Source: a bacterium 1XD42-54 (GTDB lineage Bacteria; Bacillota; Clostridia; Lachnospirales; Lachnospiraceae). Taken from it: a stretch of 64,000 nucleotides of DNA. The stretch spans positions 124,001 to 188,000 of the forward strand of contig RAZH01000004.1 in assembly GCA_003612585.1 (NCBI GenBank), read 5' to 3'. The notes beneath the pieces are model-generated. The model worked only from the letters and a program-made list of their open reading frames with translations. It ran no database searches and was not told the DNA's origin. This document shows positions 1-64,000 of this stretch, piece after piece. Made by a program: the position numbers and the translations under genes. Every line of letters starts with the position of its first letter. Position 1 is the stretch's first letter.

Positions 1-26
1 TCTTTACCAAGTAACTGTTTTGCCAT
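1..26 (-). CDS. Start of a truncated gene, probably folD
   Basis: The first eight codons of a minus-strand gene that runs off the left edge: an ATG at 24-26 begins M-A-K-Q-L-L-G-K. A good ribosome binding site (AAAGGAG, 7 nt upstream) shows that this is a real start. It follows fchA by about 45 bp, so it is in the same operon. Methylene-tetrahydrofolate dehydrogenase (FolD) often follows fchA in acetogens, and FolD proteins begin in this style. Eight residues cannot prove identity, so the name is inferred from position. Confidence 0.5.
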
Positions 27-70
27 TGTTTTGCTCCTTTCATCCGCGGTCATCCAAATCCGCAGTTTCT

Positions 71-700
71 CTATTTCAGACGTCCAAGTACGCTCTCAAA
101 AATTTCATCAGCCATCGGCGGATATTTCGCCAGCATTGCATCCGCTTTTGCATTCAGCTCTTCTGCATATTCTCTGTTTGCCATGGATTTTGTATTAATA
201 TAAACATTCAGACTGGCTCCCATCAGAGCTGCCTTGCAAAATGCAGCGCCCACGCCTGCATCACTGATTGCTAACGCAGAACCCTTTGCGGCAAACTCTT
301 TGATCAGTTCGATTGCCTCACAGCATTTCTCCATGATCTCCATCGGAACAGAGCATGCATCCTTCAGAACAATCTCCATCACACGAGCTTTCTCTGCCTT
401 TTCTTCTTCCGTTGCCCTCGGCATTCCGTATGCCTTGGAAAGCGGCTCAAATACTTCCGCATCACGCTCTACCAGGGTCAAAAGCTCTTCCTGAAGCTTA
501 TCGCATTTTGCCTTCAGTTCATACATCTCTGCTTCAACATCAGCGTACTTCTTCTTGCCAACGGTCAGGCTTCCCACCATATTTCCAAGCGCGGTGCCCA
601 CTGCGCCAACCAGTGCCGATGCGCCGCCGCCGCCCGGAACCGGAGCCTTAGAAGCAAGTACTTCAACAAATTCATTACATGGTACTGTTGAAAATCCCAT
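71..700 (-). CDS. fchA: Methenyltetrahydrofolate cyclohydrolase FchA
   Basis: A 209-residue protein of the formiminotransferase-cyclodeaminase/cyclohydrolase family. It has the Gly-rich N-terminal stretch around residues 20-28 (APVPGGGGASA) and the all-helical body typical of FchA, and the length matches the family. In acetogens it interconverts 10-formyl-THF and 5,10-methenyl-THF in the cytoplasm, on the methyl branch of the Wood-Ljungdahl pathway. The start is fixed by GAAGGAG 9 nt upstream of the ATG. It lies downstream of the acs genes and upstream of a probable folD. A serine-cycle or histidine-degradation cyclodeaminase would look similar, but the neighbours favour the acetogenic role. 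Confidence 0.9.
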   Translation of the reverse strand: MGFSTVPCNEFVEVLASKAPVPGGGGASALVGAVGTALGNMVGSLTVGKKKYADVEAEMYELKAKCDKLQEELLTLVERDAEVFEPLSKAYGMPRATEEEKAEKARVMEIVLKDACSVPMEIMEKCCEAIELIKEFAAKGSALAISDAGVGAAFCKAALMGASLNVYINTKSMANREYAEELNAKADAMLAKYPPMADEIFESVLGRLK

Positions 701-803
701 TTATTCTATCTCCTTCTAAATTTTTTTAATTTCCAAATCATTCACAAACACAATAACACCTATTTTTATGATAAAATATGTTATAATTTGTAAATTATTA
801 TCG

Positions 804-890
804 AAGTCAGCTCCCTGGCAGAATACCTGTCCGCGAGGTGACTTCTTTGTCGGAACCCCGCGGACAGGTATTCTGCCAGAGGGCGTCCGA
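804..890 (-). ncRNA. Candidate pseudoknotted stem-loop element, copy 1
   Basis: Between the DUF3786 gene and fchA. Read on the minus strand: flank TCGGACGCCC, a 21-bp perfect stem (arms 859-879 and 815-835), a 23-nt loop at 836-858 containing TTCCGACAAAGAAGTCA, and flank GGAGCTGACTT. The loop AAGTCA is complementary to the 3' flank TGACTT, and the loop TCCG to the 5' flank CGGA, so both flanks can fold back on the loop. The loop and flanks recur at 47214-47297 around an unrelated stem. No T-run follows it, so it is not a simple terminator. It begins about 8 nt after the DUF3786 stop. RNA versus DNA function is unknown. Confidence 0.65.
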
Positions 891-893
891 TCA

Positions 894-1529
894 TCACACA
901 CTCTTCATTGTCCCAATCACCACATCGCAGGCGACAACAAGATCTTCCGCGTGAAAAGCTGCCGGGAAATTGTCGCTGAACAGAATCTGAGAAGACGGCG
1001 GAAATTCTTCGTCTCCACCCCATATCTGAAACCGAATAAAAAATCCGTCAAACAGCTCAACCTCATATCCGGCATCTCCGGCCTTGATGGGCTTTGCATG
1101 CATTTTCTCAAACGCAGAACAAAATGCATCAATTCTACTCCCGTAGGAGAATGCCAGCCGCGCCATACACCGACCGCTGAACTGTCTGTAGTACACTTCT
1201 CCCCACGGAACCTCGCGATAGGTCAGAAACTTTCCTGTTCCGGGAACCTGGCAGCCGTGGGTCAGAAAACGTATCATCAGAATCTGCGCCGCCGTAATCG
1301 AAAGTAACGGACAAAAACCATCCTCCTCCTGCGTCCGGACAACGGAAAATTCAGGAAAAGAAACTTCATACTCTTTTCCAAGAAAACGGACAAGAAAGCA
1401 CTTTTTTTCTTCCAGATAAGGAAATCCCGTACGCCTGGAAATCTCAGAAGGATTCATGCTCCGGTATTCTTCTTTGTAGTGTTCAAAGGGGACGCGTTCC
1501 TTGTTGTCCTTTTCGTATTCGATATTCAT
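894..1529 (-). CDS. DUF3786 domain protein of the acs operon
   Basis: A 211-residue soluble protein matching in style the DUF3786 family, which is found mainly in methanogens and acetogens beside corrinoid or CODH/ACS genes. No catalytic motif or membrane segment is visible. It begins M-N-I-E-Y with a Glu/Lys-rich N-terminus and has a hydrophobic core with a YLEEKK...FLVRF segment. It sits 42 bp after acsV and before fchA on the same strand, so it is very likely cotranscribed. Its biochemical role is not established. Context suggests assembly or activation of the corrinoid or nickel proteins. Confidence 0.7.
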   Translation of the reverse strand: MNIEYEKDNKERVPFEHYKEEYRSMNPSEISRRTGFPYLEEKKCFLVRFLGKEYEVSFPEFSVVRTQEEDGFCPLLSITAAQILMIRFLTHGCQVPGTGKFLTYREVPWGEVYYRQFSGRCMARLAFSYGSRIDAFCSAFEKMHAKPIKAGDAGYEVELFDGFFIRFQIWGGDEEFPPSSQILFSDNFPAAFHAEDLVVACDVVIGTMKSV

Positions 1530-1571
1530 GTTTGTCTCCTTGCTCTGTCAGATCTATTGCATTTCCATAAT

Positions 1572-3500
1572 TTATTTCATTTCCAATGAGGGAAATAATC
1601 CTGCATCCGTATGCGGCAAGAAACAGCAAGCCACAAATTCATCCATATACGTCGGCTCATTGCTGAGCTCCAGATACGTCATATTGTGAGCAACCTCAGC
1701 CACCTTTTCCTCTGCCGAGACAGAATACAGCATCGTATAAGCACCGGACAGGGATGAATTTCCAATATATAAAAACTTTTCCAACTCAATATCCGGGAAC
1801 ATACCTATGCTCACTGCATTTTTCATATTGATACCACTTCCGATTCCGCCCGCAACAAGCACACGATCAATCATACTCACGTCGAAATCAAGCGATTGCA
1901 GCATCACACGGATTGCTGAGAAAATAGCGCCTTTTGCACGGATAAAGTTATCAATATCCACCTCGGTCAGCTCAATATCCTTAACCGATGCCGCTTCTTC
2001 TTTAAAGGCCAGCACATAGCTTCCCATGCCATACTCATCGTGGCGAATCCGTTCACCCTCGCGAATAAACTTTCCTTTCGGGCTGATGATTCCGCATCGG
2101 AACAGCTCACTGATGATATCAATAATACCGGAACCACAGATGCCGACCGGCTTCTGTCCCGCATCTCCAACTATTTTGAACGTTGGTACCATCGTTTCCC
2201 GATCGATTTCACAGGCTTCAATTGCTCCGTCCGTCGCACGCATACCACAGCTAATATCGCCGCCCTCGAAAGCAGGCCCTGCGGAGCAGGCACAGCTCAT
2301 CATAAATTCTGCATTTCCAAAAACCAGCTCTCCGTTTGTGCCCAGGTCAATGAACAGAGACATTTCCTCACTGTTCCAAATGGTACTCGCCAAAGTACCA
2401 GCCGTGATATCTCCTCCGACATAGCTTCCAATATTTGGCGCCATGATGATTCGGGCGCGCGGATAAATATTCAGACCAAGATCCTGTGCCACCAGAGAAT
2501 CTGTCTCAAAAAAGGTCGGGATAAACGGCTCCATACGCACCGGATCTGCATCCACTCCAAGCAGCAGATGGTTCATTGTCGTATTTCCAGCCACGCACAT
2601 CCGATACACCTGCTTCGGTGAAATCTTCGCAGAACGGCACATCTCGCCAATGAGCGGATTCAGAGTCTCTTCTACTATGGCATCCTGCAATTTCTTTCTT
2701 CCACCGTCTTTTTGCTGCTCAATAATACGGTTAATCACATCCGCTCCGTAACGGATCTGTGCGTTTCCGGTAGAGGCTTTTGCCAGAATCTCTCCATTTT
2801 GCATATCAATAATGAGCGCCGCAACAGAAGTGGTTCCAATATCGACAGCCAGACCGCATACTTTTGCTGCCTCACCTGCCGGAATGACATCAAGAACCTC
2901 AATTTTATCTCCTACACGCTGAATCACACACTGTACTTTAAAAGAGGACTTTCGAAGCGTTTCTGCCAGCTTTTTCAAAGCAATATAGGTAATGCTAACA
3001 TCAGAAGCGCTGCCTGCATCCTTCAATGCCCAAATGAGACGTTCGTTATCCGGCATCGTATTGTCAAGAGACGGTGCTTCCATTGCAACTATCATAACTT
3101 CTAAGTCATTTTTGAATTCAATTCCAGCCTCCATGACGTCAGCCTTTGTTTTTTCAAAAATATGTAATTCCTCTGCGGAATCAAGGTCCGCAACTTTCAT
3201 CCTGCTACGGTATGCAGATGCAATATCCGGAACCAGTACTTCCACATCTGCAGTTACTTTACTCACACAGGACAGTCTCCACCCCTGTGCATATTCCTCG
3301 TCTGTGATATGATGCGTCTTCGGAGACTCAAGTTCACCGCCAACGAGCTTTACCTTACACTTTCCGCAAGCCCCATTACCTCCGCATGGTGCGTCGATAG
3401 CCACATTTGTTTTCTGCGCTACCTCAAGAAGATTCTCACCGGGAACGGCGTACGCCGCTACACGGTCGCCATTCTCAAACTTAAAAGTTACTGTATACAT
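1572..3500 (-). CDS. acsV: Corrinoid activation protein AcsV (RACo type)
   Basis: A 642-residue protein with an N-terminal plant-type [2Fe-2S] ferredoxin domain (Cys39, Cys45, Cys48 and Cys78, in CGGNGACGKC and RLSC contexts), a linker, and a C-terminal ASKHA-fold ATPase domain. The ATPase region is seen as VDIGTTSVAALIID, LFIDLGTNGELV and GICGSGIIDII. This is the architecture of RACo, which uses ATP to re-reduce inactive Co(II) in the corrinoid iron-sulfur protein to Co(I). It is encoded just after acsE and before the DUF3786 gene. GAGG precedes the ATG by about 6 nt. Confidence 0.93.
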   Translation of the reverse strand: MYTVTFKFENGDRVAAYAVPGENLLEVAQKTNVAIDAPCGGNGACGKCKVKLVGGELESPKTHHITDEEYAQGWRLSCVSKVTADVEVLVPDIASAYRSRMKVADLDSAEELHIFEKTKADVMEAGIEFKNDLEVMIVAMEAPSLDNTMPDNERLIWALKDAGSASDVSITYIALKKLAETLRKSSFKVQCVIQRVGDKIEVLDVIPAGEAAKVCGLAVDIGTTSVAALIIDMQNGEILAKASTGNAQIRYGADVINRIIEQQKDGGRKKLQDAIVEETLNPLIGEMCRSAKISPKQVYRMCVAGNTTMNHLLLGVDADPVRMEPFIPTFFETDSLVAQDLGLNIYPRARIIMAPNIGSYVGGDITAGTLASTIWNSEEMSLFIDLGTNGELVFGNAEFMMSCACSAGPAFEGGDISCGMRATDGAIEACEIDRETMVPTFKIVGDAGQKPVGICGSGIIDIISELFRCGIISPKGKFIREGERIRHDEYGMGSYVLAFKEEAASVKDIELTEVDIDNFIRAKGAIFSAIRVMLQSLDFDVSMIDRVLVAGGIGSGINMKNAVSIGMFPDIELEKFLYIGNSSLSGAYTMLYSVSAEEKVAEVAHNMTYLELSNEPTYMDEFVACCFLPHTDAGLFPSLEMK

Positions 3501-3558
3501 AATTTACCTCATGCTCTTATTTTCAGATCATCCTGCCTCTTTGGAATATTTAATGATA

Positions 3559-3588
3559 CACCCGGAAGCAAATGGTTACCTCCGGGTG
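3559..3588 (-). other. Intergenic hairpin between acsE and acsV
   Basis: An 8-bp perfect inverted repeat (CACCCGGA / TCCGGGTG) with a 14-nt loop, in the 105-bp spacer between acsE and acsV. No U-run follows on the minus strand, so it does not look like a terminator. It may act as an mRNA-processing or stability hairpin inside the operon. Confidence 0.5.
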
Positions 3589-3605
3589 CTGTAAAAATTT
3601 CTGAC

Positions 3606-4391
3606 TTAGATCTCCAGATAGGAATCTGCGTACAGCGTATTGTTCTTGAATACATCACAAGACTTAATTGTTTCCATCAGACGAAGGTCATTCGGGTTTA
3701 CGATCGCTGAAGTAAGACCCTGCATCATACACATTGCAACAAGTGCGGAATCCATGATCGGACGAATGTGCTTCGGCATACCATTGGAGTTGTTGGAAAG
3801 TCCGCCGGTAGAATTCAGACCCATATCAGAGAACATCTTGATACACTCAAGAATTTCAAGCTGCTTGTCCTGCATTCCCTTTACTACCAGGAACAGCGGG
3901 TCAAACCACAGATCGGTCGGCTCCATGCCATGCTCAAGACCTCTCTCGAGAAGTGTCTGGCAGTATGCCATACGCTCATCATTATCCTTAGCAATACCTT
4001 CGCCATTGCAAAGTGCAATAACGATTGCATCATTTGCAGCTGCAAGGTCTACATACTCGATTCTTCCAGCTGCATCTGCAGAGTTTACAATCGGTTTTCC
4101 TTTGGAACGGTTGTAAACAGAGATACCTGCCTCAATCGCTTTTTTGTTGGCTGTATCCAGTGCAAGCGGAACATTATCGCACTCGCTCTGAAGAAGCTGA
4201 ACTACCCACTTCATCAGATCTTCGCCATCGCTCTCAGCCGGTCCAATGTTTACATCAAGATAAACTGCTCCAGCAGCAAGCTGCTGTCTTGCACGCTGCA
4301 GAATCGGCTCCGGATCTCTTTCTGTAAACGCCTTGTTCACAGACGGAGCTGTGGTTGAAAGTCTTTCACCAATCGTAACAAATTTTGCCAT
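3606..4391 (-). CDS. acsE: Methyltetrahydrofolate:corrinoid protein methyltransferase AcsE
   Basis: A 261-residue pterin-binding TIM-barrel protein. The family features are visible: GERLSTTAPSVNKAF near the N-terminus, VYLDVNIGPA around residue 45 and the STGGLSNNSNGMP segment near residue 200. It transfers the methyl group of methyl-THF to the cobalt of AcsCD and so joins the methyl branch to acetyl-CoA synthase. Length is normal. It is 37 bp downstream of acsC and has a strong AAGGAGA site. Other members of the family serve methionine synthase, but the operon makes AcsE clear. Confidence 0.95.
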   Translation of the reverse strand: MAKFVTIGERLSTTAPSVNKAFTERDPEPILQRARQQLAAGAVYLDVNIGPAESDGEDLMKWVVQLLQSECDNVPLALDTANKKAIEAGISVYNRSKGKPIVNSADAAGRIEYVDLAAANDAIVIALCNGEGIAKDNDERMAYCQTLLERGLEHGMEPTDLWFDPLFLVVKGMQDKQLEILECIKMFSDMGLNSTGGLSNNSNGMPKHIRPIMDSALVAMCMMQGLTSAIVNPNDLRLMETIKSCDVFKNNTLYADSYLEI

Positions 4392-4428
4392 GGTTTTATC
4401 TCCTTAAATTTTTTATTCACCAGTTTAC

Positions 4429-5778
4429 TTACGCTGTAATATCCTTCATAAATTTCACGAGCTGAACTGCCTCTTTCGGAGCGATGATGATCTCCCATCC
4501 CGGAAGTTTTGCTTCCAGTTCGCCCTTCAGTACAGCAACCTTACCCGGAATGATAAGCTTTCTGCTCTTAAGTTTGCCCTCGATATCCTGCTCCTGGAAG
4601 AATTTTGCGATGGAACCTGCTGAGAACTTGCCTGCCGCCCAGGATGTCAGTACGGAAAGTCCGCCCGCATCATTGATGATCAGGTTAAGCGGTACACCGG
4701 AACGCTCCAGCTCGCCAGATACCACGAAGTATGTAAGAGCAAAGTCTACCGTCGTTACACAGATGGAATTCTCGTCTGCGCCATTCAGCGGATAAATACC
4801 CGGCTCTACCTTCATCGGCTTCTGCGGATCTGTAAATACATTCTGTCTCAGACCATAAAGCGGAAGTGCCTCTGCATAAGTCATCTGCTCCAGTACAACA
4901 ATGGAACCATACTTCATTGTGAACAGAGAAACAAGTGCTGCCTGAAGATGAGCGTTGCCCTTTGCAAGCTGATCCACACGCACGATAGACGGATAACCGC
5001 AAGTACGGTCGCTGTCCTTGATTGCTGCTTTACGGAACTGTACTGCAATTGCATACGCTTCTTTTACAGAATTTACGCCACAGTCAATCAACAGATTTTT
5101 GTTGCCAAGCTTTTCAAGTGCAGCAACGGTATCATACAGTTCATTGGCATCTGCGCCCTGTACGCCAAGTACAACGCCTGCGGCAGTAGCCACTGCGCTC
5201 ATTGCCTCATAGTTGGATGCATTTGCTCCGTTCAGAACCGGCTTTCCTGCTTTTACAAGCTCAAGCGCTTCTTTTGCAACATCCGGATCTGTACATCCAA
5301 GAATCAGTACACGTCCAAGTCCCTCTGCTTTCTTTACGAGATCAAGGTATTTTTCTTTTCCTGCGTCTGCACAGTAATTCACATATACCATTTCAACGAA
5401 CATACGCTCGCCGATACGCTCGTAATCTACCTTCGGAATCTCAGCCAGTTTTGCTTCGATTGCCGCATCATCCATGCAATTGCAAAGGGAAACGGCATAT
5501 CTTGTTTTATTAACAAATGTTTTTTCATGACGGAACAGAACAGTTTCTCCGCCAAGAACCATCTCGCTGTCTCCTGCGCCAACCTTGATTGTCTTCATTG
5601 GCGGTGCAGTAGCCTCGTTCAGCTGAGCTTTTGCATCCTCTGAGAAATAAGGGCAGGCATCCACAGATACTGCGCCCTGCGCAACCTTCATAGAAAATGC
5701 CATACATGTCGGGCTGCCGCACTCTTTACAGTTTTTCTTCGGTGACAATTTAAAAATATCAAGACCTTTTAATGCCAT
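4429..5778 (-). CDS. acsC: Corrinoid iron-sulfur protein large subunit AcsC
   Basis: A 449-residue protein with the N-terminal [4Fe-4S] motif (Cys17, Cys20, Cys25, Cys42; NCKECGSPTC...ACPYFS), followed by a TIM-barrel and a C-terminal corrinoid-binding domain. It is the gamma subunit (CdhE/AcsC). With AcsD it carries the cobamide that receives methyl from AcsE and delivers it to AcsB. It lies 29 bp after acsD with an AAGGAGG site. Length and the conserved cluster ligands agree with functional homologues. Confidence 0.95.
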   Translation of the reverse strand: MALKGLDIFKLSPKKNCKECGSPTCMAFSMKVAQGAVSVDACPYFSEDAKAQLNEATAPPMKTIKVGAGDSEMVLGGETVLFRHEKTFVNKTRYAVSLCNCMDDAAIEAKLAEIPKVDYERIGERMFVEMVYVNYCADAGKEKYLDLVKKAEGLGRVLILGCTDPDVAKEALELVKAGKPVLNGANASNYEAMSAVATAAGVVLGVQGADANELYDTVAALEKLGNKNLLIDCGVNSVKEAYAIAVQFRKAAIKDSDRTCGYPSIVRVDQLAKGNAHLQAALVSLFTMKYGSIVVLEQMTYAEALPLYGLRQNVFTDPQKPMKVEPGIYPLNGADENSICVTTVDFALTYFVVSGELERSGVPLNLIINDAGGLSVLTSWAAGKFSAGSIAKFFQEQDIEGKLKSRKLIIPGKVAVLKGELEAKLPGWEIIIAPKEAVQLVKFMKDITA

Positions 5779-5807
5779 TTTGATTTTCCTCCTTATGCTT
5801 CACTTAT

Positions 5808-6749
5808 CTATACTAATTCTGAAACCAGTGTCTTAATCGTCTTAACTGATTCCGGATGTCTCAGAATAACAGCATTGGAACCGGAAGCAAGAACTGCTGC
5901 TGCAGTTTCGATTTCCATATCAATTCCACGCTCTTCCTGGCATCCCCATTCCGGCATGTCGGCCTCAGAAGCCATCGCTTCTTTTACGCCCCATACCTCT
6001 GAAGCTACCGGAGTGATGATCGGCATCTGAAGTGTTACGTCACCCTGCTGAAGTGCTGCTGCTTTGATACGGTCCATCGTGGACACTACGTATTCAAAAC
6101 CATAACCAGCGGCTGCTGTACCAATATTCATTACAACATTCTTTCCGTCAACGCCAAGCTGAGTAAGCAGTACGTTCAGCTGCTTTGCAAGGTTAATGTC
6201 AACGGCTGACTCAGCGCCGACAACCTGCTTGTAAGCCAGACCTGCTGAAGCGCCGATGGTCTTGTAGTTCTCTTCTTTTGCTGCCAGAATAAGAGCATTT
6301 CTGCCCTCCAGCGCTGCTGCTGCCTTGTCTAGAAGCTCAGAATCTTTTTCTACGTTTTTGGAACCACAGATTACAAGCGGAACATCAACAGCGTCTGCGA
6401 TATCCTTTACAAGCTGAATCAGCTCTTCCGTCGGTTTGTTCTGTCCGTTCGGGTCTCCGCCCTCTAAACGAACGCTGAGGAAATCAACACCCTCAAAAGA
6501 AGCAGCCTTTTTTGCCATGTCAACAACAGACTCACAACCTTCGTAGCATTTCTGAATGCATTCCGGCTCAGCTGCCACACCACCATCCGTAATTTCGATA
6601 CCTACCTTCGGCGCGTTTTCAATTGCATCGTCAAATGTGTAAAACGGAAGAACATTTTCTCCGCCCATTTTGATCGCTTTATCGCCGGTACCGATTTCTA
6701 CGGTATTAATTTTTGCATTAAACTTTCCTGATTTTGCAGTAAACGGCAT
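5808..6749 (-). CDS. acsD: Corrinoid iron-sulfur protein small subunit AcsD
   Basis: A 313-residue TIM-barrel protein, the delta subunit of the CODH/ACS corrinoid protein (CdhD/AcsD). Family segments seen include VEIGTGDKAIKMGGE near residue 16, SVRLEGGDPNGQN near residue 95 and a long acidic C-terminal helix region. It forms the heterodimer with AcsC that holds the cobamide. The start has AAGGAGG 9 nt upstream. The 317-bp spacer before it is filled with hairpins (6844-7060), so its expression may be set apart from that of acsB. Confidence 0.94.
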   Translation of the reverse strand: MPFTAKSGKFNAKINTVEIGTGDKAIKMGGENVLPFYTFDDAIENAPKVGIEITDGGVAAEPECIQKCYEGCESVVDMAKKAASFEGVDFLSVRLEGGDPNGQNKPTEELIQLVKDIADAVDVPLVICGSKNVEKDSELLDKAAAALEGRNALILAAKEENYKTIGASAGLAYKQVVGAESAVDINLAKQLNVLLTQLGVDGKNVVMNIGTAAAGYGFEYVVSTMDRIKAAALQQGDVTLQMPIITPVASEVWGVKEAMASEADMPEWGCQEERGIDMEIETAAAVLASGSNAVILRHPESVKTIKTLVSELV

Positions 6750-6843
6750 TTCTTTTTTACCTCCTTGTGTTTACATACCGACACAGCGAAGCCGCAAAAC
6801 AGCGCTGCATCGCAGTATTCTCTTCAAGATATATTTTAAAATT

Positions 6844-7060
6844 CGGATGAGATAGCATCCGGACTACCGCACATAATAAATTTCAGTCTAAATGATTCAC
6901 TTCGTTTATCACTTTCAGACTCAGAAAAATGCACAGCATTTTTCTTCGTTAAAGAATAAGTTTCTGTACTCACAGGGATTCTCTGCAAGCAGGAATCCCC
7001 TGTTTCGTACATCAATAGATATCTCACTTCGTTCGATATCCAAAACTGCTCCGCAGTTTT
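6844..7060 (-). repeat. Cluster of six hairpins in the acsB-acsD spacer
   Basis: The 317-bp spacer 6750-7066 holds no gene. It carries successive inverted repeats: CGGATG/CATCCG (6844-6861), AGTCT/AGACT with inner TGAT/ATCA (6885-6921), a 10-bp AGAAAAATGC/GCATTTTTCT (6923-6945), CAGGGATTC/GAATCCCxTG (6973-7002), GATATC/GATATC (7018-7040) and AAAACTGC/GCAGTTTT (7042-7060). Several have short purine-rich loops (GGA, TGT, ACGAAGTGA). The style resembles the plsX leader cluster at 55235-55411. It may control differential stability of the acsB and acsDC parts of the transcript, or be remnants of small mobile repeats. Confidence 0.6.
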
Positions 7061-7066
7061 TATTCT

Positions 7067-9208
7067 TTACATCATCGGTTCCATGGAGAGTGCCGGATGG
7101 CCCTTCTCTGTCAGGAACTCAAGCAATGTCTCCGGATCTTCTGCTACAGTCTCGTCACCGATCATATCAGTAAAGTTGTCGATTCCGTACAGCTCTTTTG
7201 CCGTAGCGTTCAATCTCTCTGCAACCTGTTCTTTCAGATCCTTCGGCATCCATACGATACGCTCAATACCACCCTCAGCTTTCATGAACTTCTTGGAAGC
7301 AATGAAATGCTTTCCATGTCCCATGAAACCAGGTGTCTGAACACCGCCGCCTGTCATGGAAGCGAGTTCCGGGAAGGTCATACCGATCGGAGTCATACCT
7401 GCGTACTCACGGTTTGCAATACATACGCCGTTGGAAAGCGGCTCAATACCACAGATACACTCGAAGCATCCGCAGGAGGTCATCGGCTTCTCGATGATGG
7501 AGTACAGAGATACATCCTCAAGGGCACCCTGGGAGAACTTCTGAACTGCCTCATTAACGTCTTCGTATTCACCGATTCTCTCGTCAATCACTCGTTCTTT
7601 TGTAATAACCTGGCACGGTCCCTGCGGATCGAGCTCGTTGGTTGCCTTTGCATCCAGCCATGAAACGGCACCGCAAAGTCCAAGTCTTTCCGGAGTAACC
7701 ACACATACGTGGCTCGGGGAGAATGCCTGGCACATGATACAGCTGTAGTAAACATCTACGGACTCGTCAGTCAGAGTAGTCAGACGCTCGTCACGCTTGT
7801 CGAACATCGGCATTGCAACCTCATGACGGATCTTTGTACACTCAGCCGGATCTGTGTAGATCTTCACCTGACACTTATCAACAACGGCTGCGAACTCGCT
7901 CTTTACCTTTGCGTAAAGCACTTCACCGATGTGCTTTGCACGGAAGCCTGCGTTGAAGGTGTCTTTGCTGATACGGATACGGATCATATCACGCTGTCCG
8001 GTGTGCATCATACCCTCTACACAGTTCAGATAAGAATGGAATTTACGCTCAAATACCGGCTCAAAGTCAGACTGCATCGTCTTTCCAGCTACTTCTACCA
8101 CGTAAGCAATGCTCTGCTTGCTTCCTTCCGGCATCTCATCGAGATCCGGTCCGATTACTTCAATCTTGTGATCTTCAACCTCAGAAGCCTCGCAGGTGCG
8201 AACCAGCTCACAGCAGTCTACTCTGGAACCGTCAAACTCTACCTGCATATCGCCACGGCGGATGATTTCACCCTCAAATGCGGATGCAAATGCTACCGGG
8301 ATATCAATATTTGTAATCTTGATCTTAATGTCTCTTGCTTCAAGAGAGGTTGCATTGAATTTAGAAACATCCGGCTGTACGATCAGGCTCTTCGGAACCC
8401 TTACGTTCACTGCTTCTGCAGTTGCAACATCATTTGTCACTACCGGGAAGCCAAGTGCGATTGCACCTGCGCCGCAAGCTACGATAACCGGATCAAGCGG
8501 AGCGAATGCGTTTACGAATGCCGGTACACGTTTAAAGGTATACTCCATCAGACCAGCTGCATCGCCGCCCTGAATATTACCAAAGATAAGCGCTGCTCTT
8601 ACTGCAACAGATACTACATGGATTACAGATGTTACATCCTTACCAAGCGGAATGACACGTACGTTTGCACCTGTCTTGTAACCCATCTCTTCACACTGGT
8701 CAATGATTCCGCCAACCAGAGTAACCAGGATACCCTGTGCCTGATAGCTCTTTATAAGAGCAACACCTTCCTCAGCGCTCGGAGCTGAGCCAAGGATAAC
8801 TGCTACGCCAGGAATATCGCCTGTTACAAGCGGTACACCAAGTTCACGGATGATTGCATCGCCAAGGTGTCCATAGCACGGCTCTGCATACGGTGTAGCG
8901 CCGTCCATATATTTCAATACTTCGATAAACTCTGCGCAAAGAGCTGTGGCAACACCGGACATGAATGCATCATTCAGTCTCTTCTGTCTTGTCATAAGCG
9001 TTTTTACTACGCCAAGAGCCTCTTTTAATTCACCAAGATTTCCAACCTTGGTTCCTGTCACGCCATAGTAGCACGGCAGGCTGTATGCGGTATCCGGAAA
9101 TGCAACCGGCTTGTCAGCGCCGTATTTCTCAATCGCGTCATTGATGGCTGACTCTGTCAACCCGTATACCGTATCGTTTCCGCTAAAAACAACATCAAAT
9201 AAAGTCAC
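7067..9208 (-). CDS. acsB: Acetyl-CoA synthase AcsB (CODH/ACS)
   Basis: A 713-residue acetyl-CoA synthase. All six A-cluster cysteines are present: Cys490 and Cys493 (SCIMC), Cys502 (SHVC), Cys512 (LGLC), and Cys579 and Cys581 (CGC). Each is offset by exactly 16 from the Moorella numbering, so the protein lacks only a short N-terminal stretch. It condenses CO from CODH, methyl from AcsCD and CoA into acetyl-CoA at a Ni-Ni-[4Fe-4S] site. The start is a GTG preceded by GGAGGT. An AcsF/CooC ATPase is encoded just upstream, which fits nickel loading of this enzyme. Confidence 0.96.
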   Translation of the reverse strand: MTLFDVVFSGNDTVYGLTESAINDAIEKYGADKPVAFPDTAYSLPCYYGVTGTKVGNLGELKEALGVVKTLMTRQKRLNDAFMSGVATALCAEFIEVLKYMDGATPYAEPCYGHLGDAIIRELGVPLVTGDIPGVAVILGSAPSAEEGVALIKSYQAQGILVTLVGGIIDQCEEMGYKTGANVRVIPLGKDVTSVIHVVSVAVRAALIFGNIQGGDAAGLMEYTFKRVPAFVNAFAPLDPVIVACGAGAIALGFPVVTNDVATAEAVNVRVPKSLIVQPDVSKFNATSLEARDIKIKITNIDIPVAFASAFEGEIIRRGDMQVEFDGSRVDCCELVRTCEASEVEDHKIEVIGPDLDEMPEGSKQSIAYVVEVAGKTMQSDFEPVFERKFHSYLNCVEGMMHTGQRDMIRIRISKDTFNAGFRAKHIGEVLYAKVKSEFAAVVDKCQVKIYTDPAECTKIRHEVAMPMFDKRDERLTTLTDESVDVYYSCIMCQAFSPSHVCVVTPERLGLCGAVSWLDAKATNELDPQGPCQVITKERVIDERIGEYEDVNEAVQKFSQGALEDVSLYSIIEKPMTSCGCFECICGIEPLSNGVCIANREYAGMTPIGMTFPELASMTGGGVQTPGFMGHGKHFIASKKFMKAEGGIERIVWMPKDLKEQVAERLNATAKELYGIDNFTDMIGDETVAEDPETLLEFLTEKGHPALSMEPMM

Positions 9209-9259
9209 TGTTCTACCTCCACTAAACTTTTAAAGTTATAATCTCAACACAGACTGCTG

Positions 9260-10033
9260 TCAGTTTTCCTCTGCTTTGTCGATCAGTTCCTTGATCCGCC
9301 TGATTTCCTCCACAGCAGATTTACTGTAATCATACGGAGAAGCGCCGTTTCGGTCTGCGTCTATTACTTCTGTATTGTAATGGACAAAACCGAGCAAATC
9401 TTCCGCTGGAATCCTGGAACGGACAAATTCTTCGTCTTTTTCATCCCGAACCTTATTGGCCACCACACGTACCTGCTTTACGCCAAGCTCACTGGCCAGA
9501 CGTTTTACATTGCGGTACGTCTGAATACTTCTGGCTCCAGGTTCGATCACAACAACAAACTGATCCATTCCGCTGGTCGTGCCGCGTCCCAGATGCTCAA
9601 GTCCGGCCTCCATATCAAGAATTACCACGTCCTTCCGATGGAGCACCAGATTATTGATAATCCTTTTCAGCATCACATGCTCCGGACAAACACACCCGCT
9701 TCCGGCTGTATCTACCGTTCCGAGCACAAGAAGTCTCACTCCGCCGAATACCTTTCCATAAGTATCCGGAATATCACTCACTTTCGGATTCAGACTGTAG
9801 AACTGGTTTCCCTGTGTCACTCCGGTCCTTTCCTCGATCAGTTTGCGCATTTTGGTAATCGGTACAATCTGCGCAAGCTCTTCTTCTGAAAATCCAAGGG
9901 CCAGTCCCAGATTTGCATCCGGGTCCACATCCGCGGCAAGAACCTGACGTCCTTCCTCCGCGTATAATCTTGCCAGGGTCGCAGCAAAGGTGGTTTTTCC
10001 CACCCCGCCTTTCCCGGTAACAGCAATCTTCAT
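9260..10033 (-). CDS. acsF: CooC/AcsF-type nickel-insertion ATPase
   Basis: A 257-residue MinD/SIMIBI-class P-loop ATPase. It has a deviant Walker A at the N-terminus (TGKGGVGKTTF), the switch DVDPDANLG, and a Cys-x-Cys motif in GSGCVCPE. In CooC this motif binds metal at the dimer interface. It lies between cooS and acsB, so maturation of acetyl-CoA synthase (AcsF role) is the most likely job, though CooC and AcsF cannot be separated by sequence alone. It is the second such ATPase of the operon (see 12016-12786). Confidence 0.85.
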   Translation of the reverse strand: MKIAVTGKGGVGKTTFAATLARLYAEEGRQVLAADVDPDANLGLALGFSEEELAQIVPITKMRKLIEERTGVTQGNQFYSLNPKVSDIPDTYGKVFGGVRLLVLGTVDTAGSGCVCPEHVMLKRIINNLVLHRKDVVILDMEAGLEHLGRGTTSGMDQFVVVIEPGARSIQTYRNVKRLASELGVKQVRVVANKVRDEKDEEFVRSRIPAEDLLGFVHYNTEVIDADRNGASPYDYSKSAVEEIRRIKELIDKAEEN

Positions 10034-10068
10034 GTTTTCGTCACCTCATAATCCGCCCGGACTGATGA

Positions 10069-11961
10069 TTAGATTCCGATCGCTTCACGCTTCTCTTCGA
10101 TTCTCTCAATCATCTTGTCAACAAGCTTTTCAATATCTGTCTCAACTGTATAAGCAGCCTCTACCCAGTCTCTGATACCATTTGTCAGAAGACCTGCCAC
10201 CTGATCAGAACCGCTTACATACGGGTCAACGCCAAGGAAGGTATCAATACCTGTACCTACTACGTAGTTACCGATGGATACGGCCTTCTCAGACATCCAC
10301 TCCGGAGCACAGCCAACAACCGGAAGCTGAGAAATATTCAGTCCGGAATCCTTTGCCAGCGTAGCAACCAGAACCATCATACGGCTGATATCAACACAGG
10401 AACCCATGTGAAGTACCGGCGGAATGTCTGCCAGCTCACATACCCTCTTCAGACCTGCGCCGCAGAGATCTTTTGCTCTCTTATCCATAAGACCTGCTTT
10501 TGCCGCTGCCTGTGCGGAACATCCGGAAGCAACCACGATAATGTCGTTTGCGATCAGCTTCTTCATCAGCTCAATGTGAGCGGTATCCGGACGAATCTTC
10601 GGATTGTTACATCCTACCATAGCAACTGCACCACGGATAACGCCGGAGGTAATACACTCGATGAGCGGCTTTGTCGTACCTGTCACGTCTACCTGTGAAT
10701 TTGTAACGCCGTCAAGCGTCTTAACAATCGCCTCTACCGAGTAACCAACTGTAGCTTTCTGTTTCATATCCGGAATATGTACAAGCTCCGGCTTTCTGTT
10801 CTTGAAGTTTTCAATCGCCATCTTTACGATAGACTTTGCATTTTCAGCAGCCGTCTCTGCTGAAAAACGGATATATTCAGAATCCGGCATCTGTGCAATC
10901 GGAGAAGTTGTGACGAATTTTGTATGGAAGCACTTAGAAAGAGGTCCGAGTGCCGGGAAAATACACTGTACGTCAACAACGATCGCCTCGCAGGCACCTG
11001 TCAGTACAACATTCTCCTGCTGCAGGAAGTTACCTGCCATCGGAATACCACGACGCATTGCTACTTCGTTTGAAGTACAGCATACACCAGAAACAGTGAT
11101 GCCCTTTGCGCCCATTTCTTTCGCATATGCGATCATTTCCGGATCATCTGCAAACTCACAGATCATCTCAGAAAGTGACGGATCGTGTCCGTGTACAACG
11201 ATATTGACATTCTCTGCTACCATAACGCCAAGGTTTGCTTCTGTGTCGATTGGCTTCGGAGTACCGAACAGTACGTCAGAGAACTCCGTACCAGCCATGG
11301 AACCGCCCCATCCATCAGCAAGACCTGCACGCAGAGACTGACGAATCAATGCTTCCGGCTTGGAAGAACATCCCATATGGGACATATGTAAGGAACAGGA
11401 AACCTCACGGTCAATCGCACGCGGAGCAACTTCTTCTCTCTTCCAAATTTCCTGTGTATGCTCCGGAAGACGATTCATGAAGTTCTGGAAACCGAATACC
11501 TTTCCGTATTCTTCCAGTCCCTTGTATGCCATCTCATGAGCCAGATCATAGATATCCTTGCCTTCTGTCTCAACACCCCATTCTTTTGCGATGCGAACCA
11601 GCTTCTCAGGATCTTTTACCTTGTATGCGCCATTCGGATCTGCACAGTACAGAGTATGGCAGATCTCACGACCATGGTCAGAGTGCGTCGCAGCTCCGCC
11701 TGCCGTAAATTTCAGATAGTTACGTCCAACGATACCATGAGCGTCACAACCACAGATTCCTCTCGGAGCCTTCGGTGTGATACGGCATGGTCCCATAGAA
11801 CAGATTCTACAGCAGATACCCTGCTCGCCAAACTTACAGTGCGGCGTCTGATTTTTTACACGATACTGCCATGCATCAGCTCCAACCTTTTTTCCGGTTT
11901 CCAGAAGTCGTTCGGTAGCCGCTTCAAACTCTTCCACCGTTGTTAATTTAAAATCTCCCAT
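10069..11961 (-). CDS. acsA: Anaerobic CO dehydrogenase catalytic subunit
   Basis: A 630-residue Ni-containing CO dehydrogenase (CooS/AcsA). The N-terminal cysteine cluster for the D- and B-clusters is intact (Cys42, Cys50, Cys51, Cys54, Cys59, Cys70/72). The middle and C-terminal regions carry the C-cluster context (GVCCTSNE, TGACEAIVVDVQC, GCNNPK, ASGCSAQA, HMGSCVDISR). It reduces CO2 to CO for AcsB. The start has AAGGAGG 7 nt upstream. It is flanked on both sides by CooC-type ATPases, which supports assembly of its Ni-Fe-S cluster in the same operon. Confidence 0.96.
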   Translation of the reverse strand: MGDFKLTTVEEFEAATERLLETGKKVGADAWQYRVKNQTPHCKFGEQGICCRICSMGPCRITPKAPRGICGCDAHGIVGRNYLKFTAGGAATHSDHGREICHTLYCADPNGAYKVKDPEKLVRIAKEWGVETEGKDIYDLAHEMAYKGLEEYGKVFGFQNFMNRLPEHTQEIWKREEVAPRAIDREVSCSLHMSHMGCSSKPEALIRQSLRAGLADGWGGSMAGTEFSDVLFGTPKPIDTEANLGVMVAENVNIVVHGHDPSLSEMICEFADDPEMIAYAKEMGAKGITVSGVCCTSNEVAMRRGIPMAGNFLQQENVVLTGACEAIVVDVQCIFPALGPLSKCFHTKFVTTSPIAQMPDSEYIRFSAETAAENAKSIVKMAIENFKNRKPELVHIPDMKQKATVGYSVEAIVKTLDGVTNSQVDVTGTTKPLIECITSGVIRGAVAMVGCNNPKIRPDTAHIELMKKLIANDIIVVASGCSAQAAAKAGLMDKRAKDLCGAGLKRVCELADIPPVLHMGSCVDISRMMVLVATLAKDSGLNISQLPVVGCAPEWMSEKAVSIGNYVVGTGIDTFLGVDPYVSGSDQVAGLLTNGIRDWVEAAYTVETDIEKLVDKMIERIEEKREAIGI

Positions 11962-12015
11962 TATAAACCTCCTTGAATATTTAAATAAAATGGGTGTATC
12001 TCTGTGTTTCTGTAT

Positions 12016-12786
12016 TTACAGGGAAAGCTTGTTTACAATCTCTCCCAGCGCCAGGCGCACTGGTGAATCCTCCGGCAGTGTAACTGTCGGTTTGCCATCA
12101 CAGTCATACTCGTACACCTGGTCATCATGGGGTACAACGCCGAGAAGCGTCAGCCCCTGATTTTCGATTTCCTCTAATGTGCCCTGATTCAGTACGCCGC
12201 CTGGTGCGCGGTTTACAATCAGCCCCATGGTTTTGGGATTCAGATTACAATCTTTTGCAAGCTGTGCAATCCTTCCTGCCGCCTGCACGCCGCGTCTGGA
12301 ACAGTCGCTGACCAGAATCAGCGTGTCAACCTTCGGAAGAATCCCGCGGCTGATATGCTCCATACCTGCCTCATTATCCACAACCATAAATTTATAATTC
12401 GGAAGCAGCCTTTGCATCTGCGCCTGAAGCAATCCATTTACATAACAGTAGCATCCCTTGCCCTGGGTCCTTCCCATCACAAGGAGATCAAAATCATCAT
12501 CCTCCGCAAGGCAGCGCTGGAACATGATTTCCGTATAATCTGCCTTTGATACACCGGCCGGAATCGGATTTTTCACGCTGTCCTCCGCGCGTTCAATCTG
12601 CTCACGCACTTCGCCGAGTGTCATTTCTACTTCCACGCCAAGTACCTCGTTCAGATTGGAGTTCGCATCTGCATCCACTGCCAAAATCGGGCGTTTCCCC
12701 ATCCGGCCCATATACTGGATCAGCATACCGGAAAGCGTTGTTTTTCCAACTCCGCCCTTTCCTGCAATCGCTATTACCTGCGCCAT
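12016..12786 (-). CDS. cooC: CooC-type CODH nickel-insertion ATPase
   Basis: A 256-residue P-loop ATPase (AGKGGVGKTTLSG at residues 7-19) with DADANSNLNE and a Cys-x-Cys motif in GKGCYCYV, the signature of CooC. CooC uses ATP to help insert nickel into the CODH C-cluster. It is encoded immediately upstream of the CODH gene and just after CooT, with an AAGGAGG site before the ATG. Sequence differs clearly from the second copy at 9260-10033 (different CxC surroundings), so the two probably serve different client enzymes. Confidence 0.9.
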   Translation of the reverse strand: MAQVIAIAGKGGVGKTTLSGMLIQYMGRMGKRPILAVDADANSNLNEVLGVEVEMTLGEVREQIERAEDSVKNPIPAGVSKADYTEIMFQRCLAEDDDFDLLVMGRTQGKGCYCYVNGLLQAQMQRLLPNYKFMVVDNEAGMEHISRGILPKVDTLILVSDCSRRGVQAAGRIAQLAKDCNLNPKTMGLIVNRAPGGVLNQGTLEEIENQGLTLLGVVPHDDQVYEYDCDGKPTVTLPEDSPVRLALGEIVNKLSL

Positions 12787-12826
12787 GTTGTTGCCTCCTT
12801 ATTATATCAATATTAAATCCATGTTG

Positions 12827-13012
12827 CTAATCACATTGAATCTTTACGACTCCTCCGGTCAGATCTACCATCACAACCGTACCTTCGACCGTTTTGCGGT
12901 CTCCCATCACATCTGTAAGCGTAACCTGTTTTCCGTCGATGTCAATCCGGCTGACATATTCCATGATAATACTGTCAGGTTCATTTGATTTATATGCAGT
13001 TGACAGACACAT
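12827..13012 (-). CDS. cooT: CooT family nickel-binding protein
   Basis: A 61-residue protein starting M-C-L-S-T-A-Y, the hallmark N-terminus of the CooT family, whose Cys2 takes part in nickel binding. It folds as a small beta-barrel of the DUF2097/CooT kind. An in-frame ATG 15 nt upstream would add MGGGR. That stretch is the ribosome binding site itself (GGGAGGTG), so the start at 13012 is chosen. It probably helps supply nickel to CODH, given its place between a His-rich protein and CooC. Confidence 0.85.
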   Translation of the reverse strand: MCLSTAYKSNEPDSIIMEYVSRIDIDGKQVTLTDVMGDRKTVEGTVVMVDLTGGVVKIQCD

Positions 13013-13075
13013 GCGTCCACCTCCCATATCGGATTTGAATTCCCGCTATTGCTTTGTCAGCACAAGCTTAATGCT

Positions 13076-13480
13076 CTAGCTCTCTTTTACCAGCGAAAGA
13101 GCAAGGTTTAAATACAGATTGCCCTTCTGAAACTCATCAACTGCTTTGCGCAGCTGGTCTGCTGCTGCTCCCTTTCCTGCACTGCGCAGCTTCTCAGCCA
13201 CCTGGTCAAGCTCTGCCGCATGGTGCTCGTTATGCTTCAGCATATAATCCAGCAATGCCACAAGCTTATCTCCCTGCGGCTCCTCATGCGTATGACCGCC
13301 ACAACCACTGCAACCGCTCTCACAGCCGCTGTGTGTATGACTGTGCTCATGATCGTGCTCATCCTCATGGCCATGCTCATGACTGTGCGTATGAGTATGC
13401 TCATAAGTATGCGTGTGAACATGCTCGTGGTCATGACTGTGCACACACAGATTTCCATTTTCATCATGAATCAAATGCAT
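13076..13480 (-). CDS. His-rich putative nickel storage/delivery protein
   Basis: A 134-residue protein in two parts. Residues 1-66 hold 21 histidines, mostly as alternating His-x-His runs with Asp/Glu, plus Cys12, Cys53, Cys57 and Cys60. Residues 67-134 form a predicted two-helix domain (KLVALLDYMLKHNEHHAAEL and onward) without metal-type residues except HNEHH. It is the first gene of the acs operon, before cooT and cooC. In role, though not in alignable sequence, it recalls CooJ, the His-rich nickel chaperone of Rhodospirillum rubrum. Zinc or cobalt binding is also possible. Low-complexity composition makes homology hard to judge. Confidence 0.75.
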   Translation of the reverse strand: MHLIHDENGNLCVHSHDHEHVHTHTYEHTHTHSHEHGHEDEHDHEHSHTHSGCESGCSGCGGHTHEEPQGDKLVALLDYMLKHNEHHAAELDQVAEKLRSAGKGAAADQLRKAVDEFQKGNLYLNLALSLVKES

Positions 13481-13550
13481 GCGTATTCTCCTTTCTGGAA
13501 AAGTTTGTTATTTTTTTCACATGTCTAGTCATTCTACGACATTTGGTGGT

Positions 13551-13579
13551 ATTATACCATATCTTGTTGTCATTCACAA
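13551..13579 (-). promoter_or_regulatory. Promoter of the acs operon
   Basis: On the minus strand a -35 TTGTGA (13574-13579), a 17-bp spacer and a perfect -10 TATAAT (13551-13556) lie about 70 bp before the first gene of the acs operon. This is the only strong promoter-like sequence seen upstream of the 13-kb gene run. Confidence 0.75.
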
Positions 13580-13582
13580 CAA
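13564..13582. promoter_or_regulatory. Palindrome overlapping the acs -35 box (possible operator)
   Basis: TTGTTGT-N5-ACAACAA is a perfect 7-bp inverted repeat that covers the -35 hexamer of the acs promoter. A regulator bound here would block RNA polymerase. No regulator gene is adjacent, so the protein is unknown. Confidence 0.45.
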
Positions 13583-13633
13583 CCGTCGTGTATTTTTTTT
13601 AGAACTTTCCCTTTCCAGTTTTTCACTTTTCAC

Positions 13634-13682
13634 AAAAACGCCGCGGAAAAATGAGCCCTCATTTACTCCGCGGCGTTTTTTG
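13634..13682 (-). terminator. Terminator after gpsA
   Basis: A long GC-rich stem (AAAAACGCCGCGGA paired with TCCGCGGCGTTTTT, 14 bp) with a 19-nt loop, followed by U-rich sequence on the minus strand. It ends the der-plsY-gpsA unit and shields the acs promoter. The symmetric A/T tails would let it work in both directions. Confidence 0.88.
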
Positions 13683-13715
13683 TCACAATGCTTTCATACA
13701 CCTGTTGTATTCTCT

Positions 13716-14729
13716 TTATATCTCCCATGGAAGCAGGGGATTCTCCTGCTTATTGTCGCGCAGCATCAGATCTGAGACTGCTTCTTTTGGATTTTTACCT
13801 TCAAACAGCATCTTGTTTACCTGTTCGATTATCGGAAGTTCCACTCCATATTTCCGTGAAAGAAGTATTGCAGATTTGGCAGAATAGACGCCTTCCACCA
13901 CCATATTTACCTCTTTCATGGCTTCTTCCATCGTATACCCCTGTCCGATCAGAATACCGGCTCTGCGATTGCGGCTGTGCATGCTGGCACAGGTCACGAT
14001 CAAATCCCCAATCCCAGTCAGGCCGAAAAAGGTTTCCGGCTTTCCGCCCATCCTGACGCCAAGCCGTTCAATCTCTACCATGCCACGCGTAATCAGCGCC
14101 GCCTTTGCATTGTCTCCATATCCCATGCCATCCGCAATACCGGCAGCCAAAGCGATCACATTTTTCAGCGCTCCGCCAAGCTCAATGCCAAGCATGTCCG
14201 GACTGATATAAACACGGAAAACTGGACTCATAAAAATCTGCTGAAGATACCGGGCTGTCTTTTCACATCTCGCTCCCACCACGCATGTCGTTGGCAGTCC
14301 CTTGGCCACCTCCTCCGCATGGCTCGGACCAGACAGAACAGCTGCCTCTGATTGCGGAATGAGTTCCGAAACGATATCCGTCATGCTCGCCAGTGTGCTC
14401 TCCTCAATTCCTTTAGAAGCGCTGACAATCACAGTTCCAGCCTCAACATAACTGCTCATTTTCTTTGCAGTTTCCCGCACACAGTGCGAGGGAACCACAA
14501 GAATCAAAATATCCTTTTGTGCAGACGCTGCCTCCAGATCTGACGTCACCTGAATCGCTTCCGGAAGCCGGACCTTTGGCAGCTTGGAAACCTGACGCGT
14601 ACTGCGAATCTGCTCCGCCTCTGTTTCGCGGTGAGACCACAACGTCACTTCATTTCCATTTTCATTTAAAAGAATTGCGAGCGCGGTTCCCCAGCTTCCC
14701 GCTCCGATCACACCTAATTTCGCCATCAC
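13716..14729 (-). CDS. gpsA: Glycerol-3-phosphate dehydrogenase GpsA
   Basis: A 337-residue NAD(P)H-dependent glycerol-3-phosphate dehydrogenase. The N-terminal Rossmann motif GAGSWGTALA is at residues 9-18, and KGIE, SGPSHAEEV and the C-terminal domain motif GLTGIGDLIVT are present. It makes glycerol-3-phosphate from dihydroxyacetone phosphate for phospholipids. It overlaps the end of plsY by 4 nt (ATGA type), so the two are translationally coupled, and PlsY uses the product. Length is normal. Confidence 0.96.
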   Translation of the reverse strand: MMAKLGVIGAGSWGTALAILLNENGNEVTLWSHRETEAEQIRSTRQVSKLPKVRLPEAIQVTSDLEAASAQKDILILVVPSHCVRETAKKMSSYVEAGTVIVSASKGIEESTLASMTDIVSELIPQSEAAVLSGPSHAEEVAKGLPTTCVVGARCEKTARYLQQIFMSPVFRVYISPDMLGIELGGALKNVIALAAGIADGMGYGDNAKAALITRGMVEIERLGVRMGGKPETFFGLTGIGDLIVTCASMHSRNRRAGILIGQGYTMEEAMKEVNMVVEGVYSAKSAILLSRKYGVELPIIEQVNKMLFEGKNPKEAVSDLMLRDNKQENPLLPWEI

Positions 14730-15379
14730 TTTACCCTATTTTTCTTTTTAAAAAGATATGTTTTCCGTTCCTCATGATGCCACAGACGCTGGATATTGGA
14801 GCGGTGCATCCAGAAAGCAAGCACCGTCAGTACCGCACCGACTGCGTACATTTCATTCAGATAATTCTGCGCCATCCCAAATTCGCCCCGCTGTCCCATA
14901 ATAACCAGCTCAATCATAAATCCGACGTATACCAGTAGTGAGCCAAGGGAAACATAGTGCGTCAAGAGCAGCGTAAGCGCAAATGTCAAAAATCCAAACA
15001 GCGTCAGATACCAGTTCAGGGACAAAATAAGTCCTGCTGTTGCCGCAATCCCTTTTCCGCCTCGAAAATTCAGATAAAAAGGGAAATTGTGTCCAAAAAT
15101 CACACCCGCCGCTGTATAGAAAGACAAAAGCGGAAGCATGTCTGCATGAGTGGCATGGAAAATCAAACGAATCACCCATACTGCCGCTACACACTTCAGC
15201 GCATCGCCAAGCAGCGTAATTGCGCCCGCCTTCGTTCCGAGCGTACGCAGCATATTAGTCGTCCCAGCGTTTCCACTTCCATGCTTACGGATATCAATTC
15301 CGTGCAGACGGCCATAGATATAACTCGTCTGGAACAGTCCGAATACGTACCCGACTGCCAGACAGATCAAGCGTTCCAT
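14726..15379 (-). CDS. plsY: Acyl-phosphate:glycerol-3-phosphate acyltransferase PlsY
   Basis: A 217-residue integral membrane protein with several hydrophobic segments and the PlsY signatures IRKHGSGNAGTTNMLRTLG (about residues 30-48) and NFRGGKGIAATAG (about 104-116). It acylates glycerol-3-phosphate using acyl-phosphate made by PlsX (encoded at 54188). It is encoded between der and gpsA, with only 5 bp after der and a 4-nt overlap into gpsA. Confidence 0.95.
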   Translation of the reverse strand: MERLICLAVGYVFGLFQTSYIYGRLHGIDIRKHGSGNAGTTNMLRTLGTKAGAITLLGDALKCVAAVWVIRLIFHATHADMLPLLSFYTAAGVIFGHNFPFYLNFRGGKGIAATAGLILSLNWYLTLFGFLTFALTLLLTHYVSLGSLLVYVGFMIELVIMGQRGEFGMAQNYLNEMYAVGAVLTVLAFWMHRSNIQRLWHHEERKTYLFKKKNRVK

Positions 15380-15384
15380 CAGTT

Positions 15385-16707
15385 TTACTTGTCCTTTCGT
15401 TCCCGAATGATAAATTTGAGCGATGTTCCCTTAAATCCGAACGTATCCCGGATCTTGTTTTCCAAATACCTGGTATATGAAAAATGCATTAGCTCCTTGT
15501 CATTGACAAAAATCACAAATGTCGGCGGCTTGACGGAGACCTGTGTAATATAAAACAGCTTCAGACGCTTGCCCTTATCCGAAGGCGGCTGCTGCAAAGC
15601 CACTGCCTCTGCCATGATCTCATTGAGCACACCGGTCGCAACGCGCAGCGTCTGATTCTCAATAACCATATTGATCGTCTCAAACAGCTTCGGCAGACGC
15701 TGACCAGTCTCTGCGGAAATAAAAATAATTTCAGCATACGGCATATAAGAAAGAACCTGCCTGATATCATTGGTATGCTTGTAAATGGTCTTGTCATCCT
15801 TTTCGATCGCATCCCATTTATTTACTGCAATAACAATCCCCTTACCACGGTCATGGGCGATCCCTGCGATCTTCGCATCCTGCTCTGTCACGCCTTCTGT
15901 CGCATCAATCATAATCACGACGACATCCGCACGCTCAACTGCCGTCACGGTACGGATGATGCTGTAGCGCTCGAGCTCTTCTTTTATTTTATTCTTGCGA
16001 CGAAGGCCCGCTGTATCAATAAAGACATACTCCCGGTCCTGCCATGTCACCGCTGTGTCGACTGCATCGCGCGTTGTCCCGGCAATATCTGAAACAATCA
16101 GGCGTTTCTCACCGAGCAGTTTATTGATCAGTGAAGATTTTCCCACATTCGGCTTTCCGACAATCGCGATGCGCGGCCGGTCATCCTCTTCCTCGTCCAG
16201 CTGCTCCGGATTGAAGTGGGCAATCACCGCATCGAGCATATCTCCAAGTCCTGTTTTGTTACCCGCGGAGATTGGATACGGATCGCCGATTCCCAGATTG
16301 TAAAATTCGTACACATCCGCGATATATTTCTGATAGCTGTCCACCTTATTTACCACAAGGACTACCGGCTTGTGTGAACGTCGCAGCATATCAGCCACCT
16401 TCGCATCCGAATCCACCAGCCCCTGTTTGCAGTCCGTCATAAACAGAATGACATCTGCCGTGTCAATCGCAATCTGCGCCTGCTCCCTCATCTGGGAAAG
16501 AATAATATCGCTGCTGTCCGGTTCGATTCCCCCCGTATCAATCAGCGTAAAATTGATATTCAGCCATTCCACATCAGCATAAATACGATCCCTGGTCACA
16601 CCGGGCGTATCCTTAACTATCGCAATGTTTTCTCCGGCCAGTGCGTTAAAAAGTGTGGACTTTCCAACATTTGGCCGACCAACAATCGCTACGATCGGTT
16701 TACTCAT
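15385..16707 (-). CDS. der: Ribosome biogenesis GTPase Der
   Basis: A 440-residue protein with two tandem GTPase domains: G1 motifs GRPNVGKST (near residue 9) and GKPNVGKSS (near residue 185), G3 DTGG and DTAG, G4 NKVD and NKWD. A C-terminal KH-like domain follows. It acts in 50S ribosome assembly. Its start overlaps the end of the upstream DUF512 gene by 8 nt. Length and order are standard for Firmicutes. Confidence 0.97.
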
Positions 16708-18067
16708 CCGCTTCCTCCTCTTCTATGGCAACCTCCTGCCCGGTCACTGCACGGACAAAATCATATCCGCTTGATTTTACAATACGAATTCTGATTTGTA
16801 AAGCCTTTTCCAGCTCCTCCACTGTCATGTCATCCAGAAAAACCTGTTCCCCGCTGCGCAACATACTGACCGGCAGCAAAAGCTCGCTTCCAAGTACCTG
16901 GCCTTTGAGCTGTGCAAGAAGATCCTGTCCTGTCAAAAGCCCGGAAACCGTAATTTTCTCACCAAAGAAATCATTTCGAATCCCGTAAATATGAAGCGTA
17001 ACCTCGGGCGTATACGCGCGGATCTCCTGATAGAGCCGTTCCAGATATGGTGCCGCCAAACGCCCTGTGGCAAGCGACAGTTCCCGCGGCAGTTGATTCT
17101 GTATGCCTTTGCGATTCTGCATTTCGGAGAGCGCCGCACGCGTCTCCTGCGTCAAAAGCCGCAACATTCCCACGCCGTTTTCCAGCTGCAAATACCCGTC
17201 GTACCGCTCTTCTTCCGGAAATGGTCTTCCCGCAAGGATATACCATTCGTCAGAAGCATGAATAAAATGTATACCATATTCATCATAGATCTTTTTCTGC
17301 CAGGCCTCAATACAGTCAATGACCACACAGGCGTCTTCTTTTTCAAATGCTTCCAGCGGATACAGCCCGTCCCGAAATTTCGTAAGCCCTACCGGAACCA
17401 CCGATACACTGCGTAGATATGGCAGATAATCCGTTAATTTTTGAATCGAATCCTCAAGCTCCGCTCCATCATTAATCCCCTTGCACAGAACGATCTGTCC
17501 GTTCAGCTCAATACCTGCTTCTGCCAGACGCTTTACCTTCGGAAAAATGTCTCCAGCAAAACGGTTGTTCAGCATTTTGCAGCGCAGTTGGGGATTCATT
17601 GTATGGAAAGATATATTGATCGGCTCCAGATGATACCGAATAATCCGGTCAATATCATGGTCGCTCATATTCGTAAGCGTTACGTAATTTCCCTGCAAAA
17701 AAGAGAGGCGCGAATCGTCATCTTTAAAATACAACGTATCACGCATGCCCTTTGGCATCTGATCGATGAAACAGAAAATACATTTGTTACGGCAGGAACG
17801 GTATTCATCCATCAAAGAATTCTCAAAAGTAATCCCGAGATCCTCCTCAAACTCTTTCTCGATCTCAAGCTCCCACTCTTCTCCGTCTGCCTTTCGCACC
17901 AGCACTGTCAGATATTCTTCATTGATATAATAGTGATAGTCAAAAATATCTTCAATCTCCTGCCCGTTTACTGCGAGAAGCACATCACCCGGCTCCAGCT
18001 CCATCTCCTCCGCAATACTTCCCGAATAAACGCTTTTAATTTTATGTTCCATGCAATTCTTTTTCAT
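16700..18067 (-). CDS. DUF512 radical SAM/PDZ-like protein
   Basis: A 455-residue protein with an N-terminal PDZ-like domain ([17 protein letters not shown], about residues 26-42), a radical-SAM-like Cys motif [12 protein letters not shown] (about 92-103) and a C-terminal DUF512 region. The family is common in Clostridia next to der and is thought to bind an Fe-S cluster. Its substrate is not known. The chosen ATG has AGGAG 12 nt upstream, a rather long spacing. A second ATG five codons later (MEHKIKS) is an alternative start. Confidence 0.88.
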
Positions 18068-18189
18068 CTTCTATTTTAACTCCTGTCATGTTCGCAATCT
18101 GTTTCAACGTTATCATATCCTTCCGAAAAATGCAACCCGGGCCACGAATAAGCTGGTATTTTAATCCGCTGGTATTCGGTGTACGCAAA

Positions 18190-18245
18190 TAGAAAAGCTA
18201 CCGCAAAGCAGAAGAAAGTATATTCTTTCCATCTGCTTTGTAGCA
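18190..18245 (-). terminator. Terminator after the GH3 gene at 18322
   Basis: An inverted repeat (GCTACcGCAAAGCAGA with TCTGCTTTGtAGC, small bulges) about 80 bp after the stop of the GH3 gene, followed on the minus strand by TTTTCTATTT. The rest of the 254-bp spacer 18068-18321 shows only a short direct repeat of CTGGTATT (around 18152-18176) and no clear promoter. Confidence 0.7.
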
Positions 18246-18321
18246 GCCCACAAATTCATCTTTTCATTGTTGCAAAGTACTTAGGAACCGCATTTGGGTA
18301 AAATATGTGCGATACCAGTAA

Positions 18322-20799
18322 TTACTCTACGTTCACGGTCAGGCTGTTTTCACCTACGGTAATCGTATGCTCTCCTGCGCCGTCCAGCGTTACTTTCATT
18401 GTGACGATTGCGAAATCTCCGCCTTCCACGCTGACAACCTGAGAACCTACAACCTGATCGCCGTCATATGCTTCTGCGAAAATTGTTCCGTCTGCTCCGG
18501 CATTTTCTGCGATCATATAGATATCAAATGCTTCGCCGGATTTTTGCGTCTTGTTTACTGCAAGTGTAACTTCCTGCACACCTCTCATAGATTCACGTTC
18601 CACGGTTGCAAGCTCTGTATCCATGATCAGTGTATTTAACTTAATATCAGCCGCCTCACCGTATTTCATGCCAAACTCAGCCGGATACAAAACGTCACCC
18701 ATATTGTTTGCGAGCTCTGCGGTCGGATTCTGTCTTACCGTTGCTGCCATGTACAGTCTTGTTGTCGGGTCTACGCCAGTGTCATAAGCAAGCTCGCCCC
18801 ATGCTGAAAGTGCATCCTCACTATTCCGTGCGATTTCGTACATCAGTTTTCCTGACGGTTCGCGGTCTCCAAAGAGCATCTCTGCCAGTACAGACGGTAG
18901 TGTATGTGTAAAGAAATTGCCCATCGTGGAACCATGATCCGGCTGTGCATTGTAGGTAAGCATCAGCAGCGCCGCGCTGTTTTCAGCAGTCAGCGTATTC
19001 GGCTCCACAGAACCGGTTGCAAAGCTTCCGTTCGCCGCTTCTACTGCAAGGATAAGCGGTTTGCCTGCTGCGTTTGCTTCCTCAATAATATACTGTGCAC
19101 TTTCTTCTACATCGCTGATACGTGAAATGACAACATCTGCTTCCTCGATGGTCTCCACAACTTCGGTGTATGCTCCGATTGCAGCCTTATCCATATCCTC
19201 GGTATCAATGTCTGTATCGTATACAAACACCTTTGTACCTGCTGATAACGGAAGGATGTTATTGTCATTCTTTAACAGTACCGTTGATTCGGTCTGAAGT
19301 TTCTTTTCCATCTCGTTCATCTCATCGGTGCGCGCCGCATAAACATCATCAATAGCAGTCAGTTCAAACTGATCTGCCTTATATGCTTCGCTTGCGCAAA
19401 GATCAAGAATCTCCTCCGCGCTGCGATACGGATCCTCGAACAGCCCCAGGACAAATTTATTTTTCAGTACCCGACGGCAGGAACGGTCAACGAGTTCCAT
19501 ACTGATTGTACCGTCCTCAATGCCTTCTTTTACAATTTCCGGCCAGTGCATCAGCATACGTCCCGGATAATTCTCATCAATATATGCCTGACTGCAATCC
19601 GTTCCGTCAGCTGCAAAGAAACCGCCGTACTGGTCTACATCTGCTTCCAGAATCGTTGCGTACAGTTCTTTTGCGGACATCTGAGAAAGGTCTCGGCCAT
19701 CCGGTGTAAAGCCTGTAGCGGACGGCTCAGCCATGAACAACGGCCAATCTGTTACGACAATTCCATTGTAACCAAGGTCATTTCTGAGAATGCCCATTGT
19801 TTCTGCATCATAATTTACATTACACTCATTTTCGCCATAGCCATTATTGAGCATGATCCAGGATGTTCCTGCATCAACAGCTGCTTTCCAGCCTACCATC
19901 CAGCTGTCAAGCAGGTTTGCCGGACTCTTTGCCCCTGCATAATTAGAACGTCCTCCGCGGGCAATAAAATGCTTGGTACATGCATTTACACCATTCTCTT
20001 CATAAGCTTTCGTCTCAACAGCTGTATATTTGGCAATGTTGTTCACTTCATCTCCGTACCAGCTGCCGATTTCCACACCGTATGTATGGAACGGTACGTG
20101 ATAACCGATTGCAGCTTCCTCTTTCGCATACTGTGCAACCATATTGTAAAGAAGCTCTTCATCATGTGCAATACCGAATGCATAATTTGCCATATTTACC
20201 ATACCGGCCCATGTATTGTAAGAACGGTCACAGCTGAGCACAACCGGAATACCGAGACGCGCGCTTTCCGCAATCTCCTGAATCTCATTGATTTCCTTCT
20301 GCTGTTCAAGCGGCGTACCATTAACGTTGTGAAGGAAGGTTGTATTATAATCAGAAATAATCTGATGGTAAATCGGCGTATACATATCTCCGTTTACTTC
20401 AATCTGATCTTCGTTGCTGTACATAAATTCTTCCGTGTACGGATAAAGGGAAGTAAAGGTACCGCCGGTTGTCATATGAAACAGGGTTCCTACCTTTTCA
20501 TCCAGAGTCATCTGGGACAAAAGGTCTTCCACACGGTCATTCACATCTGCCCGCCAGTCTTCGTAAACATCGAGTTCTCCGTCACCGTCCAGATCCTTAA
20601 ATTTCAGACCATCCACTTCGATCATCTTTTTTGTGTGCGTTTCCAGTCCCACCTGCTCGCCTTCTGCCTCTACAATTTCCACCTGAACTTCAAACGGAAC
20701 CTCATAAGAGCCATCTGTTTCCTCTGCTGCAAAAACAGACATCGGCACGGAAGTTACCATCATCCCAAGCGCCATCAGCATTGCAATACGTTTTTTCAT
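18322..20799 (-). CDS. Exported glycoside hydrolase family 3 enzyme
   Basis: An 825-residue GH3 protein in the usual domain order: signal peptide (residues 1-24, cut near VFAAEE), catalytic TIM-barrel domain, alpha/beta sandwich domain, and a C-terminal beta domain. The nucleophile is predicted as Asp351 in GIVVTDW. The motif VEDLLSQMTLDEKVG marks the start of the GH3 barrel. It probably acts outside the cell on beta-linked glucosides or related oligosaccharides. The substrate cannot be read from sequence. It stands alone, between its own terminator and a hairpin-rich upstream region. Confidence 0.88.
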   Translation of the reverse strand: MKKRIAMLMALGMMVTSVPMSVFAAEETDGSYEVPFEVQVEIVEAEGEQVGLETHTKKMIEVDGLKFKDLDGDGELDVYEDWRADVNDRVEDLLSQMTLDEKVGTLFHMTTGGTFTSLYPYTEEFMYSNEDQIEVNGDMYTPIYHQIISDYNTTFLHNVNGTPLEQQKEINEIQEIAESARLGIPVVLSCDRSYNTWAGMVNMANYAFGIAHDEELLYNMVAQYAKEEAAIGYHVPFHTYGVEIGSWYGDEVNNIAKYTAVETKAYEENGVNACTKHFIARGGRSNYAGAKSPANLLDSWMVGWKAAVDAGTSWIMLNNGYGENECNVNYDAETMGILRNDLGYNGIVVTDWPLFMAEPSATGFTPDGRDLSQMSAKELYATILEADVDQYGGFFAADGTDCSQAYIDENYPGRMLMHWPEIVKEGIEDGTISMELVDRSCRRVLKNKFVLGLFEDPYRSAEEILDLCASEAYKADQFELTAIDDVYAARTDEMNEMEKKLQTESTVLLKNDNNILPLSAGTKVFVYDTDIDTEDMDKAAIGAYTEVVETIEEADVVISRISDVEESAQYIIEEANAAGKPLILAVEAANGSFATGSVEPNTLTAENSAALLMLTYNAQPDHGSTMGNFFTHTLPSVLAEMLFGDREPSGKLMYEIARNSEDALSAWGELAYDTGVDPTTRLYMAATVRQNPTAELANNMGDVLYPAEFGMKYGEAADIKLNTLIMDTELATVERESMRGVQEVTLAVNKTQKSGEAFDIYMIAENAGADGTIFAEAYDGDQVVGSQVVSVEGGDFAIVTMKVTLDGAGEHTITVGENSLTVNVE

Positions 20800-20837
20800 T
20801 CATCTTCTCCTTTTCTATCCTTTTTGTTATATAGCCA

Positions 20838-20847
20838 GTTCCGGAAC
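20838..20847. promoter_or_regulatory. Palindrome upstream of the GH3 gene
   Basis: A perfect 10-bp palindrome GTTCCGGAAC about 40 bp before the GH3 start, next to TATATA/TATAAC sequences that may be a -10 box on the minus strand. It may be an operator. The promoter itself is weak and uncertain. Confidence 0.3.
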
Positions 20848-20980
20848 TTTTATGGACAGCCCTTATAAAATGTACAGAAAAATGGGGAACTTGTTTGCAA
20901 CCCCGCTTTTATACATTTACCAGGAACATCCACTTTCATAAATATTCCGCAACAATCTGCTATCTAAAGCATGGTGCAGT

Positions 20981-21574
20981 CTATTCGCCTGCTTTTACAG
21001 AAAATGCTGCACAGGATTCACCGGCCAGCTCGAGAATCTGCTCCATCGGAGCCCCGTCCAGCGGATGTTCGCTTGTACTGATCCAGCTCAGCACACCATT
21101 CTGCGTTTCCAGCTCTGCGATATCCAATTCTTCATAGGAGCAGCAGGAAAGTACGCCGTCTTTCAAGGCAATCACCGTCCCGTTTGTCTCCCCGAAAACA
21201 AAATAATACATGTCTGCTTTCGCATCATAATATACCGGTACATTTTTCTGGGTCACCTCCGGCATTTCCTCGTCCTCTTCCCACGGAAGCTCACACGCCT
21301 CAATCCCGTTTCCATCCGCATTCACTTCCCAGACACCAACCGCTTTTGTACGTTTGCGGGTAACGTAAGATGTGACTACTTCCAGACGGCCGTTCCCATC
21401 CAAATCTGTGAGGACATAGCTGCCTCCCTTTGTTGGCTTCCAGGTTTTTACATTTGCAATAAGAATGTTCACCTGTTCCGATGGCGAGAGCGCTTCCGCT
21501 GCATACGTGGAGCCCACAGACATTCCAACTGCAAGCGCCGCTGCCAATCCTGCCATACAAATTTTTTTGTTCAT
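20981..21574 (-). CDS. Small secreted protein of unknown function
   Basis: A 197-residue protein with a clear signal peptide (MNKKICMAGLAAALAVGMSV, cut near STYAAE). The start is fixed by AGGAGGTGG directly before the ATG at 21574; an ATG 60 nt upstream lacks a site. The mature part includes a VLTDLDGNGRLEVVTSY segment, resembling the FG-GAP/VCBS-like 'DxDGNG' calcium-binding or propeller motif seen in many clostridial secreted proteins. No enzyme motif is visible. It lies divergent from the two-component system at 21755, so it might be under that system's control. Confidence 0.75.
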   Translation of the reverse strand: MNKKICMAGLAAALAVGMSVGSTYAAEALSPSEQVNILIANVKTWKPTKGGSYVLTDLDGNGRLEVVTSYVTRKRTKAVGVWEVNADGNGIEACELPWEEDEEMPEVTQKNVPVYYDAKADMYYFVFGETNGTVIALKDGVLSCCSYEELDIAELETQNGVLSWISTSEHPLDGAPMEQILELAGESCAAFSVKAGE

Positions 21575-21754
21575 TTTATCCACCTCCTGCATTTGATTGA
21601 CATCGTCTGTAACTTGTATTACAATAGCATGCAAGCAAAAAAAATACCAATATCATGCTGTGAAATGACCGTTTTTGTGGCCAAATGCACAAAACAGATG
21701 TTTTTATTTTGCGAATGGTATCCCCCCTTTCATTTCATCTCAGGAGATTAATCA

Positions 21755-22474
21755 ATGGAAAACATTAGAATTGCTATTTGTGATGACGAAATACTACTTC
21801 TTCCGCATTTGTCAGCGATGATCCGAAGGTATTTCACCACGCAAAATTTGGAGTGTGAAACCGTACCGTTTTCCTCCTCTACAGAATTGTCCGAACATAT
21901 CCAGAAAAATAATTTTTTTGATCTTTATTTTCTTGATATTGATATTCCGGAGTTAAACGGTATTGCACTGGCAGAAAAGATCAAGCAAAAAGACAGCAAC
22001 GCTCTGATTATTTACGTATCAGCTAAAGAAGACATGGTATTTCAAACCTTTAAAACACAGCCTCTGGCCTTCGTACGGAAAAACTGTTTTTCTGATGATA
22101 TGTTGGAAGCTATGAATACCATCATCAAATATCTGAAAAAACCACAGGAAACGATCGTGACGCTCGAGGACTCTCTCGGCCATCCGGTCCGTATCCATGT
22201 AAACCGCACGATTTACATTGAAGCAAAAGATAATTATCAGTATATTGTAAGCGCCAAAAAACAGGAAATGGTCCGTTGTTCCATAACAGAACTTGAAAAA
22301 GCGCTGACGCCATATCGCTATATTCGTGTTCATCGAAGCTATCTTGTCAACTATAAATACATTCGCCGGATTAATCCCGATCATATTCTGCTGGACGATG
22401 GGCGAACGGTACCCATGAGCCGGCTTCGCAAAAAAGAAATACGACAGCTGTTTATGGAATACGATCTTTCTTAA
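21755..22474 (+). CDS. LytTR-family response regulator (AgrA-like)
   Basis: A 239-residue regulator with an N-terminal receiver domain (acidic pocket CDDE at 9-12, phospho-acceptor Asp61 in YFLDIDIPELNG) and a C-terminal LytTR DNA-binding domain (IYIEAKDNYQYI...VHRSYLVNYKYI). It is one of the first plus-strand genes of the window and is followed 47 bp later by its partner kinase. LytTR regulators bind short direct repeats. No autoinducer peptide gene was seen between or beside them. Confidence 0.9.
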   Translation: MENIRIAICDDEILLLPHLSAMIRRYFTTQNLECETVPFSSSTELSEHIQKNNFFDLYFLDIDIPELNGIALAEKIKQKDSNALIIYVSAKEDMVFQTFKTQPLAFVRKNCFSDDMLEAMNTIIKYLKKPQETIVTLEDSLGHPVRIHVNRTIYIEAKDNYQYIVSAKKQEMVRCSITELEKALTPYRYIRVHRSYLVNYKYIRRINPDHILLDDGRTVPMSRLRKKEIRQLFMEYDLS

Positions 22475-22521
22475 AAATTCAGCAATACTTATTACATATT
22501 CATACGTATCAGGAGATTATT

Positions 22522-23847
22522 ATGTTATCAACTGCTCAATTACCAATGATCGCATTTATTATTCAGAAATCCATTCATATCCTTGGTCACATCGCAGATG
22601 CCGGACTTTTTGTCTATCTGGTGAACTGTTATTTTACACCAAAGAAAAAAATTTCCATTCCCAGAAATGCTGCTGTCGTTACAATCCTTGCTGTCACACT
22701 TTATCTCACCGATATTCTCTCCCATTACAACTTCGTCCCATATATAACAGTAATGATCCTTCTGCCACTTCTTTACAGTATCATTTATTTTCGAGGACAG
22801 CTTATTACAAAAGCAGTGCTTTGCTTTGTATTAACCTACCTTGTCATAAGTTTTGAGGCATTGATTATCCATCTCTGCCCTCGGGGAACAGACATTTATG
22901 CTTTGAACTTTGCGCTTTCTCTGTTCCTATTTTTTATGCGGCGGATTGGGGTAAAACTTATTTTATATTTCATCATTCAAAAGACCCTGTGCTGGCCGAA
23001 AGAACTTAATATCGAGCTTCCAGTCTCCTACTGGATCCTGCTTTTCCTGCTTTCCTTTGGAGGCTTTCTGTTTGATGCTATTTTTGCAATACCAAGAATC
23101 CTTTCCAGTTATCCGCAGCGAATTCTCCTAACTCTGTACCTCGGTCTGATTCCCGTCGGGCTGCTTTTCATAATAAAATACGTCTCTCTGGCAGCCGAAA
23201 AAAACAAGACCGCCAATGCTCAGATCGTACAGACACGAGTACAAAACCAGTATCTGCGGCAACAGATTGACATGATGGACTCTCTGAAAAAGTTCCGGCA
23301 TGATTACAAAGCTCAGCTTTTTGCCATGGATACATTTCTGAAAGCCGGAAAACTGGAAGAACTGCACGAATATCTTTTATCCCTCCACCAATATCAGTAC
23401 GACGGGATTCACCTGCGTCATTTTGTTGCTGACGAAAGTCTGAACATTATCTTAAATCAAAAGGCAACCGTAGCGGAAAAAGCAGGAATTCGGTTTCATA
23501 CTGACGTTGTACTTCCACAAAAAGGGAAAATTGGCATCAGCGATCTGAATGTCCTGATCATAAATCTCTGTGATAACGCCATTGAAGCCTGTATTCCCAT
23601 CCATGATGCCGAAATTTCCCTGACCATACACCAGACCAAAGATTATCTGATGATTCAATGTACCAATACATGCTTGTACGATGTATTAAAAATAAATCCA
23701 CATCTGTGCACAACAAAACCAAATCCACAGATGCATGGACTCGGAACACGTATCATACAGGAAATTATAGAAAAATATGACGGACAATACCATGTATCCA
23801 GCACCAGCAATACATTTACCTCACAGATAATGATGCTCGATCAGTAA
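22522..23847 (+). CDS. Sensor histidine kinase, AgrC-like (GHKL)
   Basis: A 441-residue membrane kinase. The N-terminal half (about residues 1-220) has roughly six to seven hydrophobic segments. A short coiled region leads to the phospho-acceptor His260 in KKFRHDYKAQ, followed by a GHKL ATPase domain with the N-box LIINLCDNAIEA and the G-box HGLGTRI near the C-terminus. This matches the AgrC/ComD class of peptide or cell-state sensors. It is paired with the LytTR regulator just upstream. Confidence 0.88.
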   Translation: MLSTAQLPMIAFIIQKSIHILGHIADAGLFVYLVNCYFTPKKKISIPRNAAVVTILAVTLYLTDILSHYNFVPYITVMILLPLLYSIIYFRGQLITKAVLCFVLTYLVISFEALIIHLCPRGTDIYALNFALSLFLFFMRRIGVKLILYFIIQKTLCWPKELNIELPVSYWILLFLLSFGGFLFDAIFAIPRILSSYPQRILLTLYLGLIPVGLLFIIKYVSLAAEKNKTANAQIVQTRVQNQYLRQQIDMMDSLKKFRHDYKAQLFAMDTFLKAGKLEELHEYLLSLHQYQYDGIHLRHFVADESLNIILNQKATVAEKAGIRFHTDVVLPQKGKIGISDLNVLIINLCDNAIEACIPIHDAEISLTIHQTKDYLMIQCTNTCLYDVLKINPHLCTTKPNPQMHGLGTRIIQEIIEKYDGQYHVSSTSNTFTSQIMMLDQ

Positions 23848-23875
23848 GCTTATCTGACATTTTCCCTCATATTTC

Positions 23876-23904
23876 TTGACGCGTTCCGCGCAAAATGATA
23901 TAAA
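23876..23904 (+). promoter_or_regulatory. Promoter of the PRPP synthetase gene
   Basis: A -35 TTGACG (23876-23881), 17-bp spacer and -10 TATAAA (23899-23904) close to consensus. A tandem repeat CTTAATACTGTCTTAATAC lies just downstream of the -10, over the likely transcription start, and could be an operator or start-site switching sequence. Confidence 0.75.
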
Positions 23905-23941
23905 TATCTTAATACTGTCTTAATACATAGGGAGGAAGTTC

Positions 23942-25111
23942 ATGTCTACGATTGATGGAGTGAGTCATATTTTGCCTGTCGGTACCCTCAAAATTGCCGC
24001 GCTGGAAAGCTGTCGCGCATTAGGGGCGGCGGTAGACCGATGTCTTGTTGAATCCAGAAAAAATTCTGCACATTTGTATGGGGACGCAGCCGCGCTACCC
24101 GGTTATATTTCCGATTCCTACCTGCTCGACTGCCATTGTCCGCGTTTTGGTACCGGAGAGGGCAAAGGACAGATCAATGATTCTGTCCGCGGAGCAGATC
24201 TTTATATCCTGGTCGATGTATGCAACTACAGCCTGACTTATTCTGTTTGCGGTTTTGAAAATCACATGTCCCCGGACAACCACTACCAGGATTTGAAACG
24301 TATCATCTCTGCCGCAACGGGGAAAGCCAAGCGAATTAATGTCGTAATGCCTTTCTTGTATGAAGGGCGGCAGCACAAACGCTCCAAGCGGGAATCACTT
24401 GACTGCTCGCTTGCTCTGCGTGAACTAGTTGATATGGGCGTTTCAAACATCATTACATTTGATGCACACGACCCACGTGTTCAGAATGCCATTCCGCTGA
24501 GCGGCTTCGATTCCTTTATGCCCACCTATCAGTTTTTAAAAGCACTCCTGGATTCCGTTCCGGATTTCCAGCTCGACAACGATCATCTGATGATTATCAG
24601 CCCCGATGAAGGTGCTATGAGCCGAGCCGTTTACTTTTCCAATATTCTCGGTGTCGATATGGGGATGTTCTATAAAAGACGAGATTACTCTACAATCATA
24701 AATGGTAAAAATCCGATTGTCGCTCATGAATTTCTCGGCGATTCTGTAAAAAATAAAGACGTGATTATTGTAGACGATATGATCTCTTCCGGAGAAAGCA
24801 TGCTCGACGTCGCCAAGCAGGTCAAGGAGCGCGGTGCAAAACGTGTATTTATCTGTACAACCTTTGGCCTTTTTACAGACGGGTTTGATAAATTCGACGA
24901 ATTTTACGAGAACGGCTATATCACCAAGGTGGTCACCACAAACCTGAACTACCGTGATCCAGAAATTTTTTCAAAGCCTTACTACGAAGAAGCTGACATG
25001 ACCCGTTTCCTCGCAACGATCATCGAATCGTTGAACCATGACCAGACGCTCAGTAAAATCGAATCTCCAACGGAAAAAATCAACGAATTACTGACAAAGA
25101 TGCGAAAATAA
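23942..25111 (+). CDS. prs: Ribose-phosphate pyrophosphokinase (PRPP synthetase)
   Basis: A 389-residue phosphoribosyltransferase-fold protein, longer than the usual 315 residues and typical of a clostridial variant. Family features: the region GRQHKRSKRESLDCSLAL, matching the RQDRK regulatory/flexible loop; the ITFDAHDPRVQNA segment; and the PRPP loop VIIVDDMISSGESM. It makes PRPP from ribose-5-phosphate and ATP for nucleotide, His and Trp synthesis. It has GGAGG before the ATG and a strong promoter of its own, and ends at a bidirectional terminator. Confidence 0.88.
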   Translation: MSTIDGVSHILPVGTLKIAALESCRALGAAVDRCLVESRKNSAHLYGDAAALPGYISDSYLLDCHCPRFGTGEGKGQINDSVRGADLYILVDVCNYSLTYSVCGFENHMSPDNHYQDLKRIISAATGKAKRINVVMPFLYEGRQHKRSKRESLDCSLALRELVDMGVSNIITFDAHDPRVQNAIPLSGFDSFMPTYQFLKALLDSVPDFQLDNDHLMIISPDEGAMSRAVYFSNILGVDMGMFYKRRDYSTIINGKNPIVAHEFLGDSVKNKDVIIVDDMISSGESMLDVAKQVKERGAKRVFICTTFGLFTDGFDKFDEFYENGYITKVVTTNLNYRDPEIFSKPYYEEADMTRFLATIIESLNHDQTLSKIESPTEKINELLTKMRK

Positions 25112-25138
25112 TAAACTTTTACTCAAATACTTTTCATA

Positions 25139-25186
25139 TAGAAAACCGCCGCTTGGCCATTTACATGACGAGGCGACGGTTTTCTT
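25139..25186. terminator. Bidirectional terminator between convergent genes
   Basis: A 12-bp stem with one mismatch (GAAAACCGcCGC / GCGaCGGTTTTC) and a 20-nt loop, with A-rich and T-rich tails on either side. It sits between the plus-strand prs and the minus-strand secreted protein gene and can serve both. Confidence 0.85.
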
Positions 25187-25190
25187 ATTT

Positions 25191-26339
25191 TCACGGTTGA
25201 TTAACCAGGCTGGCTCTATTCGCTCTCGCGAGCTTCTGCGGTGCTTCTGACGCAATATCTGACACAAAAGCAGTCAAAATCTGAATCCACTCGTCCAGTA
25301 CCGTTTCTCCTACCTCTTCTTCCTGTTTTGTTGTGCTGATGTTCCCGGAAGCTGTCCCCGTAAGTTCCTTTTTGACCTGGAATGTCACGACAGGAATCGG
25401 GGCTGCCACAATTGCATGTTGATCTTTTTCCAGAACCTCTGTCAGTTCAGCCGGCTTCCCGGATACTGTTTCTGCCGCCTCAAGCAGCCGATCTGACAAC
25501 AAGGACTGCACACCGTTCTCTGCTGCTACCTGATAGCCCGCTTCCGTTCTTTCTGTCAGATCTAAATGAACGCCTGCAATCATCCGTTCCTTCTGCAATT
25601 CTGTCAAAGTCTCTGCGAACGACGCAAATGCCTGCTGTGCACCGTCTTCCCCGATCAGTATCACGAACCAGACTTCCACATTGGAGGAAAGCCCGGAGAT
25701 TTCCCTCGCCGTTTCCAGTAAAACAGCTACATCCGCAACGCTGGCATCTTTTTCTGCATTCAAATCCAGATAGGAAGACAACATAAGAATATCAGCATGT
25801 ACATCCCCGCTTTCGCCAGACCGCACAGCCAGAAAACTTTTATGGTATGTTTCTTCCTCATCTGTCTGTACTTCGTTTGCAGCATCTGCCTTCTGTATCC
25901 CTTCACAGGTCACACTGCAACCTGCCAGCTCAAACTGTTCCTGTAGCCAACCGGTAAGTTCCTCCACCCTCTCTTCTTTTTTTCTTTCCATTTCCGTTGT
26001 CTGTACTTTTTCATCCGCAAGCATCCGATTCAGGTTCTCTATAGTCTCCACAGCGCGTATACCTGGCGTGGTTACCACAATGTCAGATGGCTGAGGTACT
26101 TCCTGAATATCCTCAATCTCCACCTCTCCGGAATTTGACAAAATCACAATCGGTTCCTCTGCCGCACTGATATCCACCTCTATCTCCTGCACATTTGTTT
26201 CCGGCTGTACCTGAACAAGCCCCTGTTCTGTCTCCTGCTCAATCGCGAGAATCTCCACTGCCTGCGCTGTGGATGTTATGCCAAACACTGAAACTGCCAC
26301 AGCCAGACTGATTTTTTTCAAATGAAACATATGAAACAT
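25191..26339 (-). CDS. Secreted protein resembling a degenerate M28 peptidase
   Basis: A 382-residue exported protein: signal peptide in residues 1-27 (cut near TAQAVE), an acidic low-complexity region to about residue 110, then a globular domain. That domain follows the order of M28 aminopeptidases: ADILMLSSYLD for the 'H-x-D' strand, KDASVADVAVLLETAREI for the 'DNASG...LLE.AR' helix and VEVWFVILIGEDGAQ for the 'FV.FGAEE.G' strand. The metal ligands appear lost (SSYLD in place of HxD, GEDG in place of EE), so it is likely non-catalytic. The start is one of two close ATGs. Confidence 0.6.
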   Translation of the reverse strand: MFHMFHLKKISLAVAVSVFGITSTAQAVEILAIEQETEQGLVQVQPETNVQEIEVDISAAEEPIVILSNSGEVEIEDIQEVPQPSDIVVTTPGIRAVETIENLNRMLADEKVQTTEMERKKEERVEELTGWLQEQFELAGCSVTCEGIQKADAANEVQTDEEETYHKSFLAVRSGESGDVHADILMLSSYLDLNAEKDASVADVAVLLETAREISGLSSNVEVWFVILIGEDGAQQAFASFAETLTELQKERMIAGVHLDLTERTEAGYQVAAENGVQSLLSDRLLEAAETVSGKPAELTEVLEKDQHAIVAAPIPVVTFQVKKELTGTASGNISTTKQEEEVGETVLDEWIQILTAFVSDIASEAPQKLARANRASLVNQP

Positions 26340-26401
26340 AAACCTTCCTGCCTTTCTTCTTCCGGCCTTCTGAAATAATGCCGGGATTTCAATTCATTGA
26401 C

Positions 26402-26430
26402 AGTATAGACGTAACCAGCGCAATTATCAA
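26402..26430 (-). promoter_or_regulatory. Promoter of the M28-like secreted protein gene
   Basis: Minus strand: -35 TTGATA (26425-26430), 17-bp spacer, -10 TATACT (26402-26407), about 60 bp before the gene start. Confidence 0.7.
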
Positions 26431-26499
26431 GCACAAAAATGCGGTTTTCTTTGCCTCCTTTTCAGTAAATTTGTGCATGGCAAACAATAAAAACAACAC

Positions 26500-26551
26500 A
26501 GAAAAAGCGCCGCCCCGCAGCCATATGCTGGCTGCGAAGCGGCGGCTTCCT
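26500..26551 (-). terminator. Terminator after the GH3 gene at 26595
   Basis: A very GC-rich hairpin (AAGCGCCGCcCCGCAGCC with GGCTGCGaaGCGGCGGCTT) 45 bp after the GH3 stop, followed on the minus strand by CTTTTTCTG. It closes the carbohydrate operon. Confidence 0.88.
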
Positions 26552-26594
26552 GTTATCTTTCTAGGAAAGAAATTTCATATTGTTTTCTTACTTT

Positions 26595-29500
26595 TTACTG
26601 CACATCTGTTTTCGCACACTCTACGAAGCTCTGAAGCTGATCTGCTCTTGCCTGTGTATAAGATACAGCCTCGATATCAGCCAGATCTGCAAACTGGTTG
26701 GAAGAAATTACAATGTTCAGAATATTCAGAACACTCTTCTGCAGGTCGCCAAGCGTCAGTGTGTTCTCGTCCGGATCGCCAAAGATATCCGTTGTTGTTG
26801 CTTCCTGATGTCCCTGACTTATATTATCCAGTGCAGACAGTTTTTCCAGCTTGTAGGTAATTGTCACAACACCGTCTTCTTCTTTGTAAGAAGCTGTTCC
26901 GTCATCCACCATGCCGTTCAGGTGAGTCTCGCCCAGATCCTTGCCGTCAAGCATTTCACGGATGGTCCATTCCTGGATTTCCTGTGTTGTCGTTACGCCC
27001 TGCGGAGCTGCCAGATAGTAAGCGCCTGCCTCGTCCATGTAGATACGTACCGGGCGTGTCTCGCCATCGAATGCTTCTGCTGTGGTAGTTACTGTGTACT
27101 CTCTGCCCTCTGCTGCCGGACGGTAATCGCCCCAATGTGTCACTGTTGTATACGTTACAGAAGTACCGCTTGCACGTGTTGTCTTTGAAACGAACGGATA
27201 TCCGCCGTCTGTTGCAACGCCATTTTCATCCAGCTCAATCGCCGGTGCAGCGTCTGTAATGTAACCTGTGATGTTAGAAACGGTCTTACCTGCACAGATC
27301 AGGTCGTTTCCTGCATGCATTGCACGTGCATCAGAATATCCGCCTGAGCCGCCCCAGTCTGTCATAACCAGACCGTCAAAGCCCCATTCTTTGCGAAGGA
27401 TATTCTCGATCAGCTCATAATCGTTTGCTGCCGGAACGTTGTTGTTTTCATTGTAGGAAGTCATGATTGCCATCGGCTTGCTCATCTTAACCGCAATCTC
27501 AAATCCCTTCAGGTAAATTTCACGAAGCGCACGCTCTGAAACAACGCTGTTGCTTGCGTTACGGCTCGTCTCCTGATTGTTTGCCGCATAGTGCTTGTAG
27601 GTAACGCCAAGTCCAGGATTTTCCTGTACGCCTGCGCCCTCGGAGCCTGCCATCATACCGGAAAGCAGCGGATCTTCAGAATAGTACTCGAAGTTACGTC
27701 CGCAAAGCGGATTTCTGTGAATGTTCATACCAGGAGCCAGCCACAGGGTTACGCCTGCTGCCTTCATATCAGCGCCAATCGCCTCACCCATCTGACGTGC
27801 AACGCTTGTATCCCAGCTCTGTGCAATCATCGTTCCTACCGGATATGCCGTACAGAACTGATAGTAGGTCGTTCCGTCTTCTTCATAGCTCTGTGTTACA
27901 CGAAGGCCTGCCGGGCCGTCTGCATTTGTGGTATTCGGGATCATACGGCTTTCAATATAGAGACCGCACGTCTCGCCTGCCTCACCACGTACCCACAGAT
28001 TGTCAATTGCCTGTGCAGCTTCCGCATTCAGATACTTGGTGCTCGGTGAAGTTCCTCCTGCGGACTGACCGTCTGCATTCGGCGATTTGTTTCCGCCTTC
28101 TACCATATTTGCCAACTCTTCAATGTTCATACCGGAAACAAACTGCTCCATGGTCAGTACGCCGTTATATACATCGAGAAGTGTATAGTATTCAGCTGTT
28201 CCGTCTTCCTCGCTTCCGCTCTTTACACGGAAATCTGCCAGCTCTGCCGGTTTCTCTGATACAGCGTTTCCTTCTGCATCATAGTAAACCTTATTTACAT
28301 TATAAGCAATGTTTGTCTCATAATTGTAGCCGTTTACTGCCACATCGTCTGTTGTAGCAGAAACGTATTCATTTACGTCTTCATACGTAGCGCCATCTGC
28401 CAGAACCGGATAGATACTTTCCGTATTCTCAATATCAGCGCCTGCAAGAGAAATTGCAACTGCGTTTGCGGTTGACTTTCCGTCACTGTACATGCTTCCC
28501 GATGCGCCTGCCTCTTTGAATGCATCCCGCAGCGTGTTCAGATTTTCCACGTTCTCTTCCACACTCAATTCAATTTTCTCATTGTACGGCGGTGTTCCAC
28601 GTCCGCTGCCATTGCTGTTATCGGAACCACCTACATTGCCGCCGTCACGGTCTACTGTCATCTGGTTTGTAAGCTGTTCTGTAATAACCGTCTCATCCAG
28701 TGTAATCACTGCTGCCGGCTCTGTATTACGTGAGCTGTTGCCGACACGGATGACATAATCGCCTGCTTCCATCACGTAAGCAGCCTGTGCTTCGTCATAG
28801 GAAGACATCTCTGTCGTTTTGAAACTGATCGTCAATGTCTGGGACTGTCCCGGCGCCAAATTATCCGTTTTTCCGAAACCTGCAAGTTCCTGGTACGGTT
28901 TGTCAAGATTTCCTGTCGGTGCTGAGAAATAAACTTCGACAACTTCTTTTCCGGAATATGTATCACCGGTATTTGTTACCGTAGCCGTTACGGTTACTTT
29001 GTCTCCATCCGCTGTCACACTGTCAGTCACAACATCAAAGGTTGTGTAGGAAAGTCCGTATCCAAACTCATAATTAACCTTTTCCGGAGCAAACGTATCG
29101 AAATAACGATAGCCTACATAGATATCCTCCAGATAGTACTCTACGAAGGATGACCACGGATCTTCTTCATTGATCGCTGCAAAATGTTCGGTAGACGGAT
29201 AGTCCGTAATATCAGAAGCCCAGGTATCTACAAGCTTACCGGATGGGGTGACTGTTCCGTTTAATACCTGTACCAGCGCATCACCGCTGAGCATACCCGG
29301 ATTGGACATCAGAACCAGCGCATCTGCACCCGACTCCTCAAACCAGCTCGAATCAATGCTGATTACGTTCAGAACAACAATACATTTGTCAAACACAGAA
29401 CTGAGCAGCTGGATATTGCCAAGCTCGGTATCGCTCAGGTAATAGTCGCCCTTCGTCGGTGTGCGGTCAGCGCCTTCGCCTGCATTTCTGCGCACCACGT

Positions 29501-30026
29501 AAATGGCTGTGTCTGTCTTCTGCGCCATATCAACAACCTGGCTGTAGGTCAGCATCCAGTCCTCCGGAAGTGCGCCACGTCCCATACCGGATACTGCATA
29601 GCTGTTGATCTCATCGTACTCCCGGAGATAATCTTCGGTCAGTACATTGTAGCCTGCATTCTTGAAACCATCGAGTACGGAAGAAGCGATTGCCACACCA
29701 TCCACATGACTTCCATCCGGATATACGATACGGTTATTAACCGCACCGGAACCGGTACCGCCCTTGATCGTCTGAACTGCGCCTGCGCCGTAAAGCGCTA
29801 CATCTCCGCTTCCTGCCATCGGCAGTACATTGTTGTTGTTTTCAAGAAGGACCATACCTTCTGTCGCCATCTGAAGCGAAATCTCTGCACTGTCGATCTC
29901 ATGCTGTGTGACCTCCGGTGAAGTTGCTGCACCCGGTCCTGCGGCGAATGCGCTTCCGGCTGTTCCAAGTACCATAGAACCGGTCAGCACGGCAACCATT
30001 ACCTTTTTGCCTGTGTTTCTTTTCAT
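26595..30026 (-). CDS. Exported GH3 enzyme with permuted domain order (1)
   Basis: A 1143-residue GH3 protein in swapped order: signal peptide (1-28, cut near SAFAAG), alpha/beta sandwich domain first (MATEGMVLLENNNNVLP), a fibronectin-III-like domain (about 340-430, SGKEVVEVYFSAP...ELAGFGKT), an insert, and then the catalytic TIM barrel. In the barrel GRNFEYYSEDP, KHYAANNQE and the nucleophile Asp890 in VMTDWGG are seen. This layout is known from beta-glucosidases of rumen and gut clostridia. The start at 30026 is chosen from AGGAG and the signal peptide; an in-frame upstream start has neither. It is a close paralogue of the next gene. Confidence 0.9.
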   Translation of the reverse strand: MKRNTGKKVMVAVLTGSMVLGTAGSAFAAGPGAATSPEVTQHEIDSAEISLQMATEGMVLLENNNNVLPMAGSGDVALYGAGAVQTIKGGTGSGAVNNRIVYPDGSHVDGVAIASSVLDGFKNAGYNVLTEDYLREYDEINSYAVSGMGRGALPEDWMLTYSQVVDMAQKTDTAIYVVRRNAGEGADRTPTKGDYYLSDTELGNIQLLSSVFDKCIVVLNVISIDSSWFEESGADALVLMSNPGMLSGDALVQVLNGTVTPSGKLVDTWASDITDYPSTEHFAAINEEDPWSSFVEYYLEDIYVGYRYFDTFAPEKVNYEFGYGLSYTTFDVVTDSVTADGDKVTVTATVTNTGDTYSGKEVVEVYFSAPTGNLDKPYQELAGFGKTDNLAPGQSQTLTISFKTTEMSSYDEAQAAYVMEAGDYVIRVGNSSRNTEPAAVITLDETVITEQLTNQMTVDRDGGNVGGSDNSNGSGRGTPPYNEKIELSVEENVENLNTLRDAFKEAGASGSMYSDGKSTANAVAISLAGADIENTESIYPVLADGATYEDVNEYVSATTDDVAVNGYNYETNIAYNVNKVYYDAEGNAVSEKPAELADFRVKSGSEEDGTAEYYTLLDVYNGVLTMEQFVSGMNIEELANMVEGGNKSPNADGQSAGGTSPSTKYLNAEAAQAIDNLWVRGEAGETCGLYIESRMIPNTTNADGPAGLRVTQSYEEDGTTYYQFCTAYPVGTMIAQSWDTSVARQMGEAIGADMKAAGVTLWLAPGMNIHRNPLCGRNFEYYSEDPLLSGMMAGSEGAGVQENPGLGVTYKHYAANNQETSRNASNSVVSERALREIYLKGFEIAVKMSKPMAIMTSYNENNNVPAANDYELIENILRKEWGFDGLVMTDWGGSGGYSDARAMHAGNDLICAGKTVSNITGYITDAAPAIELDENGVATDGGYPFVSKTTRASGTSVTYTTVTHWGDYRPAAEGREYTVTTTAEAFDGETRPVRIYMDEAGAYYLAAPQGVTTTQEIQEWTIREMLDGKDLGETHLNGMVDDGTASYKEEDGVVTITYKLEKLSALDNISQGHQEATTTDIFGDPDENTLTLGDLQKSVLNILNIVISSNQFADLADIEAVSYTQARADQLQSFVECAKTDVQ

Positions 30027-30040
30027 ACATGCTCTCCTTT

Positions 30041-30067
30041 CTGTCAAAAAACTCCAAACGTTTTTTA
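30041..30067 (-). other. AT-rich hairpin upstream of GH3 (1)
   Basis: CTGTcAAAAAAC / GTTTTTTACAG with a short loop in the 153-bp spacer between the two GH3 genes, ending directly before the ribosome binding site of the downstream GH3 gene. It could modulate translation. A clear promoter was not found here; TATACT is present but lacks a well-spaced -35. Confidence 0.4.
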
Positions 30068-30179
30068 CAGAAATAAGTATAACAGGCAGTTTCAGACCCT
30101 TGTTTTCAATTTTTTGCTGATATGTGCAGTTTATTGCAAATTCAGAAGCAAATTTTTGCACTGCTGCACTTTTTTGTTG

Positions 30180-33100
30180 CTAAAAATATCTCAGATAAAC
30201 CGTAAGACGTTCGTCTCCCTCCTCACAGTAAGGCTTTGTCTCCACATCATCAAACAGTCCAGCAAACTGTGCCGACTCCAAAATCAGATTTAAAATACGA
30301 ATCACGCTTCTTTGCAGATCTCCGAGCGTAATGTTGTTCTTTTTATAATACCCCCGGTAAATCACCGTTGTCGTCTCGCCGTTGTCATCCAGCAGCACAC
30401 AGTCGCCAAGCTCATCGAGCATCTTTTTAACCGGAACAGTAACCAGAGCGCCGCTTTCATCCGGCACCTCGCACACTGCGCGCTGAAATACCTCCGTCGG
30501 TACGGAACGGGTAATGGAATCCTCACCTTTTGCATTCAGAACAAATTCTCCCCATTTTTCTGTGGCAGTGTATACGCCCTTCCTCTCCTTCAACACGATT
30601 TTCGGATAAATGCCATCCTCCCCAAAAACAGGTTCCTCATCGGCAAACGCCCGGACTGTAATATCTTCCACATATTTTCCAGCCATGATCAGATCGTTGC
30701 CCGCATGCATCGAAATGGATGGCGTGGACGCTCCTCCGCCCCAGTCTGTCATCACCAGTCCCTCAAAGCCCCATTCTCCGCGCAGTACATCCGTCAGCAG
30801 ATCATAATCATCTCCGGCCGGCACACCGTTGTTGCGGTTGTAAGACGACATAATCGTCATCGGCTTCGCACCCTTTACCGCCATCTCAAACCCTTTTAAG
30901 TAGATTTCCCGGAACGTCCGTTCTGAAATCAGATTGTTTTCCGCTCTCCGGTTTGCCTCCTGGTTGTTTGCCGCAAAATGCTTGATGCAGGCGCCGATGC
31001 CCGGATTGGACTGGATACCGAGGGTCTGCGCAATGCCCATTGTGCCCGTCAGATAAGGGTCTTCTGAATAGTACTCAAAATTCCGGCCACACAGCGCGTT
31101 TCTATGGATATTCATGCCGGGAGCCAGTAAAATTGTCACGCCATATTCCATAAGCTCTTCCCCAAAAGCGGCCCCGACTTCCTTTATCAGTTTTGTGTCC
31201 CACGTCTGTGCCAGCATGGTTCCGATCGGCCACGCAGTGCAGAACTGATGGTACTCCTGACCATTTTCATCCTCATATTCCTGTTTCAGCCGAAGTCCTG
31301 CCGGGCCGTCTGCCAGAATGATGTTCGGAATCTTTTTATCTTCTATATAAAGCCCTGCCGTCTCTCCTGCCGCTCCCTGTACAGAAAGCGCCTGCGCCGC
31401 TGCAAGCGCACTGTCACTTGCATGTTTCATATTTTCAGAGGCAGCGCCTTTTGACTGCCCGGAAGCCCCGGCCAGCTTATTCCCGCCAATGACGAGATCT
31501 GCCATCTGCGATACCGTAAGTCCGGAAACAAATGCTTCAACAGAAACCTTCCCGTCATACACATCGCGAAGCGTCGCACTGCTGAAATCACCGTCCAGAT
31601 ACACCACGTCCTCCTTATACGCGCCGTGATAAATACTCTCCGGCTCATAGGGCAGATTTTCTGCGAGATATTCTGTCTGCGTGGTATCAGAAACGTAAGC
31701 GATCGAACGCTCATCCTCGTACGGTGAAATATTGATTGCTGTCTCAAAGGAAGAAGCGTCAAGTTGTATGACCTGCGCCTTCGCAATCTCTTCCTCCTCT
31801 TTGTCATACGTATACGGCTGAATCCCTTTTTTCGAAATCTCCTCTACCTCTCCCGGAGGCACAAGCTGATGGCTCACCTGCTGCGTCACAACCGTCTTGT
31901 CCAGTTCCAGAACTGCCGCCACTTTTGTATTTCTGGAGCTGTTTCCAACCCGTACCAGATAAGTTCCGGCCTCCAGTACCCATGCGGCCAGCTCCTCAGA
32001 ATACGAAGAAAGCTCCGGCGTCAGGCTGACCACTGTCATTGTCTGACTTTCTCCCGGGGCAAGCACGTCCGTTTTTGCATAGGCCGCCAGCTCCTGATAC
32101 GGCTTTTCCAGCATGCCGTCCGGCGCAGAAACGTAGATCTCCACCACTTCCCGTCCCGAATACTGCTCTCCGGTGTTTGTCACTGTGACAGTCACGGCAA
32201 GCTCCTGCGCATCTGCCTGTACCTCATCCACCTGGATATCAAAATCCGTATAAGATAGCCCGTATCCGAATTCATACGCCGGGTTCACGTGAAACGTATC
32301 AAAATACCGATACCCAACGTAAATGCCCTCTTTGTATACCTCGGTGCGCGTATCCCCGTCGTTCGCCCCGAAATGTTCCGCGGACGGATAATCCAGATAC
32401 TCTTTGGGCCACGTGTCCGTCAATTTGCCCGATGGAGTGACCGTTCCGTCCAGCACCTGCGCAAGCGCGGTTCCGCCCTCCATGCCTGCCTGTGACATCA
32501 ACAGCAACGCGTCGAGCCCGTCTATCTCGTCAAAGAATCCCGTATCCATGACGCCGCCCACATTTAATATCACAACCACCCGCTCAAAAGCATCTGCGAC
32601 CCGCTCCAGATTCTTTTGCTCCGTTTCACTCAGATAATAATCGCCTTCCGTTACCGTACGGTCAGAGCTTTCACCCGAGATTCTCGAAATCACATAAATC
32701 GCGGTATCAACCCCTCCCTCAGAAGCCGCTGCAATATCAGCCCGCGTTACTTCCGCTTCCGTAAAACCGATATTTGCCTCCAGGTCATTCGTATATTCTG
32801 CCTCCGATTTTTCACATGCCTCCTCATAAGCATTCAGCCAGTCGCCGGTCGTCACCTCATAGCCTGCCGCTTTCAATCCCTCCCAGACAGAAACCGTATA
32901 ACGCTGGTTCACATCGCCCGAACCGGTCCCTCCTTTTACGGTCCTGGCTGCGCCTCCCCCAAACAGCGCCACTTTGCCGCCGGATGCAAGCGGAAGCGCC
33001 TGATCATGATTTTCAAGAAGTACCATTCCCTGCGTTGCGGCTTCCATGGAAAGCCGAGCATTTCGCATTTCACGCTCCGACATATCCCTTTTTGCAGACG

Positions 33101-33194
33101 CCGTAGCTGACTCTGTTGCCGCAAAGCAAAGACCGGCGGCAACCAGAACGGCTAGTTTTCTTTTCACGCATTTTCTGCATCTGTCCATGTCCAT
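30180..33194 (-). CDS. Exported GH3 enzyme with permuted domain order (2)
   Basis: A 1004-residue paralogue of the neighbouring GH3 enzyme with the same permuted order: signal peptide (about 1-30), sandwich domain (MEAATQGMVLLENHDQALPL), fibronectin-III-like domain (SGREVVEIYVSAPDG), insert, then catalytic barrel with GRNFEYYSEDP, KHFAANNQE and the predicted nucleophile Asp817 in VMTDWGGG. Two ATGs six bases apart follow AAGGAGCGGAGG; the first is used. It starts only 10 bp after the response regulator gene, so it is cotranscribed with the sensor system. Confidence 0.88.
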   Translation of the reverse strand: MDMDRCRKCVKRKLAVLVAAGLCFAATESATASAKRDMSEREMRNARLSMEAATQGMVLLENHDQALPLASGGKVALFGGGAARTVKGGTGSGDVNQRYTVSVWEGLKAAGYEVTTGDWLNAYEEACEKSEAEYTNDLEANIGFTEAEVTRADIAAASEGGVDTAIYVISRISGESSDRTVTEGDYYLSETEQKNLERVADAFERVVVILNVGGVMDTGFFDEIDGLDALLLMSQAGMEGGTALAQVLDGTVTPSGKLTDTWPKEYLDYPSAEHFGANDGDTRTEVYKEGIYVGYRYFDTFHVNPAYEFGYGLSYTDFDIQVDEVQADAQELAVTVTVTNTGEQYSGREVVEIYVSAPDGMLEKPYQELAAYAKTDVLAPGESQTMTVVSLTPELSSYSEELAAWVLEAGTYLVRVGNSSRNTKVAAVLELDKTVVTQQVSHQLVPPGEVEEISKKGIQPYTYDKEEEEIAKAQVIQLDASSFETAINISPYEDERSIAYVSDTTQTEYLAENLPYEPESIYHGAYKEDVVYLDGDFSSATLRDVYDGKVSVEAFVSGLTVSQMADLVIGGNKLAGASGQSKGAASENMKHASDSALAAAQALSVQGAAGETAGLYIEDKKIPNIILADGPAGLRLKQEYEDENGQEYHQFCTAWPIGTMLAQTWDTKLIKEVGAAFGEELMEYGVTILLAPGMNIHRNALCGRNFEYYSEDPYLTGTMGIAQTLGIQSNPGIGACIKHFAANNQEANRRAENNLISERTFREIYLKGFEMAVKGAKPMTIMSSYNRNNGVPAGDDYDLLTDVLRGEWGFEGLVMTDWGGGASTPSISMHAGNDLIMAGKYVEDITVRAFADEEPVFGEDGIYPKIVLKERKGVYTATEKWGEFVLNAKGEDSITRSVPTEVFQRAVCEVPDESGALVTVPVKKMLDELGDCVLLDDNGETTTVIYRGYYKKNNITLGDLQRSVIRILNLILESAQFAGLFDDVETKPYCEEGDERLTVYLRYF

Positions 33195-33204
33195 CCTCCG
33201 CTCC

Positions 33205-34770
33205 TTATTCCAGATATTCCCGCATCTCACCGATTCCCTTGCCCGTATATTTCCGGAATACTTTATAAAAATAAGTGATGTTTCCATATCCGGACTGCAC
33301 TGCTATTTCCTTTACCGTACTCTTTCCTTCCCAGACAAGGGCCAGGGCCCGCCGCATCCGAATTGCCGTGAGAATTTCCACGAAATTTTGGTTCAGCGCC
33401 TGTTTTAAAAGACGGCTCAGATAAAATGAACTGATGCCGACATCCGAAGCAGTCTGTTCCAGCGAGATATCTTCCGTATAATGGTGCTCCATAAAAATAA
33501 TCGCCCGCTCAATATAACCTCTTCCTTTTCCTGCCCGCACCTCCGCCCGGTGTGACAACCGTTTCAGTGTTTCCAGAATCCACTGTTCAAGTTCCAAAGC
33601 GTCCTGGCATTCCATCAGCGTACTCCAGTCAATCTGATACGTTTTCACGTAACGCAGAATATAATCCTGCTCCTCCATAAGGGACTCACAAACCGGAAAC
33701 AGCGCCTCCATAACCGCAATGCATACTTCATCCATATCCTCCACAGAAGGAGCACGGCTTTCCAGACTTTTATGCACTGCGGCTTCGCATTCTTCCAATT
33801 TGCCCTCCCGTACTGCCTGCACACATAATTCCGTTAGCTGGCTCCAGTCCTGTGGCCTTTCGCTCTTTTCTTTTGCAGCATAAAAATAAATCCCGGGTTT
33901 TCCCTGGCTGCGCGCCACCATCCGGCTCTCTGCCAGACCGGCCGCCATCTCCGCCGCATCCATCTGCCAGCTGCTCACACCAAAGACCAGCTTATCAAAT
34001 CCCCGGCGTGCCGCTGCCGAGCGCAGGATTCCCACGACATCAGAAAACCACTTTTTCCGTTCTTTCCCCGTCACATTGCTGCTTAAAAAAATCAGGAAGC
34101 AGAGCTCTCCCTTATAGGATTTCCCGATGCAGCGGCAGAACTGGTTCATCTCTTCCGTTATTTCATGCTGCAGCTCCCGGATGCGCCTTGTATCTGCCAC
34201 GCGGTCAGACAATCCTTTCACTGTCACGAGCACACATCCATTGTAATCCTGCTCAAAGGAACGGAGCAGCATCCGGAATGTCGTTTCATTCGGCTCCCCG
34301 AGCATCAGAGAGGATAAAAATTCATCTGCGAGCACTGCATTCATCTCATGCGTCTGCACCTCGGCCGCTTTCTGATCGGCAAGTATTTTCCGTTCCTGTT
34401 CAAGCCGCAAGATCACCTTCTCCAGTGCTTCCCGAAATACACTTCGGTTAAGTGGTTTTAGAATATAGTCCACAGCTCCAAGCTCCATCGCCCGTTTTGC
34501 ATATTGGAATTCACTGTACGCTGAGCTGATTACAATCTTCATCCGGCGATTTCTTCCACGAATTACTTCCAGCGCATCCAGTCCGTTCATACCCGGCATA
34601 TTGATATCCACGATCGCGATATCCGGCCTGTACTTTTCTACATTTGCGATCAGTTCGATTCCGTTTGATGCACACGGCAGCACCTCCAGCTTCTCAAAAT
34701 CACTTTGAATCATCATTTCCAGTGCGCGGCACTCCACCGCCTCGTCATCTGCAATGATTATCCGATACAT
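33205..34770 (-). CDS. AraC-type response regulator (YesN-like)
   Basis: A 521-residue regulator: receiver domain at the N-terminus (Asp55 in AIVDINMPGMNG as phospho-acceptor, Lys in YILKPLNR), a long middle region, and a C-terminal AraC/XylS double helix-turn-helix (about residues 415-521, EDISLEQTASDVGISSFYLS...VKEIAVQSGYGNITYFYKVF). It overlaps the kinase gene by 26 nt. It probably activates the GH3 genes that follow. Such regulators control carbohydrate uptake or breakdown genes in Firmicutes. Confidence 0.9.
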   Translation of the reverse strand: MYRIIIADDEAVECRALEMMIQSDFEKLEVLPCASNGIELIANVEKYRPDIAIVDINMPGMNGLDALEVIRGRNRRMKIVISSAYSEFQYAKRAMELGAVDYILKPLNRSVFREALEKVILRLEQERKILADQKAAEVQTHEMNAVLADEFLSSLMLGEPNETTFRMLLRSFEQDYNGCVLVTVKGLSDRVADTRRIRELQHEITEEMNQFCRCIGKSYKGELCFLIFLSSNVTGKERKKWFSDVVGILRSAAARRGFDKLVFGVSSWQMDAAEMAAGLAESRMVARSQGKPGIYFYAAKEKSERPQDWSQLTELCVQAVREGKLEECEAAVHKSLESRAPSVEDMDEVCIAVMEALFPVCESLMEEQDYILRYVKTYQIDWSTLMECQDALELEQWILETLKRLSHRAEVRAGKGRGYIERAIIFMEHHYTEDISLEQTASDVGISSFYLSRLLKQALNQNFVEILTAIRMRRALALVWEGKSTVKEIAVQSGYGNITYFYKVFRKYTGKGIGEMREYLE

Positions 34771-36304
34771 CTGGTGTCACCTCCTCTTTGCTTTCTGTCT
34801 CTTTTTCAACCGGAAACAAGAGTCGAACACACGTGGACTCGCCCGGTACACTCGAAAGCTCCACGTCAGCCCCATTTCCAAAGAAAATCTGCAACCGCAT
34901 ATAAATATTGGCAAGTCCAATTTTTTTGCCGTTCCACTGATTTTTTTTCATTTCGGCCCGAACCAGAGACAGTTTTTCCTGCGACATTCCCTCTCCGTTA
35001 TCCTCTACCTCTACAATGCCGAGGCCATTTGCCGTGTCATAAATGGTCCGGATCACAACCCTTGCATCTTTGATTTTCATGCCGACGCCGTGTGTCAGCG
35101 CGTTTTCCACCAGCGGCTGCAAAATCATGCTCGGCACCTGCACCCTGTGAAACTCCTCGTCCAGTTCAAACTCAAACTGAATCCGGTCGCCAAACCGATA
35201 CTCCTGCAGTTCCACGTAGCTTCCTACGATTTCTACCTCTTTTGCCAGTGTCACTGATTTGTCCGTATTGTCGAGCGTGTAACGCAGCAGCTTTGCCGTA
35301 TTATCCAGAAGCTGTATCGTCTGCTCAGCGTGTTCCAGAAATGCGGTTTGTGAAATCATGTTCAGTGTATTAAACAGAAAATGCGGATTGATCTGCATCT
35401 GCAGCGCCTTCATTTCACTTTCTTTGAGCATGTTCCGGATTTTTAAGTTTTCAAGCTCCTGCACCTGCAGCCGCTCTTTGGCGCTCGCATTCTCTTGAAT
35501 CGTCAAAATCTGTGCCTGGATACGTCCGATCATGGAATTGTACACCGCAATCAGCAGTCGCATCTCTTCGTCCGCATCCGGTTCCTGCTCTACGTATTCC
35601 ACCTGTTCCAGACTCTTATGACCAATCGCCCGCGCATGCTCCGTCAGAAGCTGTACTGGACGTATGACCTTTCCCGCTTCCGTACGCAGCCCCCGTCGTT
35701 GATGCACCAGTACAACCACCACAACAACAAACAATTCGACCAAATAGAAAAGGTTCTTTTTTCTTTGCTGAATCTGCCATTTATCCAGTGCCTCAAGAAG
35801 CTGTCCGTCCAGCTTCTGAAACTCAGATACCATCGCATTGTAAACCTCCTGCGTCTGGTTGTAATACTTATTAATCACGCCTTTGCTCCCAATCGCCAGA
35901 CTGTCGCACAGATAACTGTGATCGTATATTTTGTTAATGCCAAGCGTATAGGAATAAAACATCTCCTGCATATCCCTGACATCCCGGTAAAACTGTACGC
36001 CCGCCTTCGCCTCTGTCAGCTCCCGCAGCATCCTGCGCCCTTCGATACAGGCAGCAGTGATCCGGTCGTACACCGTCTCGTCGCCCTCAAGCGTATATGT
36101 ATAAACATCCCGGTTCACGGTCTCGAGATTTGCATAAAAATTTTTGAGCGTCATCATCTGTTTCGTACTGCTTCCGTACACAGTATAAGTCATTAAATAC
36201 ATACCGACACACAACAGCACCGTGAGCAGTGATATCACAACGGTTTCCGTCATTACTCCCATCAGCCGGTCTTTGATAGAACTGACCTTGTCTCTTCTTT
36301 TCAT
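34745..36304 (-). CDS. YesM-like sensor histidine kinase
   Basis: A 519-residue membrane kinase with two transmembrane helices (about 15-40 and 175-195) enclosing an extracellular domain of about 135 residues. A HAMP-like linker follows, then the His_kinase (LytS/YesM) domain with the phospho-acceptor His in QINPHFLFNTLNM, and an HATPase domain (LVENALTHGVG, GLANIYMRL). It is coupled to the binding-protein gene upstream (4-nt overlap) and to the regulator gene downstream (26-nt overlap). The likely signal is a sugar delivered by the anchored binding protein. Confidence 0.9.
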   Translation of the reverse strand: MKRRDKVSSIKDRLMGVMTETVVISLLTVLLCVGMYLMTYTVYGSSTKQMMTLKNFYANLETVNRDVYTYTLEGDETVYDRITAACIEGRRMLRELTEAKAGVQFYRDVRDMQEMFYSYTLGINKIYDHSYLCDSLAIGSKGVINKYYNQTQEVYNAMVSEFQKLDGQLLEALDKWQIQQRKKNLFYLVELFVVVVVVLVHQRRGLRTEAGKVIRPVQLLTEHARAIGHKSLEQVEYVEQEPDADEEMRLLIAVYNSMIGRIQAQILTIQENASAKERLQVQELENLKIRNMLKESEMKALQMQINPHFLFNTLNMISQTAFLEHAEQTIQLLDNTAKLLRYTLDNTDKSVTLAKEVEIVGSYVELQEYRFGDRIQFEFELDEEFHRVQVPSMILQPLVENALTHGVGMKIKDARVVIRTIYDTANGLGIVEVEDNGEGMSQEKLSLVRAEMKKNQWNGKKIGLANIYMRLQIFFGNGADVELSSVPGESTCVRLLFPVEKETESKEEVTPDVSDNHCR

Positions 36305-37266
36305 AATGTTTCTCCGCTCTCGCTTCTTTGCTTCCAGTTCTCGAAATCAAAGTCCTGTCCTGCAACGAGCGTTTCCAGATGGATCATTTCTCCGCTTTCT
36401 GCCTGTCCGTTCAGATACTGGCGCAGCCATTCCACAGCGCGGTACCCCTGCTCAAAGGACTGCTGCACGATGGAAGCATCGTATACCCCATCCTGCAAAT
36501 AACCGTAGATCTGCTCTGACATTCCAAAACATACGGTTCGGATTTCACGGCTTTGATACGCTTCCTCAGCCAGAACCTCGCCCAATAAATCCGATGTAAT
36601 TTCATCTGTGCAGAAAATAGCATCGAGTTCCGGATACTCATCAAGCATCCTCTGCGCAATCTTCCGGACGCGCATTCCATCGGACTGACTCTCAATCACC
36701 TGATCCACTTTCATTTGCGGCGCCTCTTTTATCACCTTCAGAAATCCGTCAAGCCGCTCCTTCTGATTCGCATCGGACAGGCTCGAAGCTACCACAGCGA
36801 TATGCGCCTGTCCTTCTGTGGATTCCAAAAGAACACGGCCTGCCTGCGCCCCGGCTTCCTGATTATCCGCTCCGATGTAACAGTCTCGTCCTGAATCCGG
36901 CAGATCTGAATCCACCAAAATAACAGGAATCTCTTCTTTTTCTGCCTGCTCAATCGCCTCTGGCAGCGCGTCAGACGTACTTCTGCCAACCATGATAATT
37001 CCGTCCACATTGGCATACACTGCCTTCAATACCGCATATGCAAGCTCTTCTTCATTAAAATTTTCAAATTCTATCCGTTTCGTATCCGTTCCCAATGCCT
37101 CATCTGCCGCCGCAATGCCGGCTGTCAGCCCTTTTCCGACCGAAGGACACACAAACGTAAACCGGTAAGCAAGCGGTTCCCCCTGCTCCATGGGAGACTC
37201 CCAGTAAAACTGTACGCCAACCATCAGAAAAAGCATCACCACGATCAATAAAACTATCTTTTTCAT
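36301..37266 (-). CDS. Membrane-anchored sugar-binding protein (sensor component)
   Basis: A 321-residue periplasmic-binding-protein-fold protein (Peripla_BP_4, ribose/galactose type; VDGIIMVGRSTSDALPEAIEQ, IPVILVDSDLPDS, LDAIFCTDEITSDLL). The N-terminus (MKKIVLLIVVMLFLMVGVQF) is a hydrophobic anchor without a lipobox cysteine. The start at 37266 has CGGAG 7 nt upstream and gives the anchor directly; longer in-frame forms do not. No ABC permease or ATPase is nearby, so it probably serves as receptor for the YesM-like kinase, as XylFII does with LytS in xylose-sensing clostridia. Confidence 0.82.
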   Translation of the reverse strand: MKKIVLLIVVMLFLMVGVQFYWESPMEQGEPLAYRFTFVCPSVGKGLTAGIAAADEALGTDTKRIEFENFNEEELAYAVLKAVYANVDGIIMVGRSTSDALPEAIEQAEKEEIPVILVDSDLPDSGRDCYIGADNQEAGAQAGRVLLESTEGQAHIAVVASSLSDANQKERLDGFLKVIKEAPQMKVDQVIESQSDGMRVRKIAQRMLDEYPELDAIFCTDEITSDLLGEVLAEEAYQSREIRTVCFGMSEQIYGYLQDGVYDASIVQQSFEQGYRAVEWLRQYLNGQAESGEMIHLETLVAGQDFDFENWKQRSESGETL

Positions 37267-37294
37267 TGTTTTCTCCGTATCCCAGTCAATCACT

Positions 37295-38134
37295 TTACAC
37301 ACTGGCGTCAGACAAAATGCGATGCCGGATTCCGTACGCCACGCCATTCTCATCATTCGAAAACGTCACCCAGTCTGCCGCCTCCCGGCATTTTTTTGAT
37401 GCATTTGCCATTGCAATTCCGAGCCCGGCAAACGCAAGCAGATCCGCATCATTATCCGCATCCCCAAACGCAGCCAGCTGCTCCCGTTCCAGCCCAAGAT
37501 GTTCCAGAATCACCTTTGCACCGGAATGCTTTCCGCAGTCCTTATAAGAAATCTCCAGCAGCTGTTCCACGGAAGATGTCACATAAATATCGGAGACCTT
37601 TTGTTCCAGTTCATTCCTGATTTGACATTTTATTTCTTCGTTTTTCACCACGAGGTCAAGGCAGTCCAGTTCTTTGATGTGCTCCTTCAAAAACGACTGC
37701 ATATCCTCCACCGGGCGGCGCGTACTTTGGATATAAGGGATTGCCTTAGGCAGTGCGCCAAACCGTACCGGGTCCGCTACGTATTCCTTCTGCGCGTATG
37801 GGTGCCCGTCAATAAACGCCTCGTATGCCACTTCCCTGCCGCCTGTCAGTTTTAAAATATGTTCCGCTGATTCTGCCGTGAGTTTGTATTGCTTCAGACA
37901 TTCCCCTGTATGTAGATCATAGACGGCTGCTCCGTTCGATGTGATCGCATACCGTATTCCTGGCATGGCAAGTACATCCGATGGCAGCGACGTAAGCGCC
38001 CTGCCGCTCGCAATTACAACGTGAATGCCCTGTTCAATCGCAGCCTCAATGGCTTTTCTGTTATCTGCACTGAGACGTCCGTTGCTGTCAAGCGTTGTCC
38101 GGTCCAGATCAAGTGCAATACATGAAATTTTCAT
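37295..38134 (-). CDS. Cof-type HAD phosphatase
   Basis: A 279-residue haloacid dehalogenase-superfamily hydrolase, Cof/YbiV subclass. Motif I is ALDLDRTTLDS (residues 7-17, nucleophile Asp9), motif II is VIASGRA, and motif IV is FGDADNDADLL. Such enzymes dephosphorylate sugar phosphates or flavin and pyridoxal phosphates. It ends 28 bp before the anchored binding-protein gene and may be the first gene of that operon. Its substrate cannot be stated. Confidence 0.88.
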   Translation of the reverse strand: MKISCIALDLDRTTLDSNGRLSADNRKAIEAAIEQGIHVVIASGRALTSLPSDVLAMPGIRYAITSNGAAVYDLHTGECLKQYKLTAESAEHILKLTGGREVAYEAFIDGHPYAQKEYVADPVRFGALPKAIPYIQSTRRPVEDMQSFLKEHIKELDCLDLVVKNEEIKCQIRNELEQKVSDIYVTSSVEQLLEISYKDCGKHSGAKVILEHLGLEREQLAAFGDADNDADLLAFAGLGIAMANASKKCREAADWVTFSNDENGVAYGIRHRILSDASV

Positions 38135-38173
38135 TACGTTCCCTCTTTTTTCTAATTTGTATTCACAGGATTT

Positions 38174-38211
38174 GAAAAGCCGGGATATTAGTTTCCTAAC
38201 ACCCCGGTTTT
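38174..38211 (-). terminator. Terminator after pgeF
   Basis: A hairpin AAGCCGGG / CCCGGTTT (one G-U pair) with an 18-nt loop, followed by TTTTC on the minus strand, about 20-60 bp after the pgeF stop. It separates pgeF from the sugar-sensing operon. Confidence 0.75.
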
Positions 38212-38232
38212 ATCTGGTTTCCGACCCATTCT

Positions 38233-39093
38233 TTACTCCCGGATTCCAAGAAAAGCACCCAGATTTCCTCTGCGTCCCTTTGATGCCCGGTGAGAAAACA
38301 GAATCTCGGGATTACAGCAGGTGCATACGTCTGTCACCTCAATATGCTCCGGTAAAATACCAGCGCGCAGCATATTCTGGCGGCAGGCCTCCCAGAGATT
38401 CAGCTGATACTTAGCTCCCAACGGATGAGAATGGTCTGTCTTCTGATAAAATAGCTGCGGCCAGAGCTCCTGCGCATAATGTGCCCGAAATTGCTCTATA
38501 ACATCCTCGCTGACCTCATAGCAGTCCTGGCAGATCGAAGGACCGATCGCTGCCAGAATCTCTGCTGGTTCGCTCCCATAATGCTTTTGCATTGCCTGAA
38601 CTGTCTCTGCCGCAATATCGCTGACGGTTCCTCGCCATCCGGAATGTGACAGCCCGACTGCCCGGTGTACCGGGTCCACAAAATACAGAGGCACACAGTC
38701 CGCGTAAAATGTAGCCAGAACAACGCCCGGCACATTCGTAATCAGGCCATCTACATCCGTATAATCTCGTTTTCTTAAATATCCTTTCCCGCAGTCCGCT
38801 TCTGTCACCTGACGCACATGGTTCGTGTGCGTCTGATCAGAACAGACAATCTTCGTATCATCAAATCCAATCGCAGCGGCCAGTCTTTTATAATTTTCCC
38901 TCACGCGCTCCGGATCGTCTCCCCTTGAAAAGCTGAGATTCATTGTTGAAAACTCCCCCTCGCTTACGCCTCCGATGCGGCTCGAAAAACCGTGCACAAA
39001 ATCTGTCTGTGCACAGAGCGATGAAAACGTAAAATACAACACCCCATTTTTATGATTCTCCGTCAAAGTCTGCTTTCCTTCTTTTCGTTTCAA
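38233..39093 (-). CDS. pgeF: Peptidoglycan editing factor PgeF (YfiH family)
   Basis: A 286-residue protein of the multicopper-oxidase-like Cu-oxidase_4 family. It carries the conserved FSSRIGGVSEG, SDQTHTNHV, YADCVPLYFVD, GLSHSGWRGTV and CTCCNPEILFSHR segments, with His and Cys metal ligands. PgeF homologues remove wrongly incorporated serine residues from peptidoglycan precursors. Some act as purine nucleoside phosphorylases. The start is a TTG with GGGGGA upstream. It follows yraN by 41 bp. Confidence 0.9.
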   Translation of the reverse strand: MKRKEGKQTLTENHKNGVLYFTFSSLCAQTDFVHGFSSRIGGVSEGEFSTMNLSFSRGDDPERVRENYKRLAAAIGFDDTKIVCSDQTHTNHVRQVTEADCGKGYLRKRDYTDVDGLITNVPGVVLATFYADCVPLYFVDPVHRAVGLSHSGWRGTVSDIAAETVQAMQKHYGSEPAEILAAIGPSICQDCYEVSEDVIEQFRAHYAQELWPQLFYQKTDHSHPLGAKYQLNLWEACRQNMLRAGILPEHIEVTDVCTCCNPEILFSHRASKGRRGNLGAFLGIRE

Positions 39094-39134
39094 ACAGATC
39101 CCCCTTTCTGTTCAATATCCTTATCTCCTCTGTC

Positions 39135-39482
39135 TCAACCTTGAAATGCATCCTGAATCAGCGTAATCTCTTCTTCCAGAAATGCAAGCACATCAAACCG
39201 CTGCGGCATCTCTGTGCTGATGCCCTGTTCCATGACATACCACTGGGCGGCCTGCAAAATTTTTCGCTGCTTGCGCCTGTTCACAGCATCCAGTCCGCTG
39301 CCCTTATACATGCTGCCACGGTATTTTACCTCGACAAACACGAGATACCCGTCCTCCGCTGCAATCAGATCAATCTCTCCTGCACGGCAGCGATAGTTAG
39401 CTTCCAGAATACGATATCCGCAGGCTTCGAGATACTCTGCCGCTTTTTGCTCATACTTTGTTCCTGTTTCTCTTTTATTCAT
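39135..39482 (-). CDS. YraN family (UPF0102) endonuclease-like protein
   Basis: A 115-residue protein of the UPF0102/YraN family with a restriction-endonuclease-like core: CRAGEIDLIAAEDGYLVFVEVKYR holds the E-D-ExK pattern. The start MNKRETGTKYEQKAAEYL agrees with the family. Its Shine-Dalgarno is weak (GGGGAG 15 nt away), and a TTG start at 39524 or an ATG at 39512 would add 10-14 residues. It lies 50 bp after rnhB, a common neighbour. Function is not settled. Confidence 0.85.
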   Translation of the reverse strand: MNKRETGTKYEQKAAEYLEACGYRILEANYRCRAGEIDLIAAEDGYLVFVEVKYRGSMYKGSGLDAVNRRKQRKILQAAQWYVMEQGISTEMPQRFDVLAFLEEEITLIQDAFQG

Positions 39483-39533
39483 GTATGAATCGCCGGTCTC
39501 TCCCCTTTGCATGCATAACTTCAAATCATACGA

Positions 39534-40298
39534 TCAGACAAAATTTCCGATAAACGAATTTCTATGAATCGGCGATGGACCGTATTGTTTCAGCGCCGCA
39601 ATGTGCGCCGCGGAGCCATAGCCTTTGTTGGAAGCAAAGCCATATTCCGGCATGATTTTGTCGTATTCGCGCATGAGCCGATCCCTTGTCACCTTCGCCA
39701 ATACGCTGGCCGCTGCGATTGACAGACTCTTTGCATCTCCTTTGATAACCGGTATCTGTGGAATATCCATCTGAGGGATGCGAACCGCATCATTCAGCAA
39801 AAGCTGCGGCTGTACTTGCAGCTGCAGCACGGCTTCGCGCATCGCCTCATAAGTCGCTTGCAGGATATTGATCTCATCAATACGTGCCGGTGACGCCATA
39901 CCGATTCCCCATGCTACTGCCTTGTCCTGAATCTCCTCAAATAGCTCCTCCCGACGTTTCTCGGTAAGCTGTTTGGAATCATTCAGATATAAAATACGAC
40001 AATTCTCAGGCAAGATCACTGCCCCCGCTACCACCGGTCCGGCCAGTGGTCCGCGGCCGGCCTCATCAATCCCGCAGATCAGACCATTGTGGGCATAAGT
40101 ATGTTCATATTCCAGCATGCCGTCCAGCCTTGCATACTCTGCGGCAAGCCGTTCCTGTTTTTTCCTGTATTTTGCAAGCAGGCTGACAACACCGGCTCTC
40201 CCATCGTCTGCATAAAGCGCAAACAAACGGGAAAGCGCAGCGTCATCAGCCTGCAAAAACTCCTGTTTTATCTCTGCAATCTTTTTCATCTGCTTCAA
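39534..40298 (-). CDS. rnhB: Ribonuclease HII
   Basis: A 254-residue RNase HII with the DEAGRGPLAGPVVAGAV motif near residues 78-94, the conserved DSKQLTEKRR segment, SIAAASVLAKVTRD, and the C-terminal Asp/Glu pattern. An N-terminal extension of about 70 residues, usual in Firmicutes, contains the substrate-contacting helices. It removes RNA from RNA-DNA hybrids. It lies 19 bp after the signal peptidase gene and before yraN. Confidence 0.95.
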   Translation of the reverse strand: MKQMKKIAEIKQEFLQADDAALSRLFALYADDGRAGVVSLLAKYRKKQERLAAEYARLDGMLEYEHTYAHNGLICGIDEAGRGPLAGPVVAGAVILPENCRILYLNDSKQLTEKRREELFEEIQDKAVAWGIGMASPARIDEINILQATYEAMREAVLQLQVQPQLLLNDAVRIPQMDIPQIPVIKGDAKSLSIAAASVLAKVTRDRLMREYDKIMPEYGFASNKGYGSAAHIAALKQYGPSPIHRNSFIGNFV

Positions 40299-40317
40299 AC
40301 ACCCTGTATTTTTAAAT

Positions 40318-40869
40318 TTACCACAAAAAATTCATCTTGTTCATCGGCCAAATCCGCAAAACAGCCCGCCCGATAATACTCTCTCTCTTTATCATACCAA
40401 CGCTCGGCTCACGGCTGTCTGCACTGTTATTCCGGTTGTCTCCCAGAACAAAATACTCGTCTCTGCCAAGTGTAACCCCGGCAGCTGCCAGCCCCGGATT
40501 TCGAATCGCTTCATATCCATACGAATCTTCCAGCACTTTCCCATTGATGTACACTCTGCCATCTGTGATCTGCACCGTCTCACCTGGAAGACCGATCACA
40601 CGTTTGATATAAAAAGTATCCTCCTGATAACGGAACGGAAATACGACAATATCATACCGATCCGGTTCCACGAACCGGTATGATATCTTATCAACAATCA
40701 AACTGTCCCCGTCATTCAGAGTCGGATACATGGACTCACCGCTCACTACGGTGCGTTCCCCGACATACTGCACAATGAGATAAACCGCGCCAAAAAAGAA
40801 GACCAGATACAAAATCCAGCTCAGAAGCTCTCTCACTATGCCTTTTCTTTTTTTCTTATTCTGACGCAA
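40318..40869 (-). CDS. lepB: Signal peptidase I (copy 1)
   Basis: A 183-residue type I signal peptidase: one N-terminal membrane helix (about 13-36), catalytic Ser46 (GESMYPTL) and Lys89 (YIKRVIGLPGE), and the C-terminal box DNRNNSADSR. It removes signal peptides outside the membrane. It is most similar to the copy just upstream (40886-41488), which points to a tandem duplication. Length is normal for Gram-positive enzymes. Confidence 0.94.
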   Translation of the reverse strand: MRQNKKKRKGIVRELLSWILYLVFFFGAVYLIVQYVGERTVVSGESMYPTLNDGDSLIVDKISYRFVEPDRYDIVVFPFRYQEDTFYIKRVIGLPGETVQITDGRVYINGKVLEDSYGYEAIRNPGLAAAGVTLGRDEYFVLGDNRNNSADSREPSVGMIKRESIIGRAVLRIWPMNKMNFLW

Positions 40870-40885
40870 TCTTTTTCACCACCGT

Positions 40886-41488
40886 TTACTGATGTTTTAA
40901 AAAGCCAATATCTGATAACGGCCAGATTCGCAGCCATGCACGACCTGTAATTGAGCTGCGCTTTACATTGCCAACCGCATCCGAACGGCTGTCTTTGCTG
41001 TTATTGCGATTATCCCCCAGAACAAAGTACTCATCGTCCCCAAGTGTAATTGGCTCCGCTGCGCGTCCCGCATTGCGGATAGTCTCAAGGCCATAGTTTT
41101 CTTCCAGAACTTCTCCATTAATATAGATTTTGCCTTCTGCATCAATCTGAACCGTCTCTCCCGGAAGGCCGATAATTCTCTTGATGTAATGCTCCTTCGG
41201 AGATTCCTGCGGCGGGAACACAATAATATCAAACCGTTCCGGATCGCCAAACCGATAGGAAAGCTTCTCGACAATCAGATTGTCGCCATCGTTCAGTGTG
41301 GCATTCATAGAACGGCCATCTACCATGGTCCTCTGTCCTACAAACGTGATAATCAGATAAGTCAGCGCAATCACAAACAGAATATAAAAAATCCAGCTTA
41401 AAACTTCTTTTTTCAGATCCGTTTTCTTTGCGCCTTCCTCCTGCTTATTGCTGTTTTCTTGTGAAACAGTTTCATTGCTCATAATCAT
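40886..41488 (-). CDS. lepB: Signal peptidase I (copy 2)
   Basis: A 200-residue signal peptidase I with a hydrophilic N-terminal tail, one membrane helix (about 28-50), catalytic Ser60 (GRSMNATL) and Lys103 (YIKRIIGLPGE), and the box DNRNNSKDSR. Its start overlaps the rbgA stop by 4 nt (ATGA), so the pair is coupled. An alternative ATG two codons later (MSNETV) is possible. It is one of three signal peptidase genes within 2.6 kb. Confidence 0.94.
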   Translation of the reverse strand: MIMSNETVSQENSNKQEEGAKKTDLKKEVLSWIFYILFVIALTYLIITFVGQRTMVDGRSMNATLNDGDNLIVEKLSYRFGDPERFDIIVFPPQESPKEHYIKRIIGLPGETVQIDAEGKIYINGEVLEENYGLETIRNAGRAAEPITLGDDEYFVLGDNRNNSKDSRSDAVGNVKRSSITGRAWLRIWPLSDIGFLKHQ

Positions 41489-42363
41489 TCACCACTTTCT
41501 TTTTGTTCTTCTGGTTCCGGCATCTGCGGAAATTCCAGTGTAATCCTCCCGAGCCTTCCACTACGCAGATCATCTACAATCAGAGCCGCTGCTTTCTGTA
41601 CATCCGGCTGCCCGCCTTTCATCCGGCATCCCCTTGCAAAAGCAATCTGCTCCAGGAGATCGGTATCAGTCCCCGCCTCCGGAAGCTGGTACCTTCTGGC
41701 CAGACATCCTGGATAATACTGTCTTACAAAAGAAAGAATCCACAGCGCGAGTTCTTCTGTCTGCAACAGCTCATCTTTGATCGAGCCAACTACAGCCAGC
41801 TTCTGTCCGACTTGCTGATCCTCGAACTTGGGCCAGAGAATCCCCGGGGTATCGAGGAGCTCCACATTTTTGTTGAGCCGAATCCACTGTTTTCCCTTTG
41901 TGACCCCCGGTTTGTTACCCGTCTTTGCACATGCCTTTCCGGCAAACGTATTGATAAAGGTAGACTTTCCGACATTCGGTATTCCCACAACCATGGCCCG
42001 CACAGGCCGGTTCAAAATCCCCCGCTTCCGGTCACGTTCCAGCTTTTCCTGGCATGCGGTACGAATGATCTCCTGAATCTGTTTCATCCCTGCACCGCTG
42101 CGTGCATTGATTCTGGCAGTAAAATATCCTTGTTCCCTGAAATACGCCGCCCAGGCCTCATTCTGCTGTTCATCAGCCAGGTCAGCCTTATTCAGCAAAA
42201 TCAGCCTTGCCTTGTTTTTCCCGAGTTCATCTATATCCGGGTTTCGGCTTGCAAGCGGAACCCGCGCATCGGTCAGCTCGATCACAAGATCAATCAGCCG
42301 GATATCTTCCTGCATCATACGCTTTGCCTTTGTCATATGACCAGGATACCATTGATAATTCAT
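41485..42363 (-). CDS. rbgA: Ribosome biogenesis GTPase YlqF/RbgA
   Basis: A 292-residue circularly permuted GTPase: the G4 motif LNKADL comes first (about residue 56), then G1 GIPNVGKSTFIN (about 127) and G3 DTPG (about 176). The C-terminal domain binds rRNA. RbgA acts at a late step of 50S assembly. In Firmicutes it lies near rplS and rnhB, as here, but in this genome it is placed among signal peptidase genes. Length is normal. Confidence 0.95.
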   Translation of the reverse strand: MNYQWYPGHMTKAKRMMQEDIRLIDLVIELTDARVPLASRNPDIDELGKNKARLILLNKADLADEQQNEAWAAYFREQGYFTARINARSGAGMKQIQEIIRTACQEKLERDRKRGILNRPVRAMVVGIPNVGKSTFINTFAGKACAKTGNKPGVTKGKQWIRLNKNVELLDTPGILWPKFEDQQVGQKLAVVGSIKDELLQTEELALWILSFVRQYYPGCLARRYQLPEAGTDTDLLEQIAFARGCRMKGGQPDVQKAAALIVDDLRSGRLGRITLEFPQMPEPEEQKESGE

Positions 42364-42373
42364 GCGCCACCTC

Positions 42374-42949
42374 TCAATTCTTCAGAAATCCACGGTGCGA
42401 AGATGGGGAAAGCACAAACCAGACCTTACCCTCGATATATTCGCTTTTTACCACACCGACATCCGCAAAACGACTGTCCTCGCTGTTGTTGCGGTTATCG
42501 CCAAGTACGAAGTACTCTTTATCGCCAAGCGTGATCGGGTTGCCGGCAAGCCCCGGATTCGTAATTACAGGATAACTCTTTTTTTCAAGATATACAACAT
42601 CATTTATATAAATCATGCCATCTTTTATCTGAACTGTCTCTCTTGGAAGGCCGATAATCCTTTTAATACTGGAATGTCCCGTTGTGCTGCCATTTGGCTT
42701 AAAGGATATAACATCGCCGCGCTTCGGTGAACCAACCTGATAAACCAGAGAGTTCAGAAGCACCGTATCACCGCCGGACAATGTGACATCCATGGACTGA
42801 CCTATGTTTGTGCGGGACTGTCCAAAAAAATACACCACAACGTAAGCAAAAAGGATTATTACAAGAATCTCAAAGGTCCAGAGTAGAATATTGCGGATAA
42901 TAGAATGTTTTTTCCCCGGAACAGGGAGCGCTTTCTTTTCCTTTCGCAC
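42374..42949 (-). CDS. lepB: Signal peptidase I (copy 3)
   Basis: A 191-residue signal peptidase I, more diverged than the other two: membrane helix at about 20-43, catalytic Ser52 (GQSMDVTL) and Lys96 (SIKRIIGLPRE), and the box DNRNNSEDSR. The start is a GTG with AAGGAG 8 nt upstream. It follows the rplS hairpin and precedes rbgA by 10 bp. All catalytic residues are kept, so it should be active. Confidence 0.92.
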   Translation of the reverse strand: MRKEKKALPVPGKKHSIIRNILLWTFEILVIILFAYVVVYFFGQSRTNIGQSMDVTLSGGDTVLLNSLVYQVGSPKRGDVISFKPNGSTTGHSSIKRIIGLPRETVQIKDGMIYINDVVYLEKKSYPVITNPGLAGNPITLGDKEYFVLGDNRNNSEDSRFADVGVVKSEYIEGKVWFVLSPSSHRGFLKN

Positions 42950-42987
42950 TTAAAAAACTCCTTTATATCTCAAACGGAAACGCAAAT

Positions 42988-43016
42988 GGGGACAATTCAT
43001 ATATGAAATTGTCCCC
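42988..43016 (-). terminator. Hairpin after rplS (weak terminator)
   Basis: A perfect 10-bp stem GGGGACAATT / AATTGTCCCC with a 9-nt loop just after the rplS stop. The following minus-strand sequence ATTTGCGTTT is only moderately U-rich, so it may be a leaky terminator or an mRNA 3'-end stabiliser between rplS and the signal peptidase gene. Confidence 0.6.
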
Positions 43017-43027
43017 GGAATGCTTTC

Positions 43028-43375
43028 TTATTTCACCAGTTCTTTTACTTTGGCTCTCTTTCCAACGCGTCCTCTTAAGTAGGTCAGTTTTGCACGTCTT
43101 ACTTTTCCGTGTCTGATTACTTCTACCTTTTCAACGCTCGGAGAATGCAACGGCCAGGTCTTTTCAACGCCAACACCATTTGAATTCTTACGAACCGTAA
43201 ATGTTGCTCTGACGCTTCCGCCCTGCTTCTTGATCACGATTCCTTCGAAAACCTGAATTCTCTCACGGTTTCCCTCTTTGATCTTTCCGTATACCTTAAC
43301 GGTATCGCCTACGCAAAACTGCGGTACTTCTGCCTTAAGCTGGGCAGCTTCGATGTTTTTGATAATTTCGTTCAT
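43028..43375 (-). CDS. rplS: Ribosomal protein L19
   Basis: A 115-residue L19 with the conserved [20 protein letters not shown] start, [23 protein letters not shown] core and [11 protein letters not shown]-terminus. The start at 43375 is set by AGAAGGAGG 7 nt upstream; the in-frame extension to 43426 is the structured leader. It is the last gene of the ylxM-ffh-rpsP-khpA-rimM-trmD-rplS run. Confidence 0.97.
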
Positions 43376-43398
43376 TGTGTGCCTCCTTCTATTCTGGA

Positions 43399-43471
43399 TG
43401 TTCTTAATACATGTCCACAGGAACACTGTCTGCCGACAATACAGCCTTCATCGAACCGATGCAAAAGCTGT
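43399..43471 (-). promoter_or_regulatory. Candidate L19 ribosomal protein leader
   Basis: The 149-bp spacer between trmD and rplS contains two nested hairpins on the minus strand: ACAGC...GCTGT closing an inner CATCG-GTT-CGATG (43441-43471), and TGTTC...GAACA (43399-43425), close to the rplS start. Structured L19 leaders are known from Firmicutes and regulate L19 by feedback. I match this by position and general shape only, not by an alignment. Confidence 0.4.
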
Positions 43472-43524
43472 GTAACAGAGGACCATCTCCTTCTCACAAC
43501 GTTTTAATACTAACATGCTTTTTT

Positions 43525-44316
43525 CTAAAATGCAAGAAGTTTTGCCAAAAATCCCTTTTCTTCTTCCGTAAGCCGCTCCTCCTGCTCATCCTGCAAAAGC
43601 GCCCTGAGGTATTTGCGATCTTTCTTGTCAAACTCCGCACCGGACAACAGTTCCGGCCTGTTTCGCAGCGTCCGTAAAATCGACTGATCGCGCCTCCACC
43701 GGTCCACATTGCCGTGATGCCCGGATAATAGAACCGGCGGTACTTTCTTTCCCCGCCATTCTTCCGGACGGCTGTACTGCGGATATTCCAGAAGACTTCC
43801 CTGAAAGCTTTCGAACTGTCCGGACTCCTGGTTGCTCAGAACGCCGGGAACCATCCGCGCAATAGAATCCATCATTACCATTGCAGGAAGCTCCCCACCC
43901 GTCAGCACATAATCGCCGATGGAGACAAAATCTGTTGCGATCTCTTCCAGAACACGTTCATCTATTCCTTCGTAATGGCCGCACAAAAAGATCAGATCTT
44001 CTTCTCTGGCAAGCTCTTCTGCCATCGCCTGATCAAATACCTTTCCCTGCGGCGTCAGATAAACAAGACGCGGACTGCTCTTTCTGTTTTCCACCAAAGC
44101 TTGATATGCACGGTACACCGGCTCCGCCTGCATCACCATTCCGGCCCCTCCGCCGTATGGATAATCATCAATCCGTCCATTGCCCGTGACGGAATAATCT
44201 CTGATATTCACTGTCGTGAGCGATAAAAGCCCTTTTGCAATGGCCCTGCCTGTAATGCTGGTGTTCATCCCGTTTTCGATCATTTCCGGAAACAGCGTCA
44301 TTACATAAAAATTCAT
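43525..44316 (-). CDS. trmD: tRNA (guanine37-N1)-methyltransferase TrmD
   Basis: A 263-residue SPOUT methyltransferase with the trefoil-knot motifs LIFLCGHYEGIDERV and SIGDYVLTGGELPAMVMMD, and the N-terminal YVMTLFPEM. It methylates G37 in tRNAs to prevent frameshifting. Its start overlaps the rimM stop by 4 nt. The C-terminus is a little longer than average (240-250 residues). Confidence 0.97.
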   Translation of the reverse strand: MNFYVMTLFPEMIENGMNTSITGRAIAKGLLSLTTVNIRDYSVTGNGRIDDYPYGGGAGMVMQAEPVYRAYQALVENRKSSPRLVYLTPQGKVFDQAMAEELAREEDLIFLCGHYEGIDERVLEEIATDFVSIGDYVLTGGELPAMVMMDSIARMVPGVLSNQESGQFESFQGSLLEYPQYSRPEEWRGKKVPPVLLSGHHGNVDRWRRDQSILRTLRNRPELLSGAEFDKKDRKYLRALLQDEQEERLTEEEKGFLAKLLAF

Positions 44317-44822
44317 TCCAGCAATCCCTCCAGCAAATGTACTGTCATCTTATTATTTTCGGTATCCACATGCAAAATGCACTGACGAATGGCCGGTATC
44401 AGCACGCTTTTCCCATATTCCATCTCTACCTCATACACATCGTTGGCTCCGGTCTGAATTACCTCTTTCAGCACGCCAAGATATGCGCCATCTTCTGTGG
44501 ACACCTCCATGCCGATCAGGTCTGCAATAAAATATTCGTTCTTCTTCAGCTTTACTGCATGTTCTCTGGTCACGTACAGAGCTTTGCCCTTGTACGGCAT
44601 GACATCCTCAATTTTATTATGATCCTTGAATTTCAGGATCACCAGATTTTTAAAAAACTTTACCCCAATAATCTCCAGTTCTTTTTTCCCATCCCTGACA
44701 TCGACCAACACATGTTTCAACTTTTTGAACCGGGCAGGGTCGTCCGTTGTCGGAAATACCTTGACCTCCCCCGCAATCCCGTGCGTGGTAGTCACTGCTC
44801 CTACCTGTAATATATCCTGCAT
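44313..44822 (-). CDS. rimM: 16S rRNA processing protein RimM
   Basis: A 169-residue RimM with an N-terminal barrel (QVGAVTTTHGIAGEVKVFPTTDD) and a C-terminal PRC-barrel (LIGMEVSTEDGAYLGVLKEV...VLIPAIRQ). It helps 30S maturation. The start at 44822 is chosen from GGAGGG four bases before the ATG; longer in-frame forms begin in a hydrophobic stretch that is not part of the family. It overlaps trmD by 4 nt. Confidence 0.95.
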   Translation of the reverse strand: MQDILQVGAVTTTHGIAGEVKVFPTTDDPARFKKLKHVLVDVRDGKKELEIIGVKFFKNLVILKFKDHNKIEDVMPYKGKALYVTREHAVKLKKNEYFIADLIGMEVSTEDGAYLGVLKEVIQTGANDVYEVEMEYGKSVLIPAIRQCILHVDTENNKMTVHLLEGLLE

Positions 44823-44876
44823 GATTCCCTCCATTGTATTCTCGTACCCAGCAAAAAAGCAAAACAGTGATATGAA

Positions 44877-44911
44877 AACAGCTTGTAACAAGTCTCCCTG
44901 CCCAAGCTGTT
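44877..44911 (-). terminator. Hairpin between khpA and rimM (attenuator-like)
   Basis: A 9-bp perfect stem AACAGCTTG / CAAGCTGTT with a 17-nt loop, followed by TTTTC on the minus strand, inside the operon 24 bp after the khpA stop. The short U-run suggests partial termination that lowers expression of rimM-trmD relative to rpsP. Confidence 0.55.
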
Positions 44912-44934
44912 TCTCAGTTCGTCACTGCTTTATG

Positions 44935-45165
44935 TTATTGCAGAATATCCACAATCACACGCTTATCTTCCTTTGATGCTGCTGCTTTTACCACAGAACG
45001 GATGGCCTTTGCAATCCTTCCCTGTTTTCCGATTACCTTTCCCATGTCAGATGGCGCAACCTTCAGCTCCAGCACAAGGGCTTTTCCGCTTTCCTTCTCA
45101 GTAACCACTACTTCATCCGGATTTTCGACTAGAGACTTTGCAATTACTTCAACTAAATCTTTCAT
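44935..45165 (-). CDS. khpA: KH-domain RNA-binding protein KhpA (YlqC)
   Basis: A 76-residue single KH-domain protein with the GxxG-type loop VIGKQGRIAKAIR at about residues 43-55. KhpA binds RNA and, with KhpB, affects cell division and elongation in Gram-positive cocci. It sits 15 bp after rpsP, its usual place. Confidence 0.94.
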   Translation of the reverse strand: MKDLVEVIAKSLVENPDEVVVTEKESGKALVLELKVAPSDMGKVIGKQGRIAKAIRSVVKAAASKEDKRVIVDILQ

Positions 45166-45180
45166 TCAGTCACCTCTATC

Positions 45181-45426
45181 TTACTTCTCGATGCCAGCTA
45201 CTTTGAAGAGTTTGCTTACAACCTCTGTCGGCTGAGCTCCATTTGCAAGCCACTTCTTAGCCAGCTCCTCGTTAATCTTGAACTCGCTCGGATCTGTGTT
45301 CGGATTGTAAGTACCGATTTCTTCGATACATCTTCCATCTCTCGGGGATCTGGAATCAGCAACAACGATTCTATAGAAAGGAGCCTTTTTCTGACCCATT
45401 CTTCTAAGTCTGATCTTTACTGCCAT
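45181..45426 (-). CDS. rpsP: Ribosomal protein S16
   Basis: An 81-residue S16 beginning [20 protein letters not shown]. The start at 45426 follows AAGGAGGTGAAAAAA; an in-frame GTG three codons upstream lies within the ribosome binding region and is rejected. The order ffh-rpsP-khpA-rimM-trmD-rplS is standard. Confidence 0.97.
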
Positions 45427-45470
45427 TTTTTTCACCTCCTTAGATTTAATAAGAGTTATGTTGAATTATG

Positions 45471-46820
45471 TTAAAAGGGAAGTTTAAACTTACCTCTTTT
45501 ACCTGCTTTACCTCCGAACAGCCCGGAGTACTGCTTCATCATTTTTCTGCTCTGCTCAAACTGCTTGACAAGCTTGTTGACCTCACTGATGTCAACGCCG
45601 GCTCCGTCTGCAATCCTCCGCTTTCTGGATGGATTGAGAATGTCCGGATTGGAACGCTCTTTCGGAGTCATAGACAGAATGATCGCTTCAACCTGATTCA
45701 TCTTTTTCTCGTCTACGGCATCTTCAAGCTGTTTCATCTGAGCGCCGCCAATACCAGGCATCATACTCAGAATGCTGGAAAGCCCTCCCATATTTTTCAT
45801 CTGATTCATGCTTTCCAGATAATCGTCAAAACCAAACTGCGCTTTTCGAAGCCGCTGCTCCATGGATCTGGCTTTTTCCTCATCAATTGTCTCCTGCGCC
45901 TTCTCAATCAGAGAAAGCACATCGCCCATACCGAGGATTCTCGAAGCCATACGATCCGGGTAAAACTGTTCCAGATCGGAAAGTTTTTCGCCCATACCGA
46001 CATACAGAATTGGCTTTCCACAGGTCGCCTTGATCGAAAGCGCTGCTCCGCCTCTTGTATCTCCGTCAAGCTTTGTAACGATCACACCGTCAATTCCGAT
46101 CTTTTCCTCAAACATGGAGGCTACATTTACCGCATCCTGTCCGGTCATGGCATCCACAACCAGCACAGTCTGATCTACTTCTACGGTCCGCTTAATCTCC
46201 TGCAGCTCACGCATCATATCTTCATCAATATGAAGCCGCCCCGCCGTATCGAGCATTACGGTGTTATATCCCTGCTGCTTTGCGTATGCAATCGCCTCGC
46301 GTGCAATCTGCACAGGGCTTACCTTGTCACCAAGTGTAAATACCTCTACCCCCTGCTTCTCTCCATTTACCTGAAGCTGCTTAATCGCAGCCGGCCGGTA
46401 AACATCACAGGCAACCAGCAAAGGTCTGCGGCCCTTGGACTTAAACTTGCCCGCCAGCTTGGCGGCTGTCGTCGTTTTTCCGGCACCCTGAAGACCTGCC
46501 ATCATAATGACGGTAATCTCAGCGCCTGACTTCAGAATAATCTCTGTCGTCTCAGAGCCCATGAGCGCTACCAGCTCGTCGTTTACAATCTTTATAACCA
46601 TCTGTCCGGGATTCAGACCATTCATGACATCCTGCCCGATCGCCTTTTCCTGTACAGACTTGATAAACTGCTTTACTACCTTAAAACTGACATCTGCCTC
46701 CAGAAGAGCCATCTTTACCTCGCGAAGCGCTGCTTTGACGTCCGCCTCGGTCAATCGTCCCTTGCTGCGCAGATTCTTGAATACATTCTGCAGCTTCTCC
46801 GATAAGCTTTCAAAAGCCAT
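45471..46820 (-). CDS. ffh: Signal recognition particle protein Ffh
   Basis: A 449-residue SRP54-family GTPase: N-domain helices (1-90), G1 GLQGAGKTTTAAKLA (about 107-121), G3 DTAGR, G4 TKLDGD, and a Met-rich M-domain (MNQMKNMGGLSSILSMMPG and MMKQYSG) that binds the 4.5S/6S RNA and signal peptides. It targets membrane and exported proteins together with FtsY (encoded at 48698). It lies 3 bp after ylxM. Confidence 0.97.
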   Translation of the reverse strand: MAFESLSEKLQNVFKNLRSKGRLTEADVKAALREVKMALLEADVSFKVVKQFIKSVQEKAIGQDVMNGLNPGQMVIKIVNDELVALMGSETTEIILKSGAEITVIMMAGLQGAGKTTTAAKLAGKFKSKGRRPLLVACDVYRPAAIKQLQVNGEKQGVEVFTLGDKVSPVQIAREAIAYAKQQGYNTVMLDTAGRLHIDEDMMRELQEIKRTVEVDQTVLVVDAMTGQDAVNVASMFEEKIGIDGVIVTKLDGDTRGGAALSIKATCGKPILYVGMGEKLSDLEQFYPDRMASRILGMGDVLSLIEKAQETIDEEKARSMEQRLRKAQFGFDDYLESMNQMKNMGGLSSILSMMPGIGGAQMKQLEDAVDEKKMNQVEAIILSMTPKERSNPDILNPSRKRRIADGAGVDISEVNKLVKQFEQSRKMMKQYSGLFGGKAGKRGKFKLPF

Positions 46821-46823
46821 ATA

Positions 46824-47168
46824 TTATAACTCCTCTAAAATCTGTTGTGAAATCGCAAGCACCTTTTCGGCAAGCGCCTGCTTTTCTATTGTTTCATGCT
46901 GTGCAGACAATACCTGTATCTCCTGTACACTGCTCCGGATTCTCAGAAAACGCTCCACAAGATGAAGCCGTTCTTCATAACTCTCAAGCATCTTGTTGCA
47001 ACGCTTGATCAATTCGTGAATCCCCTGGCGGCTCACGCCAAACGATTCTGCGGCCTCCGAGTACGACAGATCATTCTGTACGACCTCTTCATATACGCGA
47101 CGCTGATGCTCGGTCAGAAGCTCACCGTAAAAATCATAGAGCAGAGATTGTTTTAAAAGCTGATCCAT
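46824..47168 (-). CDS. ylxM: YlxM family putative DNA-binding/SRP-associated protein
   Basis: A 114-residue helix-turn-helix protein of the UPF0122 family (DLSYSEAAESFGVSRQGIHELIKRCNKML, sigma-70 region-4-like). It is encoded directly before ffh in most Firmicutes and has been reported to modulate SRP activity. It is the first gene of the operon, downstream of the strong promoter at 47327-47355. Confidence 0.93.
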   Translation of the reverse strand: MDQLLKQSLLYDFYGELLTEHQRRVYEEVVQNDLSYSEAAESFGVSRQGIHELIKRCNKMLESYEERLHLVERFLRIRSSVQEIQVLSAQHETIEKQALAEKVLAISQQILEEL

Positions 47169-47213
47169 TGTCTGTCACCTTTGTTGGGGCGGGTATTTGC
47201 GAAACAGTGTATG

Positions 47214-47297
47214 GCGGACGCCCCTGTAGAAGATACAAAAACGGGGTTCCGGCAAACAAGTCACCCCTTATTTTGTATCTTCTACAGGAGCTGACTT
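47214..47297 (+). ncRNA. Candidate pseudoknotted stem-loop element, copy 2
   Basis: Plus strand: flank GCGGACGCC, an 18-bp perfect stem (arms 47223-47240 and 47271-47288), inner GGGG/CCCC pairing around the loop TTCCGGCAAACAAGTCA, and flank AGCTGACTT. The loop and both flanks match copy 1 (804-890), but the stem sequence is unrelated. The same loop-to-flank complementarities (TCCG with CGGA, AAGTCA with TGACTT) are kept. It lies antisense to the leader of the ylxM-ffh operon and to ilvA. No clear plus-strand promoter or terminator is seen around it, so the transcribed strand is open. Confidence 0.65.
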
Positions 47298-47326
47298 TGA
47301 AATAGTTTCGTAACTGCCTGGTTGTT

Positions 47327-47355
47327 ATCATAAACGAAATGCAGGCGGGTGTCAA
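47327..47355 (-). promoter_or_regulatory. Promoter of the ylxM-ffh-rpsP-trmD-rplS operon
   Basis: Minus strand: consensus -35 TTGACA (47350-47355), 17-bp spacer, -10 TATGAT (47327-47332). The leader of about 150 nt runs through the reverse complement of element copy 2 before reaching ylxM. Confidence 0.85.
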
Positions 47356-47433
47356 GTATTTTTTCTTTACAAACTTTTGTTCGAATTATGATCATCAGAA
47401 TATCTATATTCTATCTGTTAAAACATCAAAAGA

Positions 47434-48651
47434 TTACAGGCTCGCCGTTTTGAATACCGGGGTGTAGCCGTGTTCTTCTAGGGTTTTGATGATCTTGTTT
47501 TTGTGTTCTGTTCCGAACGCTTCCATCGTGATCGTCAGCTCTACTGCGGCGTTTCGGTTGGTGCTCACAAACTGGTTGTGATCAAGACGGATGACATTTC
47601 CCTGCTGCTCTGCAATGATGGAAGCTACGCGGACAAGCTCGCCGGGACGATCGGGAAGCAGGACGGACACAGTGAAAATACGGTCTCTCTGAATCAGTCC
47701 ATGCTGTACGACAGAAGACATTGTAATCACGTCCATATTTCCGCCACTTAAAACAGAAACGATCTTTTTGTTCCTGACGTTCAGATGTTTCAGAGCCGCT
47801 ACAGTAAGCAGGCCGGAATTTTCTACGATCATTTTGTGATTTTCCACCATATCAAGGAAGGAAACAATCAGCTCATCGTCGCTGATCGTAATAATATCAT
47901 CGATATTTTTCTGAATATACGGGAAGATATTGGTTCCCGGAGTCTTAACAGCAGTACCGTCAGCGATTGTGTTAGCACTCGGAAGCGTCACAACCTGACC
48001 AGCTGCCAGGGACTCTCTCATACAGGCCGCCCCTTCCGGCTCCACACCAATCACTTTAATCTTTGGATTCAGAAGTTTTGCCAGCGTCGATACGCCGGTG
48101 GCAAGGCCACCTCCCCCGATTGGCACCAGAATATAATCAACAAGCGGAAGCTCCTTTACGATCTCCATCGCAATCGTTCCCTGTCCGGTCGCTACAGCCG
48201 GATCGTCAAACGGATGAATAAAGGTATAGCCATTTTCCTCTGCCAGCTTGTAAGCATACTCGCACGCCTCATCATACACATCTCCGTGAAGAACTACTTC
48301 TGCACCGTATCCTTTTGTTCGGTTTACCTTGATCAGCGGAGTTGTCTCCGGCATCACGATTACCGCCTTGCAGCCGTATGCCTTCGCCGCATATGCCACA
48401 CCCTGCGCATGGTTTCCCGCAGAAGCGGTAATCAGGCCCTTTGCCCGTTCCTCTTCTGACAGCGTACTGATCTTATAGTACGCTCCGCGGATTTTGTAGG
48501 CGCCTGTCACCTGCATATTTTCTGCTTTCAGGAATACTTTATTTCCTGTCTGTACACTGAAATATTCACTGTAAATCAGTTTTGTTTCCTGTGCCACTTT
48601 TTTTACACATTCGGAGGCTTCCTCAAACGCCTCCAACGTCAGCATCTCCAT
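47434..48651 (-). CDS. ilvA: Threonine ammonia-lyase (catabolic-type, ACT domain)
   Basis: A 405-residue PLP-dependent threonine/serine dehydratase: PLP lysine in VTGAYKIRGAYYK (about residues 47-59), SAGNHAQGVA, the Gly-rich phosphate loop PIGGGGLATG, and a single C-terminal ACT domain (about 325-405, FTVSVLLPDRPGELVRVAS). It forms 2-oxobutyrate from threonine, for isoleucine or catabolism. The single ACT fits the allosteric, shorter subtype (TIGR01127-like). The start at 48651 has GGAAGG 8 nt upstream. It follows ftsY by 46 bp. Confidence 0.92.
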   Translation of the reverse strand: MEMLTLEAFEEASECVKKVAQETKLIYSEYFSVQTGNKVFLKAENMQVTGAYKIRGAYYKISTLSEEERAKGLITASAGNHAQGVAYAAKAYGCKAVIVMPETTPLIKVNRTKGYGAEVVLHGDVYDEACEYAYKLAEENGYTFIHPFDDPAVATGQGTIAMEIVKELPLVDYILVPIGGGGLATGVSTLAKLLNPKIKVIGVEPEGAACMRESLAAGQVVTLPSANTIADGTAVKTPGTNIFPYIQKNIDDIITISDDELIVSFLDMVENHKMIVENSGLLTVAALKHLNVRNKKIVSVLSGGNMDVITMSSVVQHGLIQRDRIFTVSVLLPDRPGELVRVASIIAEQQGNVIRLDHNQFVSTNRNAAVELTITMEAFGTEHKNKIIKTLEEHGYTPVFKTASL

Positions 48652-48697
48652 CTCTTTTTCCTTCCCGTCCCTTTGCAGGCACAAATCACAAAATATT

Positions 48698-49627
48698 TTA
48701 TTCTTTTACATCAAATAACGCGTTCACAAACTGATCTGCATCAAATTTCTGCAGATCGTCAATCGTTTCGCCGACGCCGATATATTTTACCGGAATTCCG
48801 AGTTCCGCGTGAATTGCCACGGCAATACCGCCCTTGGCCGTCCCATCCAGCTTCGTCAGAATAATGCCTGTGATATCCGCCACTTCTTTAAACTCTCTCG
48901 CCTGGGCCAGAGCATTCTGTCCTGTCGTTCCATCCAGAACAACCAGCGTCTCGCGAAATGCTTCCGGATATTCCCGCTCAATAATGCGGTTGATCTTTCC
49001 AAGCTCATTCATCAGATTCTTTTTATTGTGAAGGCGGCCTGCCGTATCGCAAAGCAAAACATCAGCGTTTCTTGCTTTGGCCGATGCAATCGCATCATAA
49101 ACAACGGAGGCAGGGTCAGACCCTTCCTGTCCGCTGATGATATCCACATTTGCACGGTGCGCCCATTCGGTCAGCTGCTCTCCTGCTGCTGCACGAAATG
49201 TATCAGCAGCAGCCAGAACTACCTTTTTGCCCTGATCTTTCAGTTTACCTGCCAGTTTTCCGACGCTCGTCGTCTTTCCGACACCGTTTACTCCAATCAC
49301 CAGGACCACAGATCTGCGGTTTTCAAACTCGTAAGCAGTCTCTCCGACATCCATCTGGTTCTTGATACTGTTAATCAGGAGCTGCTTGCATTCTGACGGC
49401 TCCTTAATGTTTTGCGCCTTCACCTGCGCCTTTAAATCCTCGATAATGGATGTCGTGGCATTGATTCCGATATCACCCATTACAAGAATTTCTTCGATCT
49501 CATCATAAAAATCGTCGTCAATACTGGAAAAACCGTTAAAAATCGCATCAATTCCCGAAACGATATTGTCTCTTGTCTTTGCCAGTCCTGCTACGAGACG
49601 TTTAAAAAACCCTTTCTTTTCTTCCAT
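48698..49627 (-). CDS. ftsY: SRP receptor FtsY
   Basis: A 309-residue SRP GTPase of the receptor type, with a short N-terminal amphipathic start (MEEKKGFFKRLVAGLAKTR), an N-domain, G1 GVNGVGKTTSVGKLA (about 112-126), DTAGRLHNK, and G4 TKLDGTAKGG. It docks the Ffh-ribosome complex to the membrane. The start at 49627 has GGAG 9 nt upstream. It follows smc by 20 bp, as in many Firmicutes. Confidence 0.96.
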   Translation of the reverse strand: MEEKKGFFKRLVAGLAKTRDNIVSGIDAIFNGFSSIDDDFYDEIEEILVMGDIGINATTSIIEDLKAQVKAQNIKEPSECKQLLINSIKNQMDVGETAYEFENRRSVVLVIGVNGVGKTTSVGKLAGKLKDQGKKVVLAAADTFRAAAGEQLTEWAHRANVDIISGQEGSDPASVVYDAIASAKARNADVLLCDTAGRLHNKKNLMNELGKINRIIEREYPEAFRETLVVLDGTTGQNALAQAREFKEVADITGIILTKLDGTAKGGIAVAIHAELGIPVKYIGVGETIDDLQKFDADQFVNALFDVKE

Positions 49628-49647
49628 CTCATCACACTCCATTCGGG

Positions 49648-52600
49648 TTATTCATCAAGATCATTTTCTATAAGATTTACAGATACCAGAGCAGACACAC
49701 CTTTTTCCTGCATTGTAATTCCATACAGGCGGTCGGCTGCTGACATCGTACCTCTTCTATGTGTAATAATAATAAACTGTGTATTTTTTGTCAACTTATG
49801 CAGGTAGCCGGCATACCGGTCTACGTTGCTTTCATCCAGAGCAGCCTCGATCTCATCGAGCAGACAGAACGGCGACGGCTTCAAGTTCTGAATCGCAAAC
49901 AAAAGTGCGATCGCAGTCAGCGATTTTTCTCCTCCTGACATCTGCATCATATTCTGAAGCTTTTTTCCGGGCGGCTGTGCAATGATGCGAATGCCTGCGT
50001 CCAGGATATCCTCATCCTCCACAAGCTCCAGTTCGCCTTTTCCTCCGCCAAAAAGCTGCTTGAACGCCTTGTCAAACTCTGTCTGAATGCGTGCAAACTG
50101 CTCCCGGAACTGAATCCTCATTCCGTTATCCAGCTCTTCAATAATCTTCAAAAGCGCGTCTTCTGCTTTTTGCAGATCTTCATGCTGTGCTGCTAAAAAC
50201 GTATGACGCTCAGACAGCTCTTTATAATCCTCAATCGCGTTGACATTGACGCTGCCAAGGCTTTTGATTTCGCTTTTCAAAACAGATATACTTTTTTTGA
50301 GGGAGGCTGCATTTCCTGCTTCTTCATCACGAAGCTCTGCTGCAGAGCTGAACGTGAGTCCATATTCCTCCCACATGTAATTTACCAGGTGATCCTTTTG
50401 TTCCCCCATCTTTTCAAGCTGTGCATTTAAACGAAAATGCTCTTTATCCAAAAGGCTCATGCGCTCTGAAAGCTCTTCACGGTTTGCGAAAAACTTTTTA
50501 TGCACTGCGTTCTTCTCTTCTTTTTCTTTCGTAAAAGCTGCAATCTCCTCCGAAAGTTTCTGTTCCAGCTCTCCTGACTGGGAAAGGGTCTCTCGGATTG
50601 CCGCGATCTGCGCCTCTTTTTCCGCAACACTCCCTGCCGCATTCCCGATTTCCGCTTCAAACTGACAGCGGTCGGACAATAGCTGCTCTTTCTCCTGTCC
50701 AATCCTGGCAATATTCTGTCGGATAAATTCCGTTTTCTGTGTAAGCGCAGACAGTTCCAGATGAATTTTTTCCGTGCCGGAAAGCATGAGGGCCTCTTCT
50801 TCCCGTTTGCCTTCCAGTTTCTGTTGTGCCTGCAAAATATGCTCCTGCGTTTCCTGTTCTGCCTGCTGTGAACGCGAAAGCTCGTCCTGCTCTTGGGCCT
50901 GATTCTCTTTAATTTCCCGAATCTGCAGCTCAATCTCACTGGTCTCTGTATGAATCCTCCGATAGCCCTGATCTGTGCTTCCGTTTTTTTCGTTCAGCTC
51001 TTCCAGTCTTAATCTGGCAGTATTTTGTGCCAGATATTCTTTTTGGAGTTCATCCTTCAGTCGTACCAGGTCATCCCGCATGCGATTGCGGCTCAAACGG
51101 CACGTATCAATCTGCTGCTGCAATTCTAGCAGCCCTTCTTTTCTTTTCTGTACCTGTTTCTCCAGATCTTCAATTTCCCGGCGACGTCCAAGAAGATTAC
51201 TCGAATTGCGGAAAGCACCTCCACTCATGGAACCGCCCGGACTCAAAAGCTCCCCGTCGGTCGTTACAATCCGCAGGGAATGACGGTATTTGCGCGCCAG
51301 CGCAATTGCCTGATCCACCTGGTCTACAACCACCGTTTTCCCGAGAAGGAACTGTATCAGCTCCTTATATTTTTCTCCTGCTGTTACAAGACCGCTCGCC
51401 AGGCCAATCACACCCGGTTCTTTTAATGCCTGCGGCGTTGAAAAACCGCCTTTTCCACTGATTCCGGATAACGGCAGAAATGTCGCACGGCCAAATTTAT
51501 TGCGTTTTAAAAATTCTATCTGATGTTTGGCAGTCTCTTCTGTGTCTGTTACAATGTTCTGAATGCTGCCCCCAAGCGCAGTCTCAATCGCTACCTCATA
51601 CGCTTTTTCTACTTTGATAATATCGGCTACTACACCAAGAATACCGGGATTTCGCTCCTTTTGCTCCATCACACGGCGAATGCTGTTTCCATAGCCGTCA
51701 TACCGTTCTGCAATATTTTTCAGCGATTCCAGACGCGATGCTTCTCTGTGATATTCCGTCTGCTCGCTCTCCATGCAGCGATTAAATTCTGAAAGTTCCT
51801 GCTGTGTATCGGCAAGTTCCTCATTCAATCCCTCGCTTTTGGAGGTGAGTTCTGCAATGCGTCCGCTTATCGCGTCGTACTCTTTTTGAATCTCCGCACC
51901 CGCCGCTTCATGCTCCGCTTTTTCACTTTTAAGCTTTAACGCCTCCTGCGAAAGCTGAGCCTTGCGAATCTGCGCCTGTTCGAGCATTGCGCCGTATCGC
52001 TGCATCTTTCCCTTCAGCGTGGCTCTCTGATTCAGAAGCGTGATAATACTGCTCTTGCCGCTTTCAATGGTATCCTCCAGTTGTGCGATGTCATTCCTCA
52101 CTGCAGCCGCCTGCGAAGCCGCCTCTGCTTCCCTCCGGGAGACCTCCTCTTTTTGATGACGAAGCTCCTCCAATTCTTCCGCGGCTTTCTTTTCATCCTC
52201 TTCATGCTCAGCGATCTGCTGCCCAATAGCCTGCACACGCGATTTCAGATGTTCGTCACTCGTCCTTGCCGTATTAATCTGCTCGCCGAGAAGTTCAATC
52301 TGATTTTCAAACTGCTGCCTCCGCAGCTGCCCCTGAGAAATAGACTCCCGCTTTTCCTGTAAAATAACATCCAGCTTTTCAAGCTCTGCCTCCAGCAGCT
52401 CATATTCTTCCTTTGCTTTTTCATATGCTGCCTTCGTATCGCCAATCTGTTCCTCAGCCTGATTTTTTTTCTCTTCCACCTCCTGAAGTTCCCTGCGCAG
52501 CCGCTCAAACTCCAGTAAAAACAGATTGACGTCATATTTTTTTAATTCATCTCTCTTTTGAAGGTATATTTTCGCTGTTTCAGCCTGTTTTTCAAGCGGT

Positions 52601-53208
52601 CCAAGCTGACGCGTCAATTCAGAAAGAATATCGTTTACACGCACCAGGTTCTGACGCTCTGCCTCCAGTTTTTTCTGAGCTGTGTTTTTGCGGCGCTTGA
52701 ACTTCACGATTCCTGCCGCCTCATCAAAAAGTTCCCGGCGTTCCTCCGGCTTTCCGCTCAGAATCTTATCAATCTGCCCCTGTCCGATGATGGAATACCC
52801 CTCTTTGCCGATACCCGTATCATAGAACATCTCATTGATATCTTTTAACCGCACCTGCGTGCCATTTAACAAATACTCACTTTCTCCGGAACGGTAAACC
52901 CGCCTTGTAACTGTCACCTCATCATAGGATACCGGAAGGCGATGATCCGCATTATCCAGTGTAATTGATACCGATGCATACCCTAACGGTTTCCTCGTCT
53001 CTGTACCTGCAAAAATTACATCCTGCATACTGGCGCCGCGAAGCTGTTTTGCGCTTTGCTCCCCAAGTACCCAACGAACAGCATCCGCCACATTGCTTTT
53101 GCCACTCCCGTTCGGTCCTACAATCGCTGTAATTCCGTTGTGGAACTGAAATATGATCTTATTTGCAAAAGACTTAAATCCATGCACTTCAATGCTTTTC
53201 AGATACAT
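49648..53208 (-). CDS. smc: Chromosome segregation protein SMC
   Basis: A 1186-residue SMC ATPase: Walker A GPNGSGKSN at about residues 32-40, two long coiled coils (about 170-500 and 680-1010), a hinge near 510-680 with GGSMSGGAF, the ABC signature MSGGEKSLTAIALLFA, and Walker B FCLLDEIEAALDESNVDRY. It condenses and resolves the chromosome with ScpAB. It overlaps the end of rnc by 20 nt and is followed closely by ftsY. Confidence 0.97.
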   Translation of the reverse strand: MYLKSIEVHGFKSFANKIIFQFHNGITAIVGPNGSGKSNVADAVRWVLGEQSAKQLRGASMQDVIFAGTETRKPLGYASVSITLDNADHRLPVSYDEVTVTRRVYRSGESEYLLNGTQVRLKDINEMFYDTGIGKEGYSIIGQGQIDKILSGKPEERRELFDEAAGIVKFKRRKNTAQKKLEAERQNLVRVNDILSELTRQLGPLEKQAETAKIYLQKRDELKKYDVNLFLLEFERLRRELQEVEEKKNQAEEQIGDTKAAYEKAKEEYELLEAELEKLDVILQEKRESISQGQLRRQQFENQIELLGEQINTARTSDEHLKSRVQAIGQQIAEHEEDEKKAAEELEELRHQKEEVSRREAEAASQAAAVRNDIAQLEDTIESGKSSIITLLNQRATLKGKMQRYGAMLEQAQIRKAQLSQEALKLKSEKAEHEAAGAEIQKEYDAISGRIAELTSKSEGLNEELADTQQELSEFNRCMESEQTEYHREASRLESLKNIAERYDGYGNSIRRVMEQKERNPGILGVVADIIKVEKAYEVAIETALGGSIQNIVTDTEETAKHQIEFLKRNKFGRATFLPLSGISGKGGFSTPQALKEPGVIGLASGLVTAGEKYKELIQFLLGKTVVVDQVDQAIALARKYRHSLRIVTTDGELLSPGGSMSGGAFRNSSNLLGRRREIEDLEKQVQKRKEGLLELQQQIDTCRLSRNRMRDDLVRLKDELQKEYLAQNTARLRLEELNEKNGSTDQGYRRIHTETSEIELQIREIKENQAQEQDELSRSQQAEQETQEHILQAQQKLEGKREEEALMLSGTEKIHLELSALTQKTEFIRQNIARIGQEKEQLLSDRCQFEAEIGNAAGSVAEKEAQIAAIRETLSQSGELEQKLSEEIAAFTKEKEEKNAVHKKFFANREELSERMSLLDKEHFRLNAQLEKMGEQKDHLVNYMWEEYGLTFSSAAELRDEEAGNAASLKKSISVLKSEIKSLGSVNVNAIEDYKELSERHTFLAAQHEDLQKAEDALLKIIEELDNGMRIQFREQFARIQTEFDKAFKQLFGGGKGELELVEDEDILDAGIRIIAQPPGKKLQNMMQMSGGEKSLTAIALLFAIQNLKPSPFCLLDEIEAALDESNVDRYAGYLHKLTKNTQFIIITHRRGTMSAADRLYGITMQEKGVSALVSVNLIENDLDE

Positions 53209-53902
53209 CTTCTGTCTTCCCTTTCAATCCGATGATTGCGCGATAGGCAGCTTCCTGCTCGGCACTTTTTTTTGTACTTCCGCGGCCGCTACCCATGGCA
53301 TTTTTACCAATCATTACTTCCACAAGGAACTGTTTGGCGTGATCCGGCCCCTCTTCTCCTGTGATGACATACCGGATCTCTTCATCTTTATAATCGCGCT
53401 GAACAATCTCCTGCAATATAGTCTTGCTATCATAAAAGAGTTTTTTATGCTCGATATCGGTCAGAATAAATTTCTCTACAAACTCTTTTGCATTAGCAAA
53501 ACCACCATCCAGATAAATTGCACCGATCAGCGCCTCCATTGCATCTGAAATAATAGAGTTGCGATATCTGCCTCCCGTGTGCTCTTCGCCCTTTCCAAGA
53601 AGAATGTATTTTTCCAGGCCAATTTCCCTTGCACACAAAGCAAGCGTCGGTTCGCACACAATGCTTGCCCGAAGCTTGGTCAGCTGGCCTTCCGGCATCT
53701 CCTGATACTGATGAAACAAAACGTCGCTGCTGGTCAACTCCAGAACCGCGTCTCCCAGAAACTCCAGCCGCTCGTTATCATGCTGCGTCTCCCTGTGTTC
53801 ATTTGCATAGGAGCTGTGGCACATTGCCTGGCGCAGCATTCTGATATCGTGAAACATATATCCAATCTTTTTTTCCAATTCCTTTAAACTTATTTCTGCC
53901 AT
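53189..53902 (-). CDS. rnc: Ribonuclease III
   Basis: A 237-residue RNase III: the signature NERLEFLGDAVLEL at about residues 43-56, the second acidic site SDAMEALIGAIYLDGG, and a C-terminal double-stranded RNA-binding domain with AMGSGRGSTKKSAEQEAA. It cuts long double-stranded RNA, including rRNA precursors. It could in principle process the long perfect stem of the two-copy element if that is transcribed. The gene starts about 20 bp after the acpP terminator hairpin. Confidence 0.96.
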   Translation of the reverse strand: MAEISLKELEKKIGYMFHDIRMLRQAMCHSSYANEHRETQHDNERLEFLGDAVLELTSSDVLFHQYQEMPEGQLTKLRASIVCEPTLALCAREIGLEKYILLGKGEEHTGGRYRNSIISDAMEALIGAIYLDGGFANAKEFVEKFILTDIEHKKLFYDSKTILQEIVQRDYKDEEIRYVITGEEGPDHAKQFLVEVMIGKNAMGSGRGSTKKSAEQEAAYRAIIGLKGKTEDVSEKH

Positions 53903-53917
53903 CCTGAACCTTTCTGT

Positions 53918-53947
53918 CCTTGTAAAAAGGAGGCTTTCAAAGCCTCC
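53918..53947 (-). terminator. Terminator/attenuator after acpP
   Basis: A tight hairpin GGAGGC-TTTGAAA-GCCTCC followed by TTTTTAC on the minus strand, just after the acpP stop and only about 20 bp before rnc. It has the full form of an intrinsic terminator, yet no separate rnc promoter fits in the short gap, so partial read-through is likely. Confidence 0.8.
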
Positions 53948-53952
53948 CTGTT

Positions 53953-54183
53953 CTATCCGATCGCGTTTCTGATCGCCTCAGCCGCATCGCCAACTGAAAC
54001 AATCTTTTCTGCCTTTTCATTTGGGATCTCAATATCGAATTCCTCTTCGATGCCCATAATGATCTGGAAAACGTCCAGGGAATCCGCCCCAAGATCATCC
54101 ACAAACGTTGTTTCCGGTGTGATCTCATCGGCATCCACATTCAATACCTCTGCGATAATACTCTGTAACTTTTCAAATTCCAT
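53953..54183 (-). CDS. acpP: Acyl carrier protein
   Basis: A 76-residue acidic acyl carrier protein with the 4'-phosphopantetheine serine in [10 protein letters not shown] (Ser near residue 35). It carries acyl chains for fatty-acid synthesis and supplies PlsX. It is 4 bp after plsX and followed by a terminator hairpin. Confidence 0.97.
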
Positions 54184-54187
54184 AATA

Positions 54188-55216
54188 CTAGCTCTCTCCT
54201 TTTTCTGTTTCTTCTATTGAGATATGTTCTTTGATTTTCTCATTAATGCGTTGCTCGGTAAACTGCACGCACTGATAAATGGAATGCTCCACTTCCTTTG
54301 CCTTGGAACTTCCGTGCGTTTTAACCACAAGTCCTTTCAGTCCCAGTAGCGGTGCTCCCCCGTATTCACTTGCATCAAAGGACTTCATCATTCCTTTTAA
54401 TGCCGGCTTTACCAGTAATGCCCCTACTTTTGTTTTTAAACTCTGCATCATACAGCCTTTTATCTTCTGAATCAGGGTTCCTGCCACGCCTTCATAAAGC
54501 TTGAGGATCACATTTCCTACAAAAGCTTCACAGACAATCACATCACAGACGCCATCCGGAATATCCCTGGCTTCCACACTGCCGATAAAATTCAGATCGC
54601 TGCACTGTTTCAGAAGCGGAAAGGTCTCTTTTACAAGTGCATTTCCCTTTTCTTCTTCCGCACCAATATTTACAATACCCACACGTGGGCGAGAAATACC
54701 AAGAACATCTTCCATATAGATGGAGCCCATCCTGGCAAATTGAACAAGATGCGAAGCTCTGGCATCGACATTCGCTCCACAGTCAATCAGAAGCGCTACA
54801 CCGTTCTTGGTTGGGATTAACGGCGCAAGCGCCGGACGTTCGATTCCCTTAATCCGGCCTACAATAGCCTGACCTCCTACCAGAACTGCGCCTGAACTTC
54901 CTGCTGATACAAATGCATCTGCTTCACCGCGCCGGACTTTTGATAGTCCTACCACAATGGATGAATCCTTTTTAGAGCGAATCGCAGCCACCGGCGGCTC
55001 TGCTGTCTCAATCACCTGAGAAGTATGCACGATCTCAACGCGCTCCGCCGGATACGTGTACTTTGTAAGCTCCTTTTTCACCACATCCTCCTGTCCAGTC
55101 AGGATCACGTGGATATTTTTATGGCTGGTCACTGCCTGAACCGCGCCTTTTACGATTTCTCCCGGTGCATTGTCTCCACCCATAGCGTCAACAACGACCT
55201 TTACTGTCTCACCCAT
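54188..55216 (-). CDS. plsX: Phosphate acyltransferase PlsX
   Basis: A 342-residue PlsX ([20 protein letters not shown] start, [43 protein letters not shown]). It makes acyl-phosphate from acyl-ACP for PlsY (14726). The start at 55216 follows CAGGAGG 8 nt upstream; longer in-frame forms read into the repeat-rich leader. Confidence 0.96.
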
Positions 55217-55234
55217 GCTGTAGCCTCCTGTTTC

Positions 55235-55277
55235 TCTTTCGCTTCGCGAAACCTGCAAAGCTTGCTTCGCAAGCTTT
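55235..55277 (-). repeat. 43-nt double-hairpin repeat, copy A (plsX leader)
   Basis: A 43-nt unit made of two hairpins: AAAGCTTGC-TTC-GCAAGCTTT (9-bp stem) and TTTCGC-TTC-GCGAAA (6-bp stem). It is identical to 55369-55411 and sits just before the plsX ribosome binding site. Confidence 0.85.
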
Positions 55278-55298
55278 CATCTACTGCATCTCTCTCCT

Positions 55299-55365
55299 CC
55301 ACAGCAGACTCGAAAAAATGCTCCTCATTTTTCCTCGTTGATATATCCGCTCCTTACGGAGCTCT
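55299..55365 (-). repeat. Hairpins between the two 43-nt repeats
   Basis: Between the repeats lie GAAAAATG/CATTTTTC (around 55311-55334) and GCTCC-TTAC-GGAGC (55349-55362), plus a GATATATC palindrome that occurs again just past copy B. The style matches hairpins in the acsB-acsD spacer. Confidence 0.6.
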
Positions 55366-55368
55366 GCA

Positions 55369-55411
55369 TCTTTCGCTTCGCGAAACCTGCAAAGCTTGCT
55401 TCGCAAGCTTT
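55369..55411 (-). repeat. 43-nt double-hairpin repeat, copy B (plsX leader)
   Basis: Identical over 43 nt to 55235-55277. It lies right at the expected transcription start of the plsX operon, so the transcript would begin with and end its leader on the same folded module. Confidence 0.85.
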
Positions 55412-55417
55412 TGATAT

Positions 55418-55446
55418 ATCATACTAGAACTGCTGGTAAAAATCAA
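55418..55446 (-). promoter_or_regulatory. Promoter of the plsX-acpP operon
   Basis: Minus strand: -35 TTGATT (55441-55446), 17-bp spacer, -10 TATGAT (55418-55423). It overlaps the stop of the P-loop gene and would give a leader of about 195 nt containing both 43-nt repeats. Confidence 0.65.
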
Positions 55447-55955
55447 CAGGAAATTATCTGCTTATTCTCAATGTTTTGCAGGTATTCATCCGCCTCTTTT
55501 CTTGACTTAAAAACAACAATCTGCTTATTTTTCCTGTATTTTTTTAACAGTTCATAGATGTATGGCAATTGTTCCGCAGGAAAGGAAAGTATCCACTGTC
55601 TGAATTCTTCATCAAACACAGTCTCAAGCCACGGTAAATCTTCTCTCTTGCGCCCTATACGTGACTGTGCTCCCAAAAGACAGACCTCTACTGGAAAATC
55701 AAGCAAAAAAACGGTATCGCACACCTTCAGCCGCATTTCGAGTGTCCGCAGATAATTTCCATCCACAATCCAGCATTCTTTTCTGAGAATTGTTTGAAGC
55801 TGTATGTCAAATTCATCTCTGGAAATATTCGTTTGGTCCGGTCTGTGCCAGATCAGATCCAGATAGTACAGCGGAAGCCCAGAAACATCTCTTAATTTCC
55901 GCGCAAACGTACTTTTTCCGGCGCCAGGACTTCCAATCACAATAACTTTTTGCAT
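55443..55955 (-). CDS. P-loop nucleoside/nucleotide kinase-like protein
   Basis: A 170-residue protein with Walker A GSPGAGKSTFARKL (residues 8-21) and the layout of adenylate-kinase-like 'topology modulation' (FlaR) proteins: LPLYYLDLIWHRP, ECWIVDGNYLRTLEMRL, TVFLLDFP and RIGRKREDLPW segments. The family is small soluble ATPases/kinases of unknown substrate. It lies 24 bp after the flavodoxin-family gene on the same strand. Confidence 0.8.
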   Translation of the reverse strand: MQKVIVIGSPGAGKSTFARKLRDVSGLPLYYLDLIWHRPDQTNISRDEFDIQLQTILRKECWIVDGNYLRTLEMRLKVCDTVFLLDFPVEVCLLGAQSRIGRKREDLPWLETVFDEEFRQWILSFPAEQLPYIYELLKKYRKNKQIVVFKSRKEADEYLQNIENKQIISC

Positions 55956-55979
55956 AACGCTACGTGTCCTCTCTCAATC

Positions 55980-56672
55980 TCAATGCTTCCAGGGACGCTT
56001 CTTCCCTGTCCACCCTTTGTTCTGCCAGTACTGTACATCAGCTTCATTCCAGTCATGTTTCTGTATTTGACGCATTACGTTAAAAATGACTCTCGTCTTA
56101 ACGGAAGACCTGATTTTCCCCTGTCTTCCCTCGATTTTCTGTGCCAGAGCGTCAAGTTTCTTTTCAATATCCCGTTTCTTTTTCCCATCCACCTGTTCCC
56201 AGGAGACTGCCCGCACTGCAACGCCATACGTATAAATTCGGGCAATGCCCCACCAGAACAGACTGTCCGCCATATCTTTATTGGTGCTCTTCATCCCCGC
56301 GCCTGCGGCAGTAGAAATACAAACCGCCTGTTTGGAAAACATCCGTTCTTCCGGGCGGTGCACCATCCAGCGCCATCCATAATGGTCCAGAAATGCTTTC
56401 ATTGCTCCCGTTGCATGATACACATAAACAGGACTTGCAAGTATGATTAGGTCCGATTTATCCATTGCCTCCGTAATCGGTTGAAGCCTTTCATAGTGCG
56501 GACACCTCGTTTCAGATTTTTCAAAACAAGACGTACATCCGAGACAGAATGCGTCAAAATCCCGGGGAAGAAAAAACTCTGTGATCTCGCCATTTAATTT
56601 CTCTGCTAGTTTACGTGCGATGTGATAGGTAGAACCTTTGTGGTTCTGTCCATATATTATCGTAATCTTCAT
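55980..56672 (-). CDS. Flavodoxin-family NAD(P)H reductase
   Basis: A 230-residue FMN-binding protein. The N-terminal flavodoxin fold has IIYGQNHKGSTYHIA at residues 4-18 for the FMN phosphate, a Cys-rich CLGCTSCFEKSETRCPHYE segment typical of Fe-S or redox-active flavoproteins of this group, and ILASPVYVYHATGAMKAFLD. The C-terminal 60 residues form an added helical region. It probably reduces a small molecule; the substrate is unknown. The 115-bp AT-rich spacer before it holds no clear promoter. Confidence 0.82.
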   Translation of the reverse strand: MKITIIYGQNHKGSTYHIARKLAEKLNGEITEFFLPRDFDAFCLGCTSCFEKSETRCPHYERLQPITEAMDKSDLIILASPVYVYHATGAMKAFLDHYGWRWMVHRPEERMFSKQAVCISTAAGAGMKSTNKDMADSLFWWGIARIYTYGVAVRAVSWEQVDGKKKRDIEKKLDALAQKIEGRQGKIRSSVKTRVIFNVMRQIQKHDWNEADVQYWQNKGWTGKKRPWKH

Positions 56673-56787
56673 GCAGTCTCCCTCTCAGAAATTATCAGAT
56701 TTTTCATTCCTTATTTCTATTAAATTTCTATAAAAATTTCTTGCCATAGTTTTCTATATGCCAGTTACCCTTTTTCTATATCTGATT

Positions 56788-57321
56788 TTACAGAGCAGTC
56801 CCTTTTTGGGGGATAAAATATTTTCCCATGTCAACTTTTTCATGGTTCAAAAGCCATACCTTTTTGTCGATTCCGCCGGCATAGCCTGTCAGACTTCCAT
56901 TTGTCCCCACAACTCTGTGACACGGAATGATAATTGAAATCGGATTATGCCCAACTGCTCCTCCAACCGCCTGTGCGGACATCCGCTCTGCTCCCCGTTT
57001 ACGGGCAACAAGCCGGGCAATCTCTCCATACGTTATGACCTCTCCATATGGAATCCCACACAGTATTTCCCAGACCTCTCTTCGAAACACAGTGCCAAGC
57101 ATGTGAACCGGCGGTACAGGGTCCGGTCTCTGTCCTGAAAAATAGAGGTCCAGCCACTTTCTTGCTGCCTTTATGTGCGGATGCTCCAGCTCTTGCCGCG
57201 TCGGCTCAAGGCCACGGCCATAATACTTTGCTCCCTCAAACCAAAGCCCGGTCAGTCCTGCTTCATCACAGGCAAGTAAAATTTTTCCAATTGGTGCCAG
57301 ATAGGTACCAACATACTGCAT
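56788..57321 (-). CDS. ogt: Methylated-DNA--protein-cysteine methyltransferase
   Basis: A 177-residue O6-alkylguanine-DNA alkyltransferase with the active-site Cys in IIIPCHRVVGTNG, the helix-turn-helix region (GEVITYGEIARLVA, MSAQAVGGAVGHNP) and LTGYAGGIDKKVWLLNHE. It repairs O6-methylguanine by self-methylation. It lies downstream of the rpmF terminator. Length is normal. Confidence 0.94.
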   Translation of the reverse strand: MQYVGTYLAPIGKILLACDEAGLTGLWFEGAKYYGRGLEPTRQELEHPHIKAARKWLDLYFSGQRPDPVPPVHMLGTVFRREVWEILCGIPYGEVITYGEIARLVARKRGAERMSAQAVGGAVGHNPISIIIPCHRVVGTNGSLTGYAGGIDKKVWLLNHEKVDMGKYFIPQKGTAL

Positions 57322-57339
57322 AACAGTCTCCTTAAAATC

Positions 57340-57380
57340 AAAATGGGAACTCCGGAAGATCTCCGACAGTTCCCATTTTA
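57340..57380 (-). terminator. Terminator after rpmF
   Basis: A 12-bp perfect stem AAAATGGGAACT / AGTTCCCATTTT with a 16-nt loop, 8 bp after the rpmF stop, followed by TTTTGATTTT on the minus strand. Its symmetric tails would allow use in both directions. Confidence 0.88.
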
Positions 57381-57387
57381 TGATTCT

Positions 57388-57573
57388 TTACTCAACATCC
57401 ATTTTAATGATTTCTTTCTTATTATACGTTCCACAAGCCTTGCAGACTCTGTGCGGAAGCATCAGCTCGCCACATTTACTGCACTTTACAAGAGTCGGAG
57501 CGCTCATTTTCCAGTTTGCTCTTCTCTTGTCTCTTCTGGCCTTGGAAGTTTTGTTTTTTGGACAGATAGACAT
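57388..57573 (-). CDS. rpmF: Ribosomal protein L32
   Basis: A 61-residue L32 (SICPKNKTSKARRDKRRANW) with an intact zinc ribbon, CSKCG and CKACG, so it is the zinc-binding form. It follows yceD by 3 bp, the common arrangement. Confidence 0.96.
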   Translation of the reverse strand: MSICPKNKTSKARRDKRRANWKMSAPTLVKCSKCGELMLPHRVCKACGTYNKKEIIKMDVE

Positions 57574-57576
57574 GAA

Positions 57577-58068
57577 TTACACCTCCTTAAAATTACTGAA
57601 AATATCAAGGATCTTGGCCATTCTTGGATCCAAATCTGTACGCGTGCAATTGCATGAGCCATCATTCAGATTTTGTCCACAGGTGGGGCAAATGCCTTTA
57701 CATGCTTCACGGCAGAGCGTCCGCTCCGGCCAATATAAAAGCGCCTCATCATGAACAAGCTGATCCACATCCAGGTTATATCCATCAATATAATCTTTTT
57801 CATCCAAACCCGTTTCCATATCAAACGGAACTGTGATCTCTGAAACCACAGGCTTCAGACAACGTGCACAGGGAATTCTGAGTCTGATCGTCACATCCCC
57901 CTTTAAGATCAGCTTCCGGTCACCGATATTCTCTACTGTAACAGATACCGGGGACTTCTCTACAATCTTAAAATCACCAAACCGATAGGACAACACGTCC
58001 AATCCCAGTTCGGCTTCGCGATGTATTACCTTTCCTTCCGATAAAATCACTTCCGTAAGGTCTATCAA
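57577..58068 (-). CDS. yceD: DUF177 protein YceD
   Basis: A 163-residue DUF177/YceD-family protein: CARCLKPV near residue 92 and a C-terminal CREACKGICPTCGQNLNDGSCNC cluster that probably binds zinc. It is usually cotranscribed with rpmF and linked to 23S rRNA or ribosome assembly, but its function is not settled. Confidence 0.9.
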   Translation of the reverse strand: MIDLTEVILSEGKVIHREAELGLDVLSYRFGDFKIVEKSPVSVTVENIGDRKLILKGDVTIRLRIPCARCLKPVVSEITVPFDMETGLDEKDYIDGYNLDVDQLVHDEALLYWPERTLCREACKGICPTCGQNLNDGSCNCTRTDLDPRMAKILDIFSNFKEV

Positions 58069-58158
58069 GGCAGATTCCTCCTAACACACTTCATAAATTA
58101 TACCTACCATATATTGATTTGTCAACCAGTTTTTTGCATATTTTCGTCTGTTTTCGCA

Positions 58159-58797
58159 TCAAAAATGTTCAAAACACAATGCGGCTTCCTCCAAATCTGC
58201 CTCTGCTCCATCCGATCCGAGCCAAATCCTAACCGCTCCCAGAAGCTCTGCATCTTCGGCATCATGTGTTGTCAAAATCAGTGTACGCTCCTGTCTGTAT
58301 CGCAGCAAAAAATCTACCGTCTGTCTTTTCGTCTTTGCATCAAGTCCGGAAAACGGCTCATCCATAACCAAAATATCCGAATCTGTTAAAACAGCCCTTG
58401 CGATGGCTGCCCGTCTTTTCATTCCTTTGCTGTAAGTGGAAACAGGCTGCCTCAGGGATTCTTCCGGCAATAATTCTGCAAGCCGATCATTGAGCTGTGA
58501 AATTGCCATATGATTTCGGATGTGCCTCCCCGGACACACGGCGATGATATTCTCTGCAGCCGTTAAAAAATCACACAGCCTGTCCTCCTGAAAAACTGCG
58601 GAAAATCTTTTACCAGAAAGTCCGAAAATCTGGCCTTCCTCTGGCTCAACAAGTCCAAGAAGGATTTGCAAAAGCGTCGTTTTTCCAACTCCGGAAGCAC
58701 CCATTATACTATAAATGCCGCCGTCTGGCAAATCCAGGGTAAGACCGTCAAGTATACTCCGGCCATCATAGCGTTTACACAGATTTTCAATCCGCAT
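58159..58797 (-). CDS. Orphan ABC transporter ATP-binding protein
   Basis: A 212-residue ABC ATPase of the nitrate/sulfonate/taurine (SsuB/TauB) type: Walker A GASGVGKTT (about residues 33-41), Q-loop VFQEDRL, signature YSKGMKRRAAIARA (variant of LSGGQ), Walker B ILVMDEPFSGLD and H-loop LTTHD. It follows the hydrogenase gene by 33 bp and no permease or binding protein lies next to it in this window. It probably works with a permease encoded elsewhere. Confidence 0.88.
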   Translation of the reverse strand: MRIENLCKRYDGRSILDGLTLDLPDGGIYSIMGASGVGKTTLLQILLGLVEPEEGQIFGLSGKRFSAVFQEDRLCDFLTAAENIIAVCPGRHIRNHMAISQLNDRLAELLPEESLRQPVSTYSKGMKRRAAIARAVLTDSDILVMDEPFSGLDAKTKRQTVDFLLRYRQERTLILTTHDAEDAELLGAVRIWLGSDGAEADLEEAALCFEHF

Positions 58798-58830
58798 CTT
58801 ACCCCTTCCCTTCTCACTTTCCTGTTATTT

Positions 58831-60339
58831 TCAGAGTTTTTCCAGTTCATGAAGACAGCTCTCATACTGCGTATCCAGTGCATCCTCAAAAAGAGCCTCC
58901 TGCTTCATTTTCTCCAGAGAAGCCGCGGACTTTTTAATAGGCAAAATTGTGCCGGCGCCTGCAATACAACCTCCCGGACATGCCATTCCTTCCAGAAGAT
59001 AGCCATTGTACTTTCCAGCCTTCGCAAGCTGAAGCATTCGTTTACAGTTCTGAAGTCCGTCTGCGCTAACTACCTTTACTTCCCGGTTCGGTTCCAGACG
59101 TTTGATTGCTTTTACAACTGCGGCCGCTACGCCTCCGCTAGCCGCAAAACCGCGCCCGTCTGCACTTGCACCGTTCAATGGCTCACCCTCCGGAAGCGCC
59201 GCAAAATCAATCTCCTTTGCCGCAAACATTCCGGCTGTCTCTTCAAAGGTCAGAACAAAATCAACGTAGCTCCTCACGGTACGTCTGCTTGCTTCGAGCT
59301 TCTTTGCTGCACACGGTCCCACAAATACAATCTTACATTCCGGCTCCTCCTGCTTCAACAGACGGGCTGTCAATACCATCGGCGTCAATGCCATGGAAAT
59401 GCAGTTTGCCTGCTGCGGGAATGCCTTCTTCGCCATCATGGACCATGCCGGGCAGCACGATGTCGCCATAAACGGAAGCTTCTCCGGCACTTCTTCCATA
59501 AAATCCTTTGCTTCCTGAATGGTACAAAGGTCGGCTCCTGTCGCCACCTCGCGGATATCTGTAAATCCAAGCGCCTGAAAAGCAGCACGGATCTGCGTAT
59601 TCTTCAGTCCTTCAAACTGCCCTGCGATAGCCGGAGCCACAATCGCATACACAGGCGTTTCACTTTTCAGAGCCATAATCGTCTGATAAATCTGTCCCTT
59701 ATCCACAATCGCGCTGAACGGACAGCTCACAAGGCACATGCCGCACGATACGCATTTTTCCTGATCAATCTCGGCGCGGCCATACTCGTCTGAGCCTATT
59801 GCTCCCATACCACATGCCTTGGAGCATGGACGCTCCTGCTTGATAATCGCATTATATGGACAGGCATCGGCACATTTTCCGCATTTTACACATTTTTCTT
59901 TATCTATACAGGATTTTCCGTTTTTCATGGAAATAGCGCCTTTCGGGCAGACCTCCATACACGGATGTTCCAGACAGCCCTGACAGCCCTCTGTCACCAG
60001 AACGGCCTTTTCCGGACAGGAATTACATGCAAATTTAATCACATCAATGAGTGGCGGCTCATAAAACTTTTCCTGAATCGCACTGGATTCCACCCCCTGT
60101 GAGATCGGTGCGTGTTCCGAAATCCTGCGCAGGGACATTCCCATTGCCACGCGAAGGCGCTCCCCGACCACCGCCCGTTCCAGAAAAATGCTTTCCCGAT
60201 AAGAGGCAATCTCCCCCGGAATGATTTTATAAGGCAGTTCCTCAATCACAGAAGGCGGCTCTTCCCCGTACGCCATACGGGCAATTTCTGTAAAAATCTG
60301 ATGACGAATTTTCGTCTTGGATGAATATAAACCTCTCAT
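58831..60339 (-). CDS. Monomeric [FeFe] hydrogenase
   Basis: A 502-residue [FeFe] hydrogenase-type protein. It has an N-terminal region with ferredoxin-like clusters (CQGCLEHPCMEVCPKGA, CVKCGKCADACPYNA, CVSCGMCLVSCPFSA) and an H-cluster domain with L1 ATSCCPAW (Cys295/296), L2 VGPCAAKK and L3 GMACPGGCIAG. The H-cluster cysteines are present; L2 has GPC in place of the classic MPC, typical of the group B-like monomeric forms. It likely exchanges electrons between ferredoxin and H2 or acts as a sensor. The start at 60339 follows AGGAGGG; an in-frame extension to 60399 has no such site. Confidence 0.87.
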   Translation of the reverse strand: MRGLYSSKTKIRHQIFTEIARMAYGEEPPSVIEELPYKIIPGEIASYRESIFLERAVVGERLRVAMGMSLRRISEHAPISQGVESSAIQEKFYEPPLIDVIKFACNSCPEKAVLVTEGCQGCLEHPCMEVCPKGAISMKNGKSCIDKEKCVKCGKCADACPYNAIIKQERPCSKACGMGAIGSDEYGRAEIDQEKCVSCGMCLVSCPFSAIVDKGQIYQTIMALKSETPVYAIVAPAIAGQFEGLKNTQIRAAFQALGFTDIREVATGADLCTIQEAKDFMEEVPEKLPFMATSCCPAWSMMAKKAFPQQANCISMALTPMVLTARLLKQEEPECKIVFVGPCAAKKLEASRRTVRSYVDFVLTFEETAGMFAAKEIDFAALPEGEPLNGASADGRGFAASGGVAAAVVKAIKRLEPNREVKVVSADGLQNCKRMLQLAKAGKYNGYLLEGMACPGGCIAGAGTILPIKKSAASLEKMKQEALFEDALDTQYESCLHELEKL

Positions 60340-60396
60340 ATGCTTCCCTCCTGCAGGAATGATACTGCACCCGACAAAGGGTTCAGGATCATTCAA

Positions 60397-60440
60397 CAAA
60401 AACGCCGCACGGGACTTTTATCCCTCACGGCGCATTTTTT
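60397..60440 (-). terminator. Terminator overlapping the end of the DUF1275 gene
   Basis: GCCG/CGGC and GGGA/TCCC paired around a TTTTA loop with a 3x3 internal loop, followed on the minus strand by GCGTTTTTG. The stem includes the last codons and stop of the DUF1275 gene. Confidence 0.75.
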
Positions 60441-61122
60441 CCTCATTTTGCTGGTTCTTTGCCGGCAGCAGCATAATTGTAAACACCACCAGCAGCAGCA
60501 CACAGACCACCAGCGCCGATCGTTCCAGAAACCTCCTGGTAATTAAAGTTCCAATTATGGCTCCTGCAATAAAAAACAGAATAATTCCATAATATTCCAG
60601 GCTTTTTCGAATGGCACGTTTGTCTCTGCTTACGTTATACCGGAAAAGCTGCTCTGTCGCGCTGCGAAGATTGCCGGTACACATGGTAGTCGCGTAGGTA
60701 CTGTTCCCATGGAAGGTCCGAAACCCCTCCACCTGCATGGAACATACAAACGACACCGCAACATTAACCGCGGAATCATGTACACCGGACGGTATGAATG
60801 CAATCGTCCACAGGACTGCGATCTCAAGAACTAGTACTACCTGACGCCAGTGAATCACAGCCCGGTTACGAAATCCTCGTTTTACAAGCTCCGCAACCAG
60901 AATTCCCGCCATAAATGCCAGAATCGGGTAAATATACCCACCGATCTTGGACCAGTTCCGATCTGCCACACTGATCCCAAGCAGCACGATATTTCCGGTC
61001 TGTGCATTTGCAAAGATACCGCCCCGGCACACATATGTATATACATCAAGATATCCTCCTGCTATGGCAAGCAGCACACCCACAAGATAGGATTCCGATG
61101 CCTGTTCCTTTAAAAACCGCAT
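60418..61122 (-). CDS. DUF1275 (YoaK family) membrane protein
   Basis: A 234-residue protein with about six transmembrane helices and the DUF1275 signature GGYLDVYTYVCRGGIFANAQTGN, as well as MCTGNLRSATEQL in the second half. Members are widespread small membrane proteins of unknown function. It follows the fumarase beta gene by 6 bp and ends in a terminator. Confidence 0.9.
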   Translation of the reverse strand: MRFLKEQASESYLVGVLLAIAGGYLDVYTYVCRGGIFANAQTGNIVLLGISVADRNWSKIGGYIYPILAFMAGILVAELVKRGFRNRAVIHWRQVVLVLEIAVLWTIAFIPSGVHDSAVNVAVSFVCSMQVEGFRTFHGNSTYATTMCTGNLRSATEQLFRYNVSRDKRAIRKSLEYYGIILFFIAGAIIGTLITRRFLERSALVVCVLLLVVFTIMLLPAKNQQNEEKMRREG

Positions 61123-61128
61123 TGCTTT

Positions 61129-61689
61129 CTACTGCTTTTTTGCTGAAAGATACGCTGCTTTTCCCTCTTCATAAAGATTATTTCCTTCACTGTCGATAAT
61201 CACGACCAGAGGCATATCCTCCACGTACAGCTTCCGGAGCGCTTCTGCTCCCAGATCCTCGTATGCAATCAGCTCTGCTTTTTTGATACATTTTGCCAGA
61301 AGAGCTCCCGCTCCGCCGATTGCGCCAAAATAAACACCGCTGTACTTTTTCATTGCGTCGACCACCTCCGGAAGTCTTGCACCCTTCCCGATCATTCCAC
61401 GTGCACCGACAGACATCATGGTAGGCGCATACGCATCCATACGTCCGCTTGTGGTCGGACCTGCAGAACCAATCACCTGTCCCGGTTTTGCGGGCGTGGG
61501 GCCCACATAATAGATGGTAGCATCCTTCGGATCAAACGGAAGCTCCTCTCCTCTTGCCAGCGCCTCACACATCCGTTTGTGGCCTGCGTCTCTGGAAGTA
61601 TAGATCGTGCCGGTCAGATAGACACTGTCACCGGCATGAAACGATTTTGCAATCTCCGGTGTCAATGGCAGCTGTATATGTTTTTCCAT
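61129..61689 (-). CDS. Class I Fe-S hydro-lyase beta subunit (fumarase type)
   Basis: A 186-residue beta (C-terminal) subunit of a two-part class I fumarase/tartrate dehydratase: GDSVYLTGTIYTSRDAGHKR, GPTTSGRMDAYAPTMM and GARGMIGKG segments. With the alpha subunit (1 bp upstream gene) it forms the active [4Fe-4S] enzyme, most likely interconverting fumarate and malate. Tartrate dehydratase cannot be excluded from sequence alone. Confidence 0.9.
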   Translation of the reverse strand: MEKHIQLPLTPEIAKSFHAGDSVYLTGTIYTSRDAGHKRMCEALARGEELPFDPKDATIYYVGPTPAKPGQVIGSAGPTTSGRMDAYAPTMMSVGARGMIGKGARLPEVVDAMKKYSGVYFGAIGGAGALLAKCIKKAELIAYEDLGAEALRKLYVEDMPLVVIIDSEGNNLYEEGKAAYLSAKKQ

Positions 61690-61690
61690 C

Positions 61691-62533
61691 TCAGATCACC
61701 TCCGTTTTGTGACGCGTCACATGACAGTTGATATTTACAGCACAGGGCATTCCTGCTATATGCGTCGGCATCGTCTCAATATTCAATCCGATGGCTGTCG
61801 TCTTTCCGCCAAAACCCTGCGGTCCAATACCAAGCTCATTGATTTTTTCCAACATTTCCTTCTCAAGATCTGCATAATAGGGATCGGGATTAGAAGAGTC
61901 GACCGGACGCATCAGCGCTTTTTTTGCAAGCAACGCACATTTGTCGAATGTACCGCCGATACCAACACCTACCACCATTGGCGGACACGGATTCGGCCCT
62001 GCGCTCTCCACTACCTCCAGAATGAAATCCTTGATCCCCTGAAGTCCTGCCGATGGTTTGAACATACGGATCATACTCATATTTTCGCTGCCAAAGCCCT
62101 TCGGACCAACCGTTACCTTTATCTCCTCGCCCGGAACAATTTCCGTATAAAGCATAGCCGGCGTATTGTCACCGGTATTCCCACGGCGCACTGGATCTTT
62201 TACCACTGATTTACGAAGATATCCGTTTGCATATCCGCGGCGCACTCCTTCATCTACCGCTTCCGCCAGATTTCCTCCCACAATGTGCACGTCCTGACCG
62301 ATCTCAAGGAAAACACATGCCATTCCGGTATCCTGACAGATCGGAACGCTCTCATTTTCTGCTATTTCAAAATTCGTAATAATCTTGTCCAGCACTCCCT
62401 GAGCAATTTCCCAGTCCTCACATGCACGGCATTTGCGAATCGCGCCCTGTACATCGGCAGGAAGATACTGATTTGCCTCAATGCATAATTTTTCCACAAC
62501 ATCTGTAATCTGCTGTGCCTGAATCTCACGCAT
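61691..62533 (-). CDS. Class I Fe-S hydro-lyase alpha subunit (fumarase type)
   Basis: A 280-residue alpha subunit with Fe-S ligands in [34 protein letters not shown] and similar contexts. It starts after GGAGG 9 nt upstream and carries a well-placed promoter. Together with the beta subunit it makes a two-subunit fumarate hydratase, as in many anaerobes. It lies downstream of an AspT-like transporter gene. Confidence 0.91.
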
Positions 62534-62563
62534 GGTATATTACCTCCTGAATCCCTTTTCCTT

Positions 62564-62592
62564 ACTATAACACAATGATCTTCGGATAGCAA
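62564..62592 (-). promoter_or_regulatory. Promoter of the fumarase operon
   Basis: Minus strand: -35 TTGCTA (62587-62592), 17-bp spacer, -10 TATAGT (62564-62569), about 30 bp before the alpha-subunit start, in the 81-bp gap after the transporter gene. Confidence 0.65.
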
Positions 62593-62614
62593 CCGCACGA
62601 TCTCCTTCTATAAA

Positions 62615-63778
62615 CTACAGAAATATCCCGATAAACTGACACCCCAGCACTACCATAACCAAAGCAACCGGATACGTAGCCGCATAAGCGGAGGCCACGT
62701 CATCCGTCTCCGTCACACGAATCAGCGTGCCGAGCGCAGGAGTACTTGTCATGCCGCCGCAGATCGAGCCAAGTGCATTAAAGAGACTCAGCTTCAGAAC
62801 TTTTACGGCAAAGACATAACCAAGCAGCATAGGAATCAGTGTCATAAGTGCGCCATAGACAAACAGCAGCGCTCCATGCTCCTTCAGGATGTCAAGGAAC
62901 CCTGCACCTGCCTGTGCACCCGCGCCAAGCAGAAACAGCGCAAGCCCGAATTCCCGCAGACATTCCAGGATATGCTTTTCCACCTTCACACTCAGCTTTC
63001 CGATATGCCCGAAGTGTCCCAGAATCAATCCTGCAATCAGCGGACCGCCTGATGTTCCAAGGGCAAACACACCGCCGCCCGGAAGCTGAATCTCGATCTT
63101 TGCCAGCACTATGCCAAGCGCAATCGCAAGAGAAAACGGGAAAAATCCCATACTGTCCGCATAAAACAGCTCTTCCTTTTTCGTCTTGTGATAGTCCTCT
63201 ACCTGCACATTGGCTGCCGCCTCAAAGCTTGCCCGCTCCGCAGCCATATCTGTGTTCAGAAGCTTCGGAATCAGCTGTACAAAAAGTACGACACCCACAA
63301 CGCCAAACGGATAGGCGATGCCGTAACCAACAGAAGCGGCATCCGAGCCGGTCGCCTCCAGTGCTGCTGCGAGTCCCGGCGTACTCGTCAGCGCTCCTGC
63401 CATCATTCCTGTACTGATGTCGGTCGGAATTCCAAACACCTTAATGATCATTGCACACGTTAACGCACCGGACGCAATAATGATAATACCTAATAAAATA
63501 TAAGATTTCGCATTTACTTTAAAATTCCGGAAAAACTTTGGTCCCGCAATAAAACCGACGGAAGTCACAAAACAGATCAGGCCAAGCTCACGCACCAGGG
63601 ATGGAATTTCCACCCCAAAATGCCCGAATACCAGAGCTACCAACAGAATACCTGCAGTTCCAAGCTCCAGTCCCTTAATCCGGATACTTCCCACCAGATA
63701 CCCGATCACGGCAATCAAAAACACCATCATTAGTGTATTGCTCATTATATTTTCCCGGAACCACTCCACAATTACCAT
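62615..63778 (-). CDS. AspT/YidE-like membrane transporter
   Basis: A 387-residue protein with about ten hydrophobic segments in two repeated halves (GALTSTPGLAAALEATGSDAA and GGMTSTPALGTLIRVTETDDVA are the mirrored signature motifs). This is the aspartate:alanine exchanger (AAE/AspT) fold. It lacks the central TrkA-C domains of full-length AspT (about 540 residues), so it is a compact form. The start follows AAGGAGGG. It may exchange C4-dicarboxylates or amino acids linked to the fumarase next door; the substrate is not proven. Confidence 0.82.
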   Translation of the reverse strand: MVIVEWFRENIMSNTLMMVFLIAVIGYLVGSIRIKGLELGTAGILLVALVFGHFGVEIPSLVRELGLICFVTSVGFIAGPKFFRNFKVNAKSYILLGIIIIASGALTCAMIIKVFGIPTDISTGMMAGALTSTPGLAAALEATGSDAASVGYGIAYPFGVVGVVLFVQLIPKLLNTDMAAERASFEAAANVQVEDYHKTKKEELFYADSMGFFPFSLAIALGIVLAKIEIQLPGGGVFALGTSGGPLIAGLILGHFGHIGKLSVKVEKHILECLREFGLALFLLGAGAQAGAGFLDILKEHGALLFVYGALMTLIPMLLGYVFAVKVLKLSLFNALGSICGGMTSTPALGTLIRVTETDDVASAYAATYPVALVMVVLGCQFIGIFL

Positions 63779-63859
63779 TTCTCCCTCCTTGAAAAAAGCC
63801 TGCTTTATACGGCTCCGCTTACCTCAGACAAGCTTTGCCTGTCCTGGTAAGACAGCTGA

Positions 63860-64000
63860 TCAGCGTTCGTGCCGAGCATATTTCGGAAGCAGAAGCGGTG
63901 AAATATCATCGGATGCAATACCTGCCTCTTCCAGCTCTTTTGAATATGCCTCAAGATGGTCAAGGTTCATTTTGCCAAGTTCTGTGTCCTTCGCTTTTGC
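63860..64000 (-). CDS. 3' end of an unidentified gene
   Basis: The last 46 codons of a minus-strand gene entering from the right edge, ending in ...LLLPKYARHER and a TGA at 63860-63862. The visible part is a charged helical tail (LDHLEAYSKELEEAGIASDD). It is in line with the transporter gene and may belong to the same unit. I do not recognise it. A weak hairpin CTTACC/GGTAAG lies in the 81-bp gap before the transporter gene. Confidence 0.7.
   Translation of the reverse strand, partial: AKAKDTELGKMNLDHLEAYSKELEEAGIASDDISPLLLPKYARHER

Follow-up and report, generated by a model that had tools for sequence, protein, structure and literature searches.

What keeps the two arms of a hairpin complementary when their sequence is free to change, and is it the RNA or the DNA that folds? 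The question is raised by two stem-loops in a 64,000-nucleotide stretch of a Lachnospiraceae genome (hereafter the window), which the initial annotation had described as sharing a loop and flanks around unrelated, perfectly palindromic stems. Both hairpins were found again in the sequence (Table 1), and their arms are indeed complementary, but over their whole length of 27–29 nt the arms are imperfect: near its foot, copy 1 carries a C-A and a T-G mismatch, and copy 2 contains an internal AC/TTA mismatch common to many copies. A third copy, overlooked at first, is decayed, with a loop that lacks TTCC and a partly broken stem. It lies ~30 nt upstream of a AAAGGAGA ribosome-binding site. With up to three mismatches, the 17-base loop motif matches the window at three places, two of them exactly, where shuffling gives an expectation of 0.58. 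Copy 1, on the minus strand, and copy 2, on the plus strand, are each flanked by two minus-strand genes. No terminal repeat is recognisable by eye at copy 1, and an orthologue of this copy is present in the sister species (L106).

Table 1. Copies of the hairpin element in the window and their parts; R1 and R2 are the models described in the text.
Feature	Position	Strand	Basis
Copy 1, core	802..888	minus	sequence; R1 match 794-891 minus, E 1e-24
Copy 1, 5' foot GGAC	888-885	minus	
Copy 1, 5' arm, 29 nt	884-856	minus	
Copy 1, loop TTCCGACAAAGAAGTCA	855-839	minus	
Copy 1, 3' arm, 29 nt	838-810	minus	
Copy 1, 3' foot TGACTTCG	809-802	minus	
Copy 2, whole element	47190..47320	plus	sequence; R1 match 47213-47307 plus, E 2.7e-27
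Copy 2, left end remnant CGGGTATTTGCGAAAC	47190-47205	plus	
Copy 2, 5' foot GGAC	47216-47219	plus	
Copy 2, 5' arm	47220-47246	plus	
Copy 2, loop	47247-47263	plus	
Copy 2, 3' arm	47264-47291	plus	
Copy 2, 3' foot TGACTTTG	47292-47299	plus	
Copy 2, right end remnant GTTTCGTAACTGCCTG	47305-47320	plus	
Copy 3, decayed	20832..20962	minus	sequence; R1 match 20843-20934 minus, E 2.9e-8; R2 match 20832-20962, E 0.006

The consensus consists of a 5' foot GGACG, an arm, a loop TTCC-(2–4 nt)-CAAACAAGTCA, the other arm and a 3' foot CTGACTTTG, the arms being 27–29 nt long in the copies measured by eye. Conservation was compared across 125 copies (30 from the window's own genome, G000, and 95 from the sister species, G060), leaving out copies near the end of a stretch, those with fewer than 13/20 arm matches and those that were near-identical. 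The middle is the least conserved part of the arm; conservation is higher in the outer CCCC and in the loop-adjacent stretch AAAAACGGGG / CCCCTTATTTT, within which the internal AC/TTA mismatch lies. The loop ends in AAGTCA in 112/125 copies, a figure flattered by the choice of copies by loop or core.

The initial annotation had held that a selected fold should recur in further copies whose stems covary around an unchanging loop and feet, and should lose credit if there were no more copies or if stems varied without pairing. Many such copies exist, and on both points the outcome is in its favour. With up to two mismatches, the loop motif occurs at 16 places in the own genome (6 exact, 4 with one mismatch and 6 with two), against 2 for its reversed control; two of the 16 (L013, L016) are without the element, and L004 is a half copy. 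In this half copy (G000:C11:594655), the loop and 3' arm are intact and unrelated sequence stands in place of the 5' arm. The 13 own-genome copies found by the loop motif, with L004, L013 and L016 excluded from the alignment (A1), served to build a covariance model, R1. R1 matches the own genome 41 times, or 39 without two reverse-strand echoes (the weakest matches may be chance), and the sister species (a Lachnospiraceae MAG, record CAOJHI) 121 times, or 115 without six echoes. The DNA flanking the copies is ~90% alike in the two species, and at least 13 copies, copy 1 among them, stand at common sites. Beyond this pair the element is rare. Within the genus, R1 is positive in 2/47 genomes, the own genome and G458, whose contig numbers and coordinates are identical to those of G060, and finds no match in the other 45 genomes examined; in a search of 60 relatives, the own genome alone was positive. 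Across 397 genomes of the family six are positive, including G244 and G217 from other genera. A pattern scan of genome contigs gave at least 116 stretches among the matches listed, and in the 12 scan loci inspected real copies occur solely in one Lachnospiraceae MAG. In viral contigs the loop pattern gives 32 candidate stretches, and neither a 23-base core pattern nor an 18-base end of the G217 element has a match; the G217 element is also without match in phage and plasmid records. No description of this element family was found in the titles and opening abstract lines of the papers that literature searches brought up.

In an alignment of 40 copies that had been fitted to the model, 25 of the 27 stem pairs are changed on both sides, and the covariation score of 0.729, against 0.181 when shuffled, was equalled in 0/500 shuffles; sliding the arms destroys the signal. 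Compensatory stem changes are expected for a DNA palindrome as well as for a structured RNA. The mismatches among the 2347 stem pairs of the 125 copies comprise 25 G-T, 35 A-C and 41 others, and those among the 920 pairs of 40 distinct G217 elements, from another genus, 4 G-T, 4 A-C and 5 others. As an RNA helix would tolerate G-U and not A-C, the roughly equal rarity of the two indicates that pairing is kept symmetrically, as in DNA; a contrary sign comes from the terminal repeats of the same 40 G217 elements, where 30 G-T stand against 11 A-C, mostly in two columns. The position relative to genes is mixed. Of 60 loci, counting L201 and L205 separately although they are a single place, 29 combine a gene start on the left with a gene end on the right and 15 show the opposite arrangement; 11 lie between two gene ends, 3 between two gene starts, and 2 have one neighbour missing. 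The similar frequencies of G-T and A-C and the mixed orientation together argue that pairing is maintained in DNA, not RNA. The paired stem proposed in the initial annotation is real, with very strong covariation behind it, but it appears to be kept as DNA rather than as an RNA fold.

The same counts bear on the suggestion that the copies are structured small RNAs or cis-regulatory RNAs, with a variable stem, a constant loop and one strand transcribed. The strong covariation around constant loop and feet is what such an RNA would show, the core is less diverged than its flanks between the two species (58/1059 sites against 125/1042), and changes in the 3' foot mainly leave wobble pairing with the loop. 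Yet G-T is not above A-C in the stems, gene orientation is not fixed, 45 of the 47 genomes of the genus are without the element, and both terminal repeats and target duplications are present in its relatives. A comparison with Rfam, recommended at the outset, points the same way, as neither the window nor L403, L404 or L231 contains a match at the gathering score of any family, and the hairpin-like matches at a loose threshold lie far below it, the best being a miRNA model with 34 bits where 94 are needed, on both strands. We consider an RNA very unlikely.

For the predicted double pseudoknot, loop and feet are complementary as letters only. Covariation is absent, and the loop varies too little among the examined copies for the loop–foot pairing to reveal any. 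In the 3' foot, a single pair cell is changed on both sides with pairing retained. Changes in this foot are mainly A to G and C to T, leaving wobble pairing in 65 cases against 10 A-C, an excess of the wobble type carried almost wholly by two columns. With a straight helix of 27–29 bp, the loop of a hairpin would be well out of reach of its own foot, and any such pairing would have to join different copies or require another conformation.

How a DNA palindrome keeps its arms matched can be followed between orthologues. Whole pairs have been replaced in three comparisons (two pairs in L179/L311 and one each in L171/L216 and L182/L220), and broken stem pairs are visible in L169/L208; RNAalifold, applied without L192, chooses pairs open to both orthologues, and little weight can be given to its '0 broken'. 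During replication, a switch of template from one inverted arm to the other can restore the arms or change them jointly, as set out in PMC8794818. Such switching would explain full Watson–Crick replacement without intermediates. Loop inversion, a mark of template switching, was seen in 0/125 copies, and the conservation of the internal mismatches speaks for selection on shape as well, at least for elements able to move. We rejected the idea that every new copy receives a rewritten stem: among the 95 copies of the sister species the similarity of arms is continuous, and gradual drift is enough. Similar arms are in excess there, 178/4465 pairs being alike at nine or more of 12 positions where ~58 are expected, and arm similarity is weakly linked to loop type (28/500 shuffles as high).

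The origin of the element is clearest in relatives from other Lachnospiraceae genera, which are ~143 bp long and have TAGGYAATTGCGAAA ends and target duplications of 10–12 bp. In G217, the R1 match lies inside a 143-bp unit, TAGGTAATTGCGAAAGTC...GAGTTTCGCAAATGCCTA, and a spacing of exactly 143 bp separates the ends in 40/68 distinct pairs. Direct repeats scoring six or more, with a modal length of 11 bp, flank 35/56 of these elements; when the right flanks were shuffled 200 times, 1.15 elements on average and at most 6 had them. R1 matches element L231 of G217 at E 1.4e-11 and L403 of G405 at 3.7e-9, and has no match in L404, L416 and L400. L403, in a one-contig genome, has full ends, a loop TTCCG...AAGTCACC and, by eye, a 12-bp duplication. 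A second model, R2, built solely from 22 G217 elements with ends included, matches 17/30 loci of the own genome at E≤0.01 and is positive in 15/397 genomes; in the window it is without match at copy 1 and recognises copy 2 together with its ends (47190-47320, E 1.2e-8). R1 and R2 each match the other's family, which supports homology both ways. A strong Shine–Dalgarno-like word reading outward lies within 30 nt of 31/56 G217 elements and one reading inward of 0/56; the elements may be directed to promoters or leaders when they insert.

Several further features of the relatives deserve mention. Several target duplications in G217 (L242-L271, L398) resemble -10 boxes (e.g. TTGGCTATAATA). Among the 143-bp elements of G217 (L253, L260, L261, L262, L284, L285, L287), some carry a common extra insert of the GATTGGACATGAGGAGGGACCCACGAAGTGGGAGGAGTCCTGGTGTCA type in the loop and some a different one (CCCCGATTTTATATCGGGG) in one arm, as nested or modular elements; L287 (266-408, minus) is a mosaic with 5' and 3' arms from different subfamilies and a mismatched stem. 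In five Lachnospiraceae loci (L405, L406, L408, L410, L417), the same TAGG...GCGAAAC ends enclose quite different internal hairpins (elements of 117–212 bp), and with like ends around unlike hairpins, the combination of ends and internal hairpin recurs as a design.

A candidate for the enzyme comes from viral contigs. The end pattern TAGGYRATTGCGAAAC is found in 52 viral stretches, and in three of them two facing ends 1756–1796 bp apart enclose an open frame of 485–507 aa. All three have ends of the relatives' type: L458 (1796 bp, 485 aa) is flanked by a duplication of 10 in 11 bases by eye, L447 (1756 bp) by an exact 10-bp duplication and L471 (1767 bp) by none. By eye, the ends of copy 2 agree with those of the L458 insertion sequence at 13/16 and 12/16 bases. 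The encoded protein matches DUF772 (PF05598) above the Pfam cut-off and a DDE domain (PF13751) weakly, below the cut-off, and with 68.4 bits it stays below the NCBIfam cut-off of 270 for the IS1182 family. In a search with 7997 scored candidates, 3785 proteins among them, its homologues in Enterocloster carry the NCBI label 'ISNCY family transposase'. With tblastn, no transposase of the L458 type was found in the window or the fetched host stretches, the sequences to which this search was confined; PF01609, which is not the L458-type family, is absent from G000 and G060. Two other kinds of candidate were discarded: the one PF01609 transposase of G217 (L342) has no good end match, and the open frames between distant ends in L253, L268 and L272 are ordinary genes.

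The other proposal of the initial annotation, a DNA fold used by a mobile-element protein, thus comes nearer, as relatives have terminal repeats and target duplications. The rolling-circle type of protein that it named as one option fits less well, the relatives looking like substrates of DDE-type insertion sequences. An element of the IS200/IS605 or REP type, moved as single-stranded DNA by a Y1 transposase and with loop–foot complementarity serving as guide–target pairing, would share with these copies a hairpin with conserved feet and unpaired bases as well as that complementarity. Inverted terminal repeats and 10–12 bp duplications, however, are not known from Y1 elements, and both are found in the relatives; the Y1 transposase model PF01797 has 0 matches in the own genome, in a search that was positive in 5/14 control genomes. 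We regard such an element as extremely improbable. The ends and target duplications of the relatives, the insertion sequence with the same ends and the reciprocal model matches make it most likely that the copies are MITE-derived.

We thus think it probable that the copies are non-coding, MITE-derived mobile DNA, moved in trans by a transposase of the L458 type, with arms that are complementary as DNA. They are non-coding, dispersed and, at 131–143 bp, below the ~200 bp that delimit a MITE. A hairpin of fixed length, with conserved feet GGACG / CTGACTTTG, a conserved loop TTCC..CAAACAAGTCA and arms free in sequence, would lie between short inverted repeats of the TAGGYAATTGCGAAAC type at the termini, which in the host are mostly eroded. 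The L458-type transposase or a cousin would have moved these elements in trans; arm complementarity may have been kept in the DNA by template switching, by a need for the DNA hairpin itself, or by both, and such maintenance at the DNA level would result in the replacement of whole Watson–Crick pairs without G-U intermediates. A point against a MITE origin is that template switching should erase the conserved AC/TTA (A-C in G217) unless it is selected.

In the two host species, the probable mobile past would be visible as remnants. Left ends are recognisable in 22/116 copies against 3 in a control region and right ends in 32/116 against 4; the terminal repeats shared with the autonomous element are clear in G217 and G405 and eroded in most copies of the host pair. 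A target duplication flanks 0/118 of these copies (controls gave 3 in 20 shuffles). Such direct repeats wane with time, according to a review (PMC10969869). The copies are for this reason called MITE-derived, not active members. Among 30 loci corresponding to the site of copy 1, 2 have the element, 9 have the adjacent genes without it and 19 have no nearby second gene; in the 9 syntenic relatives, the intergenic DNA is too diverged to align or to date the insertion.

The divergence of cores and flanks raises the question of a later role. The counts given above cover 12 of the 13 common pairs (L192 was left out) and 45-nt flanks, and the core is less diverged than the flanks in 11/12 pairs, which could mean that it is still under selection; both copies of each pair had been found by the core, so that decayed cores are absent from the count. 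Selection may have retained former mobile copies as hairpins in the DNA on which a host protein acts, in a REP/BIME-like role, and besides the lower divergence this accords with some cores (L165/L196, L172/L295) that are identical or near-identical while the terminal repeats are eroded. Apart from the ascertainment, it is at odds with three pairs (L171, L179, L182) whose cores diverge about as much as their surroundings, with the similar divergence of loop (6.1%) and arms (4.6% and 5.1%), and with absence from nearly the whole genus, and we judge it unlikely. Also rather unlikely is the more specific idea that MITE hairpin cores were taken over as DNA sites in the two-species lineage and are read by a host protein in folded or looped form; selection would then act on feet, loop, internal mismatch and stem length, with the arm sequence free if paired as DNA, and recognition would perhaps proceed through loop–foot pairing between copies.

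A MITE-derived origin carries a warning for RNA discovery: a mobile DNA palindrome can yield near-perfect stem covariation and constant loops, a combination commonly regarded as the strongest proof that an RNA is functional. Counting G-T against A-C is a cheap way to separate the two. The Lachnospiraceae also gain an element superfamily with a likely transposase, numerous beside ribosome-binding sites, and the more than 100 copies in one genome are a natural data set on how palindromes keep their arms matched.

Among known systems, skipping-rope RNA and similar orphan RNAs have constant ends and a variable stem in outline, whereas the element described here has no Rfam match and keeps its stem without a preference for G-U. 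It resembles the REP/RAYT system in having many intergenic palindromes per genome but differs in that the own genome lacks a Y1 transposase and that its relatives are bounded by terminal inverted repeats and by target duplications. YPAL/RU-2 of Yersinia is described in PMC2229807 as an intergenic element of ~168 bp with internal inverted repeats and target duplications; a similar size, internal inverted repeats and an intergenic location are shared, as are, in the element's relatives, target duplications, but those of YPAL/RU-2 span 3–26 bp, and a constant loop with a variable stem is not in the section that describes it. Like the MITEs of bacterial insertion sequences, the element is short, non-coding and dispersed and forms a long stem-loop, and its relatives have insertion-sequence ends and 10–12 bp duplications; unlike them, it has an internal hairpin of fixed length, with constant loop and feet and freely varying arms, whose core in the host pair is still recognisable where the ends are not.
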